Positions 1-64,000 of a stretch of DNA of 64,000 nucleotides are shown here, one piece after another (the first letter of the stretch is position 1; each line of letters opens with the position of its first letter). The DNA is from Marivirga tractuosa DSM 4126. Lineage in GTDB: Bacteria; Bacteroidota; Bacteroidia; Cytophagales; Cyclobacteriaceae. A program made the position numbers and the translations under genes. The notes beneath the pieces are model-generated. The model did not search any database. It saw only the letters and a list, made by a program, of their open reading frames with translations, and was not told the DNA's origin. The stretch lies in NCBI RefSeq assembly GCF_000183425.1, contig NC_014759.1, positions 1,674,001 to 1,738,000 of the forward strand, read 5' to 3'.

Positions 1-2639
1 GCAATGGAAGCTGAATAATTTTTTTGTTTATAGTGAGCAGAACCTCTATTCAGTAAAGCTTGATCATAATCAGGCTTTTCAGCTAAAGCCAAATCATAAT
101 CGGCTATGGCTTCTGAGATTTTATCCTGTAAAAATTTAGCTTTTCCCCTATTGTTATAAATAATGGCATCTTTTGCACCTAAACTGATTGCCTTATCATA
201 AGATTCTACAGCTTTTAATAGATTTTGTTCTCGGAAATAGAGATTTCCCAAATTCACATAAACCTCAATCGTTTTACTCCCTTTTTCAGCTGCTTTAGAT
301 AGATCTGCAATAGCGGGTTCAGCCGATTTTAATTCATTATGAGCCAGTCCTCTTTTTTCAAATAAAATCAAACTACTTTCTCCTTGCTCTTCAGCCTTGG
401 TTAATGCATCAACTGCACTTTTGAAATTTCCTTGCTCATATAATGATTGCCCCAAAGCAAAATATACCGATTGATTACTAATCCCCCCTTGAATAGCTGA
501 ATTTAATGATCTGGCCGCTTCCGCATAATTCCCTACCTCAAAATAAGATTGCCCCAATAATTCATAGTTTTCTGCAGATCTATCCCCAGCTTGTAAGGCT
601 TGTTTTAAGCTTTCAATAGCTGAATTATAATCATCTTTATGATAATAGGCTTTTCCTGTAGCGGAATATAATTCTGCTTCTTTTACTCCTCCATCTTTTG
701 CTTTCTGCAAAGATGAAATGGCAGCACCCCAATTTTCATCAGCTAATGCCAAATATCCTTTATATAGAAATAGCCTTTCTCCAGTTGCTCCCGCTGAAAT
801 TGCTCTTTCGATATTGATTTTAGCTTCTGGTAAATTTCCGGTTTCATATAAAAGCACTGCATATTGCTCAAAAACATCGGGAGATTTTGCCCCATTTGCT
901 ATGGCCTTTTTGAAGTAAGAGATCGCTCCTTCATTTCTATTCAATTTTTGACTTGCAATGGCTGCATTTTTATAAAGAGTACTATCGCTTACTTGAAATG
1001 AGATAGCTCTTTCTAAATTTTGAAGTGCTTCTTCATAAGTTCCTTTTTCGAATTGGGCTGTGCCCAAAAGCTGGAATATTTTACCATCATTAGCTCCTCT
1101 TTGAACGGCTGCATTGAAATCTGCTATTGCTTTATCATTGTTGCCTTCTTCTAAATGAGCAATTCCTCTTTTTCTGTAAACTTCAGCATCATTTTTACCA
1201 GCATTTATAGCTTTATCAAAATTTGTGATGGCGGAAGAATAATTTTCAGTTTTAAAATGAGCCTCGGCTAATTGTAGGAAAACATCGGCATCACTGGCAC
1301 CCGATTGAATTGCTTTTTCATAATCCTTAATAGAATTATCCCAGTCTTCAATTTTGTAGTAAGCTGCTCCCCTATTCTCCAAAGCCGTTTGATAATTTGC
1401 TTTTAAACCCAAAGAAGTTGTATAATCCTTAATTGCTGCTTCATACTTTCCAAGCAGGAATTTGGCTTTACCCCTGTTATTGAAAAGTACTTCTGATTCG
1501 TAGCCTAATTTTTCGGATTGGTTGTAAGCAGTTATAGCTTTATCAAAAGCCTCTTTTTTGAATTGAGCATTTCCTAAATAGTAGCTTACTTGCGGATCTT
1601 CATTATTTAACTCTACTGCTTTTTCCAAATCAGGAATAGCCTGATCTAATTGCTCTGATTCATAATGAGCAATTCCCTTATAAGCATGCCATTTGGCTTC
1701 ATCCACTTTTTCGGCTTGGCCCTGTGCAAAGTCATTAATTGCTTCCGTATATTTTTTCTGTTCAAAATAAGCAAAGGCTCTAATAGAGTAAGCTCTTGGA
1801 CTAGATTTTATTTTAAATGCATTAGTCAAATTACTTATGACCTTATCATAATTTCCGGTCTCAAAAGCAGAATAACCTGCCATTTTCCATACAAAGTCGT
1901 CTTTGGAATTATTATTAGCGAATTCTTCAAACGCTTTTAAAGCAGTAGACCAATCTTTGTTTGCATAAGCATTCAGGGCAGATAAGAGATGTGCATTTTC
2001 GTTAATTCTTTGAGTAAAATTTGAAAATCCATAGGTAATGGAATTTGCTTTCTCTAAACGACTTAGGTCGACTATCACAGCACCATTCACACCATTCACT
2101 TTATTTAAAATAATACCGACAAAATCGTTACCTACAAGTACTGCTGCACCAATGGCAGATTTATTTAAGTTATCTGGAATTACAGCAAACTGACCATAAC
2201 CCTCAATTTCTTTTGATTTAGATATCTTTACATCACTATTTTCTGTTTTTTGAATACCTGTAGTTTGCAATAGCTTTGCAGCACTTCCTTCCTTAAAATC
2301 ACCTTTCTTAATAGGCACTTTCTGAAATTTGGTACTTAAATTATTGTCCACTGCAAATTTCACTAAACCACTTGCTGGATCATGGGCATTAAAAGTAGAA
2401 ATATTATGAACAGTGCTGTCTTGCGTAAAAACTTTAGCACTAGTGGCACCTATAAACAAGTTTTGATGGGTGGTTCCCGTTCCCTGACCATCCAAAATTA
2501 ATGCTGTACCCTTTTGTAATGGTTGGCCGGAATTGTCATAAGTCTGTACAAAATACAAACTCCGTTCTGCTTGCGAAAAAGCCAATAGCGAGAACATTGA
2601 AAAAATGATGGTGAGAATATTTCTATATATTTTCTGCAT
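1..2639 (-). CDS. Large secreted TPR-repeat protein with degenerate trypsin-like N-terminal domain (3' end outside window)
   Basis: I read this by translating the minus strand from the ATG at 2639. The frame stays open for about 879 codons to the window edge, so the C-terminus is missing. The first 22 or so residues are a signal peptide ending near AFSQA. Residues about 25-210 look like a chymotrypsin-fold protease (GTGTT, then DPASGLVKFAV, then a late IGAAVLVG segment), but I see no credible His/Asp/Ser triad, so it is probably inactive. From about residue 215 the protein is tandem 34-residue TPR units (patterns such as NYDKAI, YESEQLDQAI, YYNRG-like helices). TPR arrays are protein-binding scaffolds; a periplasmic or outer-membrane assembly role is inference. 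It is divergent from the asparaginase-type gene, 134 bp away. Confidence 0.85.
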   Translation of the reverse strand, partial: MQKIYRNILTIIFSMFSLLAFSQAERSLYFVQTYDNSGQPLQKGTALILDGQGTGTTHQNLFIGATSAKVFTQDSTVHNISTFNAHDPASGLVKFAVDNNLSTKFQKVPIKKGDFKEGSAAKLLQTTGIQKTENSDVKISKSKEIEGYGQFAVIPDNLNKSAIGAAVLVGNDFVGIILNKVNGVNGAVIVDLSRLEKANSITYGFSNFTQRINENAHLLSALNAYANKDWSTALKAFEEFANNNSKDDFVWKMAGYSAFETGNYDKVISNLTNAFKIKSSPRAYSIRAFAYFEQKKYTEAINDFAQGQAEKVDEAKWHAYKGIAHYESEQLDQAIPDLEKAVELNNEDPQVSYYLGNAQFKKEAFDKAITAYNQSEKLGYESEVLFNNRGKAKFLLGKYEAAIKDYTTSLGLKANYQTALENRGAAYYKIEDWDNSIKDYEKAIQSGASDADVFLQLAEAHFKTENYSSAITNFDKAINAGKNDAEVYRKRGIAHLEEGNNDKAIADFNAAVQRGANDGKIFQLLGTAQFEKGTYEEALQNLERAISFQVSDSTLYKNAAIASQKLNRNEGAISYFKKAIANGAKSPDVFEQYAVLLYETGNLPEAKINIERAISAGATGERLFLYKGYLALADENWGAAISSLQKAKDGGVKEAELYSATGKAYYHKDDYNSAIESLKQALQAGDRSAENYELLGQSYFEVGNYAEAARSLNSAIQGGISNQSVYFALGQSLYEQGNFKSAVDALTKAEEQGESSLILFEKRGLAHNELKSAEPAIADLSKAAEKGSKTIEVYVNLGNLYFREQNLLKAVESYDKAISLGAKDAIIYNNRGKAKFLQDKISEAIADYDLALAEKPDYDQALLNRGSAHYKQKNYSASI

Positions 2640-2773
2640 AAATCAAAGATTTAAAAAAAGATTCACGAAAATTATTGAATTTTTGGCGTTTATGGAAGAA
2701 AATAACCGCTTTAGTTATTCATCTTGGTTAAAGTCTCATAGTTAAGTATATTGAATTCAAAAATTACACAAAT

Positions 2774-3844
2774 ATGAAAAAGACATACTATTACTACTTA
2801 GCCCTTCTACTATTTTTCTTTATTGCAGCTTGTGATCCAACTACAAGAGAAGCTACTGAAGATAGGGCGATTGAAACAGAGGAAAAAGAAATAAAACAAG
2901 GGCCTATCAGTTTAGTGATTCATGGAGGGGCTGGCACGATAAAGCGTGAAAACATGACCGAAGAGCAGGATGCTGAATACAGAGCAAAACTATCTGAAGC
3001 TTTAGAGGCAGGATATGCTAAGCTGGAATCAGGAGCGCCTGCAATGGATGCGGTGATTGCCGCAATTCAGATTATGGAAGAATCTCCATTATTTAACGCA
3101 GGAGTTGGAGCCGTTTTCACAAATGAAGGTAAAAATGAATTGGATGCAGCAGTCATGGATGGTAAAACTCGAGACGCAGGAGCTGTAGCAGGAGTATCTA
3201 CCATCAAAAGTCCAATTCTAGCAGCTCTTTCTGTGATGGACGATAGCCCGCACGTAATGATGTCAGGAACAGGCGCTGAGCAATTTGCAGGAGAACAAGG
3301 ACTGGAACTAGTGGATCCGGAATATTTCTTTACGCAAAGCAGATATGATGCCTTGCAAAGAGTAAAGAAAAGAGAAGAGGAAAAAGACAGGAGTGCTGCC
3401 TTAGTAGATTTTCCTGATAGTAAATTCGGAACAGTTGGTTGCGTAGCATTGGATAAAGATGGAAATATTGCTGCCGGAACATCAACTGGTGGAATGACCA
3501 ATAAAAGATATGGAAGAATTGGAGATGCACCCATTATTGCAGCTGGAACTTATGCCGACAATGAAACTTGTGGGGTTTCTGCTACAGGGCATGGTGAGTA
3601 TTTTATCCGGTCTGTAGTGGCTTACGATGTAGCCGCTAAAATGAAGTATGCTGGCATGAGTTTGGATGCTGCAGCTAATAAAATAGTTTATGAAGAATTG
3701 GTGGAATTTGGAGGCTCGGGCGGCTTTATAGCATTAGACAAAGCTGGTAACATAACCATGCCTTTCAATACTTCAGGAATGTATAGGGGTTATATGAATG
3801 AAAAAGATTCTCCAAAGGTGTTTATTTATAAAGATGAGGAATAA
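2774..3844 (+). CDS. Isoaspartyl peptidase/L-asparaginase family lipoprotein (Ntn-hydrolase)
   Basis: A 356-aa protein with a lipoprotein signal: a hydrophobic stretch ending in a lipobox (IAAC) near residue 20. The rest matches plant-type asparaginase/IaaA. Family members self-cleave to give an alpha and a beta subunit, and the new N-terminal Thr is the nucleophile. Here that Thr is T220 in FGTVGCVALD, followed by the typical STGGMTNK and GTGEYF-like (GHGEYFIRS) segments. It should hydrolyse beta-aspartyl dipeptides or asparagine in the periplasm. Length is slightly above the family norm because of the lipoprotein leader. It is monocistronic, with a hairpin just downstream. Confidence 0.93.
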   Translation: MKKTYYYYLALLLFFFIAACDPTTREATEDRAIETEEKEIKQGPISLVIHGGAGTIKRENMTEEQDAEYRAKLSEALEAGYAKLESGAPAMDAVIAAIQIMEESPLFNAGVGAVFTNEGKNELDAAVMDGKTRDAGAVAGVSTIKSPILAALSVMDDSPHVMMSGTGAEQFAGEQGLELVDPEYFFTQSRYDALQRVKKREEEKDRSAALVDFPDSKFGTVGCVALDKDGNIAAGTSTGGMTNKRYGRIGDAPIIAAGTYADNETCGVSATGHGEYFIRSVVAYDVAAKMKYAGMSLDAAANKIVYEELVEFGGSGGFIALDKAGNITMPFNTSGMYRGYMNEKDSPKVFIYKDEE

Positions 3845-3874
3845 TAATTGAACAAATGTTTGATTTAAAATAAA

Positions 3875-3899
3875 GCCATGTCTGAAAATCAGGCATGGC
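3875..3899 (+). terminator. Intrinsic terminator after the asparaginase-type gene
   Basis: An 11-bp stem (GCCATGTCTGA with its complement, one G-U pair) and an AAA loop start 30 bp after the stop codon, followed by a T-containing tract. Confidence 0.75.
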
Positions 3900-4214
3900 C
3901 TTACTTTTCAAATGACAAAAACGCTCTATTATTCATCCGATTTATTTACATACGTATATTATTATTACTGCATTTTTTTGTTCAATTTATGTTTAGTTAA
4001 TACACCAAATCATTAAACATAAATGTATTTTTCAAAGAAAACCTATCTTAACTTTGGTAAAATAAACAAACTCAATTATGTTAATAATTGAAAATCATCA
4101 ATTCGATAATTATTATTAAAAATAGCTTTAATTTAATTAAATCAGCATGAACTTGATTAGTCAAATTCAAATAACGTAGAAAATATATTAAGTCAACCTG
4201 AAAGTCAATTAAAA
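3900..4214. other. AT-rich intergenic stretch, no gene seen
   Basis: About 310 bp of very AT-rich sequence with stops in all frames and no recognisable RNA gene. A TAACTTTG sequence near 4048 resembles a Bacteroidota -7 box, but I see no partner -33 box. Confidence 0.5.
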
Positions 4215-4302
4215 CAATCTTATTAGACTTCATAATGCAAAATGTACTATTCTAATATTGACGGTTTAATAAGATTGAAATTATGCAAGTTGGATACTTT
4301 CG
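4215..4302 (+). promoter_or_regulatory. Candidate desaturase promoter with overlapping inverted repeat
   Basis: CAATCTTATTA (4215-4225) and its exact reverse complement TAATAAGATTG (4267-4277) form an 11-bp inverted repeat 41 bp apart. The TTG that ends the right arm is 17 bp from TACTTTCG (4295-4302), close to the TAnnTTTG -7 box of Bacteroidota. The repeat would overlap the -33 box, so it could be an operator or a loop-forming site. This is inference from geometry only. Confidence 0.4.
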
Positions 4303-4370
4303 TCTAAAAGTTGAACTCAAATGACATATTTCTTTGGATTTAGGCTACCTTGTAGTATTAACAATAATTT

Positions 4371-5513
4371 ATGAACAAGAACACAGTAAAATTTAACGCG
4401 AACGACAACCCAGAATTTGTAAGCACCCTAAGAAAAAGAGTAAATCAATATTTTGCAGACAATAATTTGTCAAAATATGCAAATAATGCCATGAGAGCTA
4501 AAACTGTTTTCATGCTTCTATTGTACTTCATTCCATTGGCATTCCTCCTAAGTGGGGTAGTTAGCAGCTTTGCAATAGCATTTCCACTTTATATTGTTAT
4601 GGGCTTTGGTATGGCAGGAATTGGACTATGTGTGATGCACGATGCCAATCATGGAGTTTATTCCAAAAACAATAAGATAAACAAAGCTTTAGGCTTTACA
4701 GCCAATTTCCTAGGTGCTTACCACATCAATTGGAAAATCCAGCATAATGTCTTGCATCATTCTTTCACCAATATTGATGAGTATGATGAAGACATTGATA
4801 AAAAAGGAATTATTAGATTTTCACCACATCAAGAACGCAAAGGTATATTTAGATTCCAAGCATTTTATGCTCCGTTATTATACGGCCTCATGACTTTCTA
4901 TTGGCTAGTAGCCAAAGATATTGATCAACTTATTAGCTATAATAAACGAGGGCTTCTTAAAGGTCAGGGATTGACTTTCAAAAAAGGCTTGGGCTTAATG
5001 TTATTTAATAAAACATGGTATGTAGCCCTAACATTAGTAGCGCCAATTTTGATCACTGGAATAGTTTGGTGGCAAGTCATTTTAGCCTTTCTATTAATGC
5101 AATTTATTAGTGGTCTTGTATTGGCATTGGTTTTCCAACCCGCTCATGTTATTACTGAAACTGACTTTTATCAAGTGGACGAAAATGGCAGTGTAGAAAA
5201 TAACTGGGCAGTTCATCAAATGCGTACTACCTCTAATTTCGGAAATTCTTCAAAATGGTTTTCTTGGATAGTAGGAGGATTAAATCATCAGATTGAACAC
5301 CACTTATTCCCCAATATTTGTCATATTCATTATGATAAAATTGCGCCTATAGTGAAGAAAACAGCTGCAGAATATGGTGTTCCTTATCATCACCATAAAT
5401 CTTTTGGTGTGGCACTGAAAAGCCATTTTTCTCTCTTAAATCAACTAGGAACTGGAAGTTATGATAAAAAGGTTAAGGAAATAAAAACTGCGCCTATTCC
5501 AGCGGTAGCATAA
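4371..5513 (+). CDS. Membrane fatty acid desaturase (acyl-CoA/acyl-lipid type)
   Basis: A 380-aa integral membrane di-iron desaturase. All three histidine boxes are present: HDANH at 90-94, HNVLHH at 125-130 and HQIEHH at 306-311. The last is the QxxHH-type box of the front-end/linoleoyl-CoA desaturase branch. Hydrophobic segments lie near residues 48-85 and 215-265. The enzyme puts a double bond into a fatty acyl chain using O2 and an electron donor, and so tunes membrane fluidity. There is no fused cytochrome b5 domain, so a separate ferredoxin or b5 donor is needed. It is followed by the convergent glycosylase gene. Confidence 0.93.
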   Translation: MNKNTVKFNANDNPEFVSTLRKRVNQYFADNNLSKYANNAMRAKTVFMLLLYFIPLAFLLSGVVSSFAIAFPLYIVMGFGMAGIGLCVMHDANHGVYSKNNKINKALGFTANFLGAYHINWKIQHNVLHHSFTNIDEYDEDIDKKGIIRFSPHQERKGIFRFQAFYAPLLYGLMTFYWLVAKDIDQLISYNKRGLLKGQGLTFKKGLGLMLFNKTWYVALTLVAPILITGIVWWQVILAFLLMQFISGLVLALVFQPAHVITETDFYQVDENGSVENNWAVHQMRTTSNFGNSSKWFSWIVGGLNHQIEHHLFPNICHIHYDKIAPIVKKTAAEYGVPYHHHKSFGVALKSHFSLLNQLGTGSYDKKVKEIKTAPIPAVA

Positions 5514-5531
5514 TCCATTTCTAAATCGAAA

Positions 5532-6101
5532 TTAAATTATATCTGAAATCCGTGATTTTAAGTAAGGCAAGACCTCTGCTTTAAACCACGGATTTTTGCT
5601 TTGCCATATATTGTTTCTTGGGGAAGGATGAGGTAGCGGTAAATATTCCGGCCTATACTCTTCAAAAGATTGCACTGTTTTAGTCAGAGATGATTTAGCT
5701 TGTTTCCCTAAGTAAAAACCCTGTGCATATTTCCCCAACAGCAAGGTCAATTTTACTTCGGTCATAGCCTGGAATAATCTTTTATGCCAAAGTGGGGCAC
5801 AGATTTTCATGGGTGCTAGATCACCAGATTTCCCTGTTCCAGGATAACATAAGCCCATAGGAATTAAAGCAAAAACCTCCTCATCATAAAACTGATTCTT
5901 GTCCACTCCTAACCAGTTCCTTAAATTATCCCCACTTTTGTCATCCCAAGGAATCCCAGACTGATGAACAGCAATACCTGGCGCTTGACCAATAATGGCG
6001 ATTTTACTTTGCGAAGATGCCTGCACTATAGGATTGGCTCCCATAGGCAGATCAGCTAGGCATTCTGTACAATTTCTTATATCATGAAGTAAATCATGCA
6101 T
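5532..6101 (-). CDS. Uracil-DNA glycosylase superfamily protein
   Basis: A 189-aa protein with the superfamily's first motif GQAPG (38-42) and a late HPSPRN motif near residue 160. Four cysteines fit the C-x2-C (11, 14) and C-x15-C pattern that ligates an iron-sulfur cluster in family 4-type enzymes, so I favour that group over classical Ung. It would remove uracil or other damaged bases from DNA. Its start lies 3 bp after the stop of the ABC permease gene on the same strand, so it is probably the last gene of that operon, although the functions are unrelated. Confidence 0.85.
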   Translation of the reverse strand: MHDLLHDIRNCTECLADLPMGANPIVQASSQSKIAIIGQAPGIAVHQSGIPWDDKSGDNLRNWLGVDKNQFYDEEVFALIPMGLCYPGTGKSGDLAPMKICAPLWHKRLFQAMTEVKLTLLLGKYAQGFYLGKQAKSSLTKTVQSFEEYRPEYLPLPHPSPRNNIWQSKNPWFKAEVLPYLKSRISDII

Positions 6102-6104
6102 ACA

Positions 6105-6920
6105 TCAATTCACATCCCTTTTAGCTATTAAATAATAATTCAATCCGACACTGATCGCTAACCAAGCCAATGCAATTAAGGCACTACTTACTTTCACAAA
6201 ATCCTGAATTTCCATAAATACATAACGCTGAAAAGGAATTTCAATCAAATTGTTTACAGCATGGATCGGGAAAAGGGTAATTAACCAGTGATCATCAAAC
6301 TTATAATTTAGTATTCCAACCACAGCAGGCTCTAAGAAAATAGCATAGAAACATAAGCCTATAATCGCAAAACCGGCTTTTTTCATTAGCACGGATATCA
6401 GCATTGCCAAATTCAAGAAAGTTACTAATTCAAGAAAGTGAGCCAAGAGAAATTCCATGTCCATCGTGTACAAACTAAAACTGAATCCTGAGCCATAGAA
6501 AAGCCCCATTAAGGTTCCTGATAACCAAATAACCAACATATTAAAAAGGCTAAAAGCAAAAATCATACTTTGCTTTGCCAATAAAAATTCAGTGGGTGAC
6601 ATTCCATCGATGATGTTCTGCCGAATTGTTCTATACGAATATTCATTTGTGACCGATATGATCACAATAAAAGCTAAGAAAAACTTTAAATAAGATGCTA
6701 GATACGTGAGATTCTGCCACACATCAGGGAAATTATAAAATGGGATGATATCAGGACTAATTCCCTGAAATTCTGCGCCCATGCTAGTCATCCATGAAAG
6801 GAGTAGTTTTACACTACTTAAAATCAATAGTAAAAGCAAAAAGTAAAGCGAGGCAAGCCTAATAAAAGTCTTATAGTTTTTAAGCTTCAACCATTCTATT
6901 TGTAAATATTTTAATATCAT
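6105..6920 (-). CDS. ABC-2 type exporter, membrane permease subunit
   Basis: A 271-aa hydrophobic protein with about six predicted transmembrane segments. The first runs over roughly 20-42, with later ones around 75-95, 125-150, 170-195 and 235-265. The segment TNEYSYRTIRQNIIDG near residue 92 is typical of ABC-2 permeases, where it contacts the ATPase. Its ATG overlaps the end of the ATPase gene by 4 bp, which implies translational coupling and one transporter. The substrate cannot be read from the sequence. Confidence 0.88.
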   Translation of the reverse strand: MILKYLQIEWLKLKNYKTFIRLASLYFLLLLLILSSVKLLLSWMTSMGAEFQGISPDIIPFYNFPDVWQNLTYLASYLKFFLAFIVIISVTNEYSYRTIRQNIIDGMSPTEFLLAKQSMIFAFSLFNMLVIWLSGTLMGLFYGSGFSFSLYTMDMEFLLAHFLELVTFLNLAMLISVLMKKAGFAIIGLCFYAIFLEPAVVGILNYKFDDHWLITLFPIHAVNNLIEIPFQRYVFMEIQDFVKVSSALIALAWLAISVGLNYYLIAKRDVN

Positions 6921-7819
6921 GACTCAGCGGATAAAAGTTGTAAAAATTGTTTCTCCAGAGATTTATTGATGTAAGCTAAATGTGTTAAAACAACACCCTT
7001 GTCAATTAAAAATCGGTGGAACTCCTGAATCGGACTTTCATTTGACAGCTGCACTTCCAATCTTCCCAAATTATTGAGTTTCATATCTACAAAAGATGGA
7101 AAACTACCTACTACGGATTTCAAAGTCTCTAAATCTTCTGCTAATAACTCTACTCCCTCATTGCCCATTAAGCTTTCAGCAACTGTACCTTGAAAGATCT
7201 TCTCTCCTTGCTTTAAAACCGCAAAATGAGTACATACTTTTTGGACTTCATCCAATAAATGACTTGCTAAAATGATCGTTTTTCCTTGCTCGGCAATATT
7301 AACAATCAGCTCTCTGATTTCTGCAATTCCTTGGGGGTCTAAACCATTTGTAGGTTCATCCAAAATCAAAACTTCTGGGTCAGAAAGCAAGGCAGAAGCA
7401 ATGGCTAATCTTTGTTTCATACCGAGTGAATAGGTTTTGAAAGGAGATTTTGCTCTTTGCGCCAGTCCAACTTGCTCCAAAACTTCCATAATTCTGCTGT
7501 CAGAAACCTTTTTAATCTTGCAGACGATCTTCAAATTTTGAATTCCAGAAAGATAGGGATAAAAAGTAGGGCTTTCTAAAATGGCTCCCAACCGCCTTCT
7601 TTGGGCTGCAGTGGGTTCTTCTCCGAACCATTTGAACATACCAGAATCCTTTTGCACAACACCTAAAAGAATTCCTAATGTTGTACTTTTACCACTTCCG
7701 TTGGGGCCTAAAAGCCCAAAAACAGTTCCCTTCTCAACTTTTAACTCGAGATCATTTACTGCCTGAATATTTCCATATCGCTTATTCAGACCTGAAATCT
7801 CTAATATATTTTCAGCCAT
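6917..7819 (-). CDS. ABC-2 type exporter, ATP-binding subunit
   Basis: A 300-aa ABC ATPase. Walker A is GPNGSGKS at 38-45, the signature SLGMKQR lies near 138-144, and Walker B ILDEPTNGLDP follows near 160. A C-terminal extension of about 80 residues is typical of DrrA/CcmA-like ATPases. It works with the permease encoded immediately downstream, and starts 4 bp after the stop of the lipoprotein gene at 7824. Genes 10164 to 5532 all run the same way with tight spacing. Confidence 0.92.
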   Translation of the reverse strand: MAENILEISGLNKRYGNIQAVNDLELKVEKGTVFGLLGPNGSGKSTTLGILLGVVQKDSGMFKWFGEEPTAAQRRRLGAILESPTFYPYLSGIQNLKIVCKIKKVSDSRIMEVLEQVGLAQRAKSPFKTYSLGMKQRLAIASALLSDPEVLILDEPTNGLDPQGIAEIRELIVNIAEQGKTIILASHLLDEVQKVCTHFAVLKQGEKIFQGTVAESLMGNEGVELLAEDLETLKSVVGSFPSFVDMKLNNLGRLEVQLSNESPIQEFHRFLIDKGVVLTHLAYINKSLEKQFLQLLSAES

Positions 7820-7823
7820 AAAT

Positions 7824-8414
7824 CTATTCTTCAGTGCTTTCAGATTGTTTCTCAGTGGAATCGCCCTTCATTTCCTTATGCATCTTTCTCACCTTCTCTC
7901 TATGTTCCTTTTGCTTTTCTTTGTCTTGAATAAAGTCGCCTATAGGGCCTAAGTCTAAATCTGCTTTCATTAGAGCTGGAACTTGTGAAATATCGAATGT
8001 TCCTTCCAGAAAACCAACAAAAAGACCGTCCTTGGTGTCAGCAGAAGCAAAGAGAATATCTTTCCTACCTTCTGGTGCTTTAATTTCAATATCCGCATTT
8101 TCCATTCTAGCAGAAAAAATAGATTCCCAATCGTTGAAATCTTGCTGACTTTTCCATTCAGCATAGTCCGCTTTTTTAGATTCCCTATCCCATTTTATCT
8201 GTAATACATGCAGTTTTTGAATACCTTTCGTTGCCTCAGCAAAATTAGGATCATTTTTGGTATTGATCATTTTCAAATTGCTAGGATAAAGATTAATGTT
8301 TAAGGTATGGATTTCCTTTTCTTGAAGACTTTTAAGTGGATCTTCAATTTTCTTCTCACAAGCAGAAAAAATAAGAATGCTGAGTATAGATAGAATTAAA
8401 ATTCGCATGGTCAA
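7824..8414 (-). CDS. Lipoprotein, possibly a divergent DUF4252 member
   Basis: A 196-aa protein with a lipoprotein signal (hydrophobic run, then FSAC). ATG codons at 8414 and 8408 are both possible starts. The order of elements (a conserved LHVLQI strand, an acidic helix, a late GLFVGFLEGTFDISQVPALM segment) resembles the neighbouring DUF4252 protein, so I think it is a diverged paralogue. The last 35 residues are highly charged, Lys/Glu-rich and low in complexity. It probably sits on a membrane facing the periplasm. The function is unknown; its place after an ECF sigma operon suggests an envelope response. Confidence 0.7.
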   Translation of the reverse strand: MTMRILILSILSILIFSACEKKIEDPLKSLQEKEIHTLNINLYPSNLKMINTKNDPNFAEATKGIQKLHVLQIKWDRESKKADYAEWKSQQDFNDWESIFSARMENADIEIKAPEGRKDILFASADTKDGLFVGFLEGTFDISQVPALMKADLDLGPIGDFIQDKEKQKEHREKVRKMHKEMKGDSTEKQSESTEE

Positions 8415-8484
8415 ATTAGTTTAAATGAAAAAAGCAAGGTAAGCATAAGCCTATCCTTGCTAAAATTAAGTTTATTTTTTGAGA

Positions 8485-9015
8485 TTACTTTTGGTCATCT
8501 TCCATATTTTCCAGTTGCTCTAAATTTTCCATTCCTGAAATATTTAAGCCTTTCGCCATTTTCGACATTTGCTTTAAGTCGATTTCACCAAAAATGCTAG
8601 CCGCTACGAAGCTGCTGTCACTTCCTACTAACATGACCAATTCATTCACCATGCCTCCTTTTTCTTGTATTAAGAATCGAATATCAGAATCACCATCTCT
8701 TACGGTCATCAATTCATCATATCCTTTTAAAAAGGCAGCATTTGCTTCTGAAAATAAAGCTGCGCCATTACTAGTTTTGCTATTGGCAATCAATTTAATT
8801 CCTTTCAAGCCTGAAACTGCTTTCTTCATGGCTTCCTCTTCTTCTCCTTCTACTTCAAAATTGGAGAATAATTCAATCATTCTTTGATTCACTGAAACTA
8901 TAGTAAACGTCTCGTCACCTGAGTATTTATTATAAAATTTCATGAATTCTGAATTCTGCGCTTGTGCTGCTATGCTTACTAAAGCTAATGCAACTATTAA
9001 TCCTATCTTTTTCAT
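8485..9015 (-). CDS. DUF4252 domain protein, exported
   Basis: A 176-aa protein with a clear signal peptide ending at AQAQN (about residue 20). The DUF4252 core includes GIKLIANSKT near 75, an ALFSEANAAFLKGYDELMTV-like helix, and VAASIFGEIDLKQM near 140. DUF4252 proteins usually follow ECF sigma and anti-sigma genes in Bacteroidota, as here. The biochemical role is not known. The 125-bp gap before it is low-complexity sequence with repeated TAAGTATTA and TCTAGACTC units. Confidence 0.85.
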   Translation of the reverse strand: MKKIGLIVALALVSIAAQAQNSEFMKFYNKYSGDETFTIVSVNQRMIELFSNFEVEGEEEEAMKKAVSGLKGIKLIANSKTSNGAALFSEANAAFLKGYDELMTVRDGDSDIRFLIQEKGGMVNELVMLVGSDSSFVAASIFGEIDLKQMSKMAKGLNISGMENLEQLENMEDDQK

Positions 9016-9140
9016 TTTTTTTCGAGTTTTAAGTATTAAGTAATAAGTATTAGGTACTTAGATTTAAGATGTAAGACTTTAAGATCTAAGATCCTATCTC
9101 CTGTCTAGATTCTAGACTCTAGACTCTTGATTCTATCTAA

Positions 9141-9668
9141 TCATCCGTCCTGTCCTTCTTTTTTATTTTCTTTTCTATCCGGTTGAAAAGTGTTTTTCAC
9201 TTTCTCTTGTGCCGTATTAATCATTTCAAGAGAGCTTAAATGCTTTTTTCCGTGATTCATCATGGAAGCCATCAACTCTAAAGTAGCTTTTGCTTCTTTA
9301 TAGGCTTTTTCTTCTTGCTGAGCCAATTGCTTTTGCTCTTGCTGCTGTGGCATCCACCAAGCGAAGAAACCTAATGCGAATACTACCAAGATGGAGGCGG
9401 CAACCTTCATCCAATTCCAGCTGTCTTTTGGCTGTGATTTTTGATGAATCTTGTTCATAACTTTTTCATCAAAATCATCATCCAACCTTAAGTGCTCTTT
9501 GACTTCTTCATGGCTTTCAAACCATTCAGCCATCTGTTTAAGCTCACCCTTAAGGCTTCCCTTATTGGCTTTCAGTTCGCTTTTGAACTGCATTTCCTCT
9601 ACTTGGCTGAGTTCTCCCAGCCAGTATTTTTCAAGCCATTGTTCGAGTTTTTCTAATGCCATGGTCAT
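9141..9668 (-). CDS. Anti-sigma factor-like single-pass membrane protein
   Basis: A 175-aa protein. An N-terminal cytoplasmic region of about 85 residues is rich in Trp and Leu (WLEKYWLGELS, WFESHEEVKEHL). One transmembrane helix follows at about 88-108, then a charged Gln/Glu/Lys-rich periplasmic tail. The gene overlaps the 3' end of the sigma factor gene by 38 bp, the usual layout for a sigma factor and its membrane-bound antagonist. I see no HxxxCxxC zinc anti-sigma motif, so it is not the classical ZAS type. ATG at 9662 is an alternative start. Confidence 0.78.
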   Translation of the reverse strand: MTMALEKLEQWLEKYWLGELSQVEEMQFKSELKANKGSLKGELKQMAEWFESHEEVKEHLRLDDDFDEKVMNKIHQKSQPKDSWNWMKVAASILVVFALGFFAWWMPQQQEQKQLAQQEEKAYKEAKATLELMASMMNHGKKHLSSLEMINTAQEKVKNTFQPDRKENKKEGQDG

Positions 9669-10164
9669 TTATTTTTTGCATGCTTGCTTTCAAAAATTTT
9701 CTTGAGCGAAAGAGATCAGATTTCACTTGTGCTTCGGATATTTCCAAAGTCTCTGCTATTTCCTGATAACTATTTCCTTCCACTTCTCTTAAAATGAAGA
9801 CTGTTTTTTGCTTTTCGCTCAACTGCTCCATCACTTCCTGCATAATTTTCCATTGGTCTTGCCAAAGGGAAATTGTGCCAGGGTCTTGTCCAAAAGTCTT
9901 CTCCAATTTGAGCGAATCCTGATGCTTTTGGACAGTTTTCTTCTTCCGTAATCTATCCAAGCAAATATTCTTCACAATTTGCATTGCCCAAGCCTCGGGA
10001 TTATCCACAGACTCCCAGTCTGTTCGCTTGTCCCAAATCTTGATTAAAGCTTCTTGAGTCGCATCCTTAGCTTCCTCCTCATCTTTCAGAAAAAAGAAGC
10101 CAAAGCGGAAGAGCTTATTTTTCTGGCTCAGGTAGATATTTTTAAAGTAGTTTTCTTCGCTCAT
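9631..10164 (-). CDS. RNA polymerase ECF sigma factor (sigma-70 family)
   Basis: Sigma region 2 lies at about 10-75 (FFFLKDEEEAKDATQEALI, then DNPEAWAMQIVKNICLDRLR). Region 4 lies at about 115-170 (LSEKQKTVFILREVEGNSYQ, then an HTH). I chose the ATG at 10164 (MSEENYF); an upstream ATG at 10182 adds six residues that do not look conserved. It directs RNA polymerase to a small regulon, probably including its own operon. The likely antagonist is encoded next, with overlap, followed by DUF4252-type effectors. Confidence 0.9.
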   Translation of the reverse strand: MSEENYFKNIYLSQKNKLFRFGFFFLKDEEEAKDATQEALIKIWDKRTDWESVDNPEAWAMQIVKNICLDRLRKKKTVQKHQDSLKLEKTFGQDPGTISLWQDQWKIMQEVMEQLSEKQKTVFILREVEGNSYQEIAETLEISEAQVKSDLFRSRKFLKASMQKINDHGIRKTRTMA

Positions 10165-10182
10165 TACAATAGGTAGATGCAC

Positions 10183-10580
10183 AACTGAAGTGAAAGTTAC
10201 AGAGAATTTAAATTTATTTTAATAAATATGGATTTAATGAATTATTTTACTGATAATCAGCTATATAAATATTATTTTATTTAGCTTATTTTTCTATCAA
10301 CACCCCTATAATCCCCTCAAGGGGATAATTCTCACAGATTTTATTTTAGTAGAAAGCAATAGGTTTCATCACTATTATTAAATAATACCTTTTGAAAATA
10401 TTTTTTTACTTTGATACAAATCAAATTAAAAAATAAAAACAAATTCTGTGCGTCTTCCCGCCAGCTGGCGGGGGCTAAGGGGGGTGTCTTATTGGCTATG
10501 ATCATTTTTTTAAATCAAAATAAATATGGTAAAAACAAGCCAAAGAAGTATCTTTCGAACTTTACTATAAAATCCTCAAC
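10183..10580. repeat. Intergenic region with two GC-rich palindromes
   Basis: This 400-bp AT-rich gap holds two sharply GC-rich palindromes: ATCCCCTCAAGGGGAT (10311-10326) and CCCGCCAGCTGGCGGG (10457-10472), the latter followed by a G-rich GGGGCTAAGGGGGGTG. They stand out against the local base composition and look like dispersed extragenic repeat units. Related blocks appear at 13853-13868 and in IR-A at 14351-14364. No gene is seen. Confidence 0.5.
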
Positions 10581-11153
10581 ATGAAATTCCTTTTTAGCCT
10601 AACAATACTATTATTTTCTTTTAGTTCCTTTTCTATCGCCCAAGAAGAAAAAGCCAACCACCTCCTTTTCTGGGAAAAACTAGAGCAACATTGCGGAAAA
10701 GCATATGCTGGGAAAGTGGTCACTGCTCCGGTTCCTAAAGACTTTCAACAGCAAGATTTGGTGATGCATTTCCTTTCTTGCGGAGAGGGCCAAATAAGAA
10801 TTCCCTTTGTGGTCGGTGAAAACCGCTCCAGAACATGGGTTTTCACTTTGAATGATCAAAGTATTCAATTAAAGCATGACCATAGACATGAAGATGGAAG
10901 TCCAGACGAAATTACCATGTACGGAGGCACGAGCCCAAATACAGGATTTGCTGAATTACAATATTTCCCCGCAGATCAAGAAACGGTAGATCTTATCCCT
11001 TATGCAGCTGGAAATGTTTGGTGGGTAAGTATTACAGATTCTACTTTTACCTACAACCTTAGACGGGTAAGCAGTGATAAACCAATCAGAGTGGAATTCG
11101 ATTTGACCGAAGAAGTGGCAGCACCCGAAGCACCATGGGGTTGGGAGAAGTAA
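10581..11153 (+). CDS. Secreted protein of unknown function
   Basis: A 190-aa protein with a signal peptide ending near SIAQE (residue 21). The mature part starts HLLFWEKLEQHCGKAYAGKV, has two Cys that could pair (near residues 38 and 67), a DHRHEDGSPDEITMYGG segment, and ends APWGWEK. I recognise it only as a conserved hypothetical exported protein of Bacteroidota and can assign no enzymatic motif. It stands alone, 72 bp before the pirin gene on the same strand. Confidence 0.75.
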   Translation: MKFLFSLTILLFSFSSFSIAQEEKANHLLFWEKLEQHCGKAYAGKVVTAPVPKDFQQQDLVMHFLSCGEGQIRIPFVVGENRSRTWVFTLNDQSIQLKHDHRHEDGSPDEITMYGGTSPNTGFAELQYFPADQETVDLIPYAAGNVWWVSITDSTFTYNLRRVSSDKPIRVEFDLTEEVAAPEAPWGWEK

Positions 11154-11225
11154 TAATTTTCAGATTCTTGAAAAAACTTAGAACCGCTAATTGGAGTTTA
11201 ACAGATTTAAAATCAATCTTGTGAT

Positions 11226-12107
11226 ATGTCAAATATTTCTTTAATAATAGAAGAACGCGCTGCTGATATCGGCAATTTTATGGTAGGCAGATTGCTGCCT
11301 TTCAAGCAAAAAAGAGCTGTCGGTCCTTTTGTTTTTATAGATCATATGGGACCTGCCGCTTTAAATGATCATGAAAACTTAGATGTTCCTCCACATCCCC
11401 ATATTGGCTTATCGACCTTAACCTATCTATTTGAAGGGTCTATTATGCATAAAGACAGTATCGGGAGCGAAGTTGAAATTAAACCCGGAGCGGTCAATTG
11501 GATGACTGCTGGAAAGGGCGTTGTACATTCAGAACGAACACCAGAATATTTAAGAAATTCTGATAAGCATTTACACGGCTTACAAATTTGGGTAGCTCTC
11601 CCCAAAAGCCTGGAAAATTCAGATCCTTCCTTTACGCATATCGATGCAGATAAAATTCCACAATGGAATGAGGATGGCCTTGAAATCAAATTAATTGCTG
11701 GGAAAGCCTTTGGAAAGGAATCGCCTGTTCCCGTTCACAGCAATCTCTACTTTATTGAAATTAAAAGCAGCAAAGCGCAAAAAGTAAATATTGGCAAGGA
11801 CCTGTTTGGCGAAAGTGCTTTGTATATTTTAGAAGGAAATGTAAAAAGCGAAGGCAATCAATACAATCCCAAGCAAATCTTAATAGCTAAAGATAGCTCC
11901 TTATGCCAATTTGAAATGGACAAAAATAGCACAGTCTACATCTTTGGAGGAGAGCCTTTTCCAGAGGAACGTTATATAAACTGGAATTTTGTTTCTTCAG
12001 ATAAGGAGGTATTAAGGCAGGCTCGCCAAGACTGGATTGATAAAAAATTCCCGAAGGTTCCCGGAGATGACGGTTATGTACCGTATCCTACATTTAAATT
12101 AAAATGA
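11226..12107 (+). CDS. Pirin family protein
   Basis: A 293-aa bicupin. The N-terminal cupin has the pirin metal-site residues: PPHPHIGLST (H57, H59) and, further on, GKGVVHSE (His and Glu ligands). A C-terminal cupin ends EERYINWNFVSSDKE. Pirins bind iron; some are quercetinases, others redox-sensing regulators, and the sequence does not separate these roles. It precedes marR and an ene reductase on the same strand, a grouping that suggests a response to electrophiles or oxidants. Confidence 0.92.
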   Translation: MSNISLIIEERAADIGNFMVGRLLPFKQKRAVGPFVFIDHMGPAALNDHENLDVPPHPHIGLSTLTYLFEGSIMHKDSIGSEVEIKPGAVNWMTAGKGVVHSERTPEYLRNSDKHLHGLQIWVALPKSLENSDPSFTHIDADKIPQWNEDGLEIKLIAGKAFGKESPVPVHSNLYFIEIKSSKAQKVNIGKDLFGESALYILEGNVKSEGNQYNPKQILIAKDSSLCQFEMDKNSTVYIFGGEPFPEERYINWNFVSSDKEVLRQARQDWIDKKFPKVPGDDGYVPYPTFKLK

Positions 12108-12151
12108 TTTAAATGGATCCATAAACTTTACTCTGTAATGACCGTATTTAT

Positions 12152-12178
12152 ATTCCATGGAACATAAATCCATGGAAT
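12152..12178 (+). promoter_or_regulatory. Palindromic operator overlapping the marR start codon
   Basis: ATTCCATGGA (12152-12161) and TCCATGGAAT (12169-12178) form an inverted repeat whose half-site centres are 17 bp apart, and each half is nearly palindromic itself. The right half includes the first two bases of the marR ATG. This is the expected place for an autorepressing MarR dimer, but binding is inferred. Confidence 0.6.
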
Positions 12179-12620
12179 GCTTATGGAAATAGAAAAAATC
12201 ATAAATCATCAGTTTCAAAATGAAAGTCAAAAACTTATTGCTGAATTATTATATTCAGCTAACTGGCTAGACAATCTGATCACTAAGGCTTTAAGCCCTT
12301 TGGATATTTCGTTCCAGCAGCTGAATGTACTGCGCATCATTCATGGGCAGGCGGAAAATAAAGCCAATGTGCAGGTCATTAAGGATAGAATGATTGATGA
12401 CCGCTCCAATGTTTCCCGATTGCTCAATAAGCTATGCGAAAAGGGGCTTACTCTTAAAGATAGATGTACACAGGATCAAAGAGTGGTGTATATAGCGCTA
12501 ACTGAAAAAGGTAAAGCAGTAATGAAGAAGGGAAAAGAAAAGATGGAGCAAATTCAATTTTCATTGGACAGCAAAAATCTTCAAAAGTTAAATAATCTAT
12601 TAGAAGAACTTAGATCTTAA
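12177..12620 (+). CDS. MarR family winged-helix transcriptional regulator
   Basis: A 147-aa regulator of normal MarR length. A dimerisation helix is followed by SFQQLNVLRIIHGQ, the recognition helix region MIDDRSNVSRLLNKL (about 84-98) and the wing DRCTQDQRVVYIALTEKG. ATG codons at 12177 and 12183 both fit. It lies 31 bp before the ene reductase gene, and a perfect inverted repeat overlaps its start. It probably represses its own operon until a small electrophile or phenolic ligand binds. Confidence 0.93.
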   Translation: MLMEIEKIINHQFQNESQKLIAELLYSANWLDNLITKALSPLDISFQQLNVLRIIHGQAENKANVQVIKDRMIDDRSNVSRLLNKLCEKGLTLKDRCTQDQRVVYIALTEKGKAVMKKGKEKMEQIQFSLDSKNLQKLNNLLEELRS

Positions 12621-12651
12621 ATTCAATCAAGCAAAATTTAATTACATAAAA

Positions 12652-13761
12652 ATGAATACAAATCAAGCATTACTAAAACCTATTAAAATAGGAGATTTAA
12701 CACTAAAAAATAGAGTCATTATGGCTCCGATGACAAGAAGTAGAGCCGATAATCCTGATAAAATAGCTACTGCAGAATTACAAGGGACCTATTATCAGCA
12801 AAGAGCTTCTGCTGGATTAATCATTACTGAAGGTTCTCAAGTTTCAGAAAAGGCTGTGGGATATATTAACACACCAGGTATCCACACAAAAGCACAAACA
12901 GAAGGATGGAAAGAGGTTACCAAAATGGTGCATGATGAAGGTGGTAAAATATTTATTCAACTTTGGCATGTAGGCCGGATATCGCATCCTGATTTTCACA
13001 ATGGAGAACTACCACATGCTCCTTCAGCTCTTAATCCTGAAGCAAAATCATTTACTCCAGATGGCTTCAAAGAAACCGTTACTCCAAAAGAGATGACTGT
13101 AGAAGACATTAAGCAAACTGTACAGGATTTCAAAAATGCAGCTGCCAATGCATGGGAAGCAGGATTTGATGGAGTTGAAATTCATTCATCAAATGGTTAT
13201 TTATTGCATCAATTCTTTAGTTCTACCTCTAATATTCGTGACGATGAATATGGAGGTTCTATAGAAAACAGAGCCAAGATACTTTTTGAAATAATTGATG
13301 AGATTAAACAGGTGATGCCTGAAAACAGAATTGGATTAAGATTAAATCCTTCCTTACATGGTATTTTCGGTATGACTTTAAATGAAGAAACGATTCCAAC
13401 TTTCGATTACATCATTGAAAAATTGAATGAGTATGATTTAGCTTATTTACACTTATCAGAACCTTTCAATGATGTATCAGATGTAGAAGGAGCCGTTACT
13501 GAAATAGCCAAACGATACCGACCAATGTACAAAGGCAACTTGATGATCAACGCACATTTCGACAGGGAATCGGGTAATAAAGTAATTGAAGATGGAGATG
13601 CAGATATGGTGGCTTATGGAAAGCCTTACATCTCAAACCCTGATTTGGTAGAACGCTTTGAGAGCGGTGGTGAGCTTGCAGAATTTAACACTGATACTTT
13701 CTATACGCCTGGTTATAAAGGTTATACAGATTATCCGAAATTACAGGAAGTAGAAAATTAA
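12652..13761 (+). CDS. Old yellow enzyme family ene reductase
   Basis: A 369-aa FMN-dependent TIM-barrel enzyme. It begins KIGDLTLKNRVIMAPMTRSRA, has the substrate-binding pair in HSSNGYLLHQF (H178, N181), and then the DDEYGGSIENRAK signature. It reduces activated C=C bonds (enones, nitroalkenes) with NAD(P)H and resembles NemA or xenobiotic reductases. It is co-directional with marR at 31 bp, so expression is probably derepressed by its substrates. It is the last gene before the island; the ssrA terminator is about 115 bp downstream on the other strand. Confidence 0.95.
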   Translation: MNTNQALLKPIKIGDLTLKNRVIMAPMTRSRADNPDKIATAELQGTYYQQRASAGLIITEGSQVSEKAVGYINTPGIHTKAQTEGWKEVTKMVHDEGGKIFIQLWHVGRISHPDFHNGELPHAPSALNPEAKSFTPDGFKETVTPKEMTVEDIKQTVQDFKNAAANAWEAGFDGVEIHSSNGYLLHQFFSSTSNIRDDEYGGSIENRAKILFEIIDEIKQVMPENRIGLRLNPSLHGIFGMTLNEETIPTFDYIIEKLNEYDLAYLHLSEPFNDVSDVEGAVTEIAKRYRPMYKGNLMINAHFDRESGNKVIEDGDADMVAYGKPYISNPDLVERFESGGELAEFNTDTFYTPGYKGYTDYPKLQEVEN

Positions 13762-13874
13762 TGTTTAGTAGTTTACAATGGTTGAGCCACGTTGATGAGA
13801 ATTGAGGTGGCTTTTCTATTTTATAATTTCCTTTTTGCTCAAGGCTATTCCAAGACGGGACACCCCCTAAAACC

Positions 13875-13907
13875 AAAAAAGCCTCTTCAAATCAATGAAA
13901 AGGCTTT
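13875..13907 (-). terminator. Original ssrA terminator, displaced by the island
   Basis: Hairpin AAAGCCT..AGGCTTT with an inner TTCA/TGAA pair and a 6-nt loop. Read on the minus strand it is followed by a T-tract. It ends 4 bp from the left att core. Joining 13911 to the core at 37215 puts it directly after the tmRNA 3' end, so it is very likely the ssrA terminator, now 23 kb away. Confidence 0.8.
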
Positions 13908-13911
13908 AATT

Positions 13912-13921
13912 GTGGAGTTGG
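13912..13921 (+). other. attL core
   Basis: GTGGAGTTGG joins the displaced ssrA terminator (left) to the island's A arm, which begins CTAGACC. It is a direct repeat of the core at 37215. Confidence 0.85.
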
Positions 13922-14120
13922 CTAGACCATAAACTCTTCTATCTACCTTACTGTATTTTAATCAATTACCACTTACCTTAAAATTTTTGGTACAACTTTT
14001 AGTTAGTTTTTTGCCTCTTTCACCAACTTTCTCAGTGATTTACTTTCTCTAAGATAACACATTGAAATTGTATGATAAAATAATGAGAACTATCAAATTC
14101 TTCACTGCGTTAAATTGGAT

Positions 14121-14306
14121 ATGCAAAGATATGACAAAGTTTTAATCAACTACCGAAGACTGCAACATCGGATAGCACGTGGTGAGAGTTTATCTCCTGA
14201 TCATCAACGATATTATGATGGTGCAGGTAAGCTACTTTCTGGTATCATCAAAAATGGTAACCTTAATAGTGGTAACGGCTTAGATACCAATAATAAAAAA
14301 TTATAA
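14121..14306 (+). CDS. Small basic protein of unknown function (left IR-A copy)
   Basis: A 61-aa frame beginning MQRYDKVLINYRRLQHRI; a TTG six bases upstream could add two residues. It is basic in the first half and Asn-rich at the end. Small basic proteins next to an att site are sometimes excisionase-like, but I see no clear winged-helix or HTH signature. An identical copy lies at 34278-34463. It could also be non-coding. Confidence 0.45.
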   Translation: MQRYDKVLINYRRLQHRIARGESLSPDHQRYYDGAGKLLSGIIKNGNLNSGNGLDTNNKKL

Positions 14307-14784
14307 TATTTTATAAAATCTACTTTTAGCTAAACTTCTACTTAGAAGTTCCGCCTGTAGGCGGGCACGGGGTACTACCCCCTGCATACCCCCTCTAGTA
14401 ATGATGAGGGGATACTCCCCCCACCATTACAATGTACAAGATATCAATTAGGATTTACTAGTAATAGATGGATGTGAGATGCTGATGATTGTAAGTGTGA
14501 TGTTCTAGAATATTAAATCTTGCTTTAAATGACTTAACACTGTTATGCATATTTACATATCACTCTCACTTACTTTAAACCCAGTTTTTAACATATGATG
14601 TATAGATTGATTCTATTAGATAGACCATCTTCAAATATTGAAAATGGGTAATTAGGGGTACATTATTCTTTTCCTTTTACCCATGCACCAGTGTTTACCC
14701 ATTTTATAGTTATGAAAATGAAATACCTCATTAGAGGTGTTTTATTTGATAGTGTATAGCTTATCTTTAATTGAATAAAGTATA
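14307..14784. other. Non-coding part of IR-A with iteron-like TTACCCAT motifs
   Basis: There is no gene in 478 bp. A block near 14340-14430 is rich in C/G runs and palindromes. TTACCCAT occurs three times within about 60 bp: inverted at 14643-14651, direct at 14677-14685 and direct at 14695-14703, the last two 18 bp apart. A roughly 105-bp stretch from 14649 is repeated in diverged form at 32184-32290. An origin or nicking-site role is possible but unproven. Confidence 0.45.
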
Positions 14785-15030
14785 TCAATTTAGATTTAGA
14801 GATATTACCATTAGATCATTAGTGATACAGTATTCAAATTGATCAACATAATATTTAATCTCTTCTGGAGTAAACTCATCTACTTTCTTTACATTCTTCA
14901 TCAAATTACGATACCTGACAAATGATTGCTTATGCTCACATTCTAATATCATGTAAGCTCTTCGGAATGTAGCCAGTGAAGTGTATGCTAATCTTTCATC
15001 TGGTAGTAGGTGCATCTCTCGGATTCTCAT
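14785..15030 (-). CDS. Small protein of unknown function downstream of recombinase fragment (left IR-A copy)
   Basis: An 81-aa frame beginning MRIREMHLLPDERLAYTS; the frame extends 29 codons further upstream to a TTG at 15117, which I consider unlikely. It is predicted helical with a tail EEIKYYVDQFEYCI. It follows the recombinase remnant at 15131 on the same strand, as its identical twin follows the intact recombinase at 32899. The function is unknown; it may be an accessory of the recombinase. Confidence 0.5.
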   Translation of the reverse strand: MRIREMHLLPDERLAYTSLATFRRAYMILECEHKQSFVRYRNLMKNVKKVDEFTPEEIKYYVDQFEYCITNDLMVISLNLN

Positions 15031-15130
15031 GATAGTGTGGGTAAATAAACGTTCGGTTTTTTGGTAACTGATTAACAGGGGAGGATATATGAGTTGAAAT
15101 ACTAATTTAAGTGTCAAGTCTAATAATGAA

Positions 15131-15319
15131 TTATTTAGGAGGAGTATTATTTGCTTTCGACAGCAGTTTCTTAGCCTCTCTCAATTTATAACCATCGGTC
15201 TTACGCTTCTTAGTATCTTTTGAGCCTATTGGTCTTCCTAACTTCTTTGTTTCGGCTACTCGAGCAAGCCCTTGTTTAGTTCTTGCCACTATAGTACTAC
15301 TCTCTCCACTTTTATTGTA
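15131..15319 (-). pseudogene. C-terminal remnant of a serine recombinase
   Basis: The frame reads ..STIVARTKQGLARVAETKK and then continues into the same GRPIGSKDTKKRK..NNTPPK tail as the intact recombinase at 32899-33453. The last part is identical because it lies in IR-A. The part above 15241 is a different allele. An in-frame TGA at 15320-15322 and the lack of any start or catalytic domain show it is a fragment. It marks the scar of a second recombinase-bearing element or of gene exchange at the repeat border. Confidence 0.8.
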
Positions 15320-15435
15320 TCATTGCTTATAAAAAAGCATCGAAATAATTTAATTTATTTCAAAAGTTTGAACTTTTAATTTAATTACTAAGTTCGTTAG
15401 CTTGAAAATTTGATTCAAACCATAAAAAGGTCATC

Positions 15436-16449
15436 ATGAGAAAAATGAATTTTTTAAGAGTACTAATTTTATTGCCCTTGGCATTTACTGCTTGTACAAC
15501 TGATGAAAATAGTGACGAGGTTGTCTTGAAACTTGACCCAGTTAATTTTTCGGTTGACGAAGGTAGCTATCAAGAGCCGCTTACAATTGATCTTTCATCA
15601 GACGAAAGTGGATCTACAATACTATACAGTATTGATGCATCACTTGAAGATAATTCTCAGGTTTACAACGACCCTTTAGTGCTATCTGAAAGTGGTACGT
15701 ATATCGTACGGGCTAAGACTATCAAATCTGGATTTGAAGACAGTGACATTGTTCAGAAAACATATACATTGAATATTCAATCTAGTGCTTGCTTACTGAA
15801 GAAAATACAGCACGATGACAGATATTATGACAGTATTGTATATAATAATCAAAATAAAGTTACAGGAACTTATAGAGTTTATTCTAGTTATGTAAACTTT
15901 ACAAGACTTGATTATGATGGTGATACCGTAAAAATGTATACTTCTCGTGATAACGCCTCGATTGACAATATATCGAATTCATTCGATGAAGATGGGATGT
16001 TTGTACAGAATAGTGACAACCTACTTCAGGCAGTTCTTTTTAATGGACAAACAGACCCATATGAGGAATTTAATTATAACGAAAATAATAAATTAAATTA
16101 CGCTTTACGAGGAGAAGTATCTCCGAAAGACTCTCTTATTTTTAATTACACTGGTGAAAACTTAACAGAGATAATAGTTTTTTATCGTAGCAACGAGACT
16201 TCTGAAGTTTTCAGTGCAACGCATGATGACAAAATTAATCCGTTTTATAATAATTTCTTTCTAAGTTTACAGGCAGGAAGTGATGACGTATTTTCATATT
16301 TCAGGCTCTTTAGTCAAAATAATGTAAAATCAATCTCTAGTCAAGAGGACACCTATAATCAAACTTACATTTATAATGAATATGATTTTCCAATCACATG
16401 GACAAAAGGAGGTTTTACCTACCACTTGTCATATAATAATTGTAATTAA
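15436..16449 (+). CDS. Lipoprotein with chitobiase/FN3-like beta-sandwich domain
   Basis: A 337-aa protein with a lipobox (LAFTACTTDE). Residues about 30-115 match the chitobiase C-terminal/FN3-associated type fold (YQEPLTIDLSSDESGSTILYSID, then SGTYIVRAKTIKSGFEDSDI). The rest is beta-rich with YD/YN repeats such as FNYNENNKLNYAL, resembling the YD-type repeats of cell-surface proteins. It is probably exposed on the outer membrane. It is island cargo with its own strong terminator and no clear partner; no defence or transfer role is evident. Confidence 0.7.
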   Translation: MRKMNFLRVLILLPLAFTACTTDENSDEVVLKLDPVNFSVDEGSYQEPLTIDLSSDESGSTILYSIDASLEDNSQVYNDPLVLSESGTYIVRAKTIKSGFEDSDIVQKTYTLNIQSSACLLKKIQHDDRYYDSIVYNNQNKVTGTYRVYSSYVNFTRLDYDGDTVKMYTSRDNASIDNISNSFDEDGMFVQNSDNLLQAVLFNGQTDPYEEFNYNENNKLNYALRGEVSPKDSLIFNYTGENLTEIIVFYRSNETSEVFSATHDDKINPFYNNFFLSLQAGSDDVFSYFRLFSQNNVKSISSQEDTYNQTYIYNEYDFPITWTKGGFTYHLSYNNCN

Positions 16450-16465
16450 AAAGTCTAATCTTACT

Positions 16466-16500
16466 AAAAAAGCCTTATAAGTAGTTTATAAGGCTTTTTT
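16466..16500 (+). terminator. Strong intrinsic terminator
   Basis: A 15-bp perfect stem (AAAAAAGCCTTATAA) with loop GTAGT, then a T-tract. It starts 17 bp after the lipoprotein stop and could act on both strands. Confidence 0.85.
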
Positions 16501-16812
16501 ATTTACAAGCAGTTCCCTCTAGGTACAAAATTTACAGGTTTTAATTACCAATAAATACACTCAGTTCGATATAATGCAGGTAGGATTGAATAAGGTGAAA
16601 TTTTTAGAAGCTTAAATTATTGAAGAAAAATATAAAAAGATATAGAATGCAAAATAATTTTAAAAAAATAAGTTTTGTTACACTCCTATGATATCGTTTA
16701 TACAAATCTTCTAAACCCATCAAAGCGTATTTATCGTTATATTTGGGAGCTTTATGACATTTTTTGAATAAAAAAAAGAGTTCTACATTGTATAAAAATA
16801 AACATAAAATCA

Positions 16813-17409
16813 ATGGAGAACATAAACATCGCCTTTCAGGAAAAATCTGATTTAGTTAATTCTTTAGTGAAAAATGATGACAACGGTACAGGCATCTTAG
16901 AAAAGAAATTAATAAGTTTTTGCCTTGAAAAGAATGCCGCTCGAACTAAAGTCATTTTTGAAGATAATTTCCCAATAGAAGACAGTGAGGTAGATTTGGT
17001 GTGCAGTCATTTAAGCAAAATACAGGATGAAGTATTTTTTGATATCCATTTATTTGATTTGAATCTTGAGGGGATCACAATATCAGGAATTGAAAGAATA
17101 TTGAAATATCGATCTTATCTGATCGGATATTTAAGACAGAGAGGCTATTTGGAAAAGGAAAGTAGATATCCGAAATTTAGAATTAAATGTCATCTAATTG
17201 GAAGTTACAGCGATTGGACAGAAGAAGAGTTCAATATTATGGCTCACTTACAATCTGCTTTTGATCTCTATAACCATGAATACTATTTTAATCCATTAAA
17301 AGGACTTTGCTTTAATTCCTATCGATCTTGTGAAAAACCTGATGTTTCCAGAAAGAATGAAAATTTAGACAACTTATTAGATTGTCATTGTGACTTCAGT
17401 AAGTCATAA
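16813..17409 (+). CDS. Hypothetical protein
   Basis: A 198-aa protein with no family I recognise. It has no signal peptide or membrane segment and is rich in Glu, Asp, Ile and Phe. A cluster of Cys lies near the C-terminus (GLCFNSYRSCEKP, then DCHCDF), which could bind a metal, though the spacing is not a standard zinc finger. Codon use is AT-rich like the rest of the island. It sits between the surface lipoprotein and the convergent FRG gene. A role in the defence cargo would be guesswork. Confidence 0.6.
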   Translation: MENINIAFQEKSDLVNSLVKNDDNGTGILEKKLISFCLEKNAARTKVIFEDNFPIEDSEVDLVCSHLSKIQDEVFFDIHLFDLNLEGITISGIERILKYRSYLIGYLRQRGYLEKESRYPKFRIKCHLIGSYSDWTEEEFNIMAHLQSAFDLYNHEYYFNPLKGLCFNSYRSCEKPDVSRKNENLDNLLDCHCDFSKS

Positions 17410-17512
17410 TAATACTTCTTTAAAAAAGAATCGATGGACTTAGTCTGGTAAATTTTAGATTAACTCTTGAATTTAAATACTCATGGTTCTATTTCTATGA
17501 GCAGGAATGAAA

Positions 17513-18202
17513 TTACTTCTTAAAGTGACCGTCATACCTAGAGTAGTTAGTTTGTAAAATATCATACCCTATTGAATCCAGTTGGGGAAATATCGAAGCT
17601 TTTGTTATTCCCAGTTTACGTAATTTCCATCGCATTGAAACTTTACTTTCATAAGGTATAATATATTTATTCATTACAAATTTAAAGTCTTCCTGATAAG
17701 GAGTGGGATGAATAGAGAAAAGTCCATTTTGTGATAAATATCTTTTATTATCAAGAGTAGGAATCACACCCAATGACATCCCTACTTTAAATGGATTCTG
17801 TGTTTTCATCTGTTCTGAATTTATGTAAGTATTAAACATTCCTTGATATACACAAGCATCAGATTTATTTTCATTTTCGATTGCAAAATACAAAGCCACA
17901 AGTGGATTATATGTCCAATCTAAAAGTCGGGTAGGTAAACCATAATGTTGTGCCAATATCAACCATTCGTATTCATTATCGGGTATTTTGTCCATAAAAA
18001 GAGGAGCTTTCCTTTTGAAGCCATGAAATATCTCTTCTTCAAATTGACTTAATATGTTTTCTGGTTCTTTAAAGGGAATCCTACCGATAGCTGGGATTAA
18101 TTTAAAATCAACATCTGGCTGTCCTCTAAAAACATCAGTTTCATCTAAGAAAGTTAATTTGGATATGAATTCCTCAATAGTATGTATCGTAATTTCGCTC
18201 AT
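17513..18202 (-). CDS. FRG domain protein
   Basis: A 229-aa protein built mainly of one FRG domain, named for its conserved Phe-Arg-Gly: FRGQPDVDFKLIPAIGR at about 25-41. The typical later block AQHYGLPTRLLDWTYNPLVALYFA lies near 85-108. FRG proteins are frequent in defence islands and prophages and their biochemistry is not settled. It is transcribed away from the restriction-modification operon, with 348 bp between the two starts. Confidence 0.85.
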   Translation of the reverse strand: MSEITIHTIEEFISKLTFLDETDVFRGQPDVDFKLIPAIGRIPFKEPENILSQFEEEIFHGFKRKAPLFMDKIPDNEYEWLILAQHYGLPTRLLDWTYNPLVALYFAIENENKSDACVYQGMFNTYINSEQMKTQNPFKVGMSLGVIPTLDNKRYLSQNGLFSIHPTPYQEDFKFVMNKYIIPYESKVSMRWKLRKLGITKASIFPQLDSIGYDILQTNYSRYDGHFKK

Positions 18203-18550
18203 CTTTTAGTAAATCTGATTGATTTCGTATGATCGATTATATATTAGAAGAATAAATAATTAATTGATCAAAAACTTAAAATATGGTCGGAAACTAATAA
18301 GAATAATTGACAATCAATACTTAAATTGATTTAAAGCCATACACCTAAAGAACAAATATCTACGTTGTTCGCCAACCTCAATACGAGCAGCAAAATAAAT
18401 TGATCTCTTTATTACAAGGGACATTTATTTGATTTTTGCTATATTGAAATTTAATTGAATTATATAATCATAAAGTGTAAATAACTATCTGAAAATCAAT
18501 TTTCATTTTATATAAATGACAGTTGTAAAAATCAGGTAACAAATAAATTC
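18203..18550. other. Divergent intergenic region between FRG gene and hsdM
   Basis: AT-rich, no gene. It must hold the promoters of both the FRG gene and the restriction-modification operon. I cannot pick a convincing TTG/TAnnTTTG pair. Confidence 0.4.
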
Positions 18551-20125
18551 ATGATAACAGGAGAACTAAAATCTCAAGTAGATAAAATATGGGAATCATT
18601 CTGGACTGGTGGTATTGCCAATCCTCTCACAGTAATAGAGCAATTTACCTATCTTTTGTTCCTGCGAAGGATGGATGAACGCCAGCAGCTTGAAGAGCGT
18701 AAAGCTAATATGATAGGTGAGCCTATTGAAAATCCTATCTATAGCGATGAACACAAGGAATTACGTTGGAGTCATTTTTCTAATGTTGATCCCAACACTA
18801 TGTTTGATCTGTTTACCAAAACGACAGAGAAAAGACCTCTAACCGTGTTCGAACACATGAAGCAAATTGGTGCTTCGGTGGGTGTCTTCGGTGAATTTAT
18901 GAAAGGAGCTACCTTCATGATTCCAACTCCGAAGTTACTTGACACTGTAGTGCAAATGATCAAGAAAATACAAATGGATGATCGGGACACAAAAGGTGAT
19001 CTCTACGAGTACATGCTCTCAAAAGTAGCTTCTGCAGGTCAAAATGGACAGTTTCGAACCCCACGGCATATCATTAGGATGATGGTGGATATGGTAGAAC
19101 CCAACGAAACAGATACTATCTGTGACCCTTCCTGTGGTACTGCAGGCTTCTTAGTTGCTGCAGGTGAGTACCTGCATGACATGCATCCTGACTGGTTTAA
19201 TGACAAGAAATTCCGTGAGCACTACAATAAGGAAATGTTCACGGGTATGGAATTCGACTCCACTATGCTCCGTATTGGTGCTATGAACCTGCAACTCCAT
19301 GGTATAGAAAACCCACAGCTTATTGGTGTAGATTCTTTAAGTGAAGGCAATTCCAATATTAAGGAAAAGTTTTCATTAGTCTTGGCTAATCCTCCATTTA
19401 AAGGCAGCCTTGATTATGATGGTGTGGATGACGCACTATTAAATATCGTAAAGACTAAAAAGACAGAATTACTATTTCTGGCATTAATGCTACGTACCTT
19501 AAAAACTGGTGGTAGGTGTGCCGTTATTATTCCCGATGGTGTACTCTTCGGTAGTTCTAAAGCCCATAAGGAGATCAGAAAAGAGATTATAGAAAAGAAT
19601 AAACTAGATGCTGTTATATCCATGCCTAGTGGAGTCTTTAAACCTTACGCAGGAGTAAGCACTGCCATTCTTTTCTTCACCAAAACTGGTACAGGTGGTA
19701 CAGATAATGTCTGGTTTTACGACATGAAAGCCGATGGTTACAGCTTAGATGACAAAAGAAGCTTACTAGTGAATACTGAGGAATTCGAGCAGTGCTTTAC
19801 TGCACCTGAGAAGGCAGTAGAAAAGGCTAGCATCAGAGATAAATGCGACATTGCCGATATACTGTTGAGATGGGACACCGTGAACCCTATGAGACATGAA
19901 AAAGAAGCCTCACCTGAGAAAGATAGAAAACGTACCGATCAGTCCTTTTTAGTGCCCTTTGAAGAGATCAAAGCCAATGATTGGGATTTAAGCATAAACC
20001 GATACAAGGAAATTGAATATGAGGAAGTAGAATATGATGCTCCCAAAGATATTATTGCAGATATAGAGCAATTAGATGCTGACCGTACAAAAGCCTTAAA
20101 TCTTTTAAAGGAGGTTTTGGGATGA
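18551..20125 (+). CDS. hsdM: Type I restriction-modification DNA methyltransferase subunit M
   Basis: A 524-aa N6-adenine methyltransferase. The HsdM N-terminal helical domain (SQVDKIWESFWTGGI..) spans about 1-140. The SAM-binding motif I is DPSCGTAGFL from D192, and the catalytic motif IV is NPPF at 280-283. The C-terminal segment ends in a coiled region that meets HsdS. It methylates the target adenine in both strands of the recognition site and is needed for both modification and restriction. Its end overlaps hsdS by 4 bp. Confidence 0.96.
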   Translation: MITGELKSQVDKIWESFWTGGIANPLTVIEQFTYLLFLRRMDERQQLEERKANMIGEPIENPIYSDEHKELRWSHFSNVDPNTMFDLFTKTTEKRPLTVFEHMKQIGASVGVFGEFMKGATFMIPTPKLLDTVVQMIKKIQMDDRDTKGDLYEYMLSKVASAGQNGQFRTPRHIIRMMVDMVEPNETDTICDPSCGTAGFLVAAGEYLHDMHPDWFNDKKFREHYNKEMFTGMEFDSTMLRIGAMNLQLHGIENPQLIGVDSLSEGNSNIKEKFSLVLANPPFKGSLDYDGVDDALLNIVKTKKTELLFLALMLRTLKTGGRCAVIIPDGVLFGSSKAHKEIRKEIIEKNKLDAVISMPSGVFKPYAGVSTAILFFTKTGTGGTDNVWFYDMKADGYSLDDKRSLLVNTEEFEQCFTAPEKAVEKASIRDKCDIADILLRWDTVNPMRHEKEASPEKDRKRTDQSFLVPFEEIKANDWDLSINRYKEIEYEEVEYDAPKDIIADIEQLDADRTKALNLLKEVLG

Positions 20126-21294
20126 ATAAAGTTAAACTAATGGATATTTGTACCAAAATCACAGATGGTACACATCATACTCCGAAGTACACTGAAAGTG
20201 GTGTCCCTTTTTTTAGAGTTACTGATATAACAGCAAGCAATAATTCTAAAAAATATATCTCAAATGAAGAACACTTAGAGTTAATTAAAAGATGCCACCC
20301 AGAAAAGGGTGATATATTATATTCGAAAAATGGCACTATAGGGGTAGGAAAAATAGTAGACTGGGATTTCGAATTCAGTATATTCGTGAGTTTATGCTTA
20401 ATAAAGCCAAATCATAAAATTGTAAATACCAAGTACCTTAATTACTTTTTAAATACATCTTTTGCTCTAAGACAAGCTCTAAAATATTCGAAAGTTGCAA
20501 CCATAAAGAATCTGCATCTGGTTGAAATAAAAAAACTTAAAGTACCACTCCCTCCATTAGCAGTTCAAGAACGCATTGCTGCCATACTTGATGCTGCCGA
20601 TGAACTAAGACAGAAAGATCAAGCACTTCTCAAAAAATACGATGATCTCATCCAAAGTCTTTTCTTGGATATGTTTGGTGATCCTGTGTCTAATAGTAAA
20701 AACCTTAAGGTTAAGCCATTAGGAGAGCTTTGTGATTTTTACTCAGGCAAGGCATGGAAGAAAGCGGAGCTTGGAAGTTATGGCTATAAACTTGTTAGAA
20801 TTTCAAATTTACATAAGCCAAATTTTCCTTACTGGCTCTATGAGGGAGAAATGATTGAGAAGTTAAAAGTTGAAGCAGGGGACTTATTGTTTTCATGGGC
20901 AGGAGTACAAGCGTCTATAGATGTGTATCTATATGATGGAGAAACTGGCATGCTCAATCAGCACATTTACAATTTAAAACCAAAAAAGAATAGTCCAAAT
21001 AAAGAATATCTGTTCAATTTGTTAAAACTTCATCTGAGAAATCTTAGAAGTTCCTTGGGTGGTGGAGTTGGACAATTTCATCTTAAGAAAAGTGATATTA
21101 CATCTATCAAAGTATTGATCCCCGATGAAGCTACGATGCAAGTATTTTTAGATTCACTATCAATACTAAATGATCAAAAACAACAAGCTCAAGCCAACAT
21201 TAAAAAGTCAGAAGAATTATTTCAGAGCCTATTGCAAAAAGCATTTAAAGGGGAATTAGTAAGTGAATTAGAATCAAAAGTATCTAATAAATAA
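20122..21294 (+). CDS. hsdS: Type I restriction-modification specificity subunit S
   Basis: A 390-aa protein with two target-recognition domains (about 1-150 and 185-345). Each is followed by a conserved helical spacer: PLPPLAVQERIAAILDAADEL near 147-167, and the second ending ELFQSLLQKAFKGELV. It reads the bipartite DNA target and joins two M and two R subunits. There is one S gene only, with no second or silent S cassette nearby, so the specificity is not obviously phase-variable. Confidence 0.95.
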   Translation: MNKVKLMDICTKITDGTHHTPKYTESGVPFFRVTDITASNNSKKYISNEEHLELIKRCHPEKGDILYSKNGTIGVGKIVDWDFEFSIFVSLCLIKPNHKIVNTKYLNYFLNTSFALRQALKYSKVATIKNLHLVEIKKLKVPLPPLAVQERIAAILDAADELRQKDQALLKKYDDLIQSLFLDMFGDPVSNSKNLKVKPLGELCDFYSGKAWKKAELGSYGYKLVRISNLHKPNFPYWLYEGEMIEKLKVEAGDLLFSWAGVQASIDVYLYDGETGMLNQHIYNLKPKKNSPNKEYLFNLLKLHLRNLRSSLGGGVGQFHLKKSDITSIKVLIPDEATMQVFLDSLSILNDQKQQAQANIKKSEELFQSLLQKAFKGELVSELESKVSNK

Positions 21295-21299
21295 CGTCA

Positions 21300-23567
21300 A
21301 TGAATATACACCAGCAATCAAGCAAAGCACAAGACAGAACGCTTTCTGTATGGTTTCAGAAGGTTCAAAATGGTGAAATTAAATTACCAAGGTTTCAGAG
21401 GCATCAAGCATGGGATAAAAAACGCATCACCAGTTTATTAGATACCATATCTTATAACCTTCCCCTCGGTATTACGCTCGTGCTGGATGTAGGTAATGAG
21501 GAAAAATTTGATTCAAGGTATTTGGTTACTGCACCGCAAACTGGTGGTAAGGTAAATGAACATTTATTGGATGGTCAACAAAGACTGACTTCGCTATGGC
21601 GATGCATGAATAATAATTACGATTCTGAAAAATACTTTATTTATATACCAGAGTTTGATAATGAAGATGATGGGATGAAGTTTGACCAGATGACCGCCTA
21701 TTGCCAGAGCAGATGGTTTAAGCGAGATAAGCTATATCCATTGTGGGCAGATTCCCCAAAGTTCTGTTTCAAAAAAGGATTAATTCCAGTAAACCTGCTG
21801 CTGCCATTTGATATAAAGACCAAAATTGATGATTGGATTAAGGAAGCAATAGGTCATTTAATGCCTAAAAAAGGGGATGAAGCATTCGAAGATAAATATG
21901 AGTACTACTATGAAAAGAAAACGCAGCTCGACAAGAAAATTACGGAGTTAAGAGAGATCATTAGTCATTACAACTTGCCGTATCTCGCACTACCATCCAG
22001 TACCTCTATTGATATTGCTCTGCAGGTATTCATTAACATGAACACCAATACTAAACCGCTTTCATTGTATGATGTAATAGTAGCAGAGGTGGAAAGTGTA
22101 AAGAGTGTTTCATTGCATGAATTGCAAGCAGAACTAGATGAGAAATATCCTAGAGTGAAGGACTATTTTAAATTAGAGCAGTTAGTGCTCGTCACATCGG
22201 CACTACTTCAAGATAAACTACCCAATAACAAAGGTGCATTGGAAATGAGCAAAGCAAAGATGGTGGACAATTGGGCTACCCTCATGGATGGACTGAATAA
22301 AATGGTTGTTTTTATGGAGAATGAAGGCATTTATTCAAGGCAAATTTTACCCACCAATGCCGTTTTAGGTGTGATTGCTGCTCTTTATGCCGTAATTCCT
22401 GAATCTTTAGATGAAAGAGGAAAAGCTGAAATTTTACTGAGAAAATACCTATGGTCTTCATTTTTTACCGATAGATATGAAAATACTGCGGCATCACGTG
22501 CATATCGTGATTATCTAATGCTCAAGAAAATTATCCAGAAAGAACATAAAGAAAATGGTCAGCCATACATTGAACAGGATGTGCCTGTTTTGGATCGTGA
22601 ATTCTTTGCCATTTCTGACATGGATTTTCTCGCCAAAACTGGATGGGCAAAAAGAGAGAACATCCGAGCTAGAGCCATTATCTGTGTAGCCTCAAAGTTA
22701 GGTGCGTATGACTTTTCGGACGGTCAGAAATTAACTAGGTCAAATCTTAAAAACAGAGATTACCATCATATTTTCCCTAAAGCATTTCTGCAAAACCTCG
22801 ATGTAAATCCTGATCTAGCGTTGAACTGTGCCATGATTTCGTCATCCACCAATAAAAGCTTGGGTGCTAAATCTCCATTAAAATACATCAAAGAAAAAAC
22901 AGAAGTTTTCGATAATGATACCATCAGACATAGGCTAAACAGTCATTTAATCCCAATGACCAGACTAGTTGAAATTGAAGAAGCCAAGGCATTAGAGAGC
23001 AAATATATTGAAAGACAGTATAAGCAATTCCTCAAGGAGAGAGCAGCCATCATGTTAGAAGCTGCTGAACAACTTTGTGAAGGTAAAAACATTACTATTG
23101 ACAGTATACTATCAAGTAACTCAACATTCTCTGCTGAAGTAAAAGAACTGGACGAAGAGGTGAGTAAAATAGAGCTTGCTACACGTAGATTAATAGCAGA
23201 AAAACTCGGTGGGAATAAGCATGCAAAAGAGGTATTCAATGACAAACTGGTGGAGTCTGCAGAGGGCAAGTATAACAGTTGGTTAAAGAAGAATGCTGGT
23301 GTTGAGAAAGAAAATCCTATTAGTGTGAGAACGGCATTAAATAACTTAACCTTATCCGATTATAAAGACATACTTACTTCGAAACAACATTGGCAGTTGT
23401 TTGAAGATGTTTACGGAGCTAAAGGAAATGTAATGAACCGTTATACTCAGTTGGGTACAATGAGAAATCGTATCAGACATGATAATGAGCTATCTACAGT
23501 TGAAAAAAAAGATGGCGAAGCAGCAATTGAATGGTTTAATACCGCATTAATGGAATATTTAGATTAA
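21300..23567 (+). CDS. DUF262/DUF1524 protein (GmrSD-like nuclease family) inside the type I operon
   Basis: A 755-aa protein. The N-terminal DUF262 domain has KLPRFQRHQAWDKKRI at about 28-43 and the ParB-like DGQQRLTSLWR near 89-99. A DUF1524 HNH-type region lies near 480-540 with DYHHIFPKAFLQN and a downstream Asn-rich block. A helical C-terminal domain ends RNRIRHDNELSTVEKK. GmrSD enzymes cut modified DNA and use NTP through the DUF262 part. The gene lies 5 bp after hsdS and 11 bp before hsdR, so it is co-transcribed. It may add restriction of modified phage DNA or control the type I complex; this is inference. Confidence 0.88.
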   Translation: MNIHQQSSKAQDRTLSVWFQKVQNGEIKLPRFQRHQAWDKKRITSLLDTISYNLPLGITLVLDVGNEEKFDSRYLVTAPQTGGKVNEHLLDGQQRLTSLWRCMNNNYDSEKYFIYIPEFDNEDDGMKFDQMTAYCQSRWFKRDKLYPLWADSPKFCFKKGLIPVNLLLPFDIKTKIDDWIKEAIGHLMPKKGDEAFEDKYEYYYEKKTQLDKKITELREIISHYNLPYLALPSSTSIDIALQVFINMNTNTKPLSLYDVIVAEVESVKSVSLHELQAELDEKYPRVKDYFKLEQLVLVTSALLQDKLPNNKGALEMSKAKMVDNWATLMDGLNKMVVFMENEGIYSRQILPTNAVLGVIAALYAVIPESLDERGKAEILLRKYLWSSFFTDRYENTAASRAYRDYLMLKKIIQKEHKENGQPYIEQDVPVLDREFFAISDMDFLAKTGWAKRENIRARAIICVASKLGAYDFSDGQKLTRSNLKNRDYHHIFPKAFLQNLDVNPDLALNCAMISSSTNKSLGAKSPLKYIKEKTEVFDNDTIRHRLNSHLIPMTRLVEIEEAKALESKYIERQYKQFLKERAAIMLEAAEQLCEGKNITIDSILSSNSTFSAEVKELDEEVSKIELATRRLIAEKLGGNKHAKEVFNDKLVESAEGKYNSWLKKNAGVEKENPISVRTALNNLTLSDYKDILTSKQHWQLFEDVYGAKGNVMNRYTQLGTMRNRIRHDNELSTVEKKDGEAAIEWFNTALMEYLD

Positions 23568-23578
23568 ATAAATACATT

Positions 23579-26500
23579 ATGAGCAACTTCAACTTTCTAA
23601 AAGATGAGTGGTCAACACTGTACCAAAACATGGTATTGGCTGAGCAAAGAGTATTCTCTGAGCCAGAGTCTACCGCTATGAAGTGCCGTGTAGCCTTGGA
23701 AGAAGTAGTTCACCGTATTTATGAATTGGAATATTTGGATTTACCATTCAATACCGACTTGTTTAGCATGATGCAAGAGCCTGACTTTAGGAATACGATT
23801 TCTTTTGACTTAAGGGAGCTAGATATTATACGAAAGACAGGAAATAATGCTGGGCACTATAAAACCCGTAGAGTGACCAAAGAGGATGCCAAAGTAAGCC
23901 TCAAATATTCTTTTAGCTTATTAAAATGGTTTGCGGAGACCTACAGTGAAGTGCAACCTGAAACTCCAACACATTTTGATGAAACTGTGATACCGAAAAT
24001 AGGTGGTGAAGGTCGAAAGATTCAGGAGCAGAGAAAGGAACATGAAGAAGAGAAAAAGAAGCTTCAAGAGCAAATAGATCAATTAATAAAAGAGCAAAAA
24101 GAACAGCTTGAGAAGGCAAAGGATTCTGAGAACTCTCTGTTGGAATATAAGCAAGAGATTCAAGCCGCCAAAGCCGCAGTAACTGAGCAAAAGCGAGAGA
24201 GACAAGTAAAACCATCTAAGGAATTTTCAGAAGCTGAAACACGTCTTCACCTGATCAACATTGATCTCAAAGAGGCAGGCTGGAATAATTTAAGCGAAGG
24301 AAGAGAGCTGGAGTTTCCTGTCAAAGGAATGCCTATTACAAAAGATAATCCCAACGGAAACGGTTATGTTGATTATGTTTTATGGGGAAGCGATGGTAAA
24401 CCATTAGCACTGGTGGAAGCTAAAAGAACCTCCAAAGATGTTGAAATAGGTAAACACCAAGCGTATTTATATGCTAATTGTCTGGAGGAGATGTATGGGC
24501 AACGTCCAATCATCTTCTATACCAATGGCTATGATACCCGATTGTGGGATGACACCTTTTACGCTGGCTCACGAAGAGTGCATGGTTTTTATACCCAAGA
24601 TGAACTTCAGTGGTTGATCCAGCAGAGAGGGTCACGTAAGGATATCAGACAAGCGAAAGTCGATACAGCAATTGCAGGAAGACCCTACCAGATAGAGGCT
24701 ATTAAACGTACCGCAGAAACTTTTGTGACTGATAGTCAGGAAGGACTTAGGGGTAATAAAAGAAATGCTCTTTTGGTTATGGCAACAGGATCGGGAAAAA
24801 CCAGAGTTTCAGCAGCTTTAGTAGATGTATTGTTTAAAAATAATTGGGCAAAGAGAGTATTATTTCTTGCCGATAGAAATGCACTCGTAACCCAAGCCAA
24901 AAGAAGTTTCTCAGAGCATTTAAATGACCTATCATCTGTTGATTTAACTCAGGAAAAGGAAAATGACACTACTAGACTGGTCTTTTCTACCTACCAATCT
25001 ATGATGAATAAAATCGATAATTCCTTTACCGAGGATGAGCGATTTTACGGTGTAGGGCACTTCGATCTTATAGTAATAGATGAAGCACATCGTTCGATCT
25101 ATAATCGTTACAAGGCAATATTTGAATATTTCGATTCTCTATTGGTTGGCTTAACGGCAACACCAAAAGACAGTATTGACCACAATACTTTTGAGCTTTT
25201 TGATTGTGGTAGTGGTGATCCGACATTTTCTTATGAGCTGGAAGAAGCTGTATCCAGTAATTACCTAGTGCCTTTTGAGAATCTGGACGTTTCCACCAAG
25301 TTTTTGCGTGAAGGGATTAAATATGCTCAGTTATCTGCCGAAGAAAAAGCTAAATATGAAGAGACCTTCAGGGACTCTACAACAGGTCAATTTCCTGATG
25401 AAATTCGATCATCGGCAATCAATAAATGGTTGTTCAATAAGGATACTGTTTACAAAGTCCTCGACCAGTTGATGGAGAAGGGATTACGAATAGAAGGAGG
25501 TGATAAACTCGGTCGTACCATTATATTTGCAGTAAATCAAAAACACGCTCAATTTATTGAAGATTGTTTCAAGGAGCGTTATCCAGAACAACCATCTAAC
25601 TTCATTGCCACCATTCACACGCAGGTCTCACATGCAGAAAGCATGATCAGAGCATTCTGTAATCAGGAAGAAGAAAAACTTCCTCAAATAGCTGTGTCTG
25701 TTGATATGATGGATACTGGTATTGATGCACCACGAGTGCTTAATTTAGTGTTCTTCAAAGTGGTGAGATCATACGCAAAGTTTTGGCAAATGATAGGTCG
25801 TGGCACTCGATTATGTCCAGATGTGTTTGGTTATAAACAACCCAAAGAGAAATTTCTAATCTTTGATGTTTGCCAGAACTTCGATTTCTTTTCGATAGAG
25901 CAAAATGGAAAGTCAGGTACGATAGGAAAGCCACTAACGCAAAGAATTTTCGAGAGCAGATTGCAACTAAGTAGGCTACTAGCAGAGACAGGAGAACCTG
26001 ATCACCTAGAGCAATCTAAAGAACTTCGTGACATGCTGCACTCAGCTATTGCCACACTGGATAAAAAAAGATTTCAGGTGGATATGCAATACCAATATGT
26101 GGAGGAGTTTGAGAAGCGTAAACGATGGAATAATCTGAATGCTGAAGATATACATATCATTGAGGAACATCTGTCTGATTTACCAGTACCTGAGTCCACT
26201 AACGAGAACGCTCGGATTTTTGACTTAATGATGCTAAAACTCCAGATCGCACATCTCCTGATTTCAAGTGCCCAAAAAGGCTACCACCAGAAGTTGATCG
26301 AAATAGCTGAAGAACTTTCAACCAAATATAATATTCCTCAAGTGATGAAATCACGTACTTTGATAGAGTCGATGAAAGACCCTGATTTTTATAAAACGCT
26401 GACCCAGCGAAAAATCGAGGAAATTCGTGTTGAGGTTAGAGAGTTAGTTCAATACCTTGAGAAGGATAAGCAGCCCATTATATACACGAACCTAACCGAT

Positions 26501-27019
26501 TCGGATGCTGAAACAGTTGCTGGTGAGCCATTACCTAAATTTGAAAATGTTGGCATCTATAAGCGAAGAGTGGAGTCTTTTATTAGAGAGAATCAGAATC
26601 TTTTGGTGATCTCCAAAATAAAGTCAAATGAAACCATCACTATCGAGGAATTAAAGCAATTGGAAAGCGTTCTATTCGATGGCAGCGAACGTGGTACAAG
26701 AGCAGACTTTGTTAAAGAATATGGTGAACAACCATTAGCTAAGCTGATACGGAATATTATTGGATTAGATGTGGCTGCTGCTCAACAGGCTTTTGCAGAT
26801 TTTATCCAGTCAGGAAACCTAACTGCAAACCAGATAAAATTTATTAACACCATTATTTCCTTCCTCACCAAGAACGGCACTATTGAAAAGAGGATGCTCT
26901 TCGAGCCTCCGTTTACGGATATGAATGACCAAGGAATATTAGGTGTATTTGAAGATGCCGAGGCTCATAAAATCATCTCCATTATTCAGGAGATTAATGA
27001 AAATGCTGAGGTGGGGTAA
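23579..27019 (+). CDS. hsdR: Type I restriction enzyme subunit R, with N-terminal DUF4145 domain
   Basis: A 1146-aa motor and nuclease subunit. A DUF4145 domain lies at about 20-125, followed by a Glu/Lys coiled coil at about 140-210. The PD-(D/E)xK nuclease has D265 and E280-A-K282. The SF2 translocase has Walker A TGSGKT (403-408) and the DEAH box at 501-504. Helicase motif VI is QMIGRGTRLCPD, and a C-terminal helical domain follows. It translocates DNA with ATP and cleaves far from the site. All catalytic motifs are intact, so the system looks functional. Confidence 0.95.
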   Translation: MSNFNFLKDEWSTLYQNMVLAEQRVFSEPESTAMKCRVALEEVVHRIYELEYLDLPFNTDLFSMMQEPDFRNTISFDLRELDIIRKTGNNAGHYKTRRVTKEDAKVSLKYSFSLLKWFAETYSEVQPETPTHFDETVIPKIGGEGRKIQEQRKEHEEEKKKLQEQIDQLIKEQKEQLEKAKDSENSLLEYKQEIQAAKAAVTEQKRERQVKPSKEFSEAETRLHLINIDLKEAGWNNLSEGRELEFPVKGMPITKDNPNGNGYVDYVLWGSDGKPLALVEAKRTSKDVEIGKHQAYLYANCLEEMYGQRPIIFYTNGYDTRLWDDTFYAGSRRVHGFYTQDELQWLIQQRGSRKDIRQAKVDTAIAGRPYQIEAIKRTAETFVTDSQEGLRGNKRNALLVMATGSGKTRVSAALVDVLFKNNWAKRVLFLADRNALVTQAKRSFSEHLNDLSSVDLTQEKENDTTRLVFSTYQSMMNKIDNSFTEDERFYGVGHFDLIVIDEAHRSIYNRYKAIFEYFDSLLVGLTATPKDSIDHNTFELFDCGSGDPTFSYELEEAVSSNYLVPFENLDVSTKFLREGIKYAQLSAEEKAKYEETFRDSTTGQFPDEIRSSAINKWLFNKDTVYKVLDQLMEKGLRIEGGDKLGRTIIFAVNQKHAQFIEDCFKERYPEQPSNFIATIHTQVSHAESMIRAFCNQEEEKLPQIAVSVDMMDTGIDAPRVLNLVFFKVVRSYAKFWQMIGRGTRLCPDVFGYKQPKEKFLIFDVCQNFDFFSIEQNGKSGTIGKPLTQRIFESRLQLSRLLAETGEPDHLEQSKELRDMLHSAIATLDKKRFQVDMQYQYVEEFEKRKRWNNLNAEDIHIIEEHLSDLPVPESTNENARIFDLMMLKLQIAHLLISSAQKGYHQKLIEIAEELSTKYNIPQVMKSRTLIESMKDPDFYKTLTQRKIEEIRVEVRELVQYLEKDKQPIIYTNLTDSDAETVAGEPLPKFENVGIYKRRVESFIRENQNLLVISKIKSNETITIEELKQLESVLFDGSERGTRADFVKEYGEQPLAKLIRNIIGLDVAAAQQAFADFIQSGNLTANQIKFINTIISFLTKNGTIEKRMLFEPPFTDMNDQGILGVFEDAEAHKIISIIQEINENAEVG

Positions 27020-27081
27020 GGTGAATAATAAATAGAATGATATCTTGTTTGAAGGTTTAAGTTTCAAAAAATAATTTATTG

Positions 27082-27492
27082 TCAATCAAGAACAGGCACT
27101 TGCTGCTTCTGATGAGCATATTTCATTATATTTTCCATTTGAGCTTTACATATTCGGAATTCGGACTCATTATGTTCATTGAATGACTTAAAATCTGTAA
27201 AACCATTGTATCTAACATCTCTACTTGCTGAGTAAAGGGCATAATACATATTCCAACAAGATTTTGATACTGGTGAGCTATTACCTGCTTTTTTGTGGCT
27301 AATAATATTGATTATTTCTTCATGGCTAGAAACATTACGACTCAGCTTCTTACGTAATATAGCTTTAATGCAATGTATAGTGACATAAAAAGCAATTGTG
27401 ATTTTCCAATCAAAGTAATTTTCAGGGAATTTCTCTTCTAAGGCTTCTAGCAACTCTACATTGTATTTGCATTGTTCAATGTATTCTTGCAT
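27082..27492 (-). CDS. HEPN-like domain protein
   Basis: A 136-aa all-helical protein. It starts with a helix-rich MQEYIEQCKYNVELLEAL, continues DWKITIAFYVTIHCIKAI, and has SHEEIINII followed by WNMYYALYSASRDVRYNG, the pattern of HEPN-type helical bundles. The catalytic RNase motif Rx4-6H is not obvious (SRDVRYNG lacks the His), so it may be a non-catalytic or substrate-binding version. Its ATG directly abuts the stop of the upstream gene (TAAATG), which indicates an obligate two-gene operon. Confidence 0.65.
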   Translation of the reverse strand: MQEYIEQCKYNVELLEALEEKFPENYFDWKITIAFYVTIHCIKAILRKKLSRNVSSHEEIINIISHKKAGNSSPVSKSCWNMYYALYSASRDVRYNGFTDFKSFNEHNESEFRICKAQMENIMKYAHQKQQVPVLD

Positions 27493-27972
27493 TTACAATT
27501 CAATATTTTCAACAACATTGATTTTATCTGCTAAAGATTTAGAGACGAAAGAGAATATTATTGGATATCGTTTTGAGAATGAGAGGCACTCATACTCTTG
27601 TGCGAAGTCATAAAAGGCAAGCCTATTATCAAAGGAATCATCCTTCAGAACTAGCGAAATTTTAAATGAAGTATCTTCAGGACTACTAATTACTGCCTTT
27701 TCAATTTTATCTTTTTCAGTCTGTAGAAAACTAATAACAAACCCTTTAACCATTTCTTTTACACTTGATTCAAGAGATTCCCATGTTTTTAACATAGCTT
27801 CAAGTGGGGCAGTTCTTATTTTTTCTATTTCTTGAGCGAAAGAATCAGTAACACCAAAACCTAGAAGCTCCTTGCTTGAGCCAGCTTTTTTAGTCAAATG
27901 CGATAAAAAATCATGTATTTTATCAACATCATTTTTTAGTGTAGTTTTTTTAACTTCAACTTCTTGTGTCAT
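27493..27972 (-). CDS. Hypothetical protein paired with HEPN-like protein
   Basis: A 159-aa protein that I do not recognise. The first 100 residues are helical and charged (KKTTLKNDVDKIHDFLSHL, then a long helix LEAMLKTWESLESSVKEMV). The C-terminal third is beta-rich (FKISLVLKDDSF, then YPIIFSFVSKSLADKI). There is no membrane segment. It shares an operon with zero intergenic bases with the HEPN-like gene, and the pair is convergent to hsdR. A toxin-antitoxin or defence pair is plausible from gene order only. Confidence 0.6.
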   Translation of the reverse strand: MTQEVEVKKTTLKNDVDKIHDFLSHLTKKAGSSKELLGFGVTDSFAQEIEKIRTAPLEAMLKTWESLESSVKEMVKGFVISFLQTEKDKIEKAVISSPEDTSFKISLVLKDDSFDNRLAFYDFAQEYECLSFSKRYPIIFSFVSKSLADKINVVENIEL

Positions 27973-28214
27973 GATTTGTAATTTATATATACTTATAAAT
28001 TAAAAGGTCTGCAAAGTTAAAGGAATTTGCAGGATCTACTAGTGATAATAACTTAAATATATAGTATTTAGTTTAGTAATAGCAAAATAATACTTAAAAA
28101 TAATAAGGATATAAGAAATAAGGTAGTTTCTAGTTCTTATGAAAGTTACTACATTAAAATTAATGATTATTAAATAATAATCGATCTATTCTGTTCTTCA
28201 TTACTCTAAGAAGA

Positions 28215-28415
28215 CTAGAGATCGCTATAGAACTCCCAATTCTCCAAAACATAATGAAGTGTATTTTCTCCTTTTAACATTTGATATTCCATCTCCAAAA
28301 TTTCATCAGTAATTTTCAAAGGTGCATTTTCCTGATACTGATATTGAATGTATGTTCTCATTAACTGTTTATAACTGGCATATTGTTTTGGGTCTGTGTA
28401 AATCGTATTTTCCAT
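28215..28415 (-). CDS. Small hypothetical protein
   Basis: A 66-aa frame from the ATG at 28415 (MENTIYTDPKQYASYKQLM); an ATG at 28490 would add 25 residues of poor appearance. It is acidic and Tyr-rich (TYIQYQYQEN, ending LENWEFYSDL) with no known domain. It could be a small phage-type or anti-defence protein, but nothing proves it is expressed. Confidence 0.45.
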   Translation of the reverse strand: MENTIYTDPKQYASYKQLMRTYIQYQYQENAPLKITDEILEMEYQMLKGENTLHYVLENWEFYSDL

Positions 28416-28800
28416 AACCATAAATACGTAGTAGTATGAAATATTCTTAGACACAGACCAAATTGATGAAAAATACTTTTTTTGATGCAACGACTGGGTG
28501 ACTCATTTGGATTGACATTTATTGTATTTTGAGATAGTAGTTCTGCCACTAAGTTAAGTTTAAAAAGTGAACCAAAAGGTTCGAGAAATGCAATTTTTCA
28601 TGAATTATTGTAACAATTTATTGATAGTGCCGTATAAGACAAAGTATCTCGGAATTTGGAATGTATTAACAAAGCAGACCTAATTTAATTTAAGACCCAG
28701 ATTTAAATCTGGAAAAATAACAGAAATAACAAAAAGTATAATAAGGTTGATTGTAATAGTCAATCACAAGTAGTTGTAATTACGGGCTTATTTTAATCGT

Positions 28801-28915
28801 AGCCAGATTATGACAACATACTCGGATGGAAAACAAATGACGCCTATTTGGATAAGTGTCTTTGGGGAGTAATTACTTAGAATCTATCAGAGAGTTGTTA
28901 TAATCTGGCTTTTTT
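28801..28915 (+). promoter_or_regulatory. Candidate attenuator: long-stem hairpin with T-tract enclosing a short ORF
   Basis: Bases 28801-28817 pair with 28894-28910 in a 17-bp stem (one G-U), followed by six T. The 76-nt loop is too long for an ordinary terminator. An ORF of 20 codons starts at 28810, inside the left arm of the stem, and stops at 28870-28872 in the loop. Ribosomes starting on this ORF would open the stem, and a folded stem would hide the start codon and end transcription. Alternatively it is a small stable RNA of about 115 nt. Confidence 0.5.
28810..28872 (+). CDS. Putative 20-aa leader peptide
   Basis: It reads MTTYSDGKQM and then TPIWISVFGE before TAA. Its first codons form the left arm of the terminator-like stem. 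It has no run of a single amino acid, so it does not look like a classical amino-acid attenuator; a coupling or stalling peptide is possible. It could equally be a chance ORF. Confidence 0.3.
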   Translation: MTTYSDGKQMTPIWISVFGE

Positions 28916-28951
28916 ATGCCAAAATAATAACTGTTAGAATATATAAATAAT

Positions 28952-29071
28952 ATGATTAGAATGAGAAATCAGAATTTGAAAAGTCAAGGACTTTTTAAAT
29001 CTGGGCACGCATTGCCAAAGTATGCACAAGTTAAAGAAGTATTAAAATTTAAGACTAAAAGTAATGTATAA
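28952..29071 (+). CDS. Small basic protein translationally coupled to the 462-aa gene
   Basis: A 39-codon ORF starting MIRMRNQNLK and ending KFKTKSNV, strongly basic (many Lys/Arg). Its stop overlaps the next start by 8 bp (ATGTATAA), a layout that favours translational coupling. It lies directly after the hairpin at 28801-28915. It could be an antitoxin-like or regulatory small protein, or merely a coupling ORF. I know of no homologue. Confidence 0.4.
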   Translation: MIRMRNQNLKSQGLFKSGHALPKYAQVKEVLKFKTKSNV

Positions 29072-30452
29072 AATAGAGAATGGAGATTTTGGCAACCTGA
29101 TACCAGTGACCTCCGAAGAGCACCGAATAATAGTTATGGTCAGAGAAAAACTAATTGAACATGGTATTCCAGTTCATGAATTGTATCAATATGCATTTGA
29201 TCACAAGAAACAGAAACAATTAAAACGACTTGGATATAAAAAGGATAAAGTCAAAGAAATAAGGCAAGCAGCACTCAATACATTCCTAATTGAGCAAACA
29301 GAGAAAGTCCATCTGTATATAATTAAAAGTAATGTAGTCACTCAATTGAGTACTGAAGAATTTATAACTGGCATAATTAAGAGTGAGGCTGATACTGTCT
29401 TTTTCGAGATAGTAAATGGTCAAATAGAACTGGCAAAATCAAATAATTTTAATTTGATTAATATCGATCTTCAAGTTCCACCATCTTTCCAGAATATATA
29501 TGATTTAATAGAATCAGGTGTGAATGTTTCATTGGTAACCACAGAATCTGAAACATTTCGTCCATTGATAACTGAATTTAGGGACTCATCAGAGGGTAAG
29601 TTAACTAGGAAAATGTTTACTGACTTTAGTGAAATTGAAGTTGAAATGAACCCTGTTAGAAAGGAAGGAACAGTGTACAGCAGGGATGATTTTGATAGTG
29701 ATGGTGAAATGTTGATGAATGTGATTGCATCTCAATATGATTTAAAAACGAATCAGGAATCAATTAGAAAGGAAGTTGAGAAGCTGGATCGAAGTGAAGG
29801 ATACCTCACTAGATTCATTGGAATATCATTCCTACTTCATAATCTAGATGAGGTGAATGACTTATCAAATATGTTAGTTCATCATCTTTATATTTATCAT
29901 TTAGCAGTTTATGAAGTGCTGAATCCGAAAAATGACATTCCTGATGAAGTAATTGTTGAAATTGAAAAATTGAAACAAGGAATTAATTTCACAAATAATG
30001 AGATGATTGAAGCTTTGAGAGATATTTTAGCATATTCAGTCAGTGATAAAATTGGTGATACTTATAATAAAATGAATTTTTTTATGCTATTACAAACTGA
30101 AATAAGCATATCAGAAAAATCTGAAGAAGAACTACAAAGCAATATCTTATTGTTGGATAAATTAGAGACTGATATTGAAAAATTAGTAGGAACAATTGTA
30201 TTGTTTAACTACTATGATATGTACAATCCTGAAGGTTATGATTACATTGAGGGCTTATATTATGCTGCACTTGATGAGATAGGTGATTATATCCATGGTG
30301 AATTAGATCTTGATAAAATTGGGCATTTAATGCAATATGTTGATGATGAGAATGGTGAGGATTTAGGTGATGTATTAATGGAGCTGCAGGACGATTTAAT
30401 TGAAAAACTCATGTACTTCAAGCACAGGCAATTATTTGAAGTACGCATATAA
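29064..30452 (+). CDS. Large acidic protein of unknown function
   Basis: A 462-aa soluble protein with no domain I can name. The N-terminal 75 residues are basic and helical (KKQKQLKRLGYKKDKVKEIRQ). A central segment includes NLINIDLQVPPSFQNIYDLI. The last 250 residues are very acidic and helical, with a GEDLGDVLMELQDDLIEKL tail. There is no signal peptide or membrane segment. It sits between the defence cargo and the primase-like gene, is preceded by an attenuator-like hairpin, and ends in a terminator. It may be a novel island protein. Confidence 0.7.
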   Translation: MYKIENGDFGNLIPVTSEEHRIIVMVREKLIEHGIPVHELYQYAFDHKKQKQLKRLGYKKDKVKEIRQAALNTFLIEQTEKVHLYIIKSNVVTQLSTEEFITGIIKSEADTVFFEIVNGQIELAKSNNFNLINIDLQVPPSFQNIYDLIESGVNVSLVTTESETFRPLITEFRDSSEGKLTRKMFTDFSEIEVEMNPVRKEGTVYSRDDFDSDGEMLMNVIASQYDLKTNQESIRKEVEKLDRSEGYLTRFIGISFLLHNLDEVNDLSNMLVHHLYIYHLAVYEVLNPKNDIPDEVIVEIEKLKQGINFTNNEMIEALRDILAYSVSDKIGDTYNKMNFFMLLQTEISISEKSEEELQSNILLLDKLETDIEKLVGTIVLFNYYDMYNPEGYDYIEGLYYAALDEIGDYIHGELDLDKIGHLMQYVDDENGEDLGDVLMELQDDLIEKLMYFKHRQLFEVRI

Positions 30453-30484
30453 TAGATTACTATTAAAAATAGTAAAAGTGGAAC

Positions 30485-30517
30485 AAAACCACTGATTTAA
30501 GTTGGTGGTTTTTTTTA
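30485..30517 (+). terminator. Intrinsic terminator
   Basis: AAAACCAC pairs with GTGGTTTT around a 12-nt loop and is followed by T residues, about 35 bp after the stop of the 462-aa gene. Confidence 0.7.
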
Positions 30518-30679
30518 ATTCTCTACAATATTTAGAAGCTGCAATTTTAATCTTTCAAAGCATGGTATTACTGCCAAGTATACCCATTCAAGAGTATGCA
30601 GTCCTTCATGAGAAGTTAATTGTTAAAATACAGCAGGACTTAATTTAAATCTTAAGATGTTGTAGCAACTTATTAAAAT

Positions 30680-32188
30680 ATGAAAACTAGACATATATTT
30701 CTTAACTATTACCGCAAATTAAGTCAATCACGAGATGGTGATTTGGTTACGTTAGATGATGTATTGGATTTTATAAAGCAACCTACAGGCAGACTAGCAG
30801 TCCAGATGCTGAATAAGTATGAAAAGGTGAGCAATATTCCAGAATATTCAGTAGAAGGAAATGAGTTAATTATTATCAATGAAAATAATGAAGTAGAGCA
30901 AGTTGATACTTCAGTTGAGAAATATGAACTGCAGGGTGATGAATACTCTAGGAGAAAAGAAAGCGAAGTCGGCTACACCTGCTTCAACTCTTTTTCTAGA
31001 ATAGGTCGCAGAAAAGGAGACATGTCTTCTCCTACCAATTTTGTTTTTTTAGATATTGACGGCATTGGTAATCCACATAAAGCATCTGATTTAGCTCGCA
31101 CAACAAGAGAAGTCGTAAAAAAGGCTCTATTGCAGAAATTTGACTTTATCTATTCCATATGGATTTCACTTTCAGGCTTTGGTTTAGGGTTCATCGTTAA
31201 ATGTGATGCGATACAGAGCAAGAGGCATTATGAAGTAGTGTATGATGAATTAGCCAGTCAATTCGATGATTTTCTTATGAGCTACGGGCTGAATACTGAC
31301 CCTAATGCAAAAGGATTTACGCAACCAACACTTCTGCCGTATGATCCATCAATAATTGTGAGAGCAGATGCTTCATTATATCCAGCCAAAGATGTTTTGG
31401 TGAATGTTAATGAACAGAAAGGTAAAGAAGGAAGCATAGATGCTGGAGAGGACTTAGATTATAGCATGCCGCTAAAAGAACAAGTTTCCAAGGCTATTAT
31501 ATCACAAAAAGTAACTTACTACAGCATATTCCGAAGATATACCGAGTATCCAAATGATAGTATCATCTTGGCAAGGTTAATCGAGGAAAGATATGACATA
31601 AATGAAATTGATTATAACTCCTACACGATCTTGAATGATCAAAAATCTGATGTCTATGATGCCAAAGAACCTCTACCTGTGACCAAGAGAATGTATTTTG
31701 AAGGTGAGGTAAAAGAAGGGCTACGTAATAACATGATCGGGCTATATGGAATGAAGCTAATATTCAATAACCCGTTCAGATCACCACAAAGATTATTAGA
31801 TCACCTACAATACGTAAATGCTAATCATTTTCAACCACCATTATCAAAAAAGGAGGTATATAATTCTTTCATTTATAATTACAGGAATTATATGAGTGGA
31901 GACCTAGACTTCTCTGGGATAATAGATAAACATGTATATCATCTTTTTCCAAGAAGAGTTGAAGATTACGGAAATGATATTGATGCACGGAAAGCAAAGC
32001 AGAAGTTAGCTTCACAGGTACACCATAATAATAAAAAGAGAGAGAAAATTGAATCTATTAAGAATGCAATAATTCTATTAGAAGACACAGGGGGAAAAGT
32101 AAACCAAATTAATCTTTCAGAAATAACTGGTATTACCAGAAAGACTGTTTCTAAGTACTTGAAGTTAATCAAAGAGGAAAAGGAGTAA
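30680..32188 (+). CDS. VirE N-terminal/BT4734-type primase-like replication protein
   Basis: A 502-aa protein. Residues about 85-240 match the BT4734/VirE_N domain found in Bacteroidota mobile elements: a Cys/Phe-rich entry (GYTCFNSFSRIGRRKGD), the acidic strand FVFLDIDGIGN, then SIWISLSGFGLGFIVKCD. The domain is related to archaeo-eukaryotic primase folds. The last 30 residues form an HTH (NLSEITGITRKTVSKYLKLI). I infer a role in element replication after excision. The gene has its own upstream leader of about 225 bp and is followed by a diverged copy of an IR-A segment. Confidence 0.78.
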   Translation: MKTRHIFLNYYRKLSQSRDGDLVTLDDVLDFIKQPTGRLAVQMLNKYEKVSNIPEYSVEGNELIIINENNEVEQVDTSVEKYELQGDEYSRRKESEVGYTCFNSFSRIGRRKGDMSSPTNFVFLDIDGIGNPHKASDLARTTREVVKKALLQKFDFIYSIWISLSGFGLGFIVKCDAIQSKRHYEVVYDELASQFDDFLMSYGLNTDPNAKGFTQPTLLPYDPSIIVRADASLYPAKDVLVNVNEQKGKEGSIDAGEDLDYSMPLKEQVSKAIISQKVTYYSIFRRYTEYPNDSIILARLIEERYDINEIDYNSYTILNDQKSDVYDAKEPLPVTKRMYFEGEVKEGLRNNMIGLYGMKLIFNNPFRSPQRLLDHLQYVNANHFQPPLSKKEVYNSFIYNYRNYMSGDLDFSGIIDKHVYHLFPRRVEDYGNDIDARKAKQKLASQVHHNNKKREKIESIKNAIILLEDTGGKVNQINLSEITGITRKTVSKYLKLIKEEKE

Positions 32189-32290
32189 TTAGGGTGCATT
32201 TTTCTTTTTCTTCTTTCAATGCATAAGTGTTTACCCATTTTATGGATCAGAGAATAAAATGCCTCGCTAGAGATATTTCATTTAATGGGA
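32184..32290 (+). repeat. Diverged third copy of a ~105-bp IR-A segment
   Basis: From GTAATTAGGG onward this aligns at roughly three-quarters identity with 14649-14752 and, in reverse, with 33832-33935. GTGTTTACCCATTTTAT is exactly shared. It begins at the very end of the primase-like gene. It suggests that IR-A arose from the region downstream of such a gene, or that this is a functional replication or transfer site. Confidence 0.65.
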
Positions 32291-32445
32291 CAGCCATAAT
32301 GTTTCTACTAACAGAGATACAACAGGTAATTTAGTGCTCAAGGTTATAAAGGTTATATTAGAAGAGACCAAGACTAAATTGCTTACTACCATAAAGATGG
32401 ATGAGATGGCATCTTAGTGGTATTACTTCAATAGACTTTCAGATA

Positions 32446-32664
32446 TTATAATTCTAGAAAGAAATTCTTCATATCAATATCTAAAGCATCCAACAGCTTG
32501 AGAAAGGTAGACATTTGAAAGTTACTTCCGTTTAACACCTTGTACAAAGTAACACGATTGATTTGGTGATCATGGGCGAAATGTTCCATATTAACATAAC
32601 CCTTCGCTTTAATCAATTCTTTTAGTTTAGCCCCAATGCTTACCAGCCGATTATCCTGTTCCAT
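32446..32664 (-). CDS. XRE-type helix-turn-helix regulator
   Basis: A small one-domain regulator, about 72 aa from the ATG at 32664 (MEQDNRL); 32682 is an alternative start. The HTH runs over AHDHQINRVTLYKVLNGSNF, and the C-terminal helix DALDIDMKNFFLEL is typical of XRE/Cro folds. It is divergent from the serine recombinase, with about 235 bp between the starts, so it probably controls the recombinase or its own expression. Confidence 0.8.
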   Translation of the reverse strand: MEQDNRLVSIGAKLKELIKAKGYVNMEHFAHDHQINRVTLYKVLNGSNFQMSTFLKLLDALDIDMKNFFLEL

Positions 32665-32898
32665 ATACAAATATATGAACAATAAAATATAAGTATGTAT
32701 ACTATTATATGTATATTATAATATGTATATTTACATGTTCTTTAATATGGGTTTAAGTGTTCCATAATTGTAAATACTAGACGCAAAACTATTGAAAATA
32801 AAGGTTCAATATTTCTAGAAAGTTACCCTAACATGTTTTTAACCCAATAATGAAGCTGGTACATTCAATAAGTTTTCACTTTTTAAAATATAAAAGAA

Positions 32899-33453
32899 AT
32901 GAAAAATCAAAAATATGCTCTCTATGCCCGTGTCTCAACTAGTGATGGAAGACAATCAAACGATAATCAAAAAATTCGCTTGAAAGAGTTCGCTGAGTCC
33001 AAAGGTTGGGATTATGAGTTATTTGAGGAACAAGAATCCACAAGAAAAACAAGACCTGTTAAAGCTAGACTACTCCAACGCTTAAGAAATGAAAAGTTTG
33101 CGGGTATTGCCGTAGTAAAGCTTGACAGATATGCCAGATCATCAACCGAGTTACTTCTAGAGGTACAAGAGTTATTGGATAGAGGAATAGAATTCCATTC
33201 TATCACAGAGAATCTAGACTTTTCTACTGCAACAGGTAAATTACACTTTACAATTTTATCAGCCTTTGCCGAATTTGAAAGAGACCTCATTAGACAAAGA
33301 ACCATCGAGGGTTTAAACAGAGTAAAAAGTCAAGGCAAGAGTTTAGGAAGACCAATAGGCTCAAAAGATACTAAGAAGCGTAAGACCGATGGTTATAAAT
33401 TGAGAGAGGCTAAGAAACTGCTGTCGAAAGCAAATAATACTCCTCCTAAATAA
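32899..33453 (+). CDS. Serine recombinase (resolvase/invertase family)
   Basis: A 184-aa small serine recombinase. The nucleophile is S13 in YARVSTSDGRQS. KLDRYARSSTEL lies near 74-85, FSTATGKLHFTILSAFAEFERDLIRQRT is the E-helix region, and a short basic C-terminal tail replaces a full HTH. Its last 37 codons lie in IR-A, so the C-terminus is duplicated at 15131-15241. It could catalyse DNA inversion or resolution within the island. Confidence 0.92.
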   Translation: MKNQKYALYARVSTSDGRQSNDNQKIRLKEFAESKGWDYELFEEQESTRKTRPVKARLLQRLRNEKFAGIAVVKLDRYARSSTELLLEVQELLDRGIEFHSITENLDFSTATGKLHFTILSAFAEFERDLIRQRTIEGLNRVKSQGKSLGRPIGSKDTKKRKTDGYKLREAKKLLSKANNTPPK

Positions 33454-33553
33454 TTCATTATTAGACTTGACACTTAAATTAGTATTTCAACTCATATATC
33501 CTCCCCTGTTAATCAGTTACCAAAAAACCGAACGTTTATTTACCCACACTATC

Positions 33554-33799
33554 ATGAGAATCCGAGAGATGCACCTACTACCAGATGAAAGATTAGCATA
33601 CACTTCACTGGCTACATTCCGAAGAGCTTACATGATATTAGAATGTGAGCATAAGCAATCATTTGTCAGGTATCGTAATTTGATGAAGAATGTAAAGAAA
33701 GTAGATGAGTTTACTCCAGAAGAGATTAAATATTATGTTGATCAATTTGAATACTGTATCACTAATGATCTAATGGTAATATCTCTAAATCTAAATTGA
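33554..33799 (+). CDS. Small protein of unknown function downstream of serine recombinase (right IR-A copy)
   Basis: Identical to the frame at 14785-15030 (81 aa, MRIREMHLLPDERL..). It follows the intact recombinase by 100 bp; a TTG at 33467 would bring it to 13 bp. Here it has a live promoter context, so if either copy is expressed it is this one. The function is unknown. Confidence 0.55.
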   Translation: MRIREMHLLPDERLAYTSLATFRRAYMILECEHKQSFVRYRNLMKNVKKVDEFTPEEIKYYVDQFEYCITNDLMVISLNLN

Positions 33800-34277
33800 T
33801 ATACTTTATTCAATTAAAGATAAGCTATACACTATCAAATAAAACACCTCTAATGAGGTATTTCATTTTCATAACTATAAAATGGGTAAACACTGGTGCA
33901 TGGGTAAAAGGAAAAGAATAATGTACCCCTAATTACCCATTTTCAATATTTGAAGATGGTCTATCTAATAGAATCAATCTATACATCATATGTTAAAAAC
34001 TGGGTTTAAAGTAAGTGAGAGTGATATGTAAATATGCATAACAGTGTTAAGTCATTTAAAGCAAGATTTAATATTCTAGAACATCACACTTACAATCATC
34101 AGCATCTCACATCCATCTATTACTAGTAAATCCTAATTGATATCTTGTACATTGTAATGGTGGGGGGAGTATCCCCTCATCATTACTAGAGGGGGTATGC
34201 AGGGGGTAGTACCCCGTGCCCGCCTACAGGCGGAACTTCTAAGTAGAAGTTTAGCTAAAAGTAGATTTTATAAAATA

Positions 34278-34463
34278 TTATAATTTTTTATTATTGGTAT
34301 CTAAGCCGTTACCACTATTAAGGTTACCATTTTTGATGATACCAGAAAGTAGCTTACCTGCACCATCATAATATCGTTGATGATCAGGAGATAAACTCTC
34401 ACCACGTGCTATCCGATGTTGCAGTCTTCGGTAGTTGATTAAAACTTTGTCATATCTTTGCAT
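34278..34463 (-). CDS. Small basic protein of unknown function (right IR-A copy)
   Basis: Identical to 14121-14306 but on the opposite strand, 200 bp from the internal att core. A basic N-terminal half (KVLINYRRLQHRIARGE) would fit nucleic-acid binding. The gene status is uncertain. Confidence 0.45.
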   Translation of the reverse strand: MQRYDKVLINYRRLQHRIARGESLSPDHQRYYDGAGKLLSGIIKNGNLNSGNGLDTNNKKL

Positions 34464-34662
34464 ATCCAATTTAACGCAGTGAAGAATTTGATAGTTCTCA
34501 TTATTTTATCATACAATTTCAATGTGTTATCTTAGAGAAAGTAAATCACTGAGAAAGTTGGTGAAAGAGGCAAAAAACTAACTAAAAGTTGTACCAAAAA
34601 TTTTAAGGTAAGTGGTAATTGATTAAAATACAGTAAGGTAGATAGAAGAGTTTATGGTCTAG

Positions 34663-34672
34663 CCAACTCCAC
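34663..34672 (-). other. Internal inverted att core with complete attP flanks
   Basis: This is the minus-strand copy of GTGGAGTTGG. Read on the minus strand, its left flank GGTTACTTTA equals the island sequence before the right core (37205-37214), and its right flank CTAGACCATAAA equals the sequence after the left core (13922-13933). This is exactly the junction that circularisation of the island would make. Confidence 0.9.
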
Positions 34673-34865
34673 TAAAGTAACCAACCTGACTGAAAAATGG
34701 CGTCTCGGACACCATTCTTCAGGGGTTGATTCCTTTCCTGTTTTTGCAGGAATTCCTCCTTCATTTCATTATAACCACGATTATTGCTTTTAATCCTATG
34801 AAATCCATGTCCATACTATTTCTGTTGCGGGCGATGGATTACAGTAATTATAAGGCTAAAAAAAG
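34663..34865. repeat. Left copy of 203-bp inverted repeat IR-B
   Basis: Every position x pairs with position 71887-x in 37022-37224. It contains an AATGGcGTC/GACaCCATT hairpin and CCTG-TTTTTG-CAGG. It shares its first 10 bp with the end of IR-A. Confidence 0.95.
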
Positions 34866-34911
34866 GTGAACTACAAAGCACACACTTAATTTTCATCTAT
34901 AATAATTTTTT

Positions 34912-35412
34912 CTAATCGATAGTCTTATTGTTTAACTCTTGTAAAGTACCTTCGCTAAATTTAAATTTACTGTAAGAATTTTCTACATTAGGTTCTTCTA
35001 TATTCATCTGCATCTCAACTGTACTCACTTTTCCTTCAGCCACCTCACTTAGTTTTTTTGTTGACTCTACAGTAGAATACCTTGTTTCGTTATTACCTAG
35101 ATAAATAAGATCATAGACGTATTTAGAATTTTTATATTCACGATATTGTACCGTAAAACTTATTACGAATCTGCCCTGTTTATCATAGAGTCCAATTTGA
35201 TACATATTATCGTACTTTCCTTGCAATGTAAATACTTTTGCAGTATTACCATTATTCTCAAAACGACTCCAATTTCCATACTCTCTTGTTGCAGATTCTA
35301 TTTTCATATATTCTGTTTGATCCTCAATAAGATCTTCTGAATTTTGCAGTGAGTAGCCGTCCCAAACAGTAAATATTAATAAGCAAACTAATAAGTAAAT
35401 AAATTTTTTCAT
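34912..35412 (-). CDS. Secreted protein of unknown function
   Basis: A 166-aa protein with a signal peptide (MKKFIYLLVCLLIFTVWDGYS). The mature part is Glu/Tyr/Asn-rich and beta-like: WSRFENNGNTAKVFTLQGKYDNMYQIGLYDKQGR, with charged SEVAEGKVSTVEMQM later. No known domain is seen. It is the only cargo besides the integrase in the IR-B block. A surface or periplasmic modifier role cannot be told from sequence. Confidence 0.65.
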   Translation of the reverse strand: MKKFIYLLVCLLIFTVWDGYSLQNSEDLIEDQTEYMKIESATREYGNWSRFENNGNTAKVFTLQGKYDNMYQIGLYDKQGRFVISFTVQYREYKNSKYVYDLIYLGNNETRYSTVESTKKLSEVAEGKVSTVEMQMNIEEPNVENSYSKFKFSEGTLQELNNKTID

Positions 35413-35683
35413 TTTCCTTTTTTTAAATTTTTATTTGTCTAACATCATTATATAAAGCTTCCCAACTCTTTCTCACATATTATTTTACAATGTATCTTTG
35501 TCAAGATCCAAATGAACTACAGTCTAATAGACTATTTTTTTAGTAGTCACATGAAATCTTTCATAGAGAAACTGGAACACAATAGTGGAGAAGTTTTCAT
35601 GAAAAACTTAACTCCTCTCACATAGGTACTAAATAAAACTTATTATGAAACTTGTCAAACCTGTCAATTCTAAAATGAACGGC

Positions 35684-36895
35684 TTAAAATTGGTTCTTTA
35701 GATTTTGAAAATCCTTTTTAAGCTTCTCATTTGTGATGGAAGAATAGGCATCAACAGTCACCTTTATACTTCCATGTCCTAATAATAGGCTTAGGGTTTC
35801 AATTGGAACAGCGTTATTTAAAATAATGGTAACGCTGAAGGATTTCCTTGCAAGGTGGAAATGCAGTTTCTTTTTGATTCCGCATACATCCTGAATCTCT
35901 TTCAGGTAGGCGTTTACTTTCTGATTGGAGGGAACAGGAATCAGCTTTTTCCTCTTTTTGCTGATTGGGTGGTGCTTATATTTCTCGATTATAGCTACTG
36001 CTTTGGGTAGCAAAGGTATCTTTATGCTTTTTTTAGTCTTTTGACGGGTTAGGTTTAGCCAAACTTCTCCGTCATCGGCAACCTCTAAATGCTGCTCGGT
36101 CAAGTTGTACACTTCGGTATAGGCTAGTCCAGAATAGCAGCTTAAAATAAATATGTCTCGAATGATATTGAGCCGTTCCATATCAAATTCTGCATGCTCG
36201 ATTTTATCGATTTCTGCTTGGGTTAGAAATTCTACAGGCTTCTTGGGCAGTTTAATGTTGAAATTATCAAATGGATATTTCTCTAAATAGCCTTTACGCA
36301 TGGAGATTCGTACTACTCTTGTAAAGCGTTGAAAGTGTTTATAACAGGTGGTTTGCGAATTACTATATCTAGTCTTCAGGAAATGGATGAACTGGTCTAA
36401 GAAGTCATAATCCAGTTCGAATAGCTGAATATCCTCTCGCTTGAATTTCACTTGTATAAATTTACCAAGTCGCTGCTTGGTCTGAGAATACTTGACCAGT
36501 GTGGGTTTAGAGTAATCGATTCCGATTAGTGATTCAATGTGATCCAGATATTCCTGAAAGGCTTGCATCAGGGTAGTACGCAGAGCCTCATCTCCTTGCA
36601 GCTTATCTTTTACTATGTGAGCATTGAATGGCTGTCCTTCCAGCAGTAAGCGGTTGACTATTTTCAATACTTTGGTCTGAAGGGCGACTAGGTTTTGGTT
36701 GATGGCTTCAGCAGACAAGTCGCCACCTATTATCTTTTTTCTTCTCTTATCCCATTTACCTGCCAGCACAAAGTGACCAGTAGAAATTTGCACTGATGTA
36801 TTTGCTGCATGAATACGCAGATAAATAGGGCATTCTCGGTGCTTATTTTGCTTACTTTTTACTAGCCAGAATGATGTTTTTACTCGATTTTCCAT
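35684..36895 (-). CDS. Tyrosine recombinase (site-specific integrase)
   Basis: A 403-aa integrase of the common Bacteroidota type. An N-terminal arm-binding domain lies at about 1-95, a SAM-like core-binding domain at about 105-200 and the catalytic domain at about 215-390. Catalytic residues visible are H347 and R350 in HLARKSF, H374 in LLGHGSI and Y384 in DAYSSI. The usual first Arg is replaced in SGLAYTEV, as in many Bacteroidota integrases. It is 320 bp from ssrA and reads away from it, so it should act on the ssrA att site. Confidence 0.94.
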   Translation of the reverse strand: MENRVKTSFWLVKSKQNKHRECPIYLRIHAANTSVQISTGHFVLAGKWDKRRKKIIGGDLSAEAINQNLVALQTKVLKIVNRLLLEGQPFNAHIVKDKLQGDEALRTTLMQAFQEYLDHIESLIGIDYSKPTLVKYSQTKQRLGKFIQVKFKREDIQLFELDYDFLDQFIHFLKTRYSNSQTTCYKHFQRFTRVVRISMRKGYLEKYPFDNFNIKLPKKPVEFLTQAEIDKIEHAEFDMERLNIIRDIFILSCYSGLAYTEVYNLTEQHLEVADDGEVWLNLTRQKTKKSIKIPLLPKAVAIIEKYKHHPISKKRKKLIPVPSNQKVNAYLKEIQDVCGIKKKLHFHLARKSFSVTIILNNAVPIETLSLLLGHGSIKVTVDAYSSITNEKLKKDFQNLKNQF

Positions 36896-37021
36896 GGTGA
36901 TTTTTTTAAAAACTAACTTTTGGTTTTCTGTAAATCACTGAAAAAGAGTGTAATAGGAGGAGGGAACTAACTTTGTATCATTTTCGGACACTTTTTTAAA
37001 ACTAGGTACAACAATTAGTCA
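36896..37021. promoter_or_regulatory. Integrase upstream region with candidate arm-type sites
   Basis: AACTAACT occurs at 36911-36918 and 36965-36972, and GTAAATCACTGA at 36930-36941. The same motifs with similar spacing lie 70-130 bp from the att core in IR-A (34541-34583 and 14001-14043). Shared short motifs beside both att arms and the int promoter are what arm-type integrase binding sites look like. Confidence 0.5.
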
Positions 37022-37224
37022 CTTTTTTTAGCCTTATAATTACTGTAATCCATCGCCCGCAACAGAAATAGTATGGACATGGATTTCATAGGATTAAAAG
37101 CAATAATCGTGGTTATAATGAAATGAAGGAGGAATTCCTGCAAAAACAGGAAAGGAATCAACCCCTGAAGAATGGTGTCCGAGACGCCATTTTTCAGTCA
37201 GGTTGGTTACTTTAGTGGAGTTGG
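37022..37224. repeat. Right copy of 203-bp inverted repeat IR-B
   Basis: Exact reverse complement of 34663-34865. Its last 10 bp are the 3' end of the tmRNA gene. Confidence 0.95.
37215..37224 (+). other. attR core (ssrA 3' end)
   Basis: GTGGAGTTGG here encodes the 3' strand of the tmRNA acceptor stem. It is a direct repeat of the core at 13912. Confidence 0.85.
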
Positions 37225-37614
37225 AGGGATTCGAACCCTCGTCCGGATAAGGAAACGATGCATCTTCTACATGCTTAGTTACTAATTAGGTTTTCGAGCC
37301 TGTTATGGAAAGTAACAGTCCTGTTGCAGGCCTTAGCTATTTGAGTTTCGCAATGGCTTAATAGCATCACCACGCTAGTTTCTCCTTTCGACACTCCTTG
37401 ACCGCTCCCGGAAAAACGAAGGAACGAGGAATGTGGCTGGGGAATCCTTTTGGGGACTCAACCCTTAAAGCTTTATCTTAATAAATTAAGATTATGCAGC
37501 CATGGCGTAATTAGATTCGCCAATTATAGTTGGAATGAATTACTTAAGGATGTACATTCTCCACCCTGCATGCTAATACATAATTCACACTTACCGTCAA
37601 TACCGGTCAACCCC
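37216..37614 (-). ncRNA. ssrA: Transfer-messenger RNA (tmRNA)
   Basis: About 399 nt. The 5' end GGGGTTGACCGG pairs with the 3' end CAACTCC(A) in a 7-bp acceptor stem with the G-U pair at position 3 seen in other tmRNAs. The T-arm is GAGGGTTCGAATCCCTC. CCA is not encoded. The tag frame is at 37521-37492 on the minus strand and reads GESNYAMAA then TAA, close to the Cytophaga tag. It rescues stalled ribosomes and tags the peptides for proteolysis. The island is inserted in its 3' end; the mature RNA sequence is preserved. Confidence 0.96.
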
Positions 37615-37822
37615 ATATGTCAATTAATTGCTGCTTCCTTTTGAAGGACTGCAAAAATACAACTTAATTAAAGAATCTCATCATATTAGTCTGTTATACA
37701 CGATATATTTAACAAATAGATACGTTAAATTTTATTATTTCCATAACACTCTTTCAATCAGTCATATAAAAATTGTTTTAGATTTTTTACAATCCAGGGT
37801 TTACATTCCCAATCATTCTTCC

Positions 37823-37830
37823 TACCTTTG
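37823..37830 (+). promoter_or_regulatory. -7 box of ffs promoter
   Basis: TACCTTTG matches the Bacteroidota TAnnTTTG -7 element, a few bases before the first base of the SRP RNA hairpin. The -33 partner is weak. Confidence 0.6.
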
Positions 37831-37833
37831 CAT

Positions 37834-37926
37834 CGGCAAATCGGCACGACCAGCTCCTGCTGAACTCCCCCAGGACCGGAAGGTAGCAAGGGTAGGCGGT
37901 CGTAGCGGTGCGATGTTGATTTGCCA
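37834..37926 (+). ncRNA. ffs: Signal recognition particle RNA, small bacterial type
   Basis: About 93 nt. The conserved apical domain is visible: CCCCAGGACCGGAAGGTAGC with its GGAAG tetraloop region and the asymmetric AGCA side. The ends GGCAAAT and ATTTGCC close the long hairpin. A TACCTTTG -7 box (37823-37830) lies just upstream. The RNA binds Ffh and drives co-translational membrane targeting. Confidence 0.93.
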
Positions 37927-38312
37927 TTTTTACTTCCTTTCCATTTCTACCTACCATTTTTTTCCTAATTATTCTCGCTTGTAGGTTCAATATGTCAGAC
38001 ATTAGTATTTGAACACTGGTAAACCAAGCTCGTATTGATTTGCCCTCAAAAATTAAAACTATCGGTCAATTCTGAATGTCAGACATTCGAGCTTCTTCAA
38101 GAAATATTAATGCACAGACATTTTCAATGTCTGACATAAGCACTGATTCCACTTTGGTAGTTTATGGTAATTACTAAATAGATGATTGCCCGTTTTTATT
38201 CTTTGTTGTTTATCAGTCCGCATAACAAAGCTGAAAGGTTTCTAATAAGACATTTTCAGATTAAAACATTACCTTTGCGCAAGATTAATTGAACTCAAAA
38301 ATAACCTTACCA
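37927..38312. promoter_or_regulatory. Upstream region of the transaldolase gene with three identical-core palindromes
   Basis: ATGTCWGACAT occurs three times, at 37992-38002, 38076-38086 (extended to the palindrome GAATGTCAGACATTC) and 38127-38137. A TACCTTTG -7 box lies at 38270-38277, followed by the transaldolase start at 38313. The palindromes look like binding sites for a dimeric regulator of the downstream gene or of ffs; the protein is unknown. No gene is seen in the 386 bp. Confidence 0.55.
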
Positions 38313-38969
38313 ATGAAATTTTTTATTGATACCGCAAACTTAAACGAAATCAAAGAAGCCTATGACATGGGTGTTTTGGATGGCGTAACCACCAACCCTA
38401 GCCTTATGGCTAAAGAAGGCATCACTGGAGATGCTAACATCAAAGCCCATTACAAAGCTATTTGCGATATCGTGGATAACAATGTTAGTGCAGAAGTAAT
38501 TGCTACTGACTACGAAACCATGATGAAAGAGGGCCGAGAGCTTGCTAAAATCGATGACAAAATCGTAGTAAAAGTTCCTATGATCAAAGATGGTGTTAAA
38601 GCCATCAAGCAATTCTCAGCTGAAGGCATTAGAACCAATTGTACTTTGGTGTTTTCTTCTGGTCAGGCATTATTGGCTGCTAAAGCAGGTGCTTCTTATG
38701 TTTCCCCATTCATAGGTAGATTAGATGACATTTCTACTGATGGCTTGACTTTAATTGAAGATATCATCCGGATTTATGATAACTATGCTTATGAAACTGA
38801 AGTTTTAGCTGCTTCTGTCCGTCATACTATGCACTTAATCGAATGTGCCAATATGGGTGCAGATGTAGTAACTTGTCCATTGAAAGTAATTACCGGATTA
38901 TTGAAACATCCACTTACGGATTCTGGTTTAGCTCAATTCTTAGCAGATCATAAGAAAGGAAATAGCTAA
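38313..38969 (+). CDS. fsa: Fructose-6-phosphate aldolase/transaldolase family protein
   Basis: A 218-aa TIM-barrel class I aldolase of the small transaldolase (TalC/FSA) type. I start at the ATG at 38313 ([16 protein letters not shown]), which matches family N-termini; a TTG eight codons upstream is less likely. [14 protein letters not shown] is near 23-36. The Schiff-base lysine lies in IVVKVPM near residue 86, and ANCTLVFS-like [13 protein letters not shown] follows. It could act as transaldolase in the pentose phosphate pathway or as fructose-6-phosphate aldolase, which the sequence alone does not settle. Confidence 0.93.
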
Positions 38970-38982
38970 AAGTTGAAATTGG

Positions 38983-39024
38983 AAATATGAAATATGAAAA
39001 ATTGCATCTTCATATTTCATATTT
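38983..39024. terminator. 16-bp AT-rich inverted repeat after the transaldolase gene
   Basis: AAATATGAAATATGAA (38983-38998) is followed, after a 10-nt loop, by its exact complement (39009-39024). It lies 14 bp after the stop codon and is probably a weak terminator or mRNA 3'-end stabiliser. Confidence 0.55.
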
Positions 39025-39043
39025 CTCCTCTCATATTTAAATT

Positions 39044-39247
39044 ATGTATATTATAAAAGTAAAAGGCAAAGCAAAAATACCTGATTATATCCAGCTTCGG
39101 GATGATAATTTTGTGCTAATTGCCTATTTTAGAGCTGACCGTCCGTTAAAAAATTTAGACAAATATGGATTGGAGGGCAAGGAAGAAGCCTTGCAAGAAG
39201 TTATAAATCAGTTACCTTTCGGTAAAATTCAAGCTTTGGATATTTAA
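39044..39247 (+). CDS. Small conserved hypothetical protein
   Basis: A 67-aa basic protein (MYIIKVKGKAKIPDYIQLRDDNFVL begins a beta-strand-rich fold; the end is LPFGKIQALDI). I recognise it only as a short conserved frame near ftsE in Cytophagales-like genomes, and that recollection is weak. It lies 43 bp before ftsE on the same strand and is probably co-transcribed with it. Confidence 0.65.
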   Translation: MYIIKVKGKAKIPDYIQLRDDNFVLIAYFRADRPLKNLDKYGLEGKEEALQEVINQLPFGKIQALDI

Positions 39248-39289
39248 ATAATTCCTAATCTGTGTAAATAAACCTTAGAATCTATAAAG

Positions 39290-40003
39290 ATGTCATCATT
39301 TTCCAACGAGCCCGTAATCCGCATTGAAAACGCTACAATCTTTCAGGAAGATAAAGCTATTTTAAGTGATATTTCCTTAAGTATTGGCAAGGGCGAATTT
39401 GTGTATCTAATAGGTAGAACAGGAAGTGGGAAAAGTTCACTGATGAAAACGCTCTATGCCGACCTGGATTTAAGATTGGGTCAAATGGAAGTGGCTGGAT
39501 TTAAAATCAATGGCATTAAGTCGAAGCAAATTGCACAACTTCGCAGGAAGATTAGTGTAATCTTTCAAGACTTCCAGCTTTTGGCTGACAGAACCGTTGC
39601 TGAGAACCTATATTTCGTGATGAAGGCTACTGGTTGGAAAGAAAAATCTAAAATGAAAACCCGCATGGCAGATGTTTTAATGCGTGTAGGTTTGGGAGCT
39701 GTTGATAATAAAATGCCTCATCAACTTTCGGGTGGTGAGCAACAAAGAGTGGTAATTGCCAGAGCATTAATAAATGAACCTGTCCTCTTAATTGCAGATG
39801 AGCCTACAGGAAACTTAGACCCTGAAGTTTCAGAAGGTATATTCAAACTATTCACTGACATTAACAAAAGTGGGACAGCCATTTTGATGGGAACACACGA
39901 CCACAGTTTTTTAGACACCCACCCCTCACGGGTATTAAAATGTCAGCAAGGTAAACTCTTAGATTCAGATCAAGAAGACTTCGATTTCAAGAGTAATTAT
40001 TAA
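39290..40003 (+). CDS. ftsE: Cell division ATP-binding protein FtsE
   Basis: A 237-aa ABC ATPase. Walker A is GRTGSGKS (42-49), with FQDFQLLADRTVAEN at the Q-loop, signature LSGGEQQR near 142-149, and Walker B LLIADEPTGNLDP. The pattern of Q-loop and signature is that of FtsE rather than LolD. With FtsX it forms an envelope complex that activates peptidoglycan hydrolases at the septum. ftsX is not adjacent in this window. Confidence 0.88.
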   Translation: MSSFSNEPVIRIENATIFQEDKAILSDISLSIGKGEFVYLIGRTGSGKSSLMKTLYADLDLRLGQMEVAGFKINGIKSKQIAQLRRKISVIFQDFQLLADRTVAENLYFVMKATGWKEKSKMKTRMADVLMRVGLGAVDNKMPHQLSGGEQQRVVIARALINEPVLLIADEPTGNLDPEVSEGIFKLFTDINKSGTAILMGTHDHSFLDTHPSRVLKCQQGKLLDSDQEDFDFKSNY

Positions 40004-40090
40004 ATAAATATACAACCATAACGGTTCAATTATATAAGTATATTTTATCTTGCTATATACACTGTTAATCGAATAGTCCCCTTTTCGAAC

Positions 40091-40110
40091 TACCTATATT
40101 TAGGTATTTT
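40091..40110 (+). terminator. Weak terminator after ftsE
   Basis: TACCTA-TATT-TAGGTA followed by a T-tract, about 90 bp after the ftsE stop. Confidence 0.5.
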
Positions 40111-40176
40111 TAGAATAAACGATATCATTATAGATTGATTTTCATTATCTTACTTATAAAAATTTAAGTATAGAAA

Positions 40177-42156
40177 ATGAAAAAACTTTACATCACACTC
40201 GCTTTAAACTTTATTGTATTGATAAGTTTCTCTCAGAAACTACCATTCCAAGGCTACTTAGAAGAATCTGGAGTACCAGTAAATGGTACCAGAACTTTCA
40301 ATTTTGAATTAACTGACTATGGATGGTCAGAGACGATAGCAAATGTCCCTATTGATAATGGGATTTACAATGTGGTGTTAGGAGAAATTACTTTACTACC
40401 AGACACATTATTCTCAAATTTAAATGAAACATCCTTAAATATTACAGTAGATAGCACAAACATAGGCAGTGTTACGCTTTACAAACCTTTAGTGAATGGC
40501 CAATCATTACTTGGAAATGAAGCCCCTTTAATAGTTAAAGGGCCAAATGGAGAAACAAAAGCAGAGCTTAATTACTTTGCAAATAATAATGCAGGGAGCC
40601 TAGTGTTAAACGGAGCCAATGATTCTACAAAAGTAATCTTAGGGTCAGCTGCAGGAGGTTATGGCGGATTTTTAGGGTTATATGATTCATTAAGAAATAT
40701 TGGAGCACAGTTAAGAGTAACCAATAAAGGCAGAGGAAATTTATATACTTATAATGAAAATCATAATAATGTAGGCTGGTTTGGAGGTATTGGAAATGAT
40801 GGCTTCTCACAATTAGTCTCCTATGACAGTACTGGAACTTTAAGCGGGGCTTTATTATTAGGGTCTTTTGCTGATGGAATATATCCTGAAGTTTATTTAG
40901 AAGGTGCTGCTCAAGCAAACTTCGGATTAGGTCGCTTTCGAGTAATTCAATTACCGGGTGGAGAAGAAACCACTCAACTAGAAATAAATAGATCAAATGG
41001 TGGTGGTCAAGCCAGATTACAAATTAGTCAAGACAATGGAGGTGCTGATCCAACTGGTGTTAGTGGTACATTAGATTTATTTGGTGATTCCTCTCCTAAT
41101 TTCCTATTTGGGTCTGCAAGCTGGGAAGATCATGATTTGGCGAATATGTCTGCTTATGGTTCCATCCCAGACGGTACTGGTTGGTATTATTCTGCTCTGG
41201 ATCTTGGTGCATCAAAAACTGGAGATGGTTCTCAGGAATATGGCTTTTTGAATTTTCATAATAACCAAAATGGTAATAGTTATAACACAGTTTCAATATC
41301 AGGAAACCTATACGAGTCTAGTGCTGGAGGTATAGATTTAAAAGATAGTTTAGGTACCACAACTGCAATTTTAGAGGCAAGAGGAAACGGCAATTCTGGT
41401 CAATTAAAATTAAGAGGAAATAATGGACTTGATATCGCTGCAGTTCAAAATAGAGGAGGAAATAGCGGTCAGGCAGTATTTTATGGAAATGATAGCGGCC
41501 TAAAAGCAGAAATTGGTTCATTTGGTGACAATTCTGGCTTTTTAATCACATACGGACAAAACGGTAATAAAAATGTACAATTAGACAGAGATCCTGGCAA
41601 CACAGACTTAGGGCAATTAACTCTATTTGGCGTAGATGGAATTACACCAAGAGTATTTGCGACCAGTGGTACTGACGGATTGAATGAATGGGGCTCAATT
41701 ACATTAGACAGTCCAACTGAACAGATTATATTAGATGGCCAGACAAGCACTATTACCGCCACAACAATCACTGCATCCTCAGATAGAAGACTAAAGAAGA
41801 ATATATCAACTCTTGAAAATTCTCTAGCTAATACATTAAGATTAAGAGGAACAACCTACTATTGGAAAAATGAGAATAGTTCAACGGAAAGACAGATCGG
41901 ATTAATTGCGCAGGAAGTGGAAGAAGTTTATCCTGAATTTGTTCATACGGATGCAGAGGGAAAGAAATCAGTAAATTATTCGCAGATGACTGCTGTTTTA
42001 ATTGAAGCCATTAAGGAATTAAATGCTAAAGTTGTTGAACTAGAAAAAGAAAATGACACTTTAACTTCTGCACTCAATGAAACTATGGAGTTATCAAAGA
42101 AAATTGATAAGCTGGAAAAACTATTATTGAATGACCAAAAAGTAGCTTCAAATTAA
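40177..42156 (+). CDS. Secreted protein with C-terminal S74 intramolecular chaperone domain
   Basis: A 659-aa protein with a signal peptide (LNFIVLISFSQ). A central low-complexity beta-rich region of Gly/Asn repeats (for example GNGNSGQLKLRGNNG) runs over about 130-530. The C-terminal part at about 535-640 is a peptidase S74/chaperone-of-endosialidase domain (SSDRRLKKNISTLENSL, then IGLIAQEVEEVYPEF). That domain trimerises tail-spike-like proteins and then cleaves itself off. A coiled coil and QKVASN end the protein. It is probably a trimeric surface fibre. It is followed after 36 bp by the LRR gene. Confidence 0.88.
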   Translation: MKKLYITLALNFIVLISFSQKLPFQGYLEESGVPVNGTRTFNFELTDYGWSETIANVPIDNGIYNVVLGEITLLPDTLFSNLNETSLNITVDSTNIGSVTLYKPLVNGQSLLGNEAPLIVKGPNGETKAELNYFANNNAGSLVLNGANDSTKVILGSAAGGYGGFLGLYDSLRNIGAQLRVTNKGRGNLYTYNENHNNVGWFGGIGNDGFSQLVSYDSTGTLSGALLLGSFADGIYPEVYLEGAAQANFGLGRFRVIQLPGGEETTQLEINRSNGGGQARLQISQDNGGADPTGVSGTLDLFGDSSPNFLFGSASWEDHDLANMSAYGSIPDGTGWYYSALDLGASKTGDGSQEYGFLNFHNNQNGNSYNTVSISGNLYESSAGGIDLKDSLGTTTAILEARGNGNSGQLKLRGNNGLDIAAVQNRGGNSGQAVFYGNDSGLKAEIGSFGDNSGFLITYGQNGNKNVQLDRDPGNTDLGQLTLFGVDGITPRVFATSGTDGLNEWGSITLDSPTEQIILDGQTSTITATTITASSDRRLKKNISTLENSLANTLRLRGTTYYWKNENSSTERQIGLIAQEVEEVYPEFVHTDAEGKKSVNYSQMTAVLIEAIKELNAKVVELEKENDTLTSALNETMELSKKIDKLEKLLLNDQKVASN

Positions 42157-42192
42157 TTGAACATTTTTTTTAATTGATTTAACATCAAGCTT

Positions 42193-45100
42193 ATGAAACG
42201 AATTTTAATATTTTTTATATTCAGCATTTTATTAGGTAGTCAATTTCTGATTGCTCAAGAGCAAAAAAGGTATAACTACGGAAACATTGCAACTAAGATA
42301 GAAAGTGGTAATGTAAGCATGCAGGTATCATCTTCTTCTTATAATACACAAAACCTACAGTCTGGAAGCTTTAAATCAAAGCAAGGGTTCTTATCTATTT
42401 TAGCAAGTAGTAATTTTGCAGACTCCTTAGCATTAGTTGATTTATATAATGCGACTAATCCTGGTGACACTACTTGGAATGTTTCAACTGGTTGGCTTAC
42501 TGCTCCTTTAAATGAATGGCATGGAATAGGACTAAATGCTGAAGGAAGAGTAAATTATCTAGACTTAAACAATAACAATTTGACCGGAACTTTACCGGAA
42601 AGTTTAAAAAACTTAGATTCGCTAGAATCCTTCTTTTTTTATGGTAATGCAAATCTTGAAGGTAACCTATTCGACTTTCTTGTAAACTATCCGAATCTTG
42701 TCAGTGTAGTCACGCATGATTGTAATTTTACGGGAACAATATTGCCTGAAGCATTCCATCCAAATCTTTCAGAAATTAGATCTTTCAATAACCAATTGAC
42801 AGGGTCAATTCCCGCAGAGATCAGCAACGCTACAAATTTGGTAGAAATTAATTTATCTGGAAATCAATTAGAAGGTGCTATTCCAGCTGAAATCGGATCA
42901 CTTGCAGCTTTATTTGAACTTTCACTTGGACAAAACAAGTTAAGCGGAGCAATTCCTACGGAAATAGGGAATCTTACAGGTCTTAGATTCTTAAATTTAG
43001 CGAATGATAGCTTGAGTGGCAACATTCCAGTATCATTAGGCCAATTGGATAACTTAGAAGAATTGAACCTCAGTGGAAACTACTTAACTGGTAATATTCC
43101 TGAAGAGATTGGACAATTGTCTAATCTTCGAAACCTATTTTTAAATAATAACCAATTATCAGGACAGGTACCTGCCTCTTTAGTGAATTTAGGAGCTCTT
43201 GAAGCATTTATTATATACCAAAACCAGCTAGAGGGAACTTTACCCGATATTCTGCACCTGCCAGCTCTTAGAGATTTTGATGTTTGGGGTAATGGAAAGC
43301 TTTTTGTAGAAATCCCAGACGATTTAGGAACCTTAACCAACCTTAACACTTTTGCAATAGGAGCTACAGTTGCCAACAGAGGAGAGTTTCCAGAAGGCTT
43401 TTATCAGTTGACCAACCTAGTTCGATTAGATTTGGGAGGTCAGCAGTTCACTGGAAGTCTTACTTCAGCGGTAGCAAATTGGACAAATCTAGATAATATC
43501 TACTTATGGCAAAATCAACTAAACGGAGCACTTCCACAAGAGTTTACTAGCATTTCCACTTTAAGAACGCTTGACATAAATCAAAACTCCTTTACTTCTA
43601 TTCCTGATTTTTCAGCAACTAATATTGTTCAATTAAGCGTAATTGGAAATAGACTTAGTTTTAATAGCTTAATTCCAAATTTAGGATTAGCTGAGTTCAT
43701 TTTCAGAAACCAAAGAAGAGTTGAAGAAGATCAAGATGTGCAACTAAACATAGGAGAAAATTATGAAATAACAACTTCCATGCAAGATCAGGAAGGAAAC
43801 CAGTATACATGGGTTTTCAATAATGATACAATAGCAACTGATCAACTCAATTTAACTGTAAACAACTTTTCCATAGCTAATTCAGGAAGTTACAGGCTGC
43901 TTGCTACTCATCCTGATATCGCTGATTTCTTCATAAGTTCAGGATTCACTAATTTAAAAATCAATGGTGAGCCTAGGACTTGGTATGTTGATAATCGACC
44001 TAATACGGCAAAAGATTTTAACAGTCTATACCAAGCCATATATGCAAGTAAAGCTAATGACACTATTTACATTGCAGGTTCACCTGAACCCTATCAAACC
44101 TCAGGTGGTTTACTTTTAAATACTCCCAGAGTAATCTATGGCCCAGGATACTTTTTAGACCGAAATGAAGGACTGCAATTCAATACTGATCCCGCAATCA
44201 TAGGCGATGGATTAACATTAGCCCCAGGTTCTGATGGAACACAAATCTATGGGGTAAGCTTTAGTGCACCTGTTCGTCTTAACAATACCTTTTTTACAGA
44301 AGGAGATACCCTGAAAAATATTGGTTTTATTGGAAACCGATTCTTAGAAGGTAGCAATTTTGGTTTTGTAAGTCACATAGATGGACTAACATTTAAAGGA
44401 AATTACAACCCAATTTTTGCATTCTATATCACTGATGCACAAGGAGAACAGAGTGGGCTCTATGCCAGTTATGAGAATTTTGATGTTTCTAATAATATTA
44501 ACATTAGCGTTAGACCATTCAACTTTCAGTTTGCAACATCTGCAAACAACAATGGCATGGACAACATAGTATTCTCCCACAACCTCATTGATACAATTGC
44601 AAATATTAATGATGCTGTATTCGAAAACAATATTATTAAAACACATAGCTCAAGCGGCAATACATTTAATAACAACATTGATTATGCAGATAATCTGTTT
44701 GAAAATACTTCTGGTAATTTTAATGTAGATAATGATTTCACACCTATCGACACTGGATTACCACAAGGTCCTTTTTCCGGGGAAGATCCATATCAATTAA
44801 GTGGTTTGCCTCCAATTCCATCCATCAACAACATCCAAATTGGCAGCAGACTTTCAGCCATTGTGAATGTCAAGAGCAATAATCAAAACAATATACAGCG
44901 CCTTAGGTATCAATACAGGAGAAACAACCAAGCCTCCTCGCCATTTAGCGTGCGAGGATTCGAAGCCAGCCCGCAAGTGGAAGTAGAGTTTTTACCTAAT
45001 CGCAGTGTAATTCAACCAAATCAAACCTATGATTTGATATTTATTGCCATAGACGAGACTGGTAAAAGAAGTCACAGAACCTATATTCCGTATGAAGCAA

Positions 45101-46074
45101 TTGCAGCCAATCTTTCAGGAAATGTGGTGGATGTAGACAATATAAATGTAACTGCAGGGAATGTTAGGCTCTTTGCCATTAACCCATTTGCCAACAAATA
45201 TGATACAGCGGCAGTCCAATCCCTAGCAGGAAGTAACTCATTTAATTTTGAAAATCTCATATTAGGGGATTACATCATTCTAGCTGATCCTGATGCAAAT
45301 GAATATCCAAATTTGATTCCCACATATTTAGGAAACACTTTGGATTGGCAAGTTGCTGACACTTTGTTCTTGCAGGAAAATACGAGCGGTATAACCATCG
45401 AAGTTGAGAAAGAACCGGAGCCATTAACAGAACCTGGCTCCGAAATTTCAGGTTTTATTGAAGAAGAGTTTGAGGAAGCAGATTCTTCATTAAGGGTTTT
45501 ACCAAGAAGAAGGGTAAGTGGTGCTGGCGTAAGTGTAAGAACATTATCTGCCTCAACAAGAGAAAACTCAAGTCTGAGACTTTTAAATGACGAATATGAG
45601 CTAGTGGCTTATGTTAAAACCGATGAGAATGGAGAGTTTTCATTTCCTAATTTACCTTCTGGCGATTATCGTATTAGGGTTGAATATCCCGGTGTAGAAA
45701 ATGATGAAACATCTGACATTGATTTCAATTTAAGTGGCGAACAAGGGGAAGTAGTCAGTGTTGAGGCTATAGTAGAAGACGGTGTGATCAAAGTGACCGA
45801 AACAGGCCGGGTTACTGCCAATGAACCAGACAAAATAAAGCGCTTTAGTTTTTATCCCAACCCTGCTAGTAATGAACTCAACTTGAAATTAGAAAATTAT
45901 TTAGAGGCAAGTGAGCTGACTATCTTTGACCTAAAAGGGATTGTTTACAAAAGAATAAAACTAAAAAATAAACAAACAAAAATCGATATTCGTGATTTAC
46001 CTACAGGTACATACATTCTAAGATTGCAAGATATCGAAGGAAATCACATCATGACCAAAATGATCAAAAATTAA
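42193..46074 (+). CDS. Giant secreted leucine-rich-repeat protein with type IX secretion signal
   Basis: A 1293-aa protein with a signal peptide ending FLIAQE. An LRR array of plant-like units (LNLSGNYLTGNIPEEIGQL type) spans about 105-500. An Ig-like module follows near 515-595, then a parallel beta-helix-like region at about 600-830 rich in Asn ladders (NNTFF, NIGFIGNRF). Next come an FN3-like module, a carboxypeptidase-regulatory-like domain at about 1090-1195, and a type A T9SS sorting domain at 1216-1293 (FSFYPNPASNELNLKL, then GTYILRLQ). It should be exported by the gliding-linked T9SS and displayed on the surface as an adhesin or ligand-binding protein. Confidence 0.9.
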   Translation: MKRILIFFIFSILLGSQFLIAQEQKRYNYGNIATKIESGNVSMQVSSSSYNTQNLQSGSFKSKQGFLSILASSNFADSLALVDLYNATNPGDTTWNVSTGWLTAPLNEWHGIGLNAEGRVNYLDLNNNNLTGTLPESLKNLDSLESFFFYGNANLEGNLFDFLVNYPNLVSVVTHDCNFTGTILPEAFHPNLSEIRSFNNQLTGSIPAEISNATNLVEINLSGNQLEGAIPAEIGSLAALFELSLGQNKLSGAIPTEIGNLTGLRFLNLANDSLSGNIPVSLGQLDNLEELNLSGNYLTGNIPEEIGQLSNLRNLFLNNNQLSGQVPASLVNLGALEAFIIYQNQLEGTLPDILHLPALRDFDVWGNGKLFVEIPDDLGTLTNLNTFAIGATVANRGEFPEGFYQLTNLVRLDLGGQQFTGSLTSAVANWTNLDNIYLWQNQLNGALPQEFTSISTLRTLDINQNSFTSIPDFSATNIVQLSVIGNRLSFNSLIPNLGLAEFIFRNQRRVEEDQDVQLNIGENYEITTSMQDQEGNQYTWVFNNDTIATDQLNLTVNNFSIANSGSYRLLATHPDIADFFISSGFTNLKINGEPRTWYVDNRPNTAKDFNSLYQAIYASKANDTIYIAGSPEPYQTSGGLLLNTPRVIYGPGYFLDRNEGLQFNTDPAIIGDGLTLAPGSDGTQIYGVSFSAPVRLNNTFFTEGDTLKNIGFIGNRFLEGSNFGFVSHIDGLTFKGNYNPIFAFYITDAQGEQSGLYASYENFDVSNNINISVRPFNFQFATSANNNGMDNIVFSHNLIDTIANINDAVFENNIIKTHSSSGNTFNNNIDYADNLFENTSGNFNVDNDFTPIDTGLPQGPFSGEDPYQLSGLPPIPSINNIQIGSRLSAIVNVKSNNQNNIQRLRYQYRRNNQASSPFSVRGFEASPQVEVEFLPNRSVIQPNQTYDLIFIAIDETGKRSHRTYIPYEAIAANLSGNVVDVDNINVTAGNVRLFAINPFANKYDTAAVQSLAGSNSFNFENLILGDYIILADPDANEYPNLIPTYLGNTLDWQVADTLFLQENTSGITIEVEKEPEPLTEPGSEISGFIEEEFEEADSSLRVLPRRRVSGAGVSVRTLSASTRENSSLRLLNDEYELVAYVKTDENGEFSFPNLPSGDYRIRVEYPGVENDETSDIDFNLSGEQGEVVSVEAIVEDGVIKVTETGRVTANEPDKIKRFSFYPNPASNELNLKLENYLEASELTIFDLKGIVYKRIKLKNKQTKIDIRDLPTGTYILRLQDIEGNHIMTKMIKN

Positions 46075-46081
46075 AATCAAG

Positions 46082-46121
46082 CTGCTCATTCTTAATTCAA
46101 GCTTAAGAGTGAGCAGTTTTT
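46082..46121. terminator. Bidirectional terminator between LRR gene and cdd
   Basis: CTGCTCATTCTTAA pairs with TTAAGAGTGAGCAG (14 bp, one G-T) around TTCAAGC, with T-tracts in both directions. The two genes converge here. Confidence 0.85.
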
Positions 46122-46593
46122 AAAACACAAATGAAAAAGGAAATAAGTCTGTAGGCTTGTCAATAATCACGAATTTCCCATCTGCATCAGTGAAAAGTAA
46201 CTCAAATCCTTGCTGATGCCTTTTTTCAAATTCCAACATCACCTGTCTGCAACCTCCGCAAGGTGGCGCACTTGCCAACTGATCTGAATCCCTCCTACTG
46301 GCAGCAATCGCAATCCTCTTAAACTTTTTATCGGGTGCTTGAATACCTGCTCTATACATTGCAGTTCTTTCAGCACACAAACCAGCAGGAAAGGATGCAT
46401 TTTCTTGATTGGTTCCAGTAATTATTTGTCCATCTTCCAATTCTATTGCCGCCCCTACAGTAAAATTTGAGTACGGAGAATGAGAAAATTTTCGAGCCTC
46501 AAGGGCTGAATTCCATAATTTCTGATAATCTGAAGATAAATCATCTACGGATTCATACTTTTTATATTCTATTTGAATTAAATTTTTACTCAC
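46120..46593 (-). CDS. cdd: Cytidine deaminase
   Basis: A 157-aa enzyme with the zinc site complete: ENASFPAGLCAERTAM (C-A-E, Glu is the proton shuttle) and PPCGGCRQVM (two Cys). It hydrolyses cytidine or deoxycytidine to uridine or deoxyuridine in pyrimidine salvage. The length fits the homotetrameric class. It stands alone here, with deoC, another nucleoside-catabolism gene, about 1.3 kb away on the same strand. Confidence 0.95.
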   Translation of the reverse strand: MSKNLIQIEYKKYESVDDLSSDYQKLWNSALEARKFSHSPYSNFTVGAAIELEDGQIITGTNQENASFPAGLCAERTAMYRAGIQAPDKKFKRIAIAASRRDSDQLASAPPCGGCRQVMLEFEKRHQQGFELLFTDADGKFVIIDKPTDLFPFSFVF

Positions 46594-46689
46594 AGTAAGA
46601 TTAATTTTAATGGTTCACAATATACTATATCTTGTAATTTTTGTTCGGAAATTGAACACAATAATTTTAAAGATAAACGTTTTTAGGGC

Positions 46690-47085
46690 ATGAATAGAAA
46701 GTGCATTGCAATTATAGTTACTGTTGTTTTTTTTTCTTCTTGCCAAAAACAACCCATCAGTCAATCTCAACCTAGTTATAGACAAGAGACCCCTTCTAGT
46801 CTTAACCCTGAAAGCAGGCAAAATTACGGTCAACGACCACAGCCTAAGCATGAAACTTGGTTTTTTGGTTTATTCAAAAAGAAACAGAAATTAAGTTGGG
46901 GAGACCAACTTATTGTGGAATATGAGGAAAGAATGAAGGAAAATGTGAAAGAAAAACGAAAAAGAGCCAAAAAAATGGAGAAGCCTCAATATTCCGATTG
47001 GACCTATTTTGGGCATAAGAGGAAGCCAAAAAAGCGACCACCTGAAAAAATGAAATATTGCGAAGAGTGTGGCATTAGACATTAA
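46690..47085 (+). CDS. Highly basic lipoprotein of unknown function
   Basis: A 131-aa protein with a lipobox (VVFFSSCQK). The mature part has a Gln/Ser/Pro-rich linker and then a Lys/Arg/Glu-rich helix (EERMKENVKEKRKRAKKMEK) and ends CEECGIRH. A run of nine T falls in the signal peptide codons (46727-46735). The CxxC at the end could bind metal. It is divergent from cdd and followed by another unknown gene. The function is unknown. Confidence 0.7.
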   Translation: MNRKCIAIIVTVVFFSSCQKQPISQSQPSYRQETPSSLNPESRQNYGQRPQPKHETWFFGLFKKKQKLSWGDQLIVEYEERMKENVKEKRKRAKKMEKPQYSDWTYFGHKRKPKKRPPEKMKYCEECGIRH

Positions 47086-47156
47086 ATTGACCATTTAACA
47101 TCAAAAAACCTTCTGAATTTATAGAATTGGTTATATATTTGGAAAAATATTACTGA

Positions 47157-47663
47157 ATGAAGCGCAGATTTTTCCCTTTTGATAAAAACTACTTGTTGGA
47201 AAATGCTCAAATGGAGCTAAAGGATTCCTTGTTGAATCAAATGGTTGAAATTGTTAAAGATATTTATCTTTTGCGCTATAACCCATTGGGTTTGAAAGAT
47301 AAATCAATAGAAAAAATCCTCTCTACCACTCAGTACAATCTGGAGGAACTTTCCATTTTTTATGATGAATTAGCAGGCTTATACCGATATAAATACAGTT
47401 CTAATCAACTAGAATTATTATTTGACGGAAGAGATCATCAAGAAAAATATCAAGAAGAATGGGAAGAAGCTCTAAAGAAATGGATAGTTAATTTCTCTAG
47501 GTCTAAAAGCTTTTTGAAAGCAGTTTTAGAAACTGCTATATTTTTCCCAGACGACAAACAGTCACAACGGGCTTACTCTAGACTAAAAAATTATATTTCT
47601 GATCATTTTGGCATTAAAATTTACAAGCATAAAGGAATTGTGCCAATGAAAATTGCTAATTAA
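47157..47663 (+). CDS. Hypothetical soluble protein
   Basis: A 168-aa protein, acidic-basic mixed and mostly helical. It begins MKRRFFPFDKNYLLENAQMEL and has YRYKYSSNQLELLFDGRDHQEKYQEEWEEAL in the middle. It has no signal, membrane segment or domain I recognise. It follows the basic lipoprotein by 71 bp. After it come about 210 bp with no gene, including a small CTCGAT-TG-ATCGAG palindrome near 47815. Confidence 0.65.
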   Translation: MKRRFFPFDKNYLLENAQMELKDSLLNQMVEIVKDIYLLRYNPLGLKDKSIEKILSTTQYNLEELSIFYDELAGLYRYKYSSNQLELLFDGRDHQEKYQEEWEEALKKWIVNFSRSKSFLKAVLETAIFFPDDKQSQRAYSRLKNYISDHFGIKIYKHKGIVPMKIAN

Positions 47664-47876
47664 CCAGAGATCGATTTTTAGATACACCCTCATTCCGGAA
47701 AATTAAAACTTAAATTTCAAAAGTATTAATCTGATAGTCCTGTATCATATTATTGGTAAATCTCCTTCAAAATGATATAAATTTTGAATAATTACATGTT
47801 TTTGAAAATATACCTCGATTGATCGAGACCTAAATGACACTTTGAAGGAATTTTAAAGGGGTTAAACTCAGCTTAA

Positions 47877-48527
47877 TTAGATACTTTTACAAATTTCAGG
47901 ACCCGAAGAAGTTCCAATTCGGTCAGCACCAGCTGCTATCAATTCCACGGCCTGGGCATGATTTTTTATTCCACCACTTGCTTTTATTCCTACATGATCT
48001 GGTAAAACAGAGCGCATTAATTTAATGTGTTCAACTTTAGCTCCAGATGGAGCAAACCCTGTTGATGTTTTGACAAAATCAGCTCCTGCATCAGCGCAGA
48101 TTTTACAAGCATTTTCAATTTCCGAATCTGTCAAATAAGCAGTCTCAATAATCACTTTTAAAATCTTTCCACTTTCGTGTGCTAATTTACCCATTTTTGC
48201 GATTTCAATTTTTGGCCACATCATCTCTGATTTCACAGCTGATATATTTAAAACCATATCTAACTCATCAGCACCATCTTTAATAGCTTGGATGGCCTCT
48301 GCCTCTTTGGATTGACTCATCTGATATCCTAATGGGAACCCGATTACTGTGATTAATTGAATATCTGATTCACCAATGTCCCTTTTTGCTTTTTTCACCC
48401 AAAATGGGGGAACACAAATTCCAAAAATTTTATTTTCTTTCGCTTCCTTTAATAACAATTCAATATTGTTTGAAGTTATTGTGGGTTGAAGATTCGTATG
48501 CTCAATGTATTTTTGTATATTTCTCAT
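47877..48527 (-). CDS. deoC: Deoxyribose-phosphate aldolase
   Basis: A 216-aa class I aldolase. DELDMVLNISAVKS at about 90-103 carries the Asp that helps catalysis. The Schiff-base region includes KVIIETAYL and FVKTSTGFAPSGAKVEHIKLM (catalytic Lys in VKTSTG). GIKASGGIK binds phosphate. It cleaves 2-deoxyribose 5-phosphate to glyceraldehyde 3-phosphate and acetaldehyde. Its start is only 21 bp from the divergent protease gene. Confidence 0.95.
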   Translation of the reverse strand: MRNIQKYIEHTNLQPTITSNNIELLLKEAKENKIFGICVPPFWVKKAKRDIGESDIQLITVIGFPLGYQMSQSKEAEAIQAIKDGADELDMVLNISAVKSEMMWPKIEIAKMGKLAHESGKILKVIIETAYLTDSEIENACKICADAGADFVKTSTGFAPSGAKVEHIKLMRSVLPDHVGIKASGGIKNHAQAVELIAAGADRIGTSSGPEICKSI

Positions 48528-48548
48528 GTCTTTCTTTAATTACAAATT

Positions 48549-49805
48549 ATGATTAAAAAGTGTACCCTCTATACTTTTTTAACCTTCTTTATATTAACCG
48601 CTGAATTTAAAAAAGTTTCAGGGCAAAACTTAAAATTTGGCTTTGAAATAAATGACAACAGAAAATCCACCATCATTCCATTTGAAATGAACAGCAATTT
48701 GATCATTGTGAATGTTCTTTTTGAGGGTGTTATTCCATTAAAGTTTATTGTAGACACAGGAGTTTCAAACACCGTTCTGATTGATAAAACCTATAGCGAC
48801 ATACTTAATATTGTGCCTGACAGAAAATTAACATTAGTAGGAGCTGCTGGAATCAAAGAAGTAGAAGCTTACATTGCAAATAAAACTAGTATCAAAGTAG
48901 GAAAAATAACTGGAAGTAACATCCCTTTATTAATACTTAAAGAAGATTATTTGAATCTTCAAAAAACCTTGGGTATCAAAATACATGGCATTTTGGGCTA
49001 CGACTTTTTTAAAAATTTTGTGGTGAGAGTAGATTATAAAAATGAGGTTATGAAATTCTATCGTCCCGAAAATTTTAATCGACCAATGTTATTTTACAAA
49101 TCAATCGATATGGAAATCCAACAAAGTAAGCCCTATATATTTCAACGACTTCAAGTAAACGACTCTACAGAACTATTAAGTAAACTGATGATCGATACGG
49201 GGGCATCTCATCCGTTAATGCTTCACAAAAATAGTAGCAAATATATTCAACTTCCTGAAAAAAATGTTCGAGATATTTTAGGTGCTGGAATTGCAGGTTC
49301 CATTGAGGGACATGCTGCAAGAATTCCACGATTGTCTATAGATAAATATAATTTAGAAGACATAACTACTAATTATCCTGATTCTGGTGCTTATGAAGAT
49401 ATTATTAAAAACACTGGACGTAATGGTACCATCGGAGGTGGAGTTTTAAAACATTTCAAACTATTTTTCGACTACGGAAATGAAAAATTATACATCAGAA
49501 GGAACAGCATCGCAAAAATAAAATTTAAACACGACATGAGTGGTCTCACTGTCGTTGCCAAGGGAGAATATTATTTGGAGCCCTACTATGAAATTGAAAA
49601 AGTACGAAAGGATACTCCAGCTTACAAGGCAGGCTTAAGAGAAAACGACAAAATCATTAGCCTTAATGGTAATATGGGAAAAGACTTAAGTTTAGATTTA
49701 ATAAATAGAACCCTAAAGCAAAAAGAAGGTAAAAAAATAAGAATAAAAGTAAAAAGGGGACAAAAAATATTATCATTTACGTTCTATTTGGAAGCATTTA
49801 TATAA
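48549..49805 (+). CDS. Retropepsin-like aspartyl protease with C-terminal PDZ domain
   Basis: A 418-aa protein with a signal peptide (FLTFFILTAEF..). It has two clan AA aspartic half-domains with motifs VDTGVS (D69) and IDTGAS (D216). The second is followed by the flap-type GAGIAGSIEGHAARIP. A PDZ domain covers about 335-405 (AYKAGLRENDKIISLNGNMGKDL). Both Asp are in one chain, so it needs no dimer. It is probably periplasmic; the PDZ domain would select substrates or partners. It overlaps the convergent receiver gene by 8 bp. Confidence 0.88.
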   Translation: MIKKCTLYTFLTFFILTAEFKKVSGQNLKFGFEINDNRKSTIIPFEMNSNLIIVNVLFEGVIPLKFIVDTGVSNTVLIDKTYSDILNIVPDRKLTLVGAAGIKEVEAYIANKTSIKVGKITGSNIPLLILKEDYLNLQKTLGIKIHGILGYDFFKNFVVRVDYKNEVMKFYRPENFNRPMLFYKSIDMEIQQSKPYIFQRLQVNDSTELLSKLMIDTGASHPLMLHKNSSKYIQLPEKNVRDILGAGIAGSIEGHAARIPRLSIDKYNLEDITTNYPDSGAYEDIIKNTGRNGTIGGGVLKHFKLFFDYGNEKLYIRRNSIAKIKFKHDMSGLTVVAKGEYYLEPYYEIEKVRKDTPAYKAGLRENDKIISLNGNMGKDLSLDLINRTLKQKEGKKIRIKVKRGQKILSFTFYLEAFI

Positions 49806-50277
49806 ACATTCTTTTAATGCTTCTTTTACCCGAATAATATTTAATCCTAAAAAATTGCTGTGTTTTCTTAAATTTCAATGCATTTCTTAAAGCATTATAA
49901 ATTTTTATTCCATCCACACCTTCTTTCATTAAATAGCCTTGAACACCAGAAGTTATCTCCTGCCTGTTATGCGACTTTAATAAAGTAATAGATATCGCCT
50001 CTGTACCCAACTGATTTACACTGTTAACAATCGCTTTCAAAGGATTAAGTCCAATATTATCGTCTAAAAGCAGGCAATTAGGATGCATAATATTGATCTT
50101 CTTTAACATGTCCTCATGAGAAAAAGCAGTCTCAATATTTTTGATTTTATGTTTTAGGTCATAAAGTTTTTCATAAATAAAGCTCATCTCAATAGGATTG
50201 TTTCCCACCAATAGCACATTTATTTCATTACTAGAAGTATGTTTTTGTCCAAAACTCTTAATTTTTAAACCCTTCAT
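49798..50277 (-). CDS. Receiver-domain (response regulator-like) protein
   Basis: A 159-aa stand-alone receiver domain. The first strand INVLLVGNNPIEM has the place of the acidic pair taken by Asn, and the phospho-acceptor position is in CLLLDDNIG. The last helix region is GYLMKEGVDGIKIYNAL with the switch Lys. The missing DD acidic pair suggests weak or no phosphorylation. There is no output domain, only a basic tail (KYYSGKRSIKRMF). It is probably a protein-interaction or cryptic signalling module. Confidence 0.7.
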   Translation of the reverse strand: MKGLKIKSFGQKHTSSNEINVLLVGNNPIEMSFIYEKLYDLKHKIKNIETAFSHEDMLKKINIMHPNCLLLDDNIGLNPLKAIVNSVNQLGTEAISITLLKSHNRQEITSGVQGYLMKEGVDGIKIYNALRNALKFKKTQQFFRIKYYSGKRSIKRMFI

Positions 50278-50421
50278 AATTATTTATTTAATACAATTAT
50301 TTATAAATATAATTAAATATAGTGAAATAGACCTAAATTCACTAGAAAAATTCTACCATACCCAATTAATACTCGATAAACGAAAATCACAACTTTTCGG
50401 ATTCCCATTGGTTCTAAGAGT

Positions 50422-51891
50422 ATGAAGATATTGTTGACAGGAGCTAATGGATACATCGGAAGAAGACTTCTTCCGGTTTTAGTGATGCAAGGGCATGAGG
50501 TTATTTGTTTGGTGAGGGATAAAAGAAGGATAGAACTTGAAGATAAGATTATTGACAAAGTGCAATTCTATGAAGCAGATTTGCTTAAACCAGAACAACT
50601 TCAAAACCTTCCCAAGGATATAGAAGCTGCTTACTACTTGGTTCACTCAATGGGCAGCTCCTCCAAAAGTTTCCAAGAAATGGAGAAAAACACGGCCTTA
50701 AATTTTGTTGGAGCAATCAACGAGACAACTTGTGAGCATATTATTTATCTAAGCGGTATTTCTAATGACGATTCCCTTTCAAAACACTTAACATCTCGTA
50801 AAAATGCAGAAAGCATTTTGGCTGAAGCTAATGCCTCTCTGACGGTTTTGAGAGCTGCCATTATTATTGGATCAGGCGGTGCTTCATTTGAAATTATTCG
50901 GGATTTAGTAGAGAAATTACCTATTATGGTTGCCCCGAAATGGCTAAGAACACGTTGCCAACCCATAGCCATTAGAAATGTCATCAACTACCTTTCAGGC
51001 ATAATTGGTAAAGAGGAATCTTTTGGAAAAACTTATGATATAGGTGGCCCTGACATTCTTACTTATAAAGAAATGCTTTTAATCTTTGCTCAAGTGAGGG
51101 GATTAAAAAGATATATTATAACCCTACCTGTTCTAACTCCTCGCTTAAGCTCCTACTGGCTTCATTTTGTGACAGCCACAAGCTATAAAATTGCCAGTAG
51201 CTTAGTAGATAGCATGAAAAATGAAGTAATAGTAGAGAATAAAGGAATAGAAGATATTGTACCCCAAAAGCTCATTGCCTATTCTGAAGCAGTAAAGATG
51301 GCTTTTGATAGAATTGCCCAAAATGAGGTAGTATCCAGTTGGAAAGATGCATTTGCCAGCTCCAAAATTGACACTGAATTAATGGAATTTGTAAAAGTCC
51401 CTACTCATGGCTGTTTTATTGACAAAAGAACCGCAACATTCGAAAGAGATCGATCTGAAGTATTGCAAAATATTTGGAAAATTGGAGGAGACAGAGGATG
51501 GTATTACTGGAATTTTTTGTGGAAAATAAGGGGATATATGGACAAAGCTGTCGGTGGAGTTGGTTTAAGGAGAGGCAGGAGAAGTCCAGATCAATTAGTA
51601 GCTGGTGATTCATTGGATTTCTGGCGAGTTTTAATTGCAGATAAAAAAGAGGGTAGATTATTATTATATGCTGAAATGAAACTTCCAGGAGAAGCTTGGT
51701 TAGAATTCAAAATCACCAAAGAGAACGAAAAAAATAAGATTATTCAAACTGCTACATTTAGGCCACACGGCTTATTCGGAAGATTATATTGGTATAGTGT
51801 CTATTTATTTCATGAATTTATATTCAAAGGAATGATGAACAGAATCATTCATCACCGAGAAAATGAAAAGGAATCAGTAGTAACCACATAA
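50422..51891 (+). CDS. NAD(P)-binding SDR-type protein with C-terminal DUF2867
   Basis: A 489-aa protein. The Rossmann fold begins MKILLTGANGYIGRRL (GxxGxxG at 7-13), with an atypical-SDR YYLVHSMGSSSKSF segment. DUF2867 covers about 320-480 (WYYWNFLWKIRGYMD, then DSLDFWRVLIADKKEGRLLLYAEMKLPGEAWLEF). Such proteins are predicted NAD(P)H-dependent epimerases or oxidoreductases; the substrate is unknown. Its 3' end overlaps the convergent glycosyltransferase gene by 40 bp. Confidence 0.88.
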   Translation: MKILLTGANGYIGRRLLPVLVMQGHEVICLVRDKRRIELEDKIIDKVQFYEADLLKPEQLQNLPKDIEAAYYLVHSMGSSSKSFQEMEKNTALNFVGAINETTCEHIIYLSGISNDDSLSKHLTSRKNAESILAEANASLTVLRAAIIIGSGGASFEIIRDLVEKLPIMVAPKWLRTRCQPIAIRNVINYLSGIIGKEESFGKTYDIGGPDILTYKEMLLIFAQVRGLKRYIITLPVLTPRLSSYWLHFVTATSYKIASSLVDSMKNEVIVENKGIEDIVPQKLIAYSEAVKMAFDRIAQNEVVSSWKDAFASSKIDTELMEFVKVPTHGCFIDKRTATFERDRSEVLQNIWKIGGDRGWYYWNFLWKIRGYMDKAVGGVGLRRGRRSPDQLVAGDSLDFWRVLIADKKEGRLLLYAEMKLPGEAWLEFKITKENEKNKIIQTATFRPHGLFGRLYWYSVYLFHEFIFKGMMNRIIHHRENEKESVVTT

Positions 51892-52880
51892 CCTGATGCT
51901 ACATTTTCGAAAACTAGTTTTCTGATGATTTCATCAGTTTGATTTGGGTAATTAACATTAACTTTTTCATTAGAATTGAAAAAATCATCTAAACCCTTTT
52001 TAGAGCTTGCTTTCAAAGACTCTATGACTTTTACACCCATTTTTTCTAATGCAGCTGCATTACATTGCTGCTCATATTGTCCTTTCATTGGAATTACTAG
52101 TAGTTTTTTTTGTAGAAATAATGCCTCAGCAGGGCCTTCAAACCCAGCCCCACAAATAACCCCTTTGCATTTTGCAAGACTCTTGAGATACAAACGATTA
52201 TCAATTGGTATAATCTCAATATTATCGCACTGACTTTTTACCTTACTGTGCTTTGAAAACACTTTAAAATGCACTTTAAATTTTGATAATATTTTAATGA
52301 TTCTTTCATCACTGTATGCTGGTAAATAAACTGTATAAAAATCATCCTCTCTAGTTTCTAAATTCCTGATTTCTTGTCTAATTACCGGATTATAAATTCT
52401 ATCGGCATAAGTTCTAAAATGAAATCCATAAGAGTTATTGACAGGGGCGTAATATTTTAGAACTAAGTAGCCCAACCAATCTGTTTTAATTGGCTTGGGA
52501 GAAAATGGATGCACAACGGCAGACTGATGACTTAGCCCTATACATTTTTTGGCTTTCAACATACAAACCCAAGCAGAAACTGGCTCAAAATCATTGATAA
52601 CTAAATCATACTGAGCAACTTTCAGATTCCAGATTTCAGAAAGAAACCGTAAACATTTCACTTGTTTTAAGGTTTTAAAAAAATCCACCCCTCCTCTTTT
52701 TCCAAAAACAAAACTCAACCCATGGAATTGATATTTAATTTTGCAATCTAAATTAACATCCGCTTGTGTACCGCTTATTAATACATCCACTTCGCCATAC
52801 TGCTCTAAAATTGGAATAACATCTCTTGCACGACTAATGTGTCCATTGCCCGTTCCTTGGATAGCATACAATATCTTCAT
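51852..52880 (-). CDS. Predicted glycosyltransferase (GT-B fold)
   Basis: About 342 aa from the ATG at 52880 (MKILYAIQGTGNGHISRA); an upstream ATG at 52904 adds a poor sequence. The GNGHISRA loop matches MurG-like/MJ1255-type glycosyltransferases. GVICGAGFEGPAEALFLQKKLLVIPMKGQYEQQCNA is the typical donor-binding C-terminal block. It is probably a cytoplasmic or membrane-bound enzyme transferring a sugar to a lipid or polysaccharide. Confidence 0.85.
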   Translation of the reverse strand: MKILYAIQGTGNGHISRARDVIPILEQYGEVDVLISGTQADVNLDCKIKYQFHGLSFVFGKRGGVDFFKTLKQVKCLRFLSEIWNLKVAQYDLVINDFEPVSAWVCMLKAKKCIGLSHQSAVVHPFSPKPIKTDWLGYLVLKYYAPVNNSYGFHFRTYADRIYNPVIRQEIRNLETREDDFYTVYLPAYSDERIIKILSKFKVHFKVFSKHSKVKSQCDNIEIIPIDNRLYLKSLAKCKGVICGAGFEGPAEALFLQKKLLVIPMKGQYEQQCNAAALEKMGVKVIESLKASSKKGLDDFFNSNEKVNVNYPNQTDEIIRKLVFENVASGYVVTTDSFSFSR

Positions 52881-53081
52881 GTTTTTTTTATGAAGATAAA
52901 GCACTAAAGTGAACTAATTATAACGTAAAAATCATGAAATCATGAACAATTAGATTTCTTAGAATAGCATTTTCGAACAGCCTCATTAATATTCAATTCA
53001 TAATATTTTCTATGCATTTACTTATCTTATATTATATATTTAAATTTTTAATACTTAATTTTGAAGTATAGTAAACTATAA

Positions 53082-53435
53082 GTGAAAACTACTCAAATCA
53101 CCATATCGGCTTTCTTTTTTGTCTGCCTATTTAATGTGGCTTTCATTCCCCAACTATGTCTCAATGCAGTTGAGGATTTGCAACACAAGGAGATTACAAA
53201 TAATATTCTGGGAGAAGAATCTACAAGCGGATTGAATATTTTTGAGGAAGAAAGTAAAGAGTCTTCAAAAGAAAGTAGCGAAAACGAAAACAATAATCTT
53301 AATTTAAAAGCATTAGGTCAGTTTCGAGCTTCTCTACATAATATTATTCATGAATCACTGGTAAATAACATTTTTCGCTCCAATTTTTACCAATCCATTC
53401 CGATACTAAAAACCACTCCCCCACCCAAAGTTTAA
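53082..53435 (+). CDS. Small exported protein of unknown function, GTG start
   Basis: 117 aa from a GTG. A signal-like hydrophobic segment (ISAFFFVCLFNVAFIPQLCL) is followed by a Glu/Ser-rich linker (EEESKESSKESSENENN) and a basic, aromatic helical end. It lies 97 bp before the SulP gene on the same strand. No family is recognised. It may be a membrane-anchored accessory of the anion transporter, or a stand-alone exported peptide. Confidence 0.55.
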   Translation: MKTTQITISAFFFVCLFNVAFIPQLCLNAVEDLQHKEITNNILGEESTSGLNIFEEESKESSKESSENENNNLNLKALGQFRASLHNIIHESLVNNIFRSNFYQSIPILKTTPPPKV

Positions 53436-53532
53436 TCAATTGATCAATATCTTTTATTGCGTTTAGTATTCTTATATGCAGTAAAAGAATTATGCTAATA
53501 CTTTTTCAAAAAAATCAATAATTGATTGAGCA

Positions 53533-55110
53533 ATGAGTGAATCAAAATTTACAAAATTTACAGGAATAACATTTAAACACCTCAAAAATGACTCTTTATC
53601 GAGTATAGTAGTATTTTTAGTGGCCATGCCTCTTTGTCTGGGCATAGCCTTGGCTTCAGGTGCACCACTTTTTTCTGGCTTAGTAACAGGTATAGTGGGT
53701 GGTATAGTCGTAGCACTACTGAGTGGTAGCCAATTAGCCGTATCGGGACCAGCTGCCGGATTAGCTGTAATTGTTTATAACGGTATTGAAGACATAGGCT
53801 TTTTTGAAGGCTTTTTAGTTGCAGTAGTTCTAGCTGGTATTATCCAGTTAATTTTAGGTTACTTAAAGGCAGGAACTATAGGGAATTACTTCCCTTCATC
53901 CGTAATCAAGGGAATGTTAGCTGCCATTGGTATTTTGCTAATTATTAAACAAATCCCACATGTATTTGGCTATGACGAAGACTATTTAGGCGACCTAGAC
54001 TTTTGGCAAAATAATGACGAAAACGCACTAAGTGCACTAGTTTCGGCCTTTGAGAATATTGACCCAACTGCGTTTATCATTTCAATAGTGTCATTGATCA
54101 TTTTAATAGGATGGAATTATATTAAAAATAATACTATAAAATCAATTCCTGCCCCTTTGATAGTTGTATTTGTTGGAGTTGCGATTAATGCCATATTTAT
54201 TGCATTGGACAATGGAATGGCACTAGCACAGAAGCACCTTGTAACAATCCCTGTTCTTGGTGAAGATACTTCCTTCGAAAATCTATTCGTATTTCCAGAT
54301 TGGTCGATCTTAACCAAACCTGTGGTTTATACTGTGGCTGTTACCATAGCTATTGTAGCCAGTTTGGAAACTTTACTTAGTATAGACGCTGTTGATAAGT
54401 TAGACCCCCAGAAAAGAAGGACACCTTTAAACAGAGAAATGAAAGCTCAAGGTGTGGGTAATATCATCGCAGGTTTACTAGGAGGCTTACCCATGACTGC
54501 TGTAATTATTAGAGGGACAGTTAACATTAACTCCGGAGCCAAAACTAAATTATCCGCTTTCTTGCATGGTATCTTATTAATAGTGGCAATTCTTCTTATC
54601 CCAACTATTATAAATATGATCCCTTATGCAAGTTTAGCAGCTATTCTATTGGTAACGGGATATAAACTAGCCAATATCAATTTGATTAAGGCAATGTACA
54701 AGGTAGGTCCAAGTCAATTCTATCCTTTCATCATCACAATTGTCGCTATTGTTTTTACAGATTTACTAATTGGTATTATCATTGGGTTACTAGCAGGATT
54801 CCTTAATATATTGCTTAAGAACATGAAAAACACCTATTCTTTTGATAAAGATTCTCATAAAGAAGGAGAACCAATAAGATTAGTATTATCAGATGAGGTT
54901 TCTTTCTTGAACAAAGCCAGTATGGTGAAAACTTTAGATGAAATACCTGAAAATGCTAAGGTGATCATAGATGCTAGAAAATCTAAATTCATTGATTTTG
55001 ATGTAATTGAAGCAATTGAGTTATACTCCAATGAAGGAGCAAAATATAAGAATGTAGAAGTTGAATTATTAGGCTTCGATGAATTTCATAAAAAATACAG
55101 TTTAAAATAA
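53533..55110 (+). CDS. SulP family anion transporter with STAS domain
   Basis: A 525-aa protein with about 12 transmembrane segments over 20-430. The conserved [11 protein letters not shown] block near 74-84 and the [22 protein letters not shown] block near 310-332 (SulP anion site region) are present. A C-terminal STAS domain lies at about 440-520. Its tight coupling to a carbonic anhydrase gene (7 bp) indicates bicarbonate rather than sulfate as the substrate, like BicA; this is inference. Confidence 0.93.
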
Positions 55111-55117
55111 AAAAAAC

Positions 55118-55750
55118 ATGGAACAACAATCATATTCAAAATTATTTGAAAACAACAAAAAATGGGTTGAAGAGAAATTAAATCTTGATCCGGAATATTT
55201 TGAAAATCATGCAAAAGGTCAAAAACCAAAATATCTATATATAGGTTGTTCAGACAGCCGTTTGCCAGTTAATGAAATGACTGGCACTTCTGCAGGTGAA
55301 CTATTCATTCACAGAAATGTAGCCAATATGGTGGTACATACTGACAACAACTTGATGTCAGTACTGCAATATGCTGTGCAGGTTTTAAAGGTGGAACATG
55401 TAGTTATCTGTGGGCATTACGGTTGCGGGGGTGTTGCAGCAGCACTTGATAATAAAAGTTTAGGCTTAATTGATTCGTGGTTAATGAACATTAAAGAAAG
55501 CTATCAAAAAAATAGAAACTTCGTGGATAGCGCTGAAAGTAAAGAAGAAAAAGTAAACCGACTAGTTGAAAGCAATGTCAAAGAACAAGTTTATAATCTA
55601 TACAAAACCAGCTATGTTCAGGAAGGCATAAAATCTCAAGGACTACAAATCCACGGATGGGTTTATGATCTAAAAGAAGGACTTCTTAAAGACTTGGAGG
55701 TAAATGCTGATAAGGATTTTGAAGAAAAATCAGTTTATACTTTTAATTAA
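55118..55750 (+). CDS. Beta-class carbonic anhydrase
   Basis: A 210-aa enzyme. The zinc ligands are C44 and D46/R48 in CSDSR, with H100 and C103 in HYGCGG. The dyad Asp-Arg is intact. It interconverts CO2 and bicarbonate in the cytoplasm. Only 7 bp separates it from the SulP transporter gene, so the two form a carbon-uptake operon, ending in a strong terminator. Confidence 0.95.
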
Positions 55751-55763
55751 GAGAAGCATGCTC

Positions 55764-55802
55764 AAAGATAGGTTTATCATTAGATGGTAAATCTATCTTT
55801 TT
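55764..55802. terminator. Bidirectional terminator
   Basis: A 17-bp stem (two G-T pairs) with loop TAG, then a T-tract, located between the convergent carbonic anhydrase and pcm genes. Confidence 0.85.
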
Positions 55803-55809
55803 ACCATTT

Positions 55810-56460
55810 TTATTGCCACCCCTGCTCACCCTTCAAAGGCACAAAACTAAAATTTGAGAAAACTTCCTTTACAATTTTCTTTTCAGACTCTTTAGTTAAA
55901 CGAAGCATCTGCTGAATTTGATTATCCCCTACTGGAATTACGAGGCATCCTCCAATATTCAATTGCTCAAGCAAAGCGGAAGGCACACTTGGGGCACCAG
56001 CCGTTACAATGATTTTATCATAAGGAGCATGAGCAAGAATTCCTTTAGAGCCATCACCACTAAAGAAATGCGGTTTATAACCCATCTGAGGTAAAAATCT
56101 TCGGGTGCGCTCATATAAATCCTTTTGATATTCGATGGTATAAACTCTTGCTCCTAATTCACAAAGCACACAGGCCTGATAACCAGAACCTGTCCCGATT
56201 TCCAGAATTTTATCTCCTTGCTTTACTTCCAAAAGTTCAGATTGAAATGCCACAGTATAAGGCTGGGAAATGGTTTGACCATGCCCAATTGGAAAAGCTT
56301 TATCTTGATAGGCATGTTCTAAAAACGCATTTTCAAAAAAAACATGCCGTGGAATTTTTCCCATAGCTGACAATACCCGTTCATCTTCTATGCCTTTATC
56401 ACGCAGTTTCTGGATCAATTTCCTGCGCATTCCCTGATGTTTATAACTGTCTTCCATCAT
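55810..56460 (-). CDS. pcm: Protein-L-isoaspartate O-methyltransferase
   Basis: A 216-aa SAM-dependent methyltransferase. The substrate-binding segment HGQTISQPYTVAFQSELL is followed by SAM motif I EIGTGSGYQACVL (near 85-97) and the post-motif IYDKIIVTAG-like APYDKIIVTAGAP. It methylates isoaspartyl residues in aged proteins so that they can be repaired. It lies downstream of phhA on the same strand but beyond a terminator, so it is probably separately transcribed. Confidence 0.94.
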   Translation of the reverse strand: MMEDSYKHQGMRRKLIQKLRDKGIEDERVLSAMGKIPRHVFFENAFLEHAYQDKAFPIGHGQTISQPYTVAFQSELLEVKQGDKILEIGTGSGYQACVLCELGARVYTIEYQKDLYERTRRFLPQMGYKPHFFSGDGSKGILAHAPYDKIIVTAGAPSVPSALLEQLNIGGCLVIPVGDNQIQQMLRLTKESEKKIVKEVFSNFSFVPLKGEQGWQ

Positions 56461-56510
56461 AAATCAAACTTATGAAAAATTCAGGATAGGAGGAGAATAA
56501 AAATTGAAAT

Positions 56511-56546
56511 AAAAAAACCTGCCATCTTTTAAAAGCTGGCAGGTTT
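56511..56546 (-). terminator. Terminator of the phhA transcript
   Basis: AAACCTGCCA and TGGCAGGTTT form the stem of a hairpin that is followed by seven T on the minus strand. It lies between the double hairpin at 56568-56639 and the pcm start. Confidence 0.85.
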
Positions 56547-56567
56547 AATGGAACAAGCATGATGTAA

Positions 56568-56639
56568 GTTTTGGTGAAAACACCAAAACGTGGAAGTGGG
56601 TTGACAACTCTCCCCTTTGAAGGTGTTTTCACCTTCAAA
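56568..56639 (-). repeat. Pair of hairpins with mutually complementary loops
   Basis: Plus-strand GTTTTGGTG-AAAA-CACCAAAAC (56568-56589) and TTTGAAGGTG-TTTT-CACCTTCAAA (56616-56639). GGTGAAAACACC of one is the exact reverse complement of GGTGTTTTCACC of the other, so the transcript can fold either as two hairpins or as one 12-bp duplex between them. They lie in the 3' untranslated part of phhA. Confidence 0.7.
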
Positions 56640-56677
56640 CCATGAAAAAGTATTGTTTTGGTTTTAACTTACAATTT

Positions 56678-57415
56678 CTAAGGAATGTTCACCGGCTCTC
56701 TTTGCAGCCTATCCTCAATCACTTTCTCAATATGAGGAAGTGAGCTATATAATTGCTCGTAATCATCAATAATAAAGTATTTGGTCTGGAATTTATCCTT
56801 TCTGTAACTGCTATCTATTATAGCTTCCACATTATAATCAAAATGTTCTGGCTCATCCGAAATAGAGAATTTTGTTTCTCCCGGAGAAGAAATAATCCCT
56901 GCTCCATAAATTCTTAAATCCCCTTCTTCTCTAATCAAGCCAAATTCAATGGTAAACCAGTAAATTCTACTTAACAAATGGATAGCCCATTCATTATCCA
57001 AATGCTTTAACCCAATTTTAGCCAATCCTTGCAAGAAGTCAACAAAAGGCTGGTTTGCCAGCAATGGAATATGACCGAATACATCATGGAACATATCAGG
57101 TTCTTCTAGGTAATCCAACTGCTCACGAGTTCTTAACCAGGTTGTAGCAGGGAAAATCCTGTTGCTTAGCAGCTCGAAAAATTTATCATCATCTACTATA
57201 CCTGGTACAGCAGCCACCTGCCATCCAGTTAATTCCTTCAGGTGTTTATTTGTTTCCACAAAATTAGGAATAGCCTTTTCAGTGAAATGAATTTTATCAA
57301 TTCCATCTACAAACTCTTTAGTGGCTACTTTCTTGATATTTTGAAATTGTCTCCCGAAAAGGATTCCCCAGACTTCTTGGTCTTCAGTTGTGTAATTGTC
57401 ATAAATTTGCTCCAT
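56678..57415 (-). CDS. phhA: Phenylalanine 4-monooxygenase
   Basis: A 245-aa bacterial-type (no regulatory domain) aromatic amino acid hydroxylase. The iron ligands are H110 and H115 in DMFHDVFGHIPLL and E157 in WFTIEFGL. It turns phenylalanine into tyrosine using O2 and a tetrahydropterin. The length fits the monomeric bacterial enzymes. It is preceded by a leader ORF with five Tyr codons and a terminator (57459-57602), so its expression is probably controlled by tyrosine supply. Confidence 0.95.
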   Translation of the reverse strand: MEQIYDNYTTEDQEVWGILFGRQFQNIKKVATKEFVDGIDKIHFTEKAIPNFVETNKHLKELTGWQVAAVPGIVDDDKFFELLSNRIFPATTWLRTREQLDYLEEPDMFHDVFGHIPLLANQPFVDFLQGLAKIGLKHLDNEWAIHLLSRIYWFTIEFGLIREEGDLRIYGAGIISSPGETKFSISDEPEHFDYNVEAIIDSSYRKDKFQTKYFIIDDYEQLYSSLPHIEKVIEDRLQREPVNIP

Positions 57416-57458
57416 GATAATAGTAATTAATTTTTAATGTTAGTGTTTAAAATTTGGA

Positions 57459-57492
57459 CAAAAAAAAGCCCGATTCCATTGGAACCGGGCTT
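57459..57492 (-). terminator. Attenuator terminator upstream of phhA
   Basis: On the minus strand AAGCCCGGTTCC pairs with GGAATCGGGCTT (12 bp, one G-U) around loop AAT, then eight T. It lies between the stop of the leader ORF and the phhA start (57415). Confidence 0.9.
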
Positions 57493-57518
57493 GGTATATT
57501 TTCTATTTGAAATTTGTC

Positions 57519-57602
57519 TTACATCATATGCATAACACTACCATTACCGATTCCTGTCGGGGATTGATAATAGTAATAATATGTGTTGTGCGTGAAATTC
57601 AT
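57519..57602 (-). CDS. Tyr-rich leader peptide of phhA
   Basis: A 27-codon ORF: MNFTHNT, then five Tyr codons (TAT TAT TAC TAT TAT, residues 8-12), then QSPTGIGNGS and VMHMM, stop at 57519-57521. Five Tyr in a row just before a terminator and a Tyr-synthesis gene is the standard layout of ribosome-mediated attenuation. When charged Tyr-tRNA is scarce, the ribosome would stall here and an antiterminator could form. I could not prove the antiterminator by eye. Confidence 0.8.
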   Translation of the reverse strand: MNFTHNTYYYYYQSPTGIGNGSVMHMM

Positions 57603-57607
57603 TTTGA

Positions 57608-57638
57608 CAAATGTAAAACGTCTTATTTTATAATCAAA
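57608..57638 (-). promoter_or_regulatory. Promoter of the phhA leader
   Basis: TTTG (57638-57635), 19-bp spacer, then TACATTTG (57615-57608): a full match to the Bacteroidota -33/-7 consensus. Only five bases separate the -7 box from the leader ATG, so the transcript would start at or within a few bases of the start codon (nearly leaderless). The promoter lies just after the dnaN stop. Confidence 0.8.
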
Positions 57639-57649
57639 GGAAAAATTAA

Positions 57650-58774
57650 TTAAACGTAATTATTCAACATCACCGGCATAACCAATAGTAAGATATCTTC
57701 GTTCTCGTCCATATCAGAAGGGAATAATAAACCAGCTTTATTTGGTGCTGACATATCGATACTTACTTCTTTGCTATCCAGATTATTTAGCATTTCTACT
57801 AAAAACTTAGCATTAAAGCCAATTTCTATATCATCACCTTGATGCTCACATGCCATGATTTCATTGGCCTCATTAGAGAAATCTAAATCTTCAGCAAAGA
57901 TTTGCAATTCACTTCCGTTGATTTTCAAACGCACCTGATGAGTGGTTTTATTAGCGTAAATGCTAATCCTTTTCAATGAAGACATGAACTCCTGACGGTT
58001 GATAGTCAATTTGATATTGTTCTCTGCAGGAATTACATTTTCGTAATCAGGGAAACGCTCATCTACCAATCGGCAAATCAATTTGATATTGTTGAATTTG
58101 AAATAAGCATTGGACATATTGAATTCCACTGCAACATTTACATTCTCCGCTGGTAAGCTGTTCTTCAATAAGGATAATGCCTTTCTAGGGATGATGATGC
58201 CCGTTCCTGAATCAGAAGCTACATCTACCCTTCTGTAACGAATCAAACGGTTACCGTCAGTTGCTACGAAAGTCGTATTGGTTTCATCAAACTTCACATA
58301 AACACCACCCATAGCTGGACGTAATTCGTCATTGCTGGTAGCGTAAATGGTATGATTAATAGCAGTGGCTAAAACATCTGCTGAAATATCTACTGTGTCA
58401 GGATTCTCAACTTCCTGTACTTTAGGGAAGTCTGTAGCATTCTCTCCTGCTAGTTTATAACGACCATTATCAGAGCTAATTTCGATGCTGTATGTTTCCT
58501 CGTCAATAGAGAAAGTCACAGGCTGCTCTGGAAGGTTTTTCAAAGTATCCATCAAGATCCTAGCTGGAACGGCAATGCTTCCGTTTTCAGATGATTCCAC
58601 ATCAATCTCAGTAATCATGGAAGTTTGCAAATCCGAAGCCGTGATTGTCAAAAGACCATCTTGAATCTCAAATAAGAAATTCTCTAAAATAGGCACCATG
58701 GGATTGGTTGAAATCACCCCATTGATGGATGAAATTTGCTTTAATAATGCAGATGAGGATACTAAAAATTTCAT
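57650..58774 (-). CDS. dnaN: DNA polymerase III beta subunit (sliding clamp)
   Basis: A 374-aa clamp with three similar domains, of normal length. It starts MKFLVSSSALLKQISSINGV and includes TTFVATDGNRLIRYRR near 170-185; the end LLLVMPVMLNNYV matches the conserved PM(R/L) tail. It encircles DNA and tethers the replicative polymerase and other clamp-binding proteins. It is not beside dnaA here, which is common in Bacteroidota. Its promoter is seen at 58869-58898. Confidence 0.96.
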   Translation of the reverse strand: MKFLVSSSALLKQISSINGVISTNPMVPILENFLFEIQDGLLTITASDLQTSMITEIDVESSENGSIAVPARILMDTLKNLPEQPVTFSIDEETYSIEISSDNGRYKLAGENATDFPKVQEVENPDTVDISADVLATAINHTIYATSNDELRPAMGGVYVKFDETNTTFVATDGNRLIRYRRVDVASDSGTGIIIPRKALSLLKNSLPAENVNVAVEFNMSNAYFKFNNIKLICRLVDERFPDYENVIPAENNIKLTINRQEFMSSLKRISIYANKTTHQVRLKINGSELQIFAEDLDFSNEANEIMACEHQGDDIEIGFNAKFLVEMLNNLDSKEVSIDMSAPNKAGLLFPSDMDENEDILLLVMPVMLNNYV

Positions 58775-58868
58775 AGTTTTTTATTTAGGGCTCGCTTTTA
58801 AAATTGATTAAAAGCTTAGCTATAAACTTCTTGATTTTGTATTACCAACAAAGTTAAAAATTAATTTG

Positions 58869-58898
58869 CAAATCTATACTTTATAGTGCATTAAGCAA
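58869..58898 (-). promoter_or_regulatory. dnaN promoter
   Basis: On the minus strand TTG (58898-58896), exactly 19 bp, then TAGATTTG (58876-58869). It matches the TTG-N19-TAnnTTTG consensus and gives a 5' leader of about 90 nt. Confidence 0.7.
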
Positions 58899-59125
58899 TA
58901 AAAAATTCTTAAATGGGAGGCAAAAGTTGAAAAATGGGTTTATGAGGGGTGATGGATGTGGGAAGTGGGAAGTTTGAAGTCGGGAAATTCAGTTTACGAA
59001 TGGACCTCAGTGAAATACGGTTGAAATATGATAGAAATAAGTTGGAAATAAGTTGACTGGTTATCAGGTTGTCTGGTTTGCAAGTTAAAGATTAACAACT
59101 TGGTTTGTGATTGCAACCTGCAGTC
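58899..59125. other. Intergenic stretch without gene
   Basis: Contains G-rich, imperfectly repeated GGGAAGT and GTTGGAAATAAGTTG units; no ORF or RNA gene is recognised. Confidence 0.4.
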
Positions 59126-59590
59126 TTATTTACATTGAATTAATACTCCACAATCTGGACAACTAAATTCTGTTACAAAGTCATTTTCGGTCAAACAACC
59201 ATATCTTTTTTTGAAGGCTTTTTCTCTTAAATCGTAAACCCTTAATATTAGGTAACGCATATCAAAATATTCCTTTTGCATTTCTACTTCTATATTTAAT
59301 GAGGTATCATTCCTTTTGGAATGATCATAATAATTAAAGGAAAGAGTTATCTTTTTAGTTAATTCAGAATTTATTTCTTTCCAATCTTCATGATCTAGCA
59401 TTAATTCTCCAGGATAGTATCCAATTAGATTTCTACTCTTCGTTCCATCTGTAGTTTCAAAATTCAGATATGCTCCTACAATATCACTCTCAACTAATCT
59501 GTCATTTACTTCTATAACCATATTTAGATTTTGCCCTTTTCCAAAATAGGTAATGAAAACAAGTAGCCATAAAAATAGATTGAACCTCAT
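59126..59590 (-). CDS. Secreted hypothetical protein
   Basis: A 154-aa protein with a signal peptide (LFLWLLVFITYFGKGQ). The mature part has VEVNDRLVESDIVGAYLNFETTDGTKSRN and ends with four Cys in the last 25 residues, including CPDCGVLIQC, which could bind metal or form disulfides. No known family is assigned. It lies alone between dnaN and the ParDE pair. Confidence 0.65.
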   Translation of the reverse strand: MRFNLFLWLLVFITYFGKGQNLNMVIEVNDRLVESDIVGAYLNFETTDGTKSRNLIGYYPGELMLDHEDWKEINSELTKKITLSFNYYDHSKRNDTSLNIEVEMQKEYFDMRYLILRVYDLREKAFKKRYGCLTENDFVTEFSCPDCGVLIQCK

Positions 59591-59689
59591 TAGTATTATT
59601 TAATTTTTAGTTGTTGGTGTTAAATGAATGAATCTTAGTTTTTTTGTGAATCTTTCATTTAGAGATTTAATTTCAAAAAATAAATTTAT

Positions 59690-59992
59690 TTAAGACTCAT
59701 CCAATCTATTTTTCAAATCCATTCTTCCGTACAAAATTCTTATTATTTCAATCGGTAGTGCATTAATTTTACGATAGAAAATTATGTGTCGGCTTGCTTT
59801 AAATCCAAACAAGTCTGTTGTAATTCCATCATAGTTTTTGCCTAAATCAGGATTATCGGCTATATATTGGCATCTATTAAGCAGCATTTCGTAATATTTA
59901 TCTGCTTGTTCCTCAGACCATTCATCTGCCGTATATTCCCAAATCTCGTTCAAATCAACAACAGCTTTATTGGTCAATTTGTATTCAGCCAT
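59690..59992 (-). CDS. ParE/RelE-type toxin of a type II toxin-antitoxin system
   Basis: A 100-aa toxin. Its fold pattern is the ParE one: MAEYKLTNKAVVDLNEIWEY, then a helix, YIADNPDLGKNYDG, FGFKASRHIIFYR and the ending IEIIRILYGRMDL. ParE toxins inhibit DNA gyrase; RelE-type cleave mRNA. The RILYGRMD tail favours ParE. Its start overlaps the antitoxin gene by 8 bp. Confidence 0.92.
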   Translation of the reverse strand: MAEYKLTNKAVVDLNEIWEYTADEWSEEQADKYYEMLLNRCQYIADNPDLGKNYDGITTDLFGFKASRHIIFYRKINALPIEIIRILYGRMDLKNRLDES

Positions 59993-60236
59993 TCTTTCTC
60001 CTTTTGGCTTTTAATTCCTCTAGGTTCTTTTTTGGGTCGAAATCATGGGCTATCCCACTATCAATTCCTTCTTGAATTGCATTTCTTAATGCTATTGCTT
60101 TGCTTTCTTCATTTTCCAAAAGCCGAAGACCTGCCCTAATTACTTCACTTACATTTTTGTATCTACCGGCTGAGACTTGAGTGCTAACAAACTGGTCAAA
60201 ATATTCCCCAAGTGATATAGACGTATTTTTACTCAT
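59985..60236 (-). CDS. ParD-like antitoxin
   Basis: An 83-aa protein. The N-terminal ribbon-helix-helix (SISLGEYFDQFVSTQVSAGR, then NVSEVIRAGLRLLE) is typical of CC2985-type ParD, and the C-terminal tail is basic and probably binds the toxin. The gene precedes the toxin with an 8-bp overlap and should autoregulate the operon through the RHH domain. Confidence 0.93.
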   Translation of the reverse strand: MSKNTSISLGEYFDQFVSTQVSAGRYKNVSEVIRAGLRLLENEESKAIALRNAIQEGIDSGIAHDFDPKKNLEELKAKRRKNG

Positions 60237-60338
60237 TTTATTAATCTTTACTTAAAAATACCAAAAATTGGTAATAAGTTCAAAATTAAAATAACATACT
60301 CTCACACTTAAAACCTAAAACTTACTACTTAAAACTCC

Positions 60339-61268
60339 CTAAAGCTTCTCCAACTCAATCCAAATCTTCTCCATCCTCTCATTTCTTATTGCCGCCCATT
60401 CCTTGCCATTGATATGGACTAAGTAAGCATTGAATTCAGGGTTTTTAAAGAGTTCCAGCTTCAAGCTTTTGTCTTTATCTAAGCCTGCAATTTCAATGGT
60501 ACCAGCTTTATCAAAGCTTTCCTTTTTCTGTAAGGCTATATGATCTTCGGGTAGGAATTGATCCACAAAGAAATAATTAAAGCGTTCTACGAAATTCATG
60601 ACTTCTGCTGTGTCCGCCTGCTGGTTTTGGATGCGCATTAATCGGTCATCATATTTAAATTCCACGGTTTCTATATTAGGTCTGTTGATTTTCAGACTGA
60701 CCATATCCTGCCATATTCCATCAAAAACCACACGGTCGCGCCAATCATTTTCAGGAACTTCAAAAATCCCCGCCACATAGCTTTGATAGCCTGGCAACTG
60801 TATTAAATAAACCTCTTCTCCCTTTACGAAATATGAGCGCATGGCTTGAAAATCTCCGCCTACAGTGTAAGAATTTACTAATCCCTCATTTCCATAAATA
60901 TTGACTTGCACGCCTGAATCCAATACATTTTGCTTAATCTTAGCCGAATTCTCCCCTACTATCGGCCTTTGAATGCTGATTTGCTCCAACAATTTGAAAA
61001 ACACTTGTTGCATGGAAGCATCCAGAAGATATTCCTTATTTACAGACCACGAATTTCCTGTTTTCTCTAAAGTATTACTGAAATCCTGTCCATTTAATTC
61101 GATGCGGGAAATTGTTTGATTGGCATTCTCAACAGCAAATAAATCCTTTTCAAAAGAAGTGGATTTTCTTTCATAAGGATTATAGCTGTAGGCTAAAATA
61201 GTCAATAGCACTAAAACGATCCAAACGGATAATAAGACGATATTTTTTTTAGATTGAGACTTAGCCAT
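60339..61268 (-). CDS. DUF4340 protein linked to the gld transporter
   Basis: A 309-aa protein with one N-terminal transmembrane helix (IVLLSVWIVLVLLTILAYSY). DUF4340 strands follow: ISRIELNGQDFSNTLEK near 52, then a WSVNKEYLLDA block and YVAGIFEVPENDWRDRVVF near 165-183. The domain occurs beside GldG-type ABC auxiliary proteins. It overlaps gldG by 8 bp and so belongs to the same operon. It is likely exposed in the periplasm as part of, or a helper to, the transporter. Confidence 0.85.
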   Translation of the reverse strand: MAKSQSKKNIVLLSVWIVLVLLTILAYSYNPYERKSTSFEKDLFAVENANQTISRIELNGQDFSNTLEKTGNSWSVNKEYLLDASMQQVFFKLLEQISIQRPIVGENSAKIKQNVLDSGVQVNIYGNEGLVNSYTVGGDFQAMRSYFVKGEEVYLIQLPGYQSYVAGIFEVPENDWRDRVVFDGIWQDMVSLKINRPNIETVEFKYDDRLMRIQNQQADTAEVMNFVERFNYFFVDQFLPEDHIALQKKESFDKAGTIEIAGLDKDKSLKLELFKNPEFNAYLVHINGKEWAAIRNERMEKIWIELEKL

Positions 61269-62952
61269 TGAATTTTGAATATTTTCTCTTCCTCCAATAA
61301 TATCTTAAAATGCCAAAAAGTATAATCAAAACAATTGGCAAAGCTACGTTTACAAATTGTAACCATACTTTATCTTCCGATACTTTCACTTTATCTAAAG
61401 GACGGATTTTCAAATCCTTATTCCTCGAAATGAACAAGCCATCTTCATCTAATAAATAGTTTAACATATTGAGAATCAATTGGTCGTTGGCAAAATTTGA
61501 TGGATGCTTTGCATAAGGATCTACTCCCAAAGGAAAAGGCTTATCATTTTTTCTATCGATTTCACTTAACAATAAATCGCCATCCGAAGCGACTATGATT
61601 GAGTTGTCAACGCTTTTGTTCTTTGTATTAGAAGCCTCTTTTCCTTCGGGTGCTAAACGGTTTTGATAAGCTGAAGTGAATTCACCTTCTAGCAAATAAG
61701 CTACTGGTACATTTTTCAAATTGAAATTTTCAGGCTTTATATCTTCTTTTAAATTCTCAAAACTGATATGAATAGGCCCTTTCAGTTTTCGCGTATAATC
61801 GGAAGTAAAAATCAATGGCGTTTTCTTAATCCCGCTTGCGGTTACTGTATCAATTGAACTCACAAACTTGCCATAAACTGCATTCATGTTTCGTACAATC
61901 GGATGATCCGCATATTTATTCAAAATGATATAATAAGGCCAAGGCAATAATTGAATCTGTGGGTCTTTACCCAAATTGCCTGTTACTATAGGGAAATTCC
62001 CACTATTGACATCCTGCAAAACATCTTTATTTACACGAACCCCATATTTGAATAACAAATCATCAAGCCCTGTTTCAATAGGTAAAGCCATGGCTCCATA
62101 ATCTTTAATGGAATCCACATCCATCATTAAGCCATCCAGGAAAAATAAGCTTTTTCCTCCATTCATGATGTATTGATCAATATCGTAAAGCTCAGTATTG
62201 CTAAAATCCTCAGTAGGTCTTAAAAATATGGTCGCATCAAAATTGGACAATCTTTCCGTATTTTGAACAGGAATTAAATCATATTTAGAGCTGACCGCAT
62301 CATTCAATCCCTTCAAGACTTTCCCGGAAGGAGCTCCTTTTCCTTGAAATAAAGCCACACTCTGCCTATTAGGATTTGCAAGGCTTTTGACAGTGCTGGC
62401 TAATTCATATTCCAAATTTTCAATAGATTGGGTAATAGCTTGACTTGCTCCTGCAGCATTATTTCCATTCAATAGAATAACGGGCAAACTTCTTCCTCCA
62501 TAAGAAATCTCGGCTCCAGGAAAAATTAGCTTTTGAGTTTTCTTTCCTTCCGAATTATCAAAAACAGTGGTAGGTTGAATGCCTTTATCCACTAAATATC
62601 TGTAAAATTCATTTCGTGCATTGGCCGAACTGGCTTCATCAGGATTGATGAAACTATATTGCAGATTCCCATAAGCATAGGTTTTAAATTGCTCTAAAGT
62701 CTGCTTAATAGCGGTCTGCAAACGACTAAACTCCGCATTAATATCACCAGCCAAATAAACCTCGACATAAACCGGTTCTTCTAGGTTTTGCAACAAGGAA
62801 ATAGTCGCTTCATTCATGGAATAGCGCTTTTCTTCTGTCAAATCCCAACGGAAAATCTGATGACGCATGGCAAGGTTTACCAATATCACCAAAGTGAGCA
62901 GGATCAAAAACTTGAGCGTATATTCTGTTGTCTTTCTATTTAAGAATTCCAT
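61261..62952 (-). CDS. gldG: Gliding-motility ABC transporter auxiliary protein GldG
   Basis: About 563 aa from the ATG at 62952 (MEFLNRKTTEYTLKF); an ATG at 62973 adds seven residues. It is anchored by a helix near 9-28 and a C-terminal helix near 535-555. Between them lies the ABC_transp_aux fold with NLEEPVYVEVYLAGDINAEF near 55-75 and LNGNNAAGASQAITQSIENLEYEL. GldA, GldF and GldG together are required for gliding in F. johnsoniae. The substrate remains unknown. Confidence 0.9.
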   Translation of the reverse strand: MEFLNRKTTEYTLKFLILLTLVILVNLAMRHQIFRWDLTEEKRYSMNEATISLLQNLEEPVYVEVYLAGDINAEFSRLQTAIKQTLEQFKTYAYGNLQYSFINPDEASSANARNEFYRYLVDKGIQPTTVFDNSEGKKTQKLIFPGAEISYGGRSLPVILLNGNNAAGASQAITQSIENLEYELASTVKSLANPNRQSVALFQGKGAPSGKVLKGLNDAVSSKYDLIPVQNTERLSNFDATIFLRPTEDFSNTELYDIDQYIMNGGKSLFFLDGLMMDVDSIKDYGAMALPIETGLDDLLFKYGVRVNKDVLQDVNSGNFPIVTGNLGKDPQIQLLPWPYYIILNKYADHPIVRNMNAVYGKFVSSIDTVTASGIKKTPLIFTSDYTRKLKGPIHISFENLKEDIKPENFNLKNVPVAYLLEGEFTSAYQNRLAPEGKEASNTKNKSVDNSIIVASDGDLLLSEIDRKNDKPFPLGVDPYAKHPSNFANDQLILNMLNYLLDEDGLFISRNKDLKIRPLDKVKVSEDKVWLQFVNVALPIVLIILFGILRYYWRKRKYSKFNG

Positions 62953-63674
62953 TTCCTCAATTTTAAAACCCAAAAAGTAGCTCCTAAAAACAATGCTGTT
63001 ATAGCAAGAAAATACAGGATATCTCGAAAATCAATTACTCCCTTCCCTAAGGAATCATAATGCGCTAGCATTCCAATTTTTTCAAGCTGAAAACCAGCAT
63101 TTGCTAAAAATGGCAGATCAGATACTGAGGAAAATCCCATAAAAAAGATAAAGCTGATAAAAACAGCAATGATAAATGCCACAATCTGATTTTCAGATAA
63201 GGAAGAAGCAAATATTCCAATGCCTGTATAAGCAGAAACTAAAAACAATAAACCTACATAAGCGCCCATTATCCCTGCTGAATCAATATTGCCTACCGGA
63301 TTACTGAGATAGGACAAAGAAAAATAATAAACCAAAGTGGGAATCAATGAAATCACAACAAGTACTAATCCCGCTAAATATTTTCCCAACAATAATTTTA
63401 GTTCTGTGATCGGTTTAGTCATCAACAATTCAAAAGTGCCGCTTTTCGATTCTTCAGCCAATGCTTTCATGGTGATGGCTGGAATTAAAAACATCAATAC
63501 ATAAGGCGCCAAATTGAAGAAAATGCCCATATCGGCATAACCATATTCAAAAATGGCGGTATCAGGAAAAACCCAAACCAACAATCCCATGCTGACCAAA
63601 AAAACACCCATGACTAAATAGGCGATGAGTGAATTTAAAAAGCTGTTAATTTCTTTTGTAAAAATACTCCACAT
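62940..63674 (-). CDS. gldF: Gliding-motility ABC transporter permease GldF
   Basis: A 244-aa permease with six predicted membrane segments. The first 15 residues MWSIFTKEINSFLNS are typical of GldF/ABC-2 permeases, and MKALAEESKSGTFELLMTKPIT near 65-86 is the coupling region. It overlaps gldG and lies 4 bp after gldA. Together they form the ABC exporter associated with gliding. Confidence 0.93.
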   Translation of the reverse strand: MWSIFTKEINSFLNSLIAYLVMGVFLVSMGLLVWVFPDTAIFEYGYADMGIFFNLAPYVLMFLIPAITMKALAEESKSGTFELLMTKPITELKLLLGKYLAGLVLVVISLIPTLVYYFSLSYLSNPVGNIDSAGIMGAYVGLLFLVSAYTGIGIFASSLSENQIVAFIIAVFISFIFFMGFSSVSDLPFLANAGFQLEKIGMLAHYDSLGKGVIDFRDILYFLAITALFLGATFWVLKLRKWNS

Positions 63675-63678
63675 AGGC

Positions 63679-64000
63679 TCAGTTATTTTGGGTGAGTTTG
63701 TGAAACACTTCTTCCATATTGCCTTTTTCCAGTGAAATTCCGACTAAATCCACATCGTTTTGCGTAACCCAATTCAAGATTTCTTTTCTGATATCTTTTG
63801 TGGTTTCTAATAAATATTCCGTTTCAGTTACCAACTTCAATGTATTGACTTCTTGGTGAGTAGTCCAAAATGATAGATCCGCCTGTTTTTCCAATTCAAT
63901 TTTTATGGTAAACTTCTCTTTTTCTTCTGTCAGTTCATTTACTGACTGATCTGCAACCAATTTCCCTTCTTTGATAATGATAGCACGATTACAAAGTGCT
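63679..64000 (-). CDS. gldA: Gliding-motility ABC transporter ATP-binding protein GldA (N-terminal part outside window)
   Basis: This is the C-terminal segment only. From the window edge it reads LCNRAIIIKEGKLVADQSVNEL, the strand and loop after the H-loop of an ABC ATPase. A domain with IVGISLEKGNMEEVFHKLT follows, as in GldA/CcmA ATPases. The Walker motifs are beyond 64000. Its stop lies 4 bp from the gldF start. Confidence 0.9.
   Translation of the reverse strand, partial: ALCNRAIIIKEGKLVADQSVNELTEEKEKFTIKIELEKQADLSFWTTHQEVNTLKLVTETEYLLETTKDIRKEILNWVTQNDVDLVGISLEKGNMEEVFHKLTQNN

What the first reader, a model, noticed from the sequence alone, without database searches (positions are those of the whole stretch)
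57459..57638. Five-Tyr leader peptide and terminator in front of phhA: tyrosine attenuation of phenylalanine hydroxylase
Seen: on the minus strand, a full TTTG-N19-TACATTTG promoter, a 27-codon ORF with TAT TAT TAC TAT TAT at codons 8-12, a 12-bp GC-rich stem with loop AAT and eight T, then phhA. Known: ribosome stalling at runs of the regulatory amino acid controls biosynthetic operons. Inferred: tyrosine, the product of PhhA, controls its synthesis through this leader. I know of no described case for phenylalanine hydroxylase.
Basis: partly seen in the sequence, partly recalled or inferred. Interest (0 to 1): 0.88.

Follow-up and report, generated by a model that had tools for sequence, protein, structure and literature searches.

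The report
Tyrosine attenuator before phenylalanine hydroxylase
In front of the gene that turns phenylalanine into tyrosine, these bacteria carry a tiny gene with a row of tyrosine codons followed by a transcription stop signal, which probably lets the cell make the enzyme only when tyrosine runs short, and relatives whose operon also makes histidine have histidine codons mixed into the same row.

Summary
A Tyr- or Tyr/His-run leader followed by a terminator precedes phhA in 62 of 183 distinct loci, against 1 of 3660 shuffles. Under a relaxed criterion it also occurs in 13 of 31 phhA loci of other orders, against 1 of 3100 shuffles. The RNA just past the codon run can pair with the terminator's 5' arm; this beats shuffled segments (fraction at most 0.05) in 50 of 65 loci. 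A simulated ribosome stalled on the Tyr codons raises this antiterminator from 0.04 to about 1.0. New finding: leader codons track operon content. At least two His codons occur in 55 of 58 leaders whose phhA is followed by his genes, and in 2 of 23 others. Within Marivirga, species that keep phhA-his read HYYYYH, while the window's clade, without his, reads TYYYYYQ. It works like a trp/his-type ribosome-mediated attenuator. My searches found no tyrosine-specific one, none for phenylalanine hydroxylase and none for Tyr plus His. Response to tyrosine or histidine is inferred; no expression data were available.

The parts
57635..57638 (-). TTTG, -33-type promoter element
   Evidence: consensus TTTG / TAnnTTTG of the Bacteroidota primary sigma factor as given in PMC7366714 (passage seen)
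57608..57615 (-). TACATTTG, -7-type promoter element, 5 nt before the leader ATG: start of transcription would fall on or next to the ATG (leaderless or nearly so; inferred)
   Evidence: T[A/G]nnTTTG ends 4-11 nt before the ATG in 31 of 69 leaders, and 3-12 nt before 194 of 7266 other ATGs of these loci
57519..57602 (-). leader peptide ORF, 27 codons, MNFTHNTYYYYYQSPTGIGNGSVMHMM
   Evidence: counterparts in relatives
57567..57581 (-). regulatory codons 8-12, TAT TAT TAC TAT TAT (Tyr x5)
57536..57578 (-). protector hairpin (1:2): the Tyr-codon RNA pairs with the RNA just downstream when no ribosome covers it
   Evidence: minimum-energy fold
57547..57554 (-). antiterminator strand GGAATCGG, 12 nt after the last Tyr codon, complementary to the terminator 5' arm
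   Evidence: duplex -13.6 kcal/mol against -8.2 shuffled, fraction 0.027; pairing probability 0.04 without and 1.0 with a ribosome stalled on Tyr8
57466..57492 (-). intrinsic terminator hairpin, 12 bp, loop AAT
57460..57467 (-). run of eight T that closes the terminator
56678..57415 (-). phhA, phenylalanine 4-monooxygenase, the controlled gene
   Evidence: PF00351, NF008877 and TIGR01267 over cut-off
57650..58774 (-). dnaN, upstream gene on the same strand (context, not part of the switch)
   Evidence: TIGR00663

Best explanation
A ribosome-mediated transcription attenuator that senses tyrosine supply. Transcription starts at the TTTG/TACATTTG promoter next to the leader ATG and a ribosome follows the polymerase. 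With enough charged tRNA-Tyr the ribosome passes the five Tyr codons, the Tyr-run RNA and the following RNA form hairpin 1:2, the terminator 3:4 forms and transcription stops before phhA. When tRNA-Tyr is short the ribosome waits on codons 8-12; this leaves GGAATCGG free to pair with the terminator's 5' arm (2:3) as soon as that is made, the terminator does not form, and phhA is transcribed to convert phenylalanine to tyrosine. Where hisH-hisA-hisF(-hisI) have joined the operon behind phhA, the leader carries His codons too and should answer to shortage of either amino acid. Shown by sequence or computed: ORF, terminator, antiterminator, their recurrence in relatives, and the tie between His codons and his genes. 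Inferred: transcription start, stalling, readthrough, the signal.
For: Anatomy. Leader plus terminator in 62 of 183 distinct phhA loci, 1 of 3660 shuffles; under a relaxed criterion 66 of 183 against 1 of 3660 shuffles, and 13 of 31 loci of other orders of the class against 1 of 3100. Antiterminator: mean -14.3 kcal/mol against -8.2 for shuffled segments; shuffle fraction 0.05 or less in 50 of 65 loci, 0.1 or less in 59 of 65; own arm better than the mean of differing foreign arms in 58 of 65 (means -14.3 and -11.1). Stall simulation. His codons: at least 2 in the best 10 codons in 55 of 58 leaders with his genes behind phhA, 2 of 23 without; mean 2.9 against 0.6. Marivirga: two species with phhA-hisHAFI read HNHYYYYH and HYYYYYH, four without read HNTYYYYY, and in the window genome hisHAFI lie about 2 Mb away. 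Fulvivirga sediminis: phhA-aminotransferase-tyrA, leader YYYYYYY. phhA beside hmgA (homogentisate breakdown): 0 of 7 loci with leader (two families only). 40 of 110 genomes with true phhA have no PF02153 prephenate dehydrogenase over the cut-off, so PhhA may be their tyrosine source.
Against: No expression data. In the fold of the complete leader the terminator wins in every state tried, so the switch must be kinetic, as in trp. A ribosome parked at the stop codon still allowed the antiterminator at 0.71, so repression would need quick release or another position. Foreign 5' arms also pair fairly well with the segment (-11.1), and with the 5' arm alone the own arm won in only 48 of 65. The window genome also has TyrA, HPPD, an HmgA-like protein below the TIGR01015 cut-off and a PhhB-like protein, so tyrosine is not made by PhhA alone there and PhhA may also serve breakdown. 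phhA does not replace TyrA across the order: 70 genomes have both, 40 phhA only, 41 PDH only, 43 neither; the two go slightly together (odds 1.8, p 0.04, not corrected for descent). 32 of 89 loci in a his/aro/trp/tyr setting show no leader by this method. L140 and L146 have hisH behind phhA but no His codon in the run and L165 has one; L200 and L204 have two His codons and no his gene found. Shared descent: on supported branches 2 independent pairs for the His tie (on average 1.7 concordant, 0.0 opposite), 6 on all branches; the sign test cannot reach 0.05, so the Fisher p of 3e-14 is inflated.
Confidence: 0.88

Rival explanations
1. The hairpin is simply the terminator of dnaN and the small ORF is chance; phhA has its own promoter further down.
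For: dnaN ends only 47 nt before the leader ATG on the same strand.
Against: Leader and terminator stand together in front of phhA behind different upstream genes (dnaN, aroF, others); in 14 of the 64 leader-bearing loci with a mechanical ORF of 120 aa or more upstream, the nearest one is on the other strand. Nothing in a simple terminator asks for a Tyr/His run or for an antiterminator. By eye no TAnnTTTG element lies between the hairpin and phhA.
Confidence: 0.05
2. The Tyr run is kept for its RNA (UAU/UAC repeats pairing with GUAAUGGUAGUG), not for its amino acid; the switch is worked by an RNA-binding protein or a ligand.
For: In the window the Tyr-codon RNA does pair with downstream RNA over 13 bp.
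Against: Other leaders keep the residues with different RNA (YVHHSYH, YHSYYYH, YYWY, YYYY) and both codons of each amino acid are used over the 69 leaders (TAT 138, TAC 95, CAT 118, CAC 53); His joins Tyr where his genes follow. No Rfam family of a bacterial cis-regulator matches at its cut-off over the leader.
Confidence: 0.05
3. The leader acts on translation of phhA or by a nascent-peptide arrest rather than by transcription termination.
For: Flavobacteria lack Shine-Dalgarno sequences (passage of PMC9723704), and how tightly their ribosomes follow polymerase is not known to me; leader C-termini share residues in places (GIGNG, RNGS).
Against: The hairpin is closed by a U run that ends 44 nt before the phhA ATG; the antiterminator competes with the terminator, not with the phhA start; the shared C-terminal residues lie over the antiterminator strand, so RNA can explain them.
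Confidence: 0.06
4. It senses histidine or total Tyr/His/Asn/Asp decoding (queuosine-type tRNAs) rather than tyrosine.
For: His codons are common in these leaders; one leader has HHHH with a single Tyr (L036); Tyr, His, Asn and Asp tRNAs share the queuosine modification (recalled).
Against: His goes with his genes; leaders without his genes are Tyr runs. Asn and Asp did not strike me as enriched in the runs, by eye; not counted.
Confidence: 0.06

Closest known systems
trp, his and pheA leader-peptide attenuators (his recalled; E. coli trp and pheA seen in a passage of PMC11802643)
   Same: short ORF with regulatory codons, protector 1:2, antiterminator 2:3, terminator 3:4
   Different: Tyr codons; target is phenylalanine hydroxylase; Bacteroidota-type promoter almost on the ATG; no Shine-Dalgarno seen by eye
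AroR leader of Corynebacterium glutamicum, Phe-Tyr-Phe (passage of PMC11802643)
   Same: leader peptide with a Tyr codon before an aromatic pathway operon
   Different: that review says it responds to Phe limitation and that Tyr availability does not affect it; here the run is Tyr only
Two candidate uORFs with Phe and Tyr before shikimate genes (figure legend in PMC6429828); uORFC-13-1 before aroF, thought to sense Phe (passage of PMC8632094)
   Same: predicted uORF attenuators of aromatic genes
   Different: shikimate genes rather than phhA; no Tyr/His switch in the passages seen
Predicted attenuators before tyrA operons, taken from Merino's database (passages and part of a table in PMC1173090)
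   Same: attenuation proposed for tyrosine-making operons
   Different: tyrA, not phhA; the passages seen do not name leader peptides with Tyr codons
Bacteroid-trp motif RF01692 (table row in PMC2864571) and leader-peptide clues before amino acid operons in Flavobacterium psychrophilum (passage of PMC9723704)
   Same: attenuation-like leaders in Bacteroidota
   Different: neither passage names phhA or tyrosine; RF01692 did not match the window
thr and ilv leaders with two or three regulatory amino acids (recalled)
   Same: one leader answers to several amino acids made by its operon
   Different: here the two amino acids belong to unrelated pathways that share an operon

Membership tests
ribosome-mediated transcription attenuator (trp/his/phe type) | short ORF with clustered codons of the regulated pathway's product | tested here: met
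   translation itself not shown
ribosome-mediated transcription attenuator (trp/his/phe type) | intrinsic terminator between leader ORF and first gene | tested here: met
ribosome-mediated transcription attenuator (trp/his/phe type) | antiterminator that excludes the terminator and is freed by a ribosome stalled on the codons | tested here: met
   (computed only)
ribosome-mediated transcription attenuator (trp/his/phe type) | ribosome at the stop codon favours termination | tested here: inconclusive
   antiterminator still 0.71 in the pre-terminator transcript
ribosome-mediated transcription attenuator (trp/his/phe type) | readthrough rises when the amino acid is limiting | not testable with these tools
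   needs RNA-seq or reporter
Rfam amino acid leaders (Trp_leader RF00513, Thr_leader RF00506, Phe_leader RF01859) | score at or above the gathering cut-off | tested here: not met
   23.7 of 41, 19.3 of 55, 14.4 of 55 bits
T-box riboswitch | match to the Rfam T-box family | tested here: not met
   no T-box among the matches at gathering in the window nor among the 24 matches up to E = 10 over the leader
bacterial phenylalanine 4-monooxygenase | equivalog cut-off of NF008877 / TIGR01267 | tested here: met
   276.3 of 247 and 269.5 of 264.75 bits

The most novel reading that the evidence does not exclude
The phhA leader is a rewritable two-amino-acid sensor: a class-wide tyrosine attenuator that gained histidine codons where hisHAF(I) stand behind phhA and shed them again in the window's Marivirga lineage after the his genes left, all on a nearly leaderless leader transcript. 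It would be the first tyrosine-specific leader-peptide attenuator and the first Tyr plus His one that I know of, and would make evolution of attenuator specificity directly readable.
Probability: 0.7. Interest if true: 0.82.

Novelty: new variant of a known kind. Interest (0 to 1): 0.72.

Why it matters
It says that many Bacteroidota regulate PhhA as a tyrosine-making enzyme, although the enzyme is often discussed for phenylalanine breakdown; 40 of 110 phhA genomes of the order lack a detectable prephenate dehydrogenase. It would add tyrosine to the amino acids sensed by leader peptides and shows, within one genus, regulatory codons changing together with the genes they control: a natural experiment on how attenuators are retuned. 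It is testable with ordinary reporters in harmless culturable strains.

Tried and rejected
Terminator of dnaN: rejected, see rivals. Known RNA family: none at cut-off over the leader. Rarity of the Tyr run as evidence: dropped, since TAY x5 occurs 5 times in the genome. Duplex test against the 5' arm alone was weaker (own arm better than the mean of foreign arms in 48 of 65), because in several clades the loop seems to take part; repeated with arm plus loop, so the second form was chosen after seeing the first. Idea that PhhA is the only tyrosine source in the window species: rejected, TyrA is present. Idea that phhA and TyrA exclude each other: rejected, they go slightly together. Idea that hisH in the window genome has its own His leader: no terminator or His run found in the 400 nt before it; hisG has a His-rich upstream ORF without a terminator by my finder.

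Rows chosen or dropped: of 208 loci with phhA, 183 remained after removing those with identical 150 nt upstream or under 150 nt of upstream sequence. The 69 leaders are the 62 strict ones plus seven that I added by inspection (L074, L093, L165, L090 without a detected terminator; L027, L036, L105 with a run of four and a terminator). Left out: L069, L078, L130 (run of five, no terminator) and L150, L151 (run of four, no terminator). L038 (contig ends after phhA) was left out of the His test. The 81 rows are the other 68 plus 13 other-order leaders, of which nine came and four (L242, L252, L254, L266) I read by eye; the relaxed finder then found the same 13. L109, which also passed the relaxed finder (YYY), was not among the 81. 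One search used the 65 of 69 with a detected terminator. The 80 named loci are the best 80 of 570, so Cyclobacteriaceae are over-represented. 'No his gene' means none found by tblastn with Roseivirga queries in the stretch held (for the 13 other-order loci about 2.4-2.6 kb downstream; for those of the own order at least about 1.4 kb). In one search the genome lists were typed from the tables; seven weak partial phhA hits and six PF02153 hits below the cut-off were taken out, and some of the 40 genomes are incomplete (as low as 62%). Pair-type counts are taken on computed duplexes and lean towards pairing.

Full report
Observation. On the minus strand between dnaN (57650-58774) and phhA (56678-57415) lie, in order, TTTG-N19-TACATTTG (57638-57608), five nt, a 27-codon ORF MNFTHNTYYYYYQSPTGIGNGSVMHMM (57602-57519), a 12-bp hairpin with loop AAT (57492-57466) ending in eight T, then 44 nt to phhA. 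phhA passes the equivalog cut-offs for bacterial phenylalanine 4-monooxygenase. The leader folds far better than its shuffles (z -5.09, 0 of 200). By its nearest named relative the genome is a Marivirga: M. sericea, PhhA 97% identical.

Conservation. I collected 80 named loci (best 80 of 570) and phhA loci from genomes of the same order (117 of 194 genomes with a match), fetched further stretches, and compared 183 distinct upstream regions. A short ORF with at least five Tyr/His in eight codons and a terminator within 80 nt is present in 62 of 183; shuffles of the same regions gave 1 of 3660. In the six Marivirga loci the 36 nt before the leader ATG differ, but TAnnTTTG stands 5 or 6 nt before the ATG in all six, and TTTG at the -33 place in four. 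Of 31 phhA loci from other orders of the class, 9 show leader and terminator under the first criterion used there and 13 under a relaxed one, for which shuffles gave 1 of 3100; the runs read YYYYYP, YYYYQ, YYNYY, YYWY and the like. So the Tyr leader is not a local curiosity but is widespread in the class.

The switch. Between the codon run and the terminator lies a segment that resembles the terminator's 3' arm and pairs with its 5' arm (GGAATCGG with CCGGTTCC here). Across 65 loci this duplex averages -14.3 kcal/mol, shuffled segments -8.2 and foreign arms -11.1; 50 of 65 reach a shuffle fraction of 0.05 or less, 59 of 65 reach 0.1, and 58 of 65 pair better with their own arm than with the average foreign one (with the arm alone, 48 of 65). 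The pairs occur in several forms over 58 distinct antiterminators; these counts are taken on computed duplexes, so they show variety, not proof. The duplex begins within 1-17 nt of the last Tyr/His codon of the run, about where a stalled ribosome would leave it free. With a stall imposed on Tyr8 or Tyr12 the antiterminator forms with probability 1.0 in the transcript that has not yet made the 3' arm; without a ribosome it is 0.04 because the Tyr-run RNA folds onto the downstream RNA. A ribosome at the stop codon gives 0.71, which speaks against a simple repression step, and the finished RNA ended in the terminator in every state tried, so the choice must be kinetic.

Operon content and codons. 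In Roseivirga, most Algoriphagus loci, Echinicola, Cesiribacter and others phhA is followed by hisH, hisA, hisF and often hisI (families confirmed on a Roseivirga locus), and trpB-trpA-aroF often precede it. There the leader mixes His with Tyr: YHYHYYH, YYYHYYH, YVHHSYH, in one case HHHH. Where no his gene follows, it is Tyr: YYYYYYY before phhA-aminotransferase-tyrA in Fulvivirga sediminis, YYYYY, YYCYYY, YYYY elsewhere. With the other-order loci, at least two His in the best ten codons occur in 55 of 58 leaders with his genes and 2 of 23 without. The clearest case is inside Marivirga: M. aurantiaca and M. atlantica keep phhA-hisHAFI and read HNHYYYYH and HYYYYYH; the window species, M. sericea, M. 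arenosa and one MAG lack the his genes there and read HNTYYYYY, followed by Q instead of H. In the window genome hisHAFI sit at C2:3780677, about 2 Mb from phhA at C2:1730681. Exceptions: L140, L146 and L165 (hisH behind phhA; no, no and one His codon) and L200 and L204 (two His codons, no his gene found). Shared descent limits the statistics: 6 changes of operon state and 7 of codon state on the tree, only 2 supported independent pairs.

Role of PhhA. An attenuator with Tyr codons makes sense if the cell treats PhhA as a source of tyrosine. In line with this, phhA stands near his, aro, trp or tyr genes in 89 of the 183 loci, 57 of them with the leader, whereas none of the 7 loci near hmgA has it (5 in one family of the order, 2 in one family of another order). 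40 of 110 genomes with true phhA lack PF02153 over its cut-off, among them two genomes of the Roseivirga group g6 (G119, G132) with leaders. Against this, phhA and PDH do not exclude each other: they go slightly together (odds 1.8, p 0.04). The window genome itself has TyrA, HPPD, an HmgA-like protein and a PhhB-like protein, so there PhhA is an extra route and may feed breakdown too.

What it is. It works like a trp/his/phe-type attenuator and meets most defining features that sequence can test (the stop-codon state is inconclusive); it is not a member of any Rfam leader family at cut-off. Seven paper searches aimed at phhA, Tyr codons or Tyr leaders (open-licence PMC text only) found no Tyr-specific leader attenuator and none for phhA; I judged most hits from the listing. 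The nearest are AroR (Phe-Tyr-Phe, said not to answer to Tyr; passage of PMC11802643), uORFs with Phe and Tyr before shikimate genes (legend in PMC6429828), predicted attenuators before tyrA operons (passages of PMC1173090) and general hints of leader peptides in Bacteroidota (passages of PMC9723704, and PMC7366714). A 2010 survey knew no leader-peptide system outside Proteobacteria and Actinobacteria before its own Firmicutes case (passage of PMC2965389). A study of Actinobacteria names T-boxes, not attenuators, for tyrosine (passage of PMC1262725). Subscription papers such as Vitreschak 2004 were not readable, so an earlier mention there cannot be excluded.

The nearly leaderless leader. A T[A/G]nnTTTG box ends 4-11 nt before the leader ATG in 31 of 69 leaders, against 194 of 7266 other ATGs (3-12 nt); 26 of 69 also show a -33-like element. 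Transcription would then start at or beside the ATG; 5' UTRs under 10 nt are about 3.7% in Bacteroides thetaiotaomicron (passage of PMC7366714). This is inferred from the box position, not mapped.

Noticed in passing
L177, L179-L183 (family f13 of the order), upstream of phhA-like genes: A different recurrent leader, e.g. MNQTAKCFCLNIRPVVDGVGLYCRYGS, without a Tyr run; in L177 a segment is perfectly complementary to the terminator 5' arm (GGAGTCGGGCT / AGCCCGACTCC, by eye). Signal unknown.
   Followed up: no
G000 C2, upstream of hisG (L224; seen): Upstream ORF MNNRTTHILLKQNASQAFHAVHVFHHSSF rich in His before hisG-hisD-hisC in the window genome, with a TACATTTG box but no terminator by my finder.
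   Followed up: partly
L169-L171, L174-L176 (family f19): A terminator-like hairpin directly before phhA (about -80 to -50 in L169-L171, L175 and L176; another hairpin at -120 in L174) without a Tyr ORF.
   Followed up: no
L101, L108, L128 (family f4): Similar short ORF MAEAHSFA/MAEAHTLF followed by a terminator before phhA.
   Followed up: no
L065: The same leader (NPTPRTYVHHSYYHLQ) with terminator lies in front of another mechanical ORF that separates it from phhA.
   Followed up: no
G000 C2:4012-5172 (L222): HmgA-like protein far below the TIGR01015 cut-off but over the PF20510 cut-off; 119 of 194 genomes of the order match the TIGR01015 model, none over its cut-off.
   Followed up: partly
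window 37213-37614 and 37827-37930: tmRNA (RF00023) and a Bacteroidales small SRP RNA (RF04183) close together on opposite strands.
   Followed up: no
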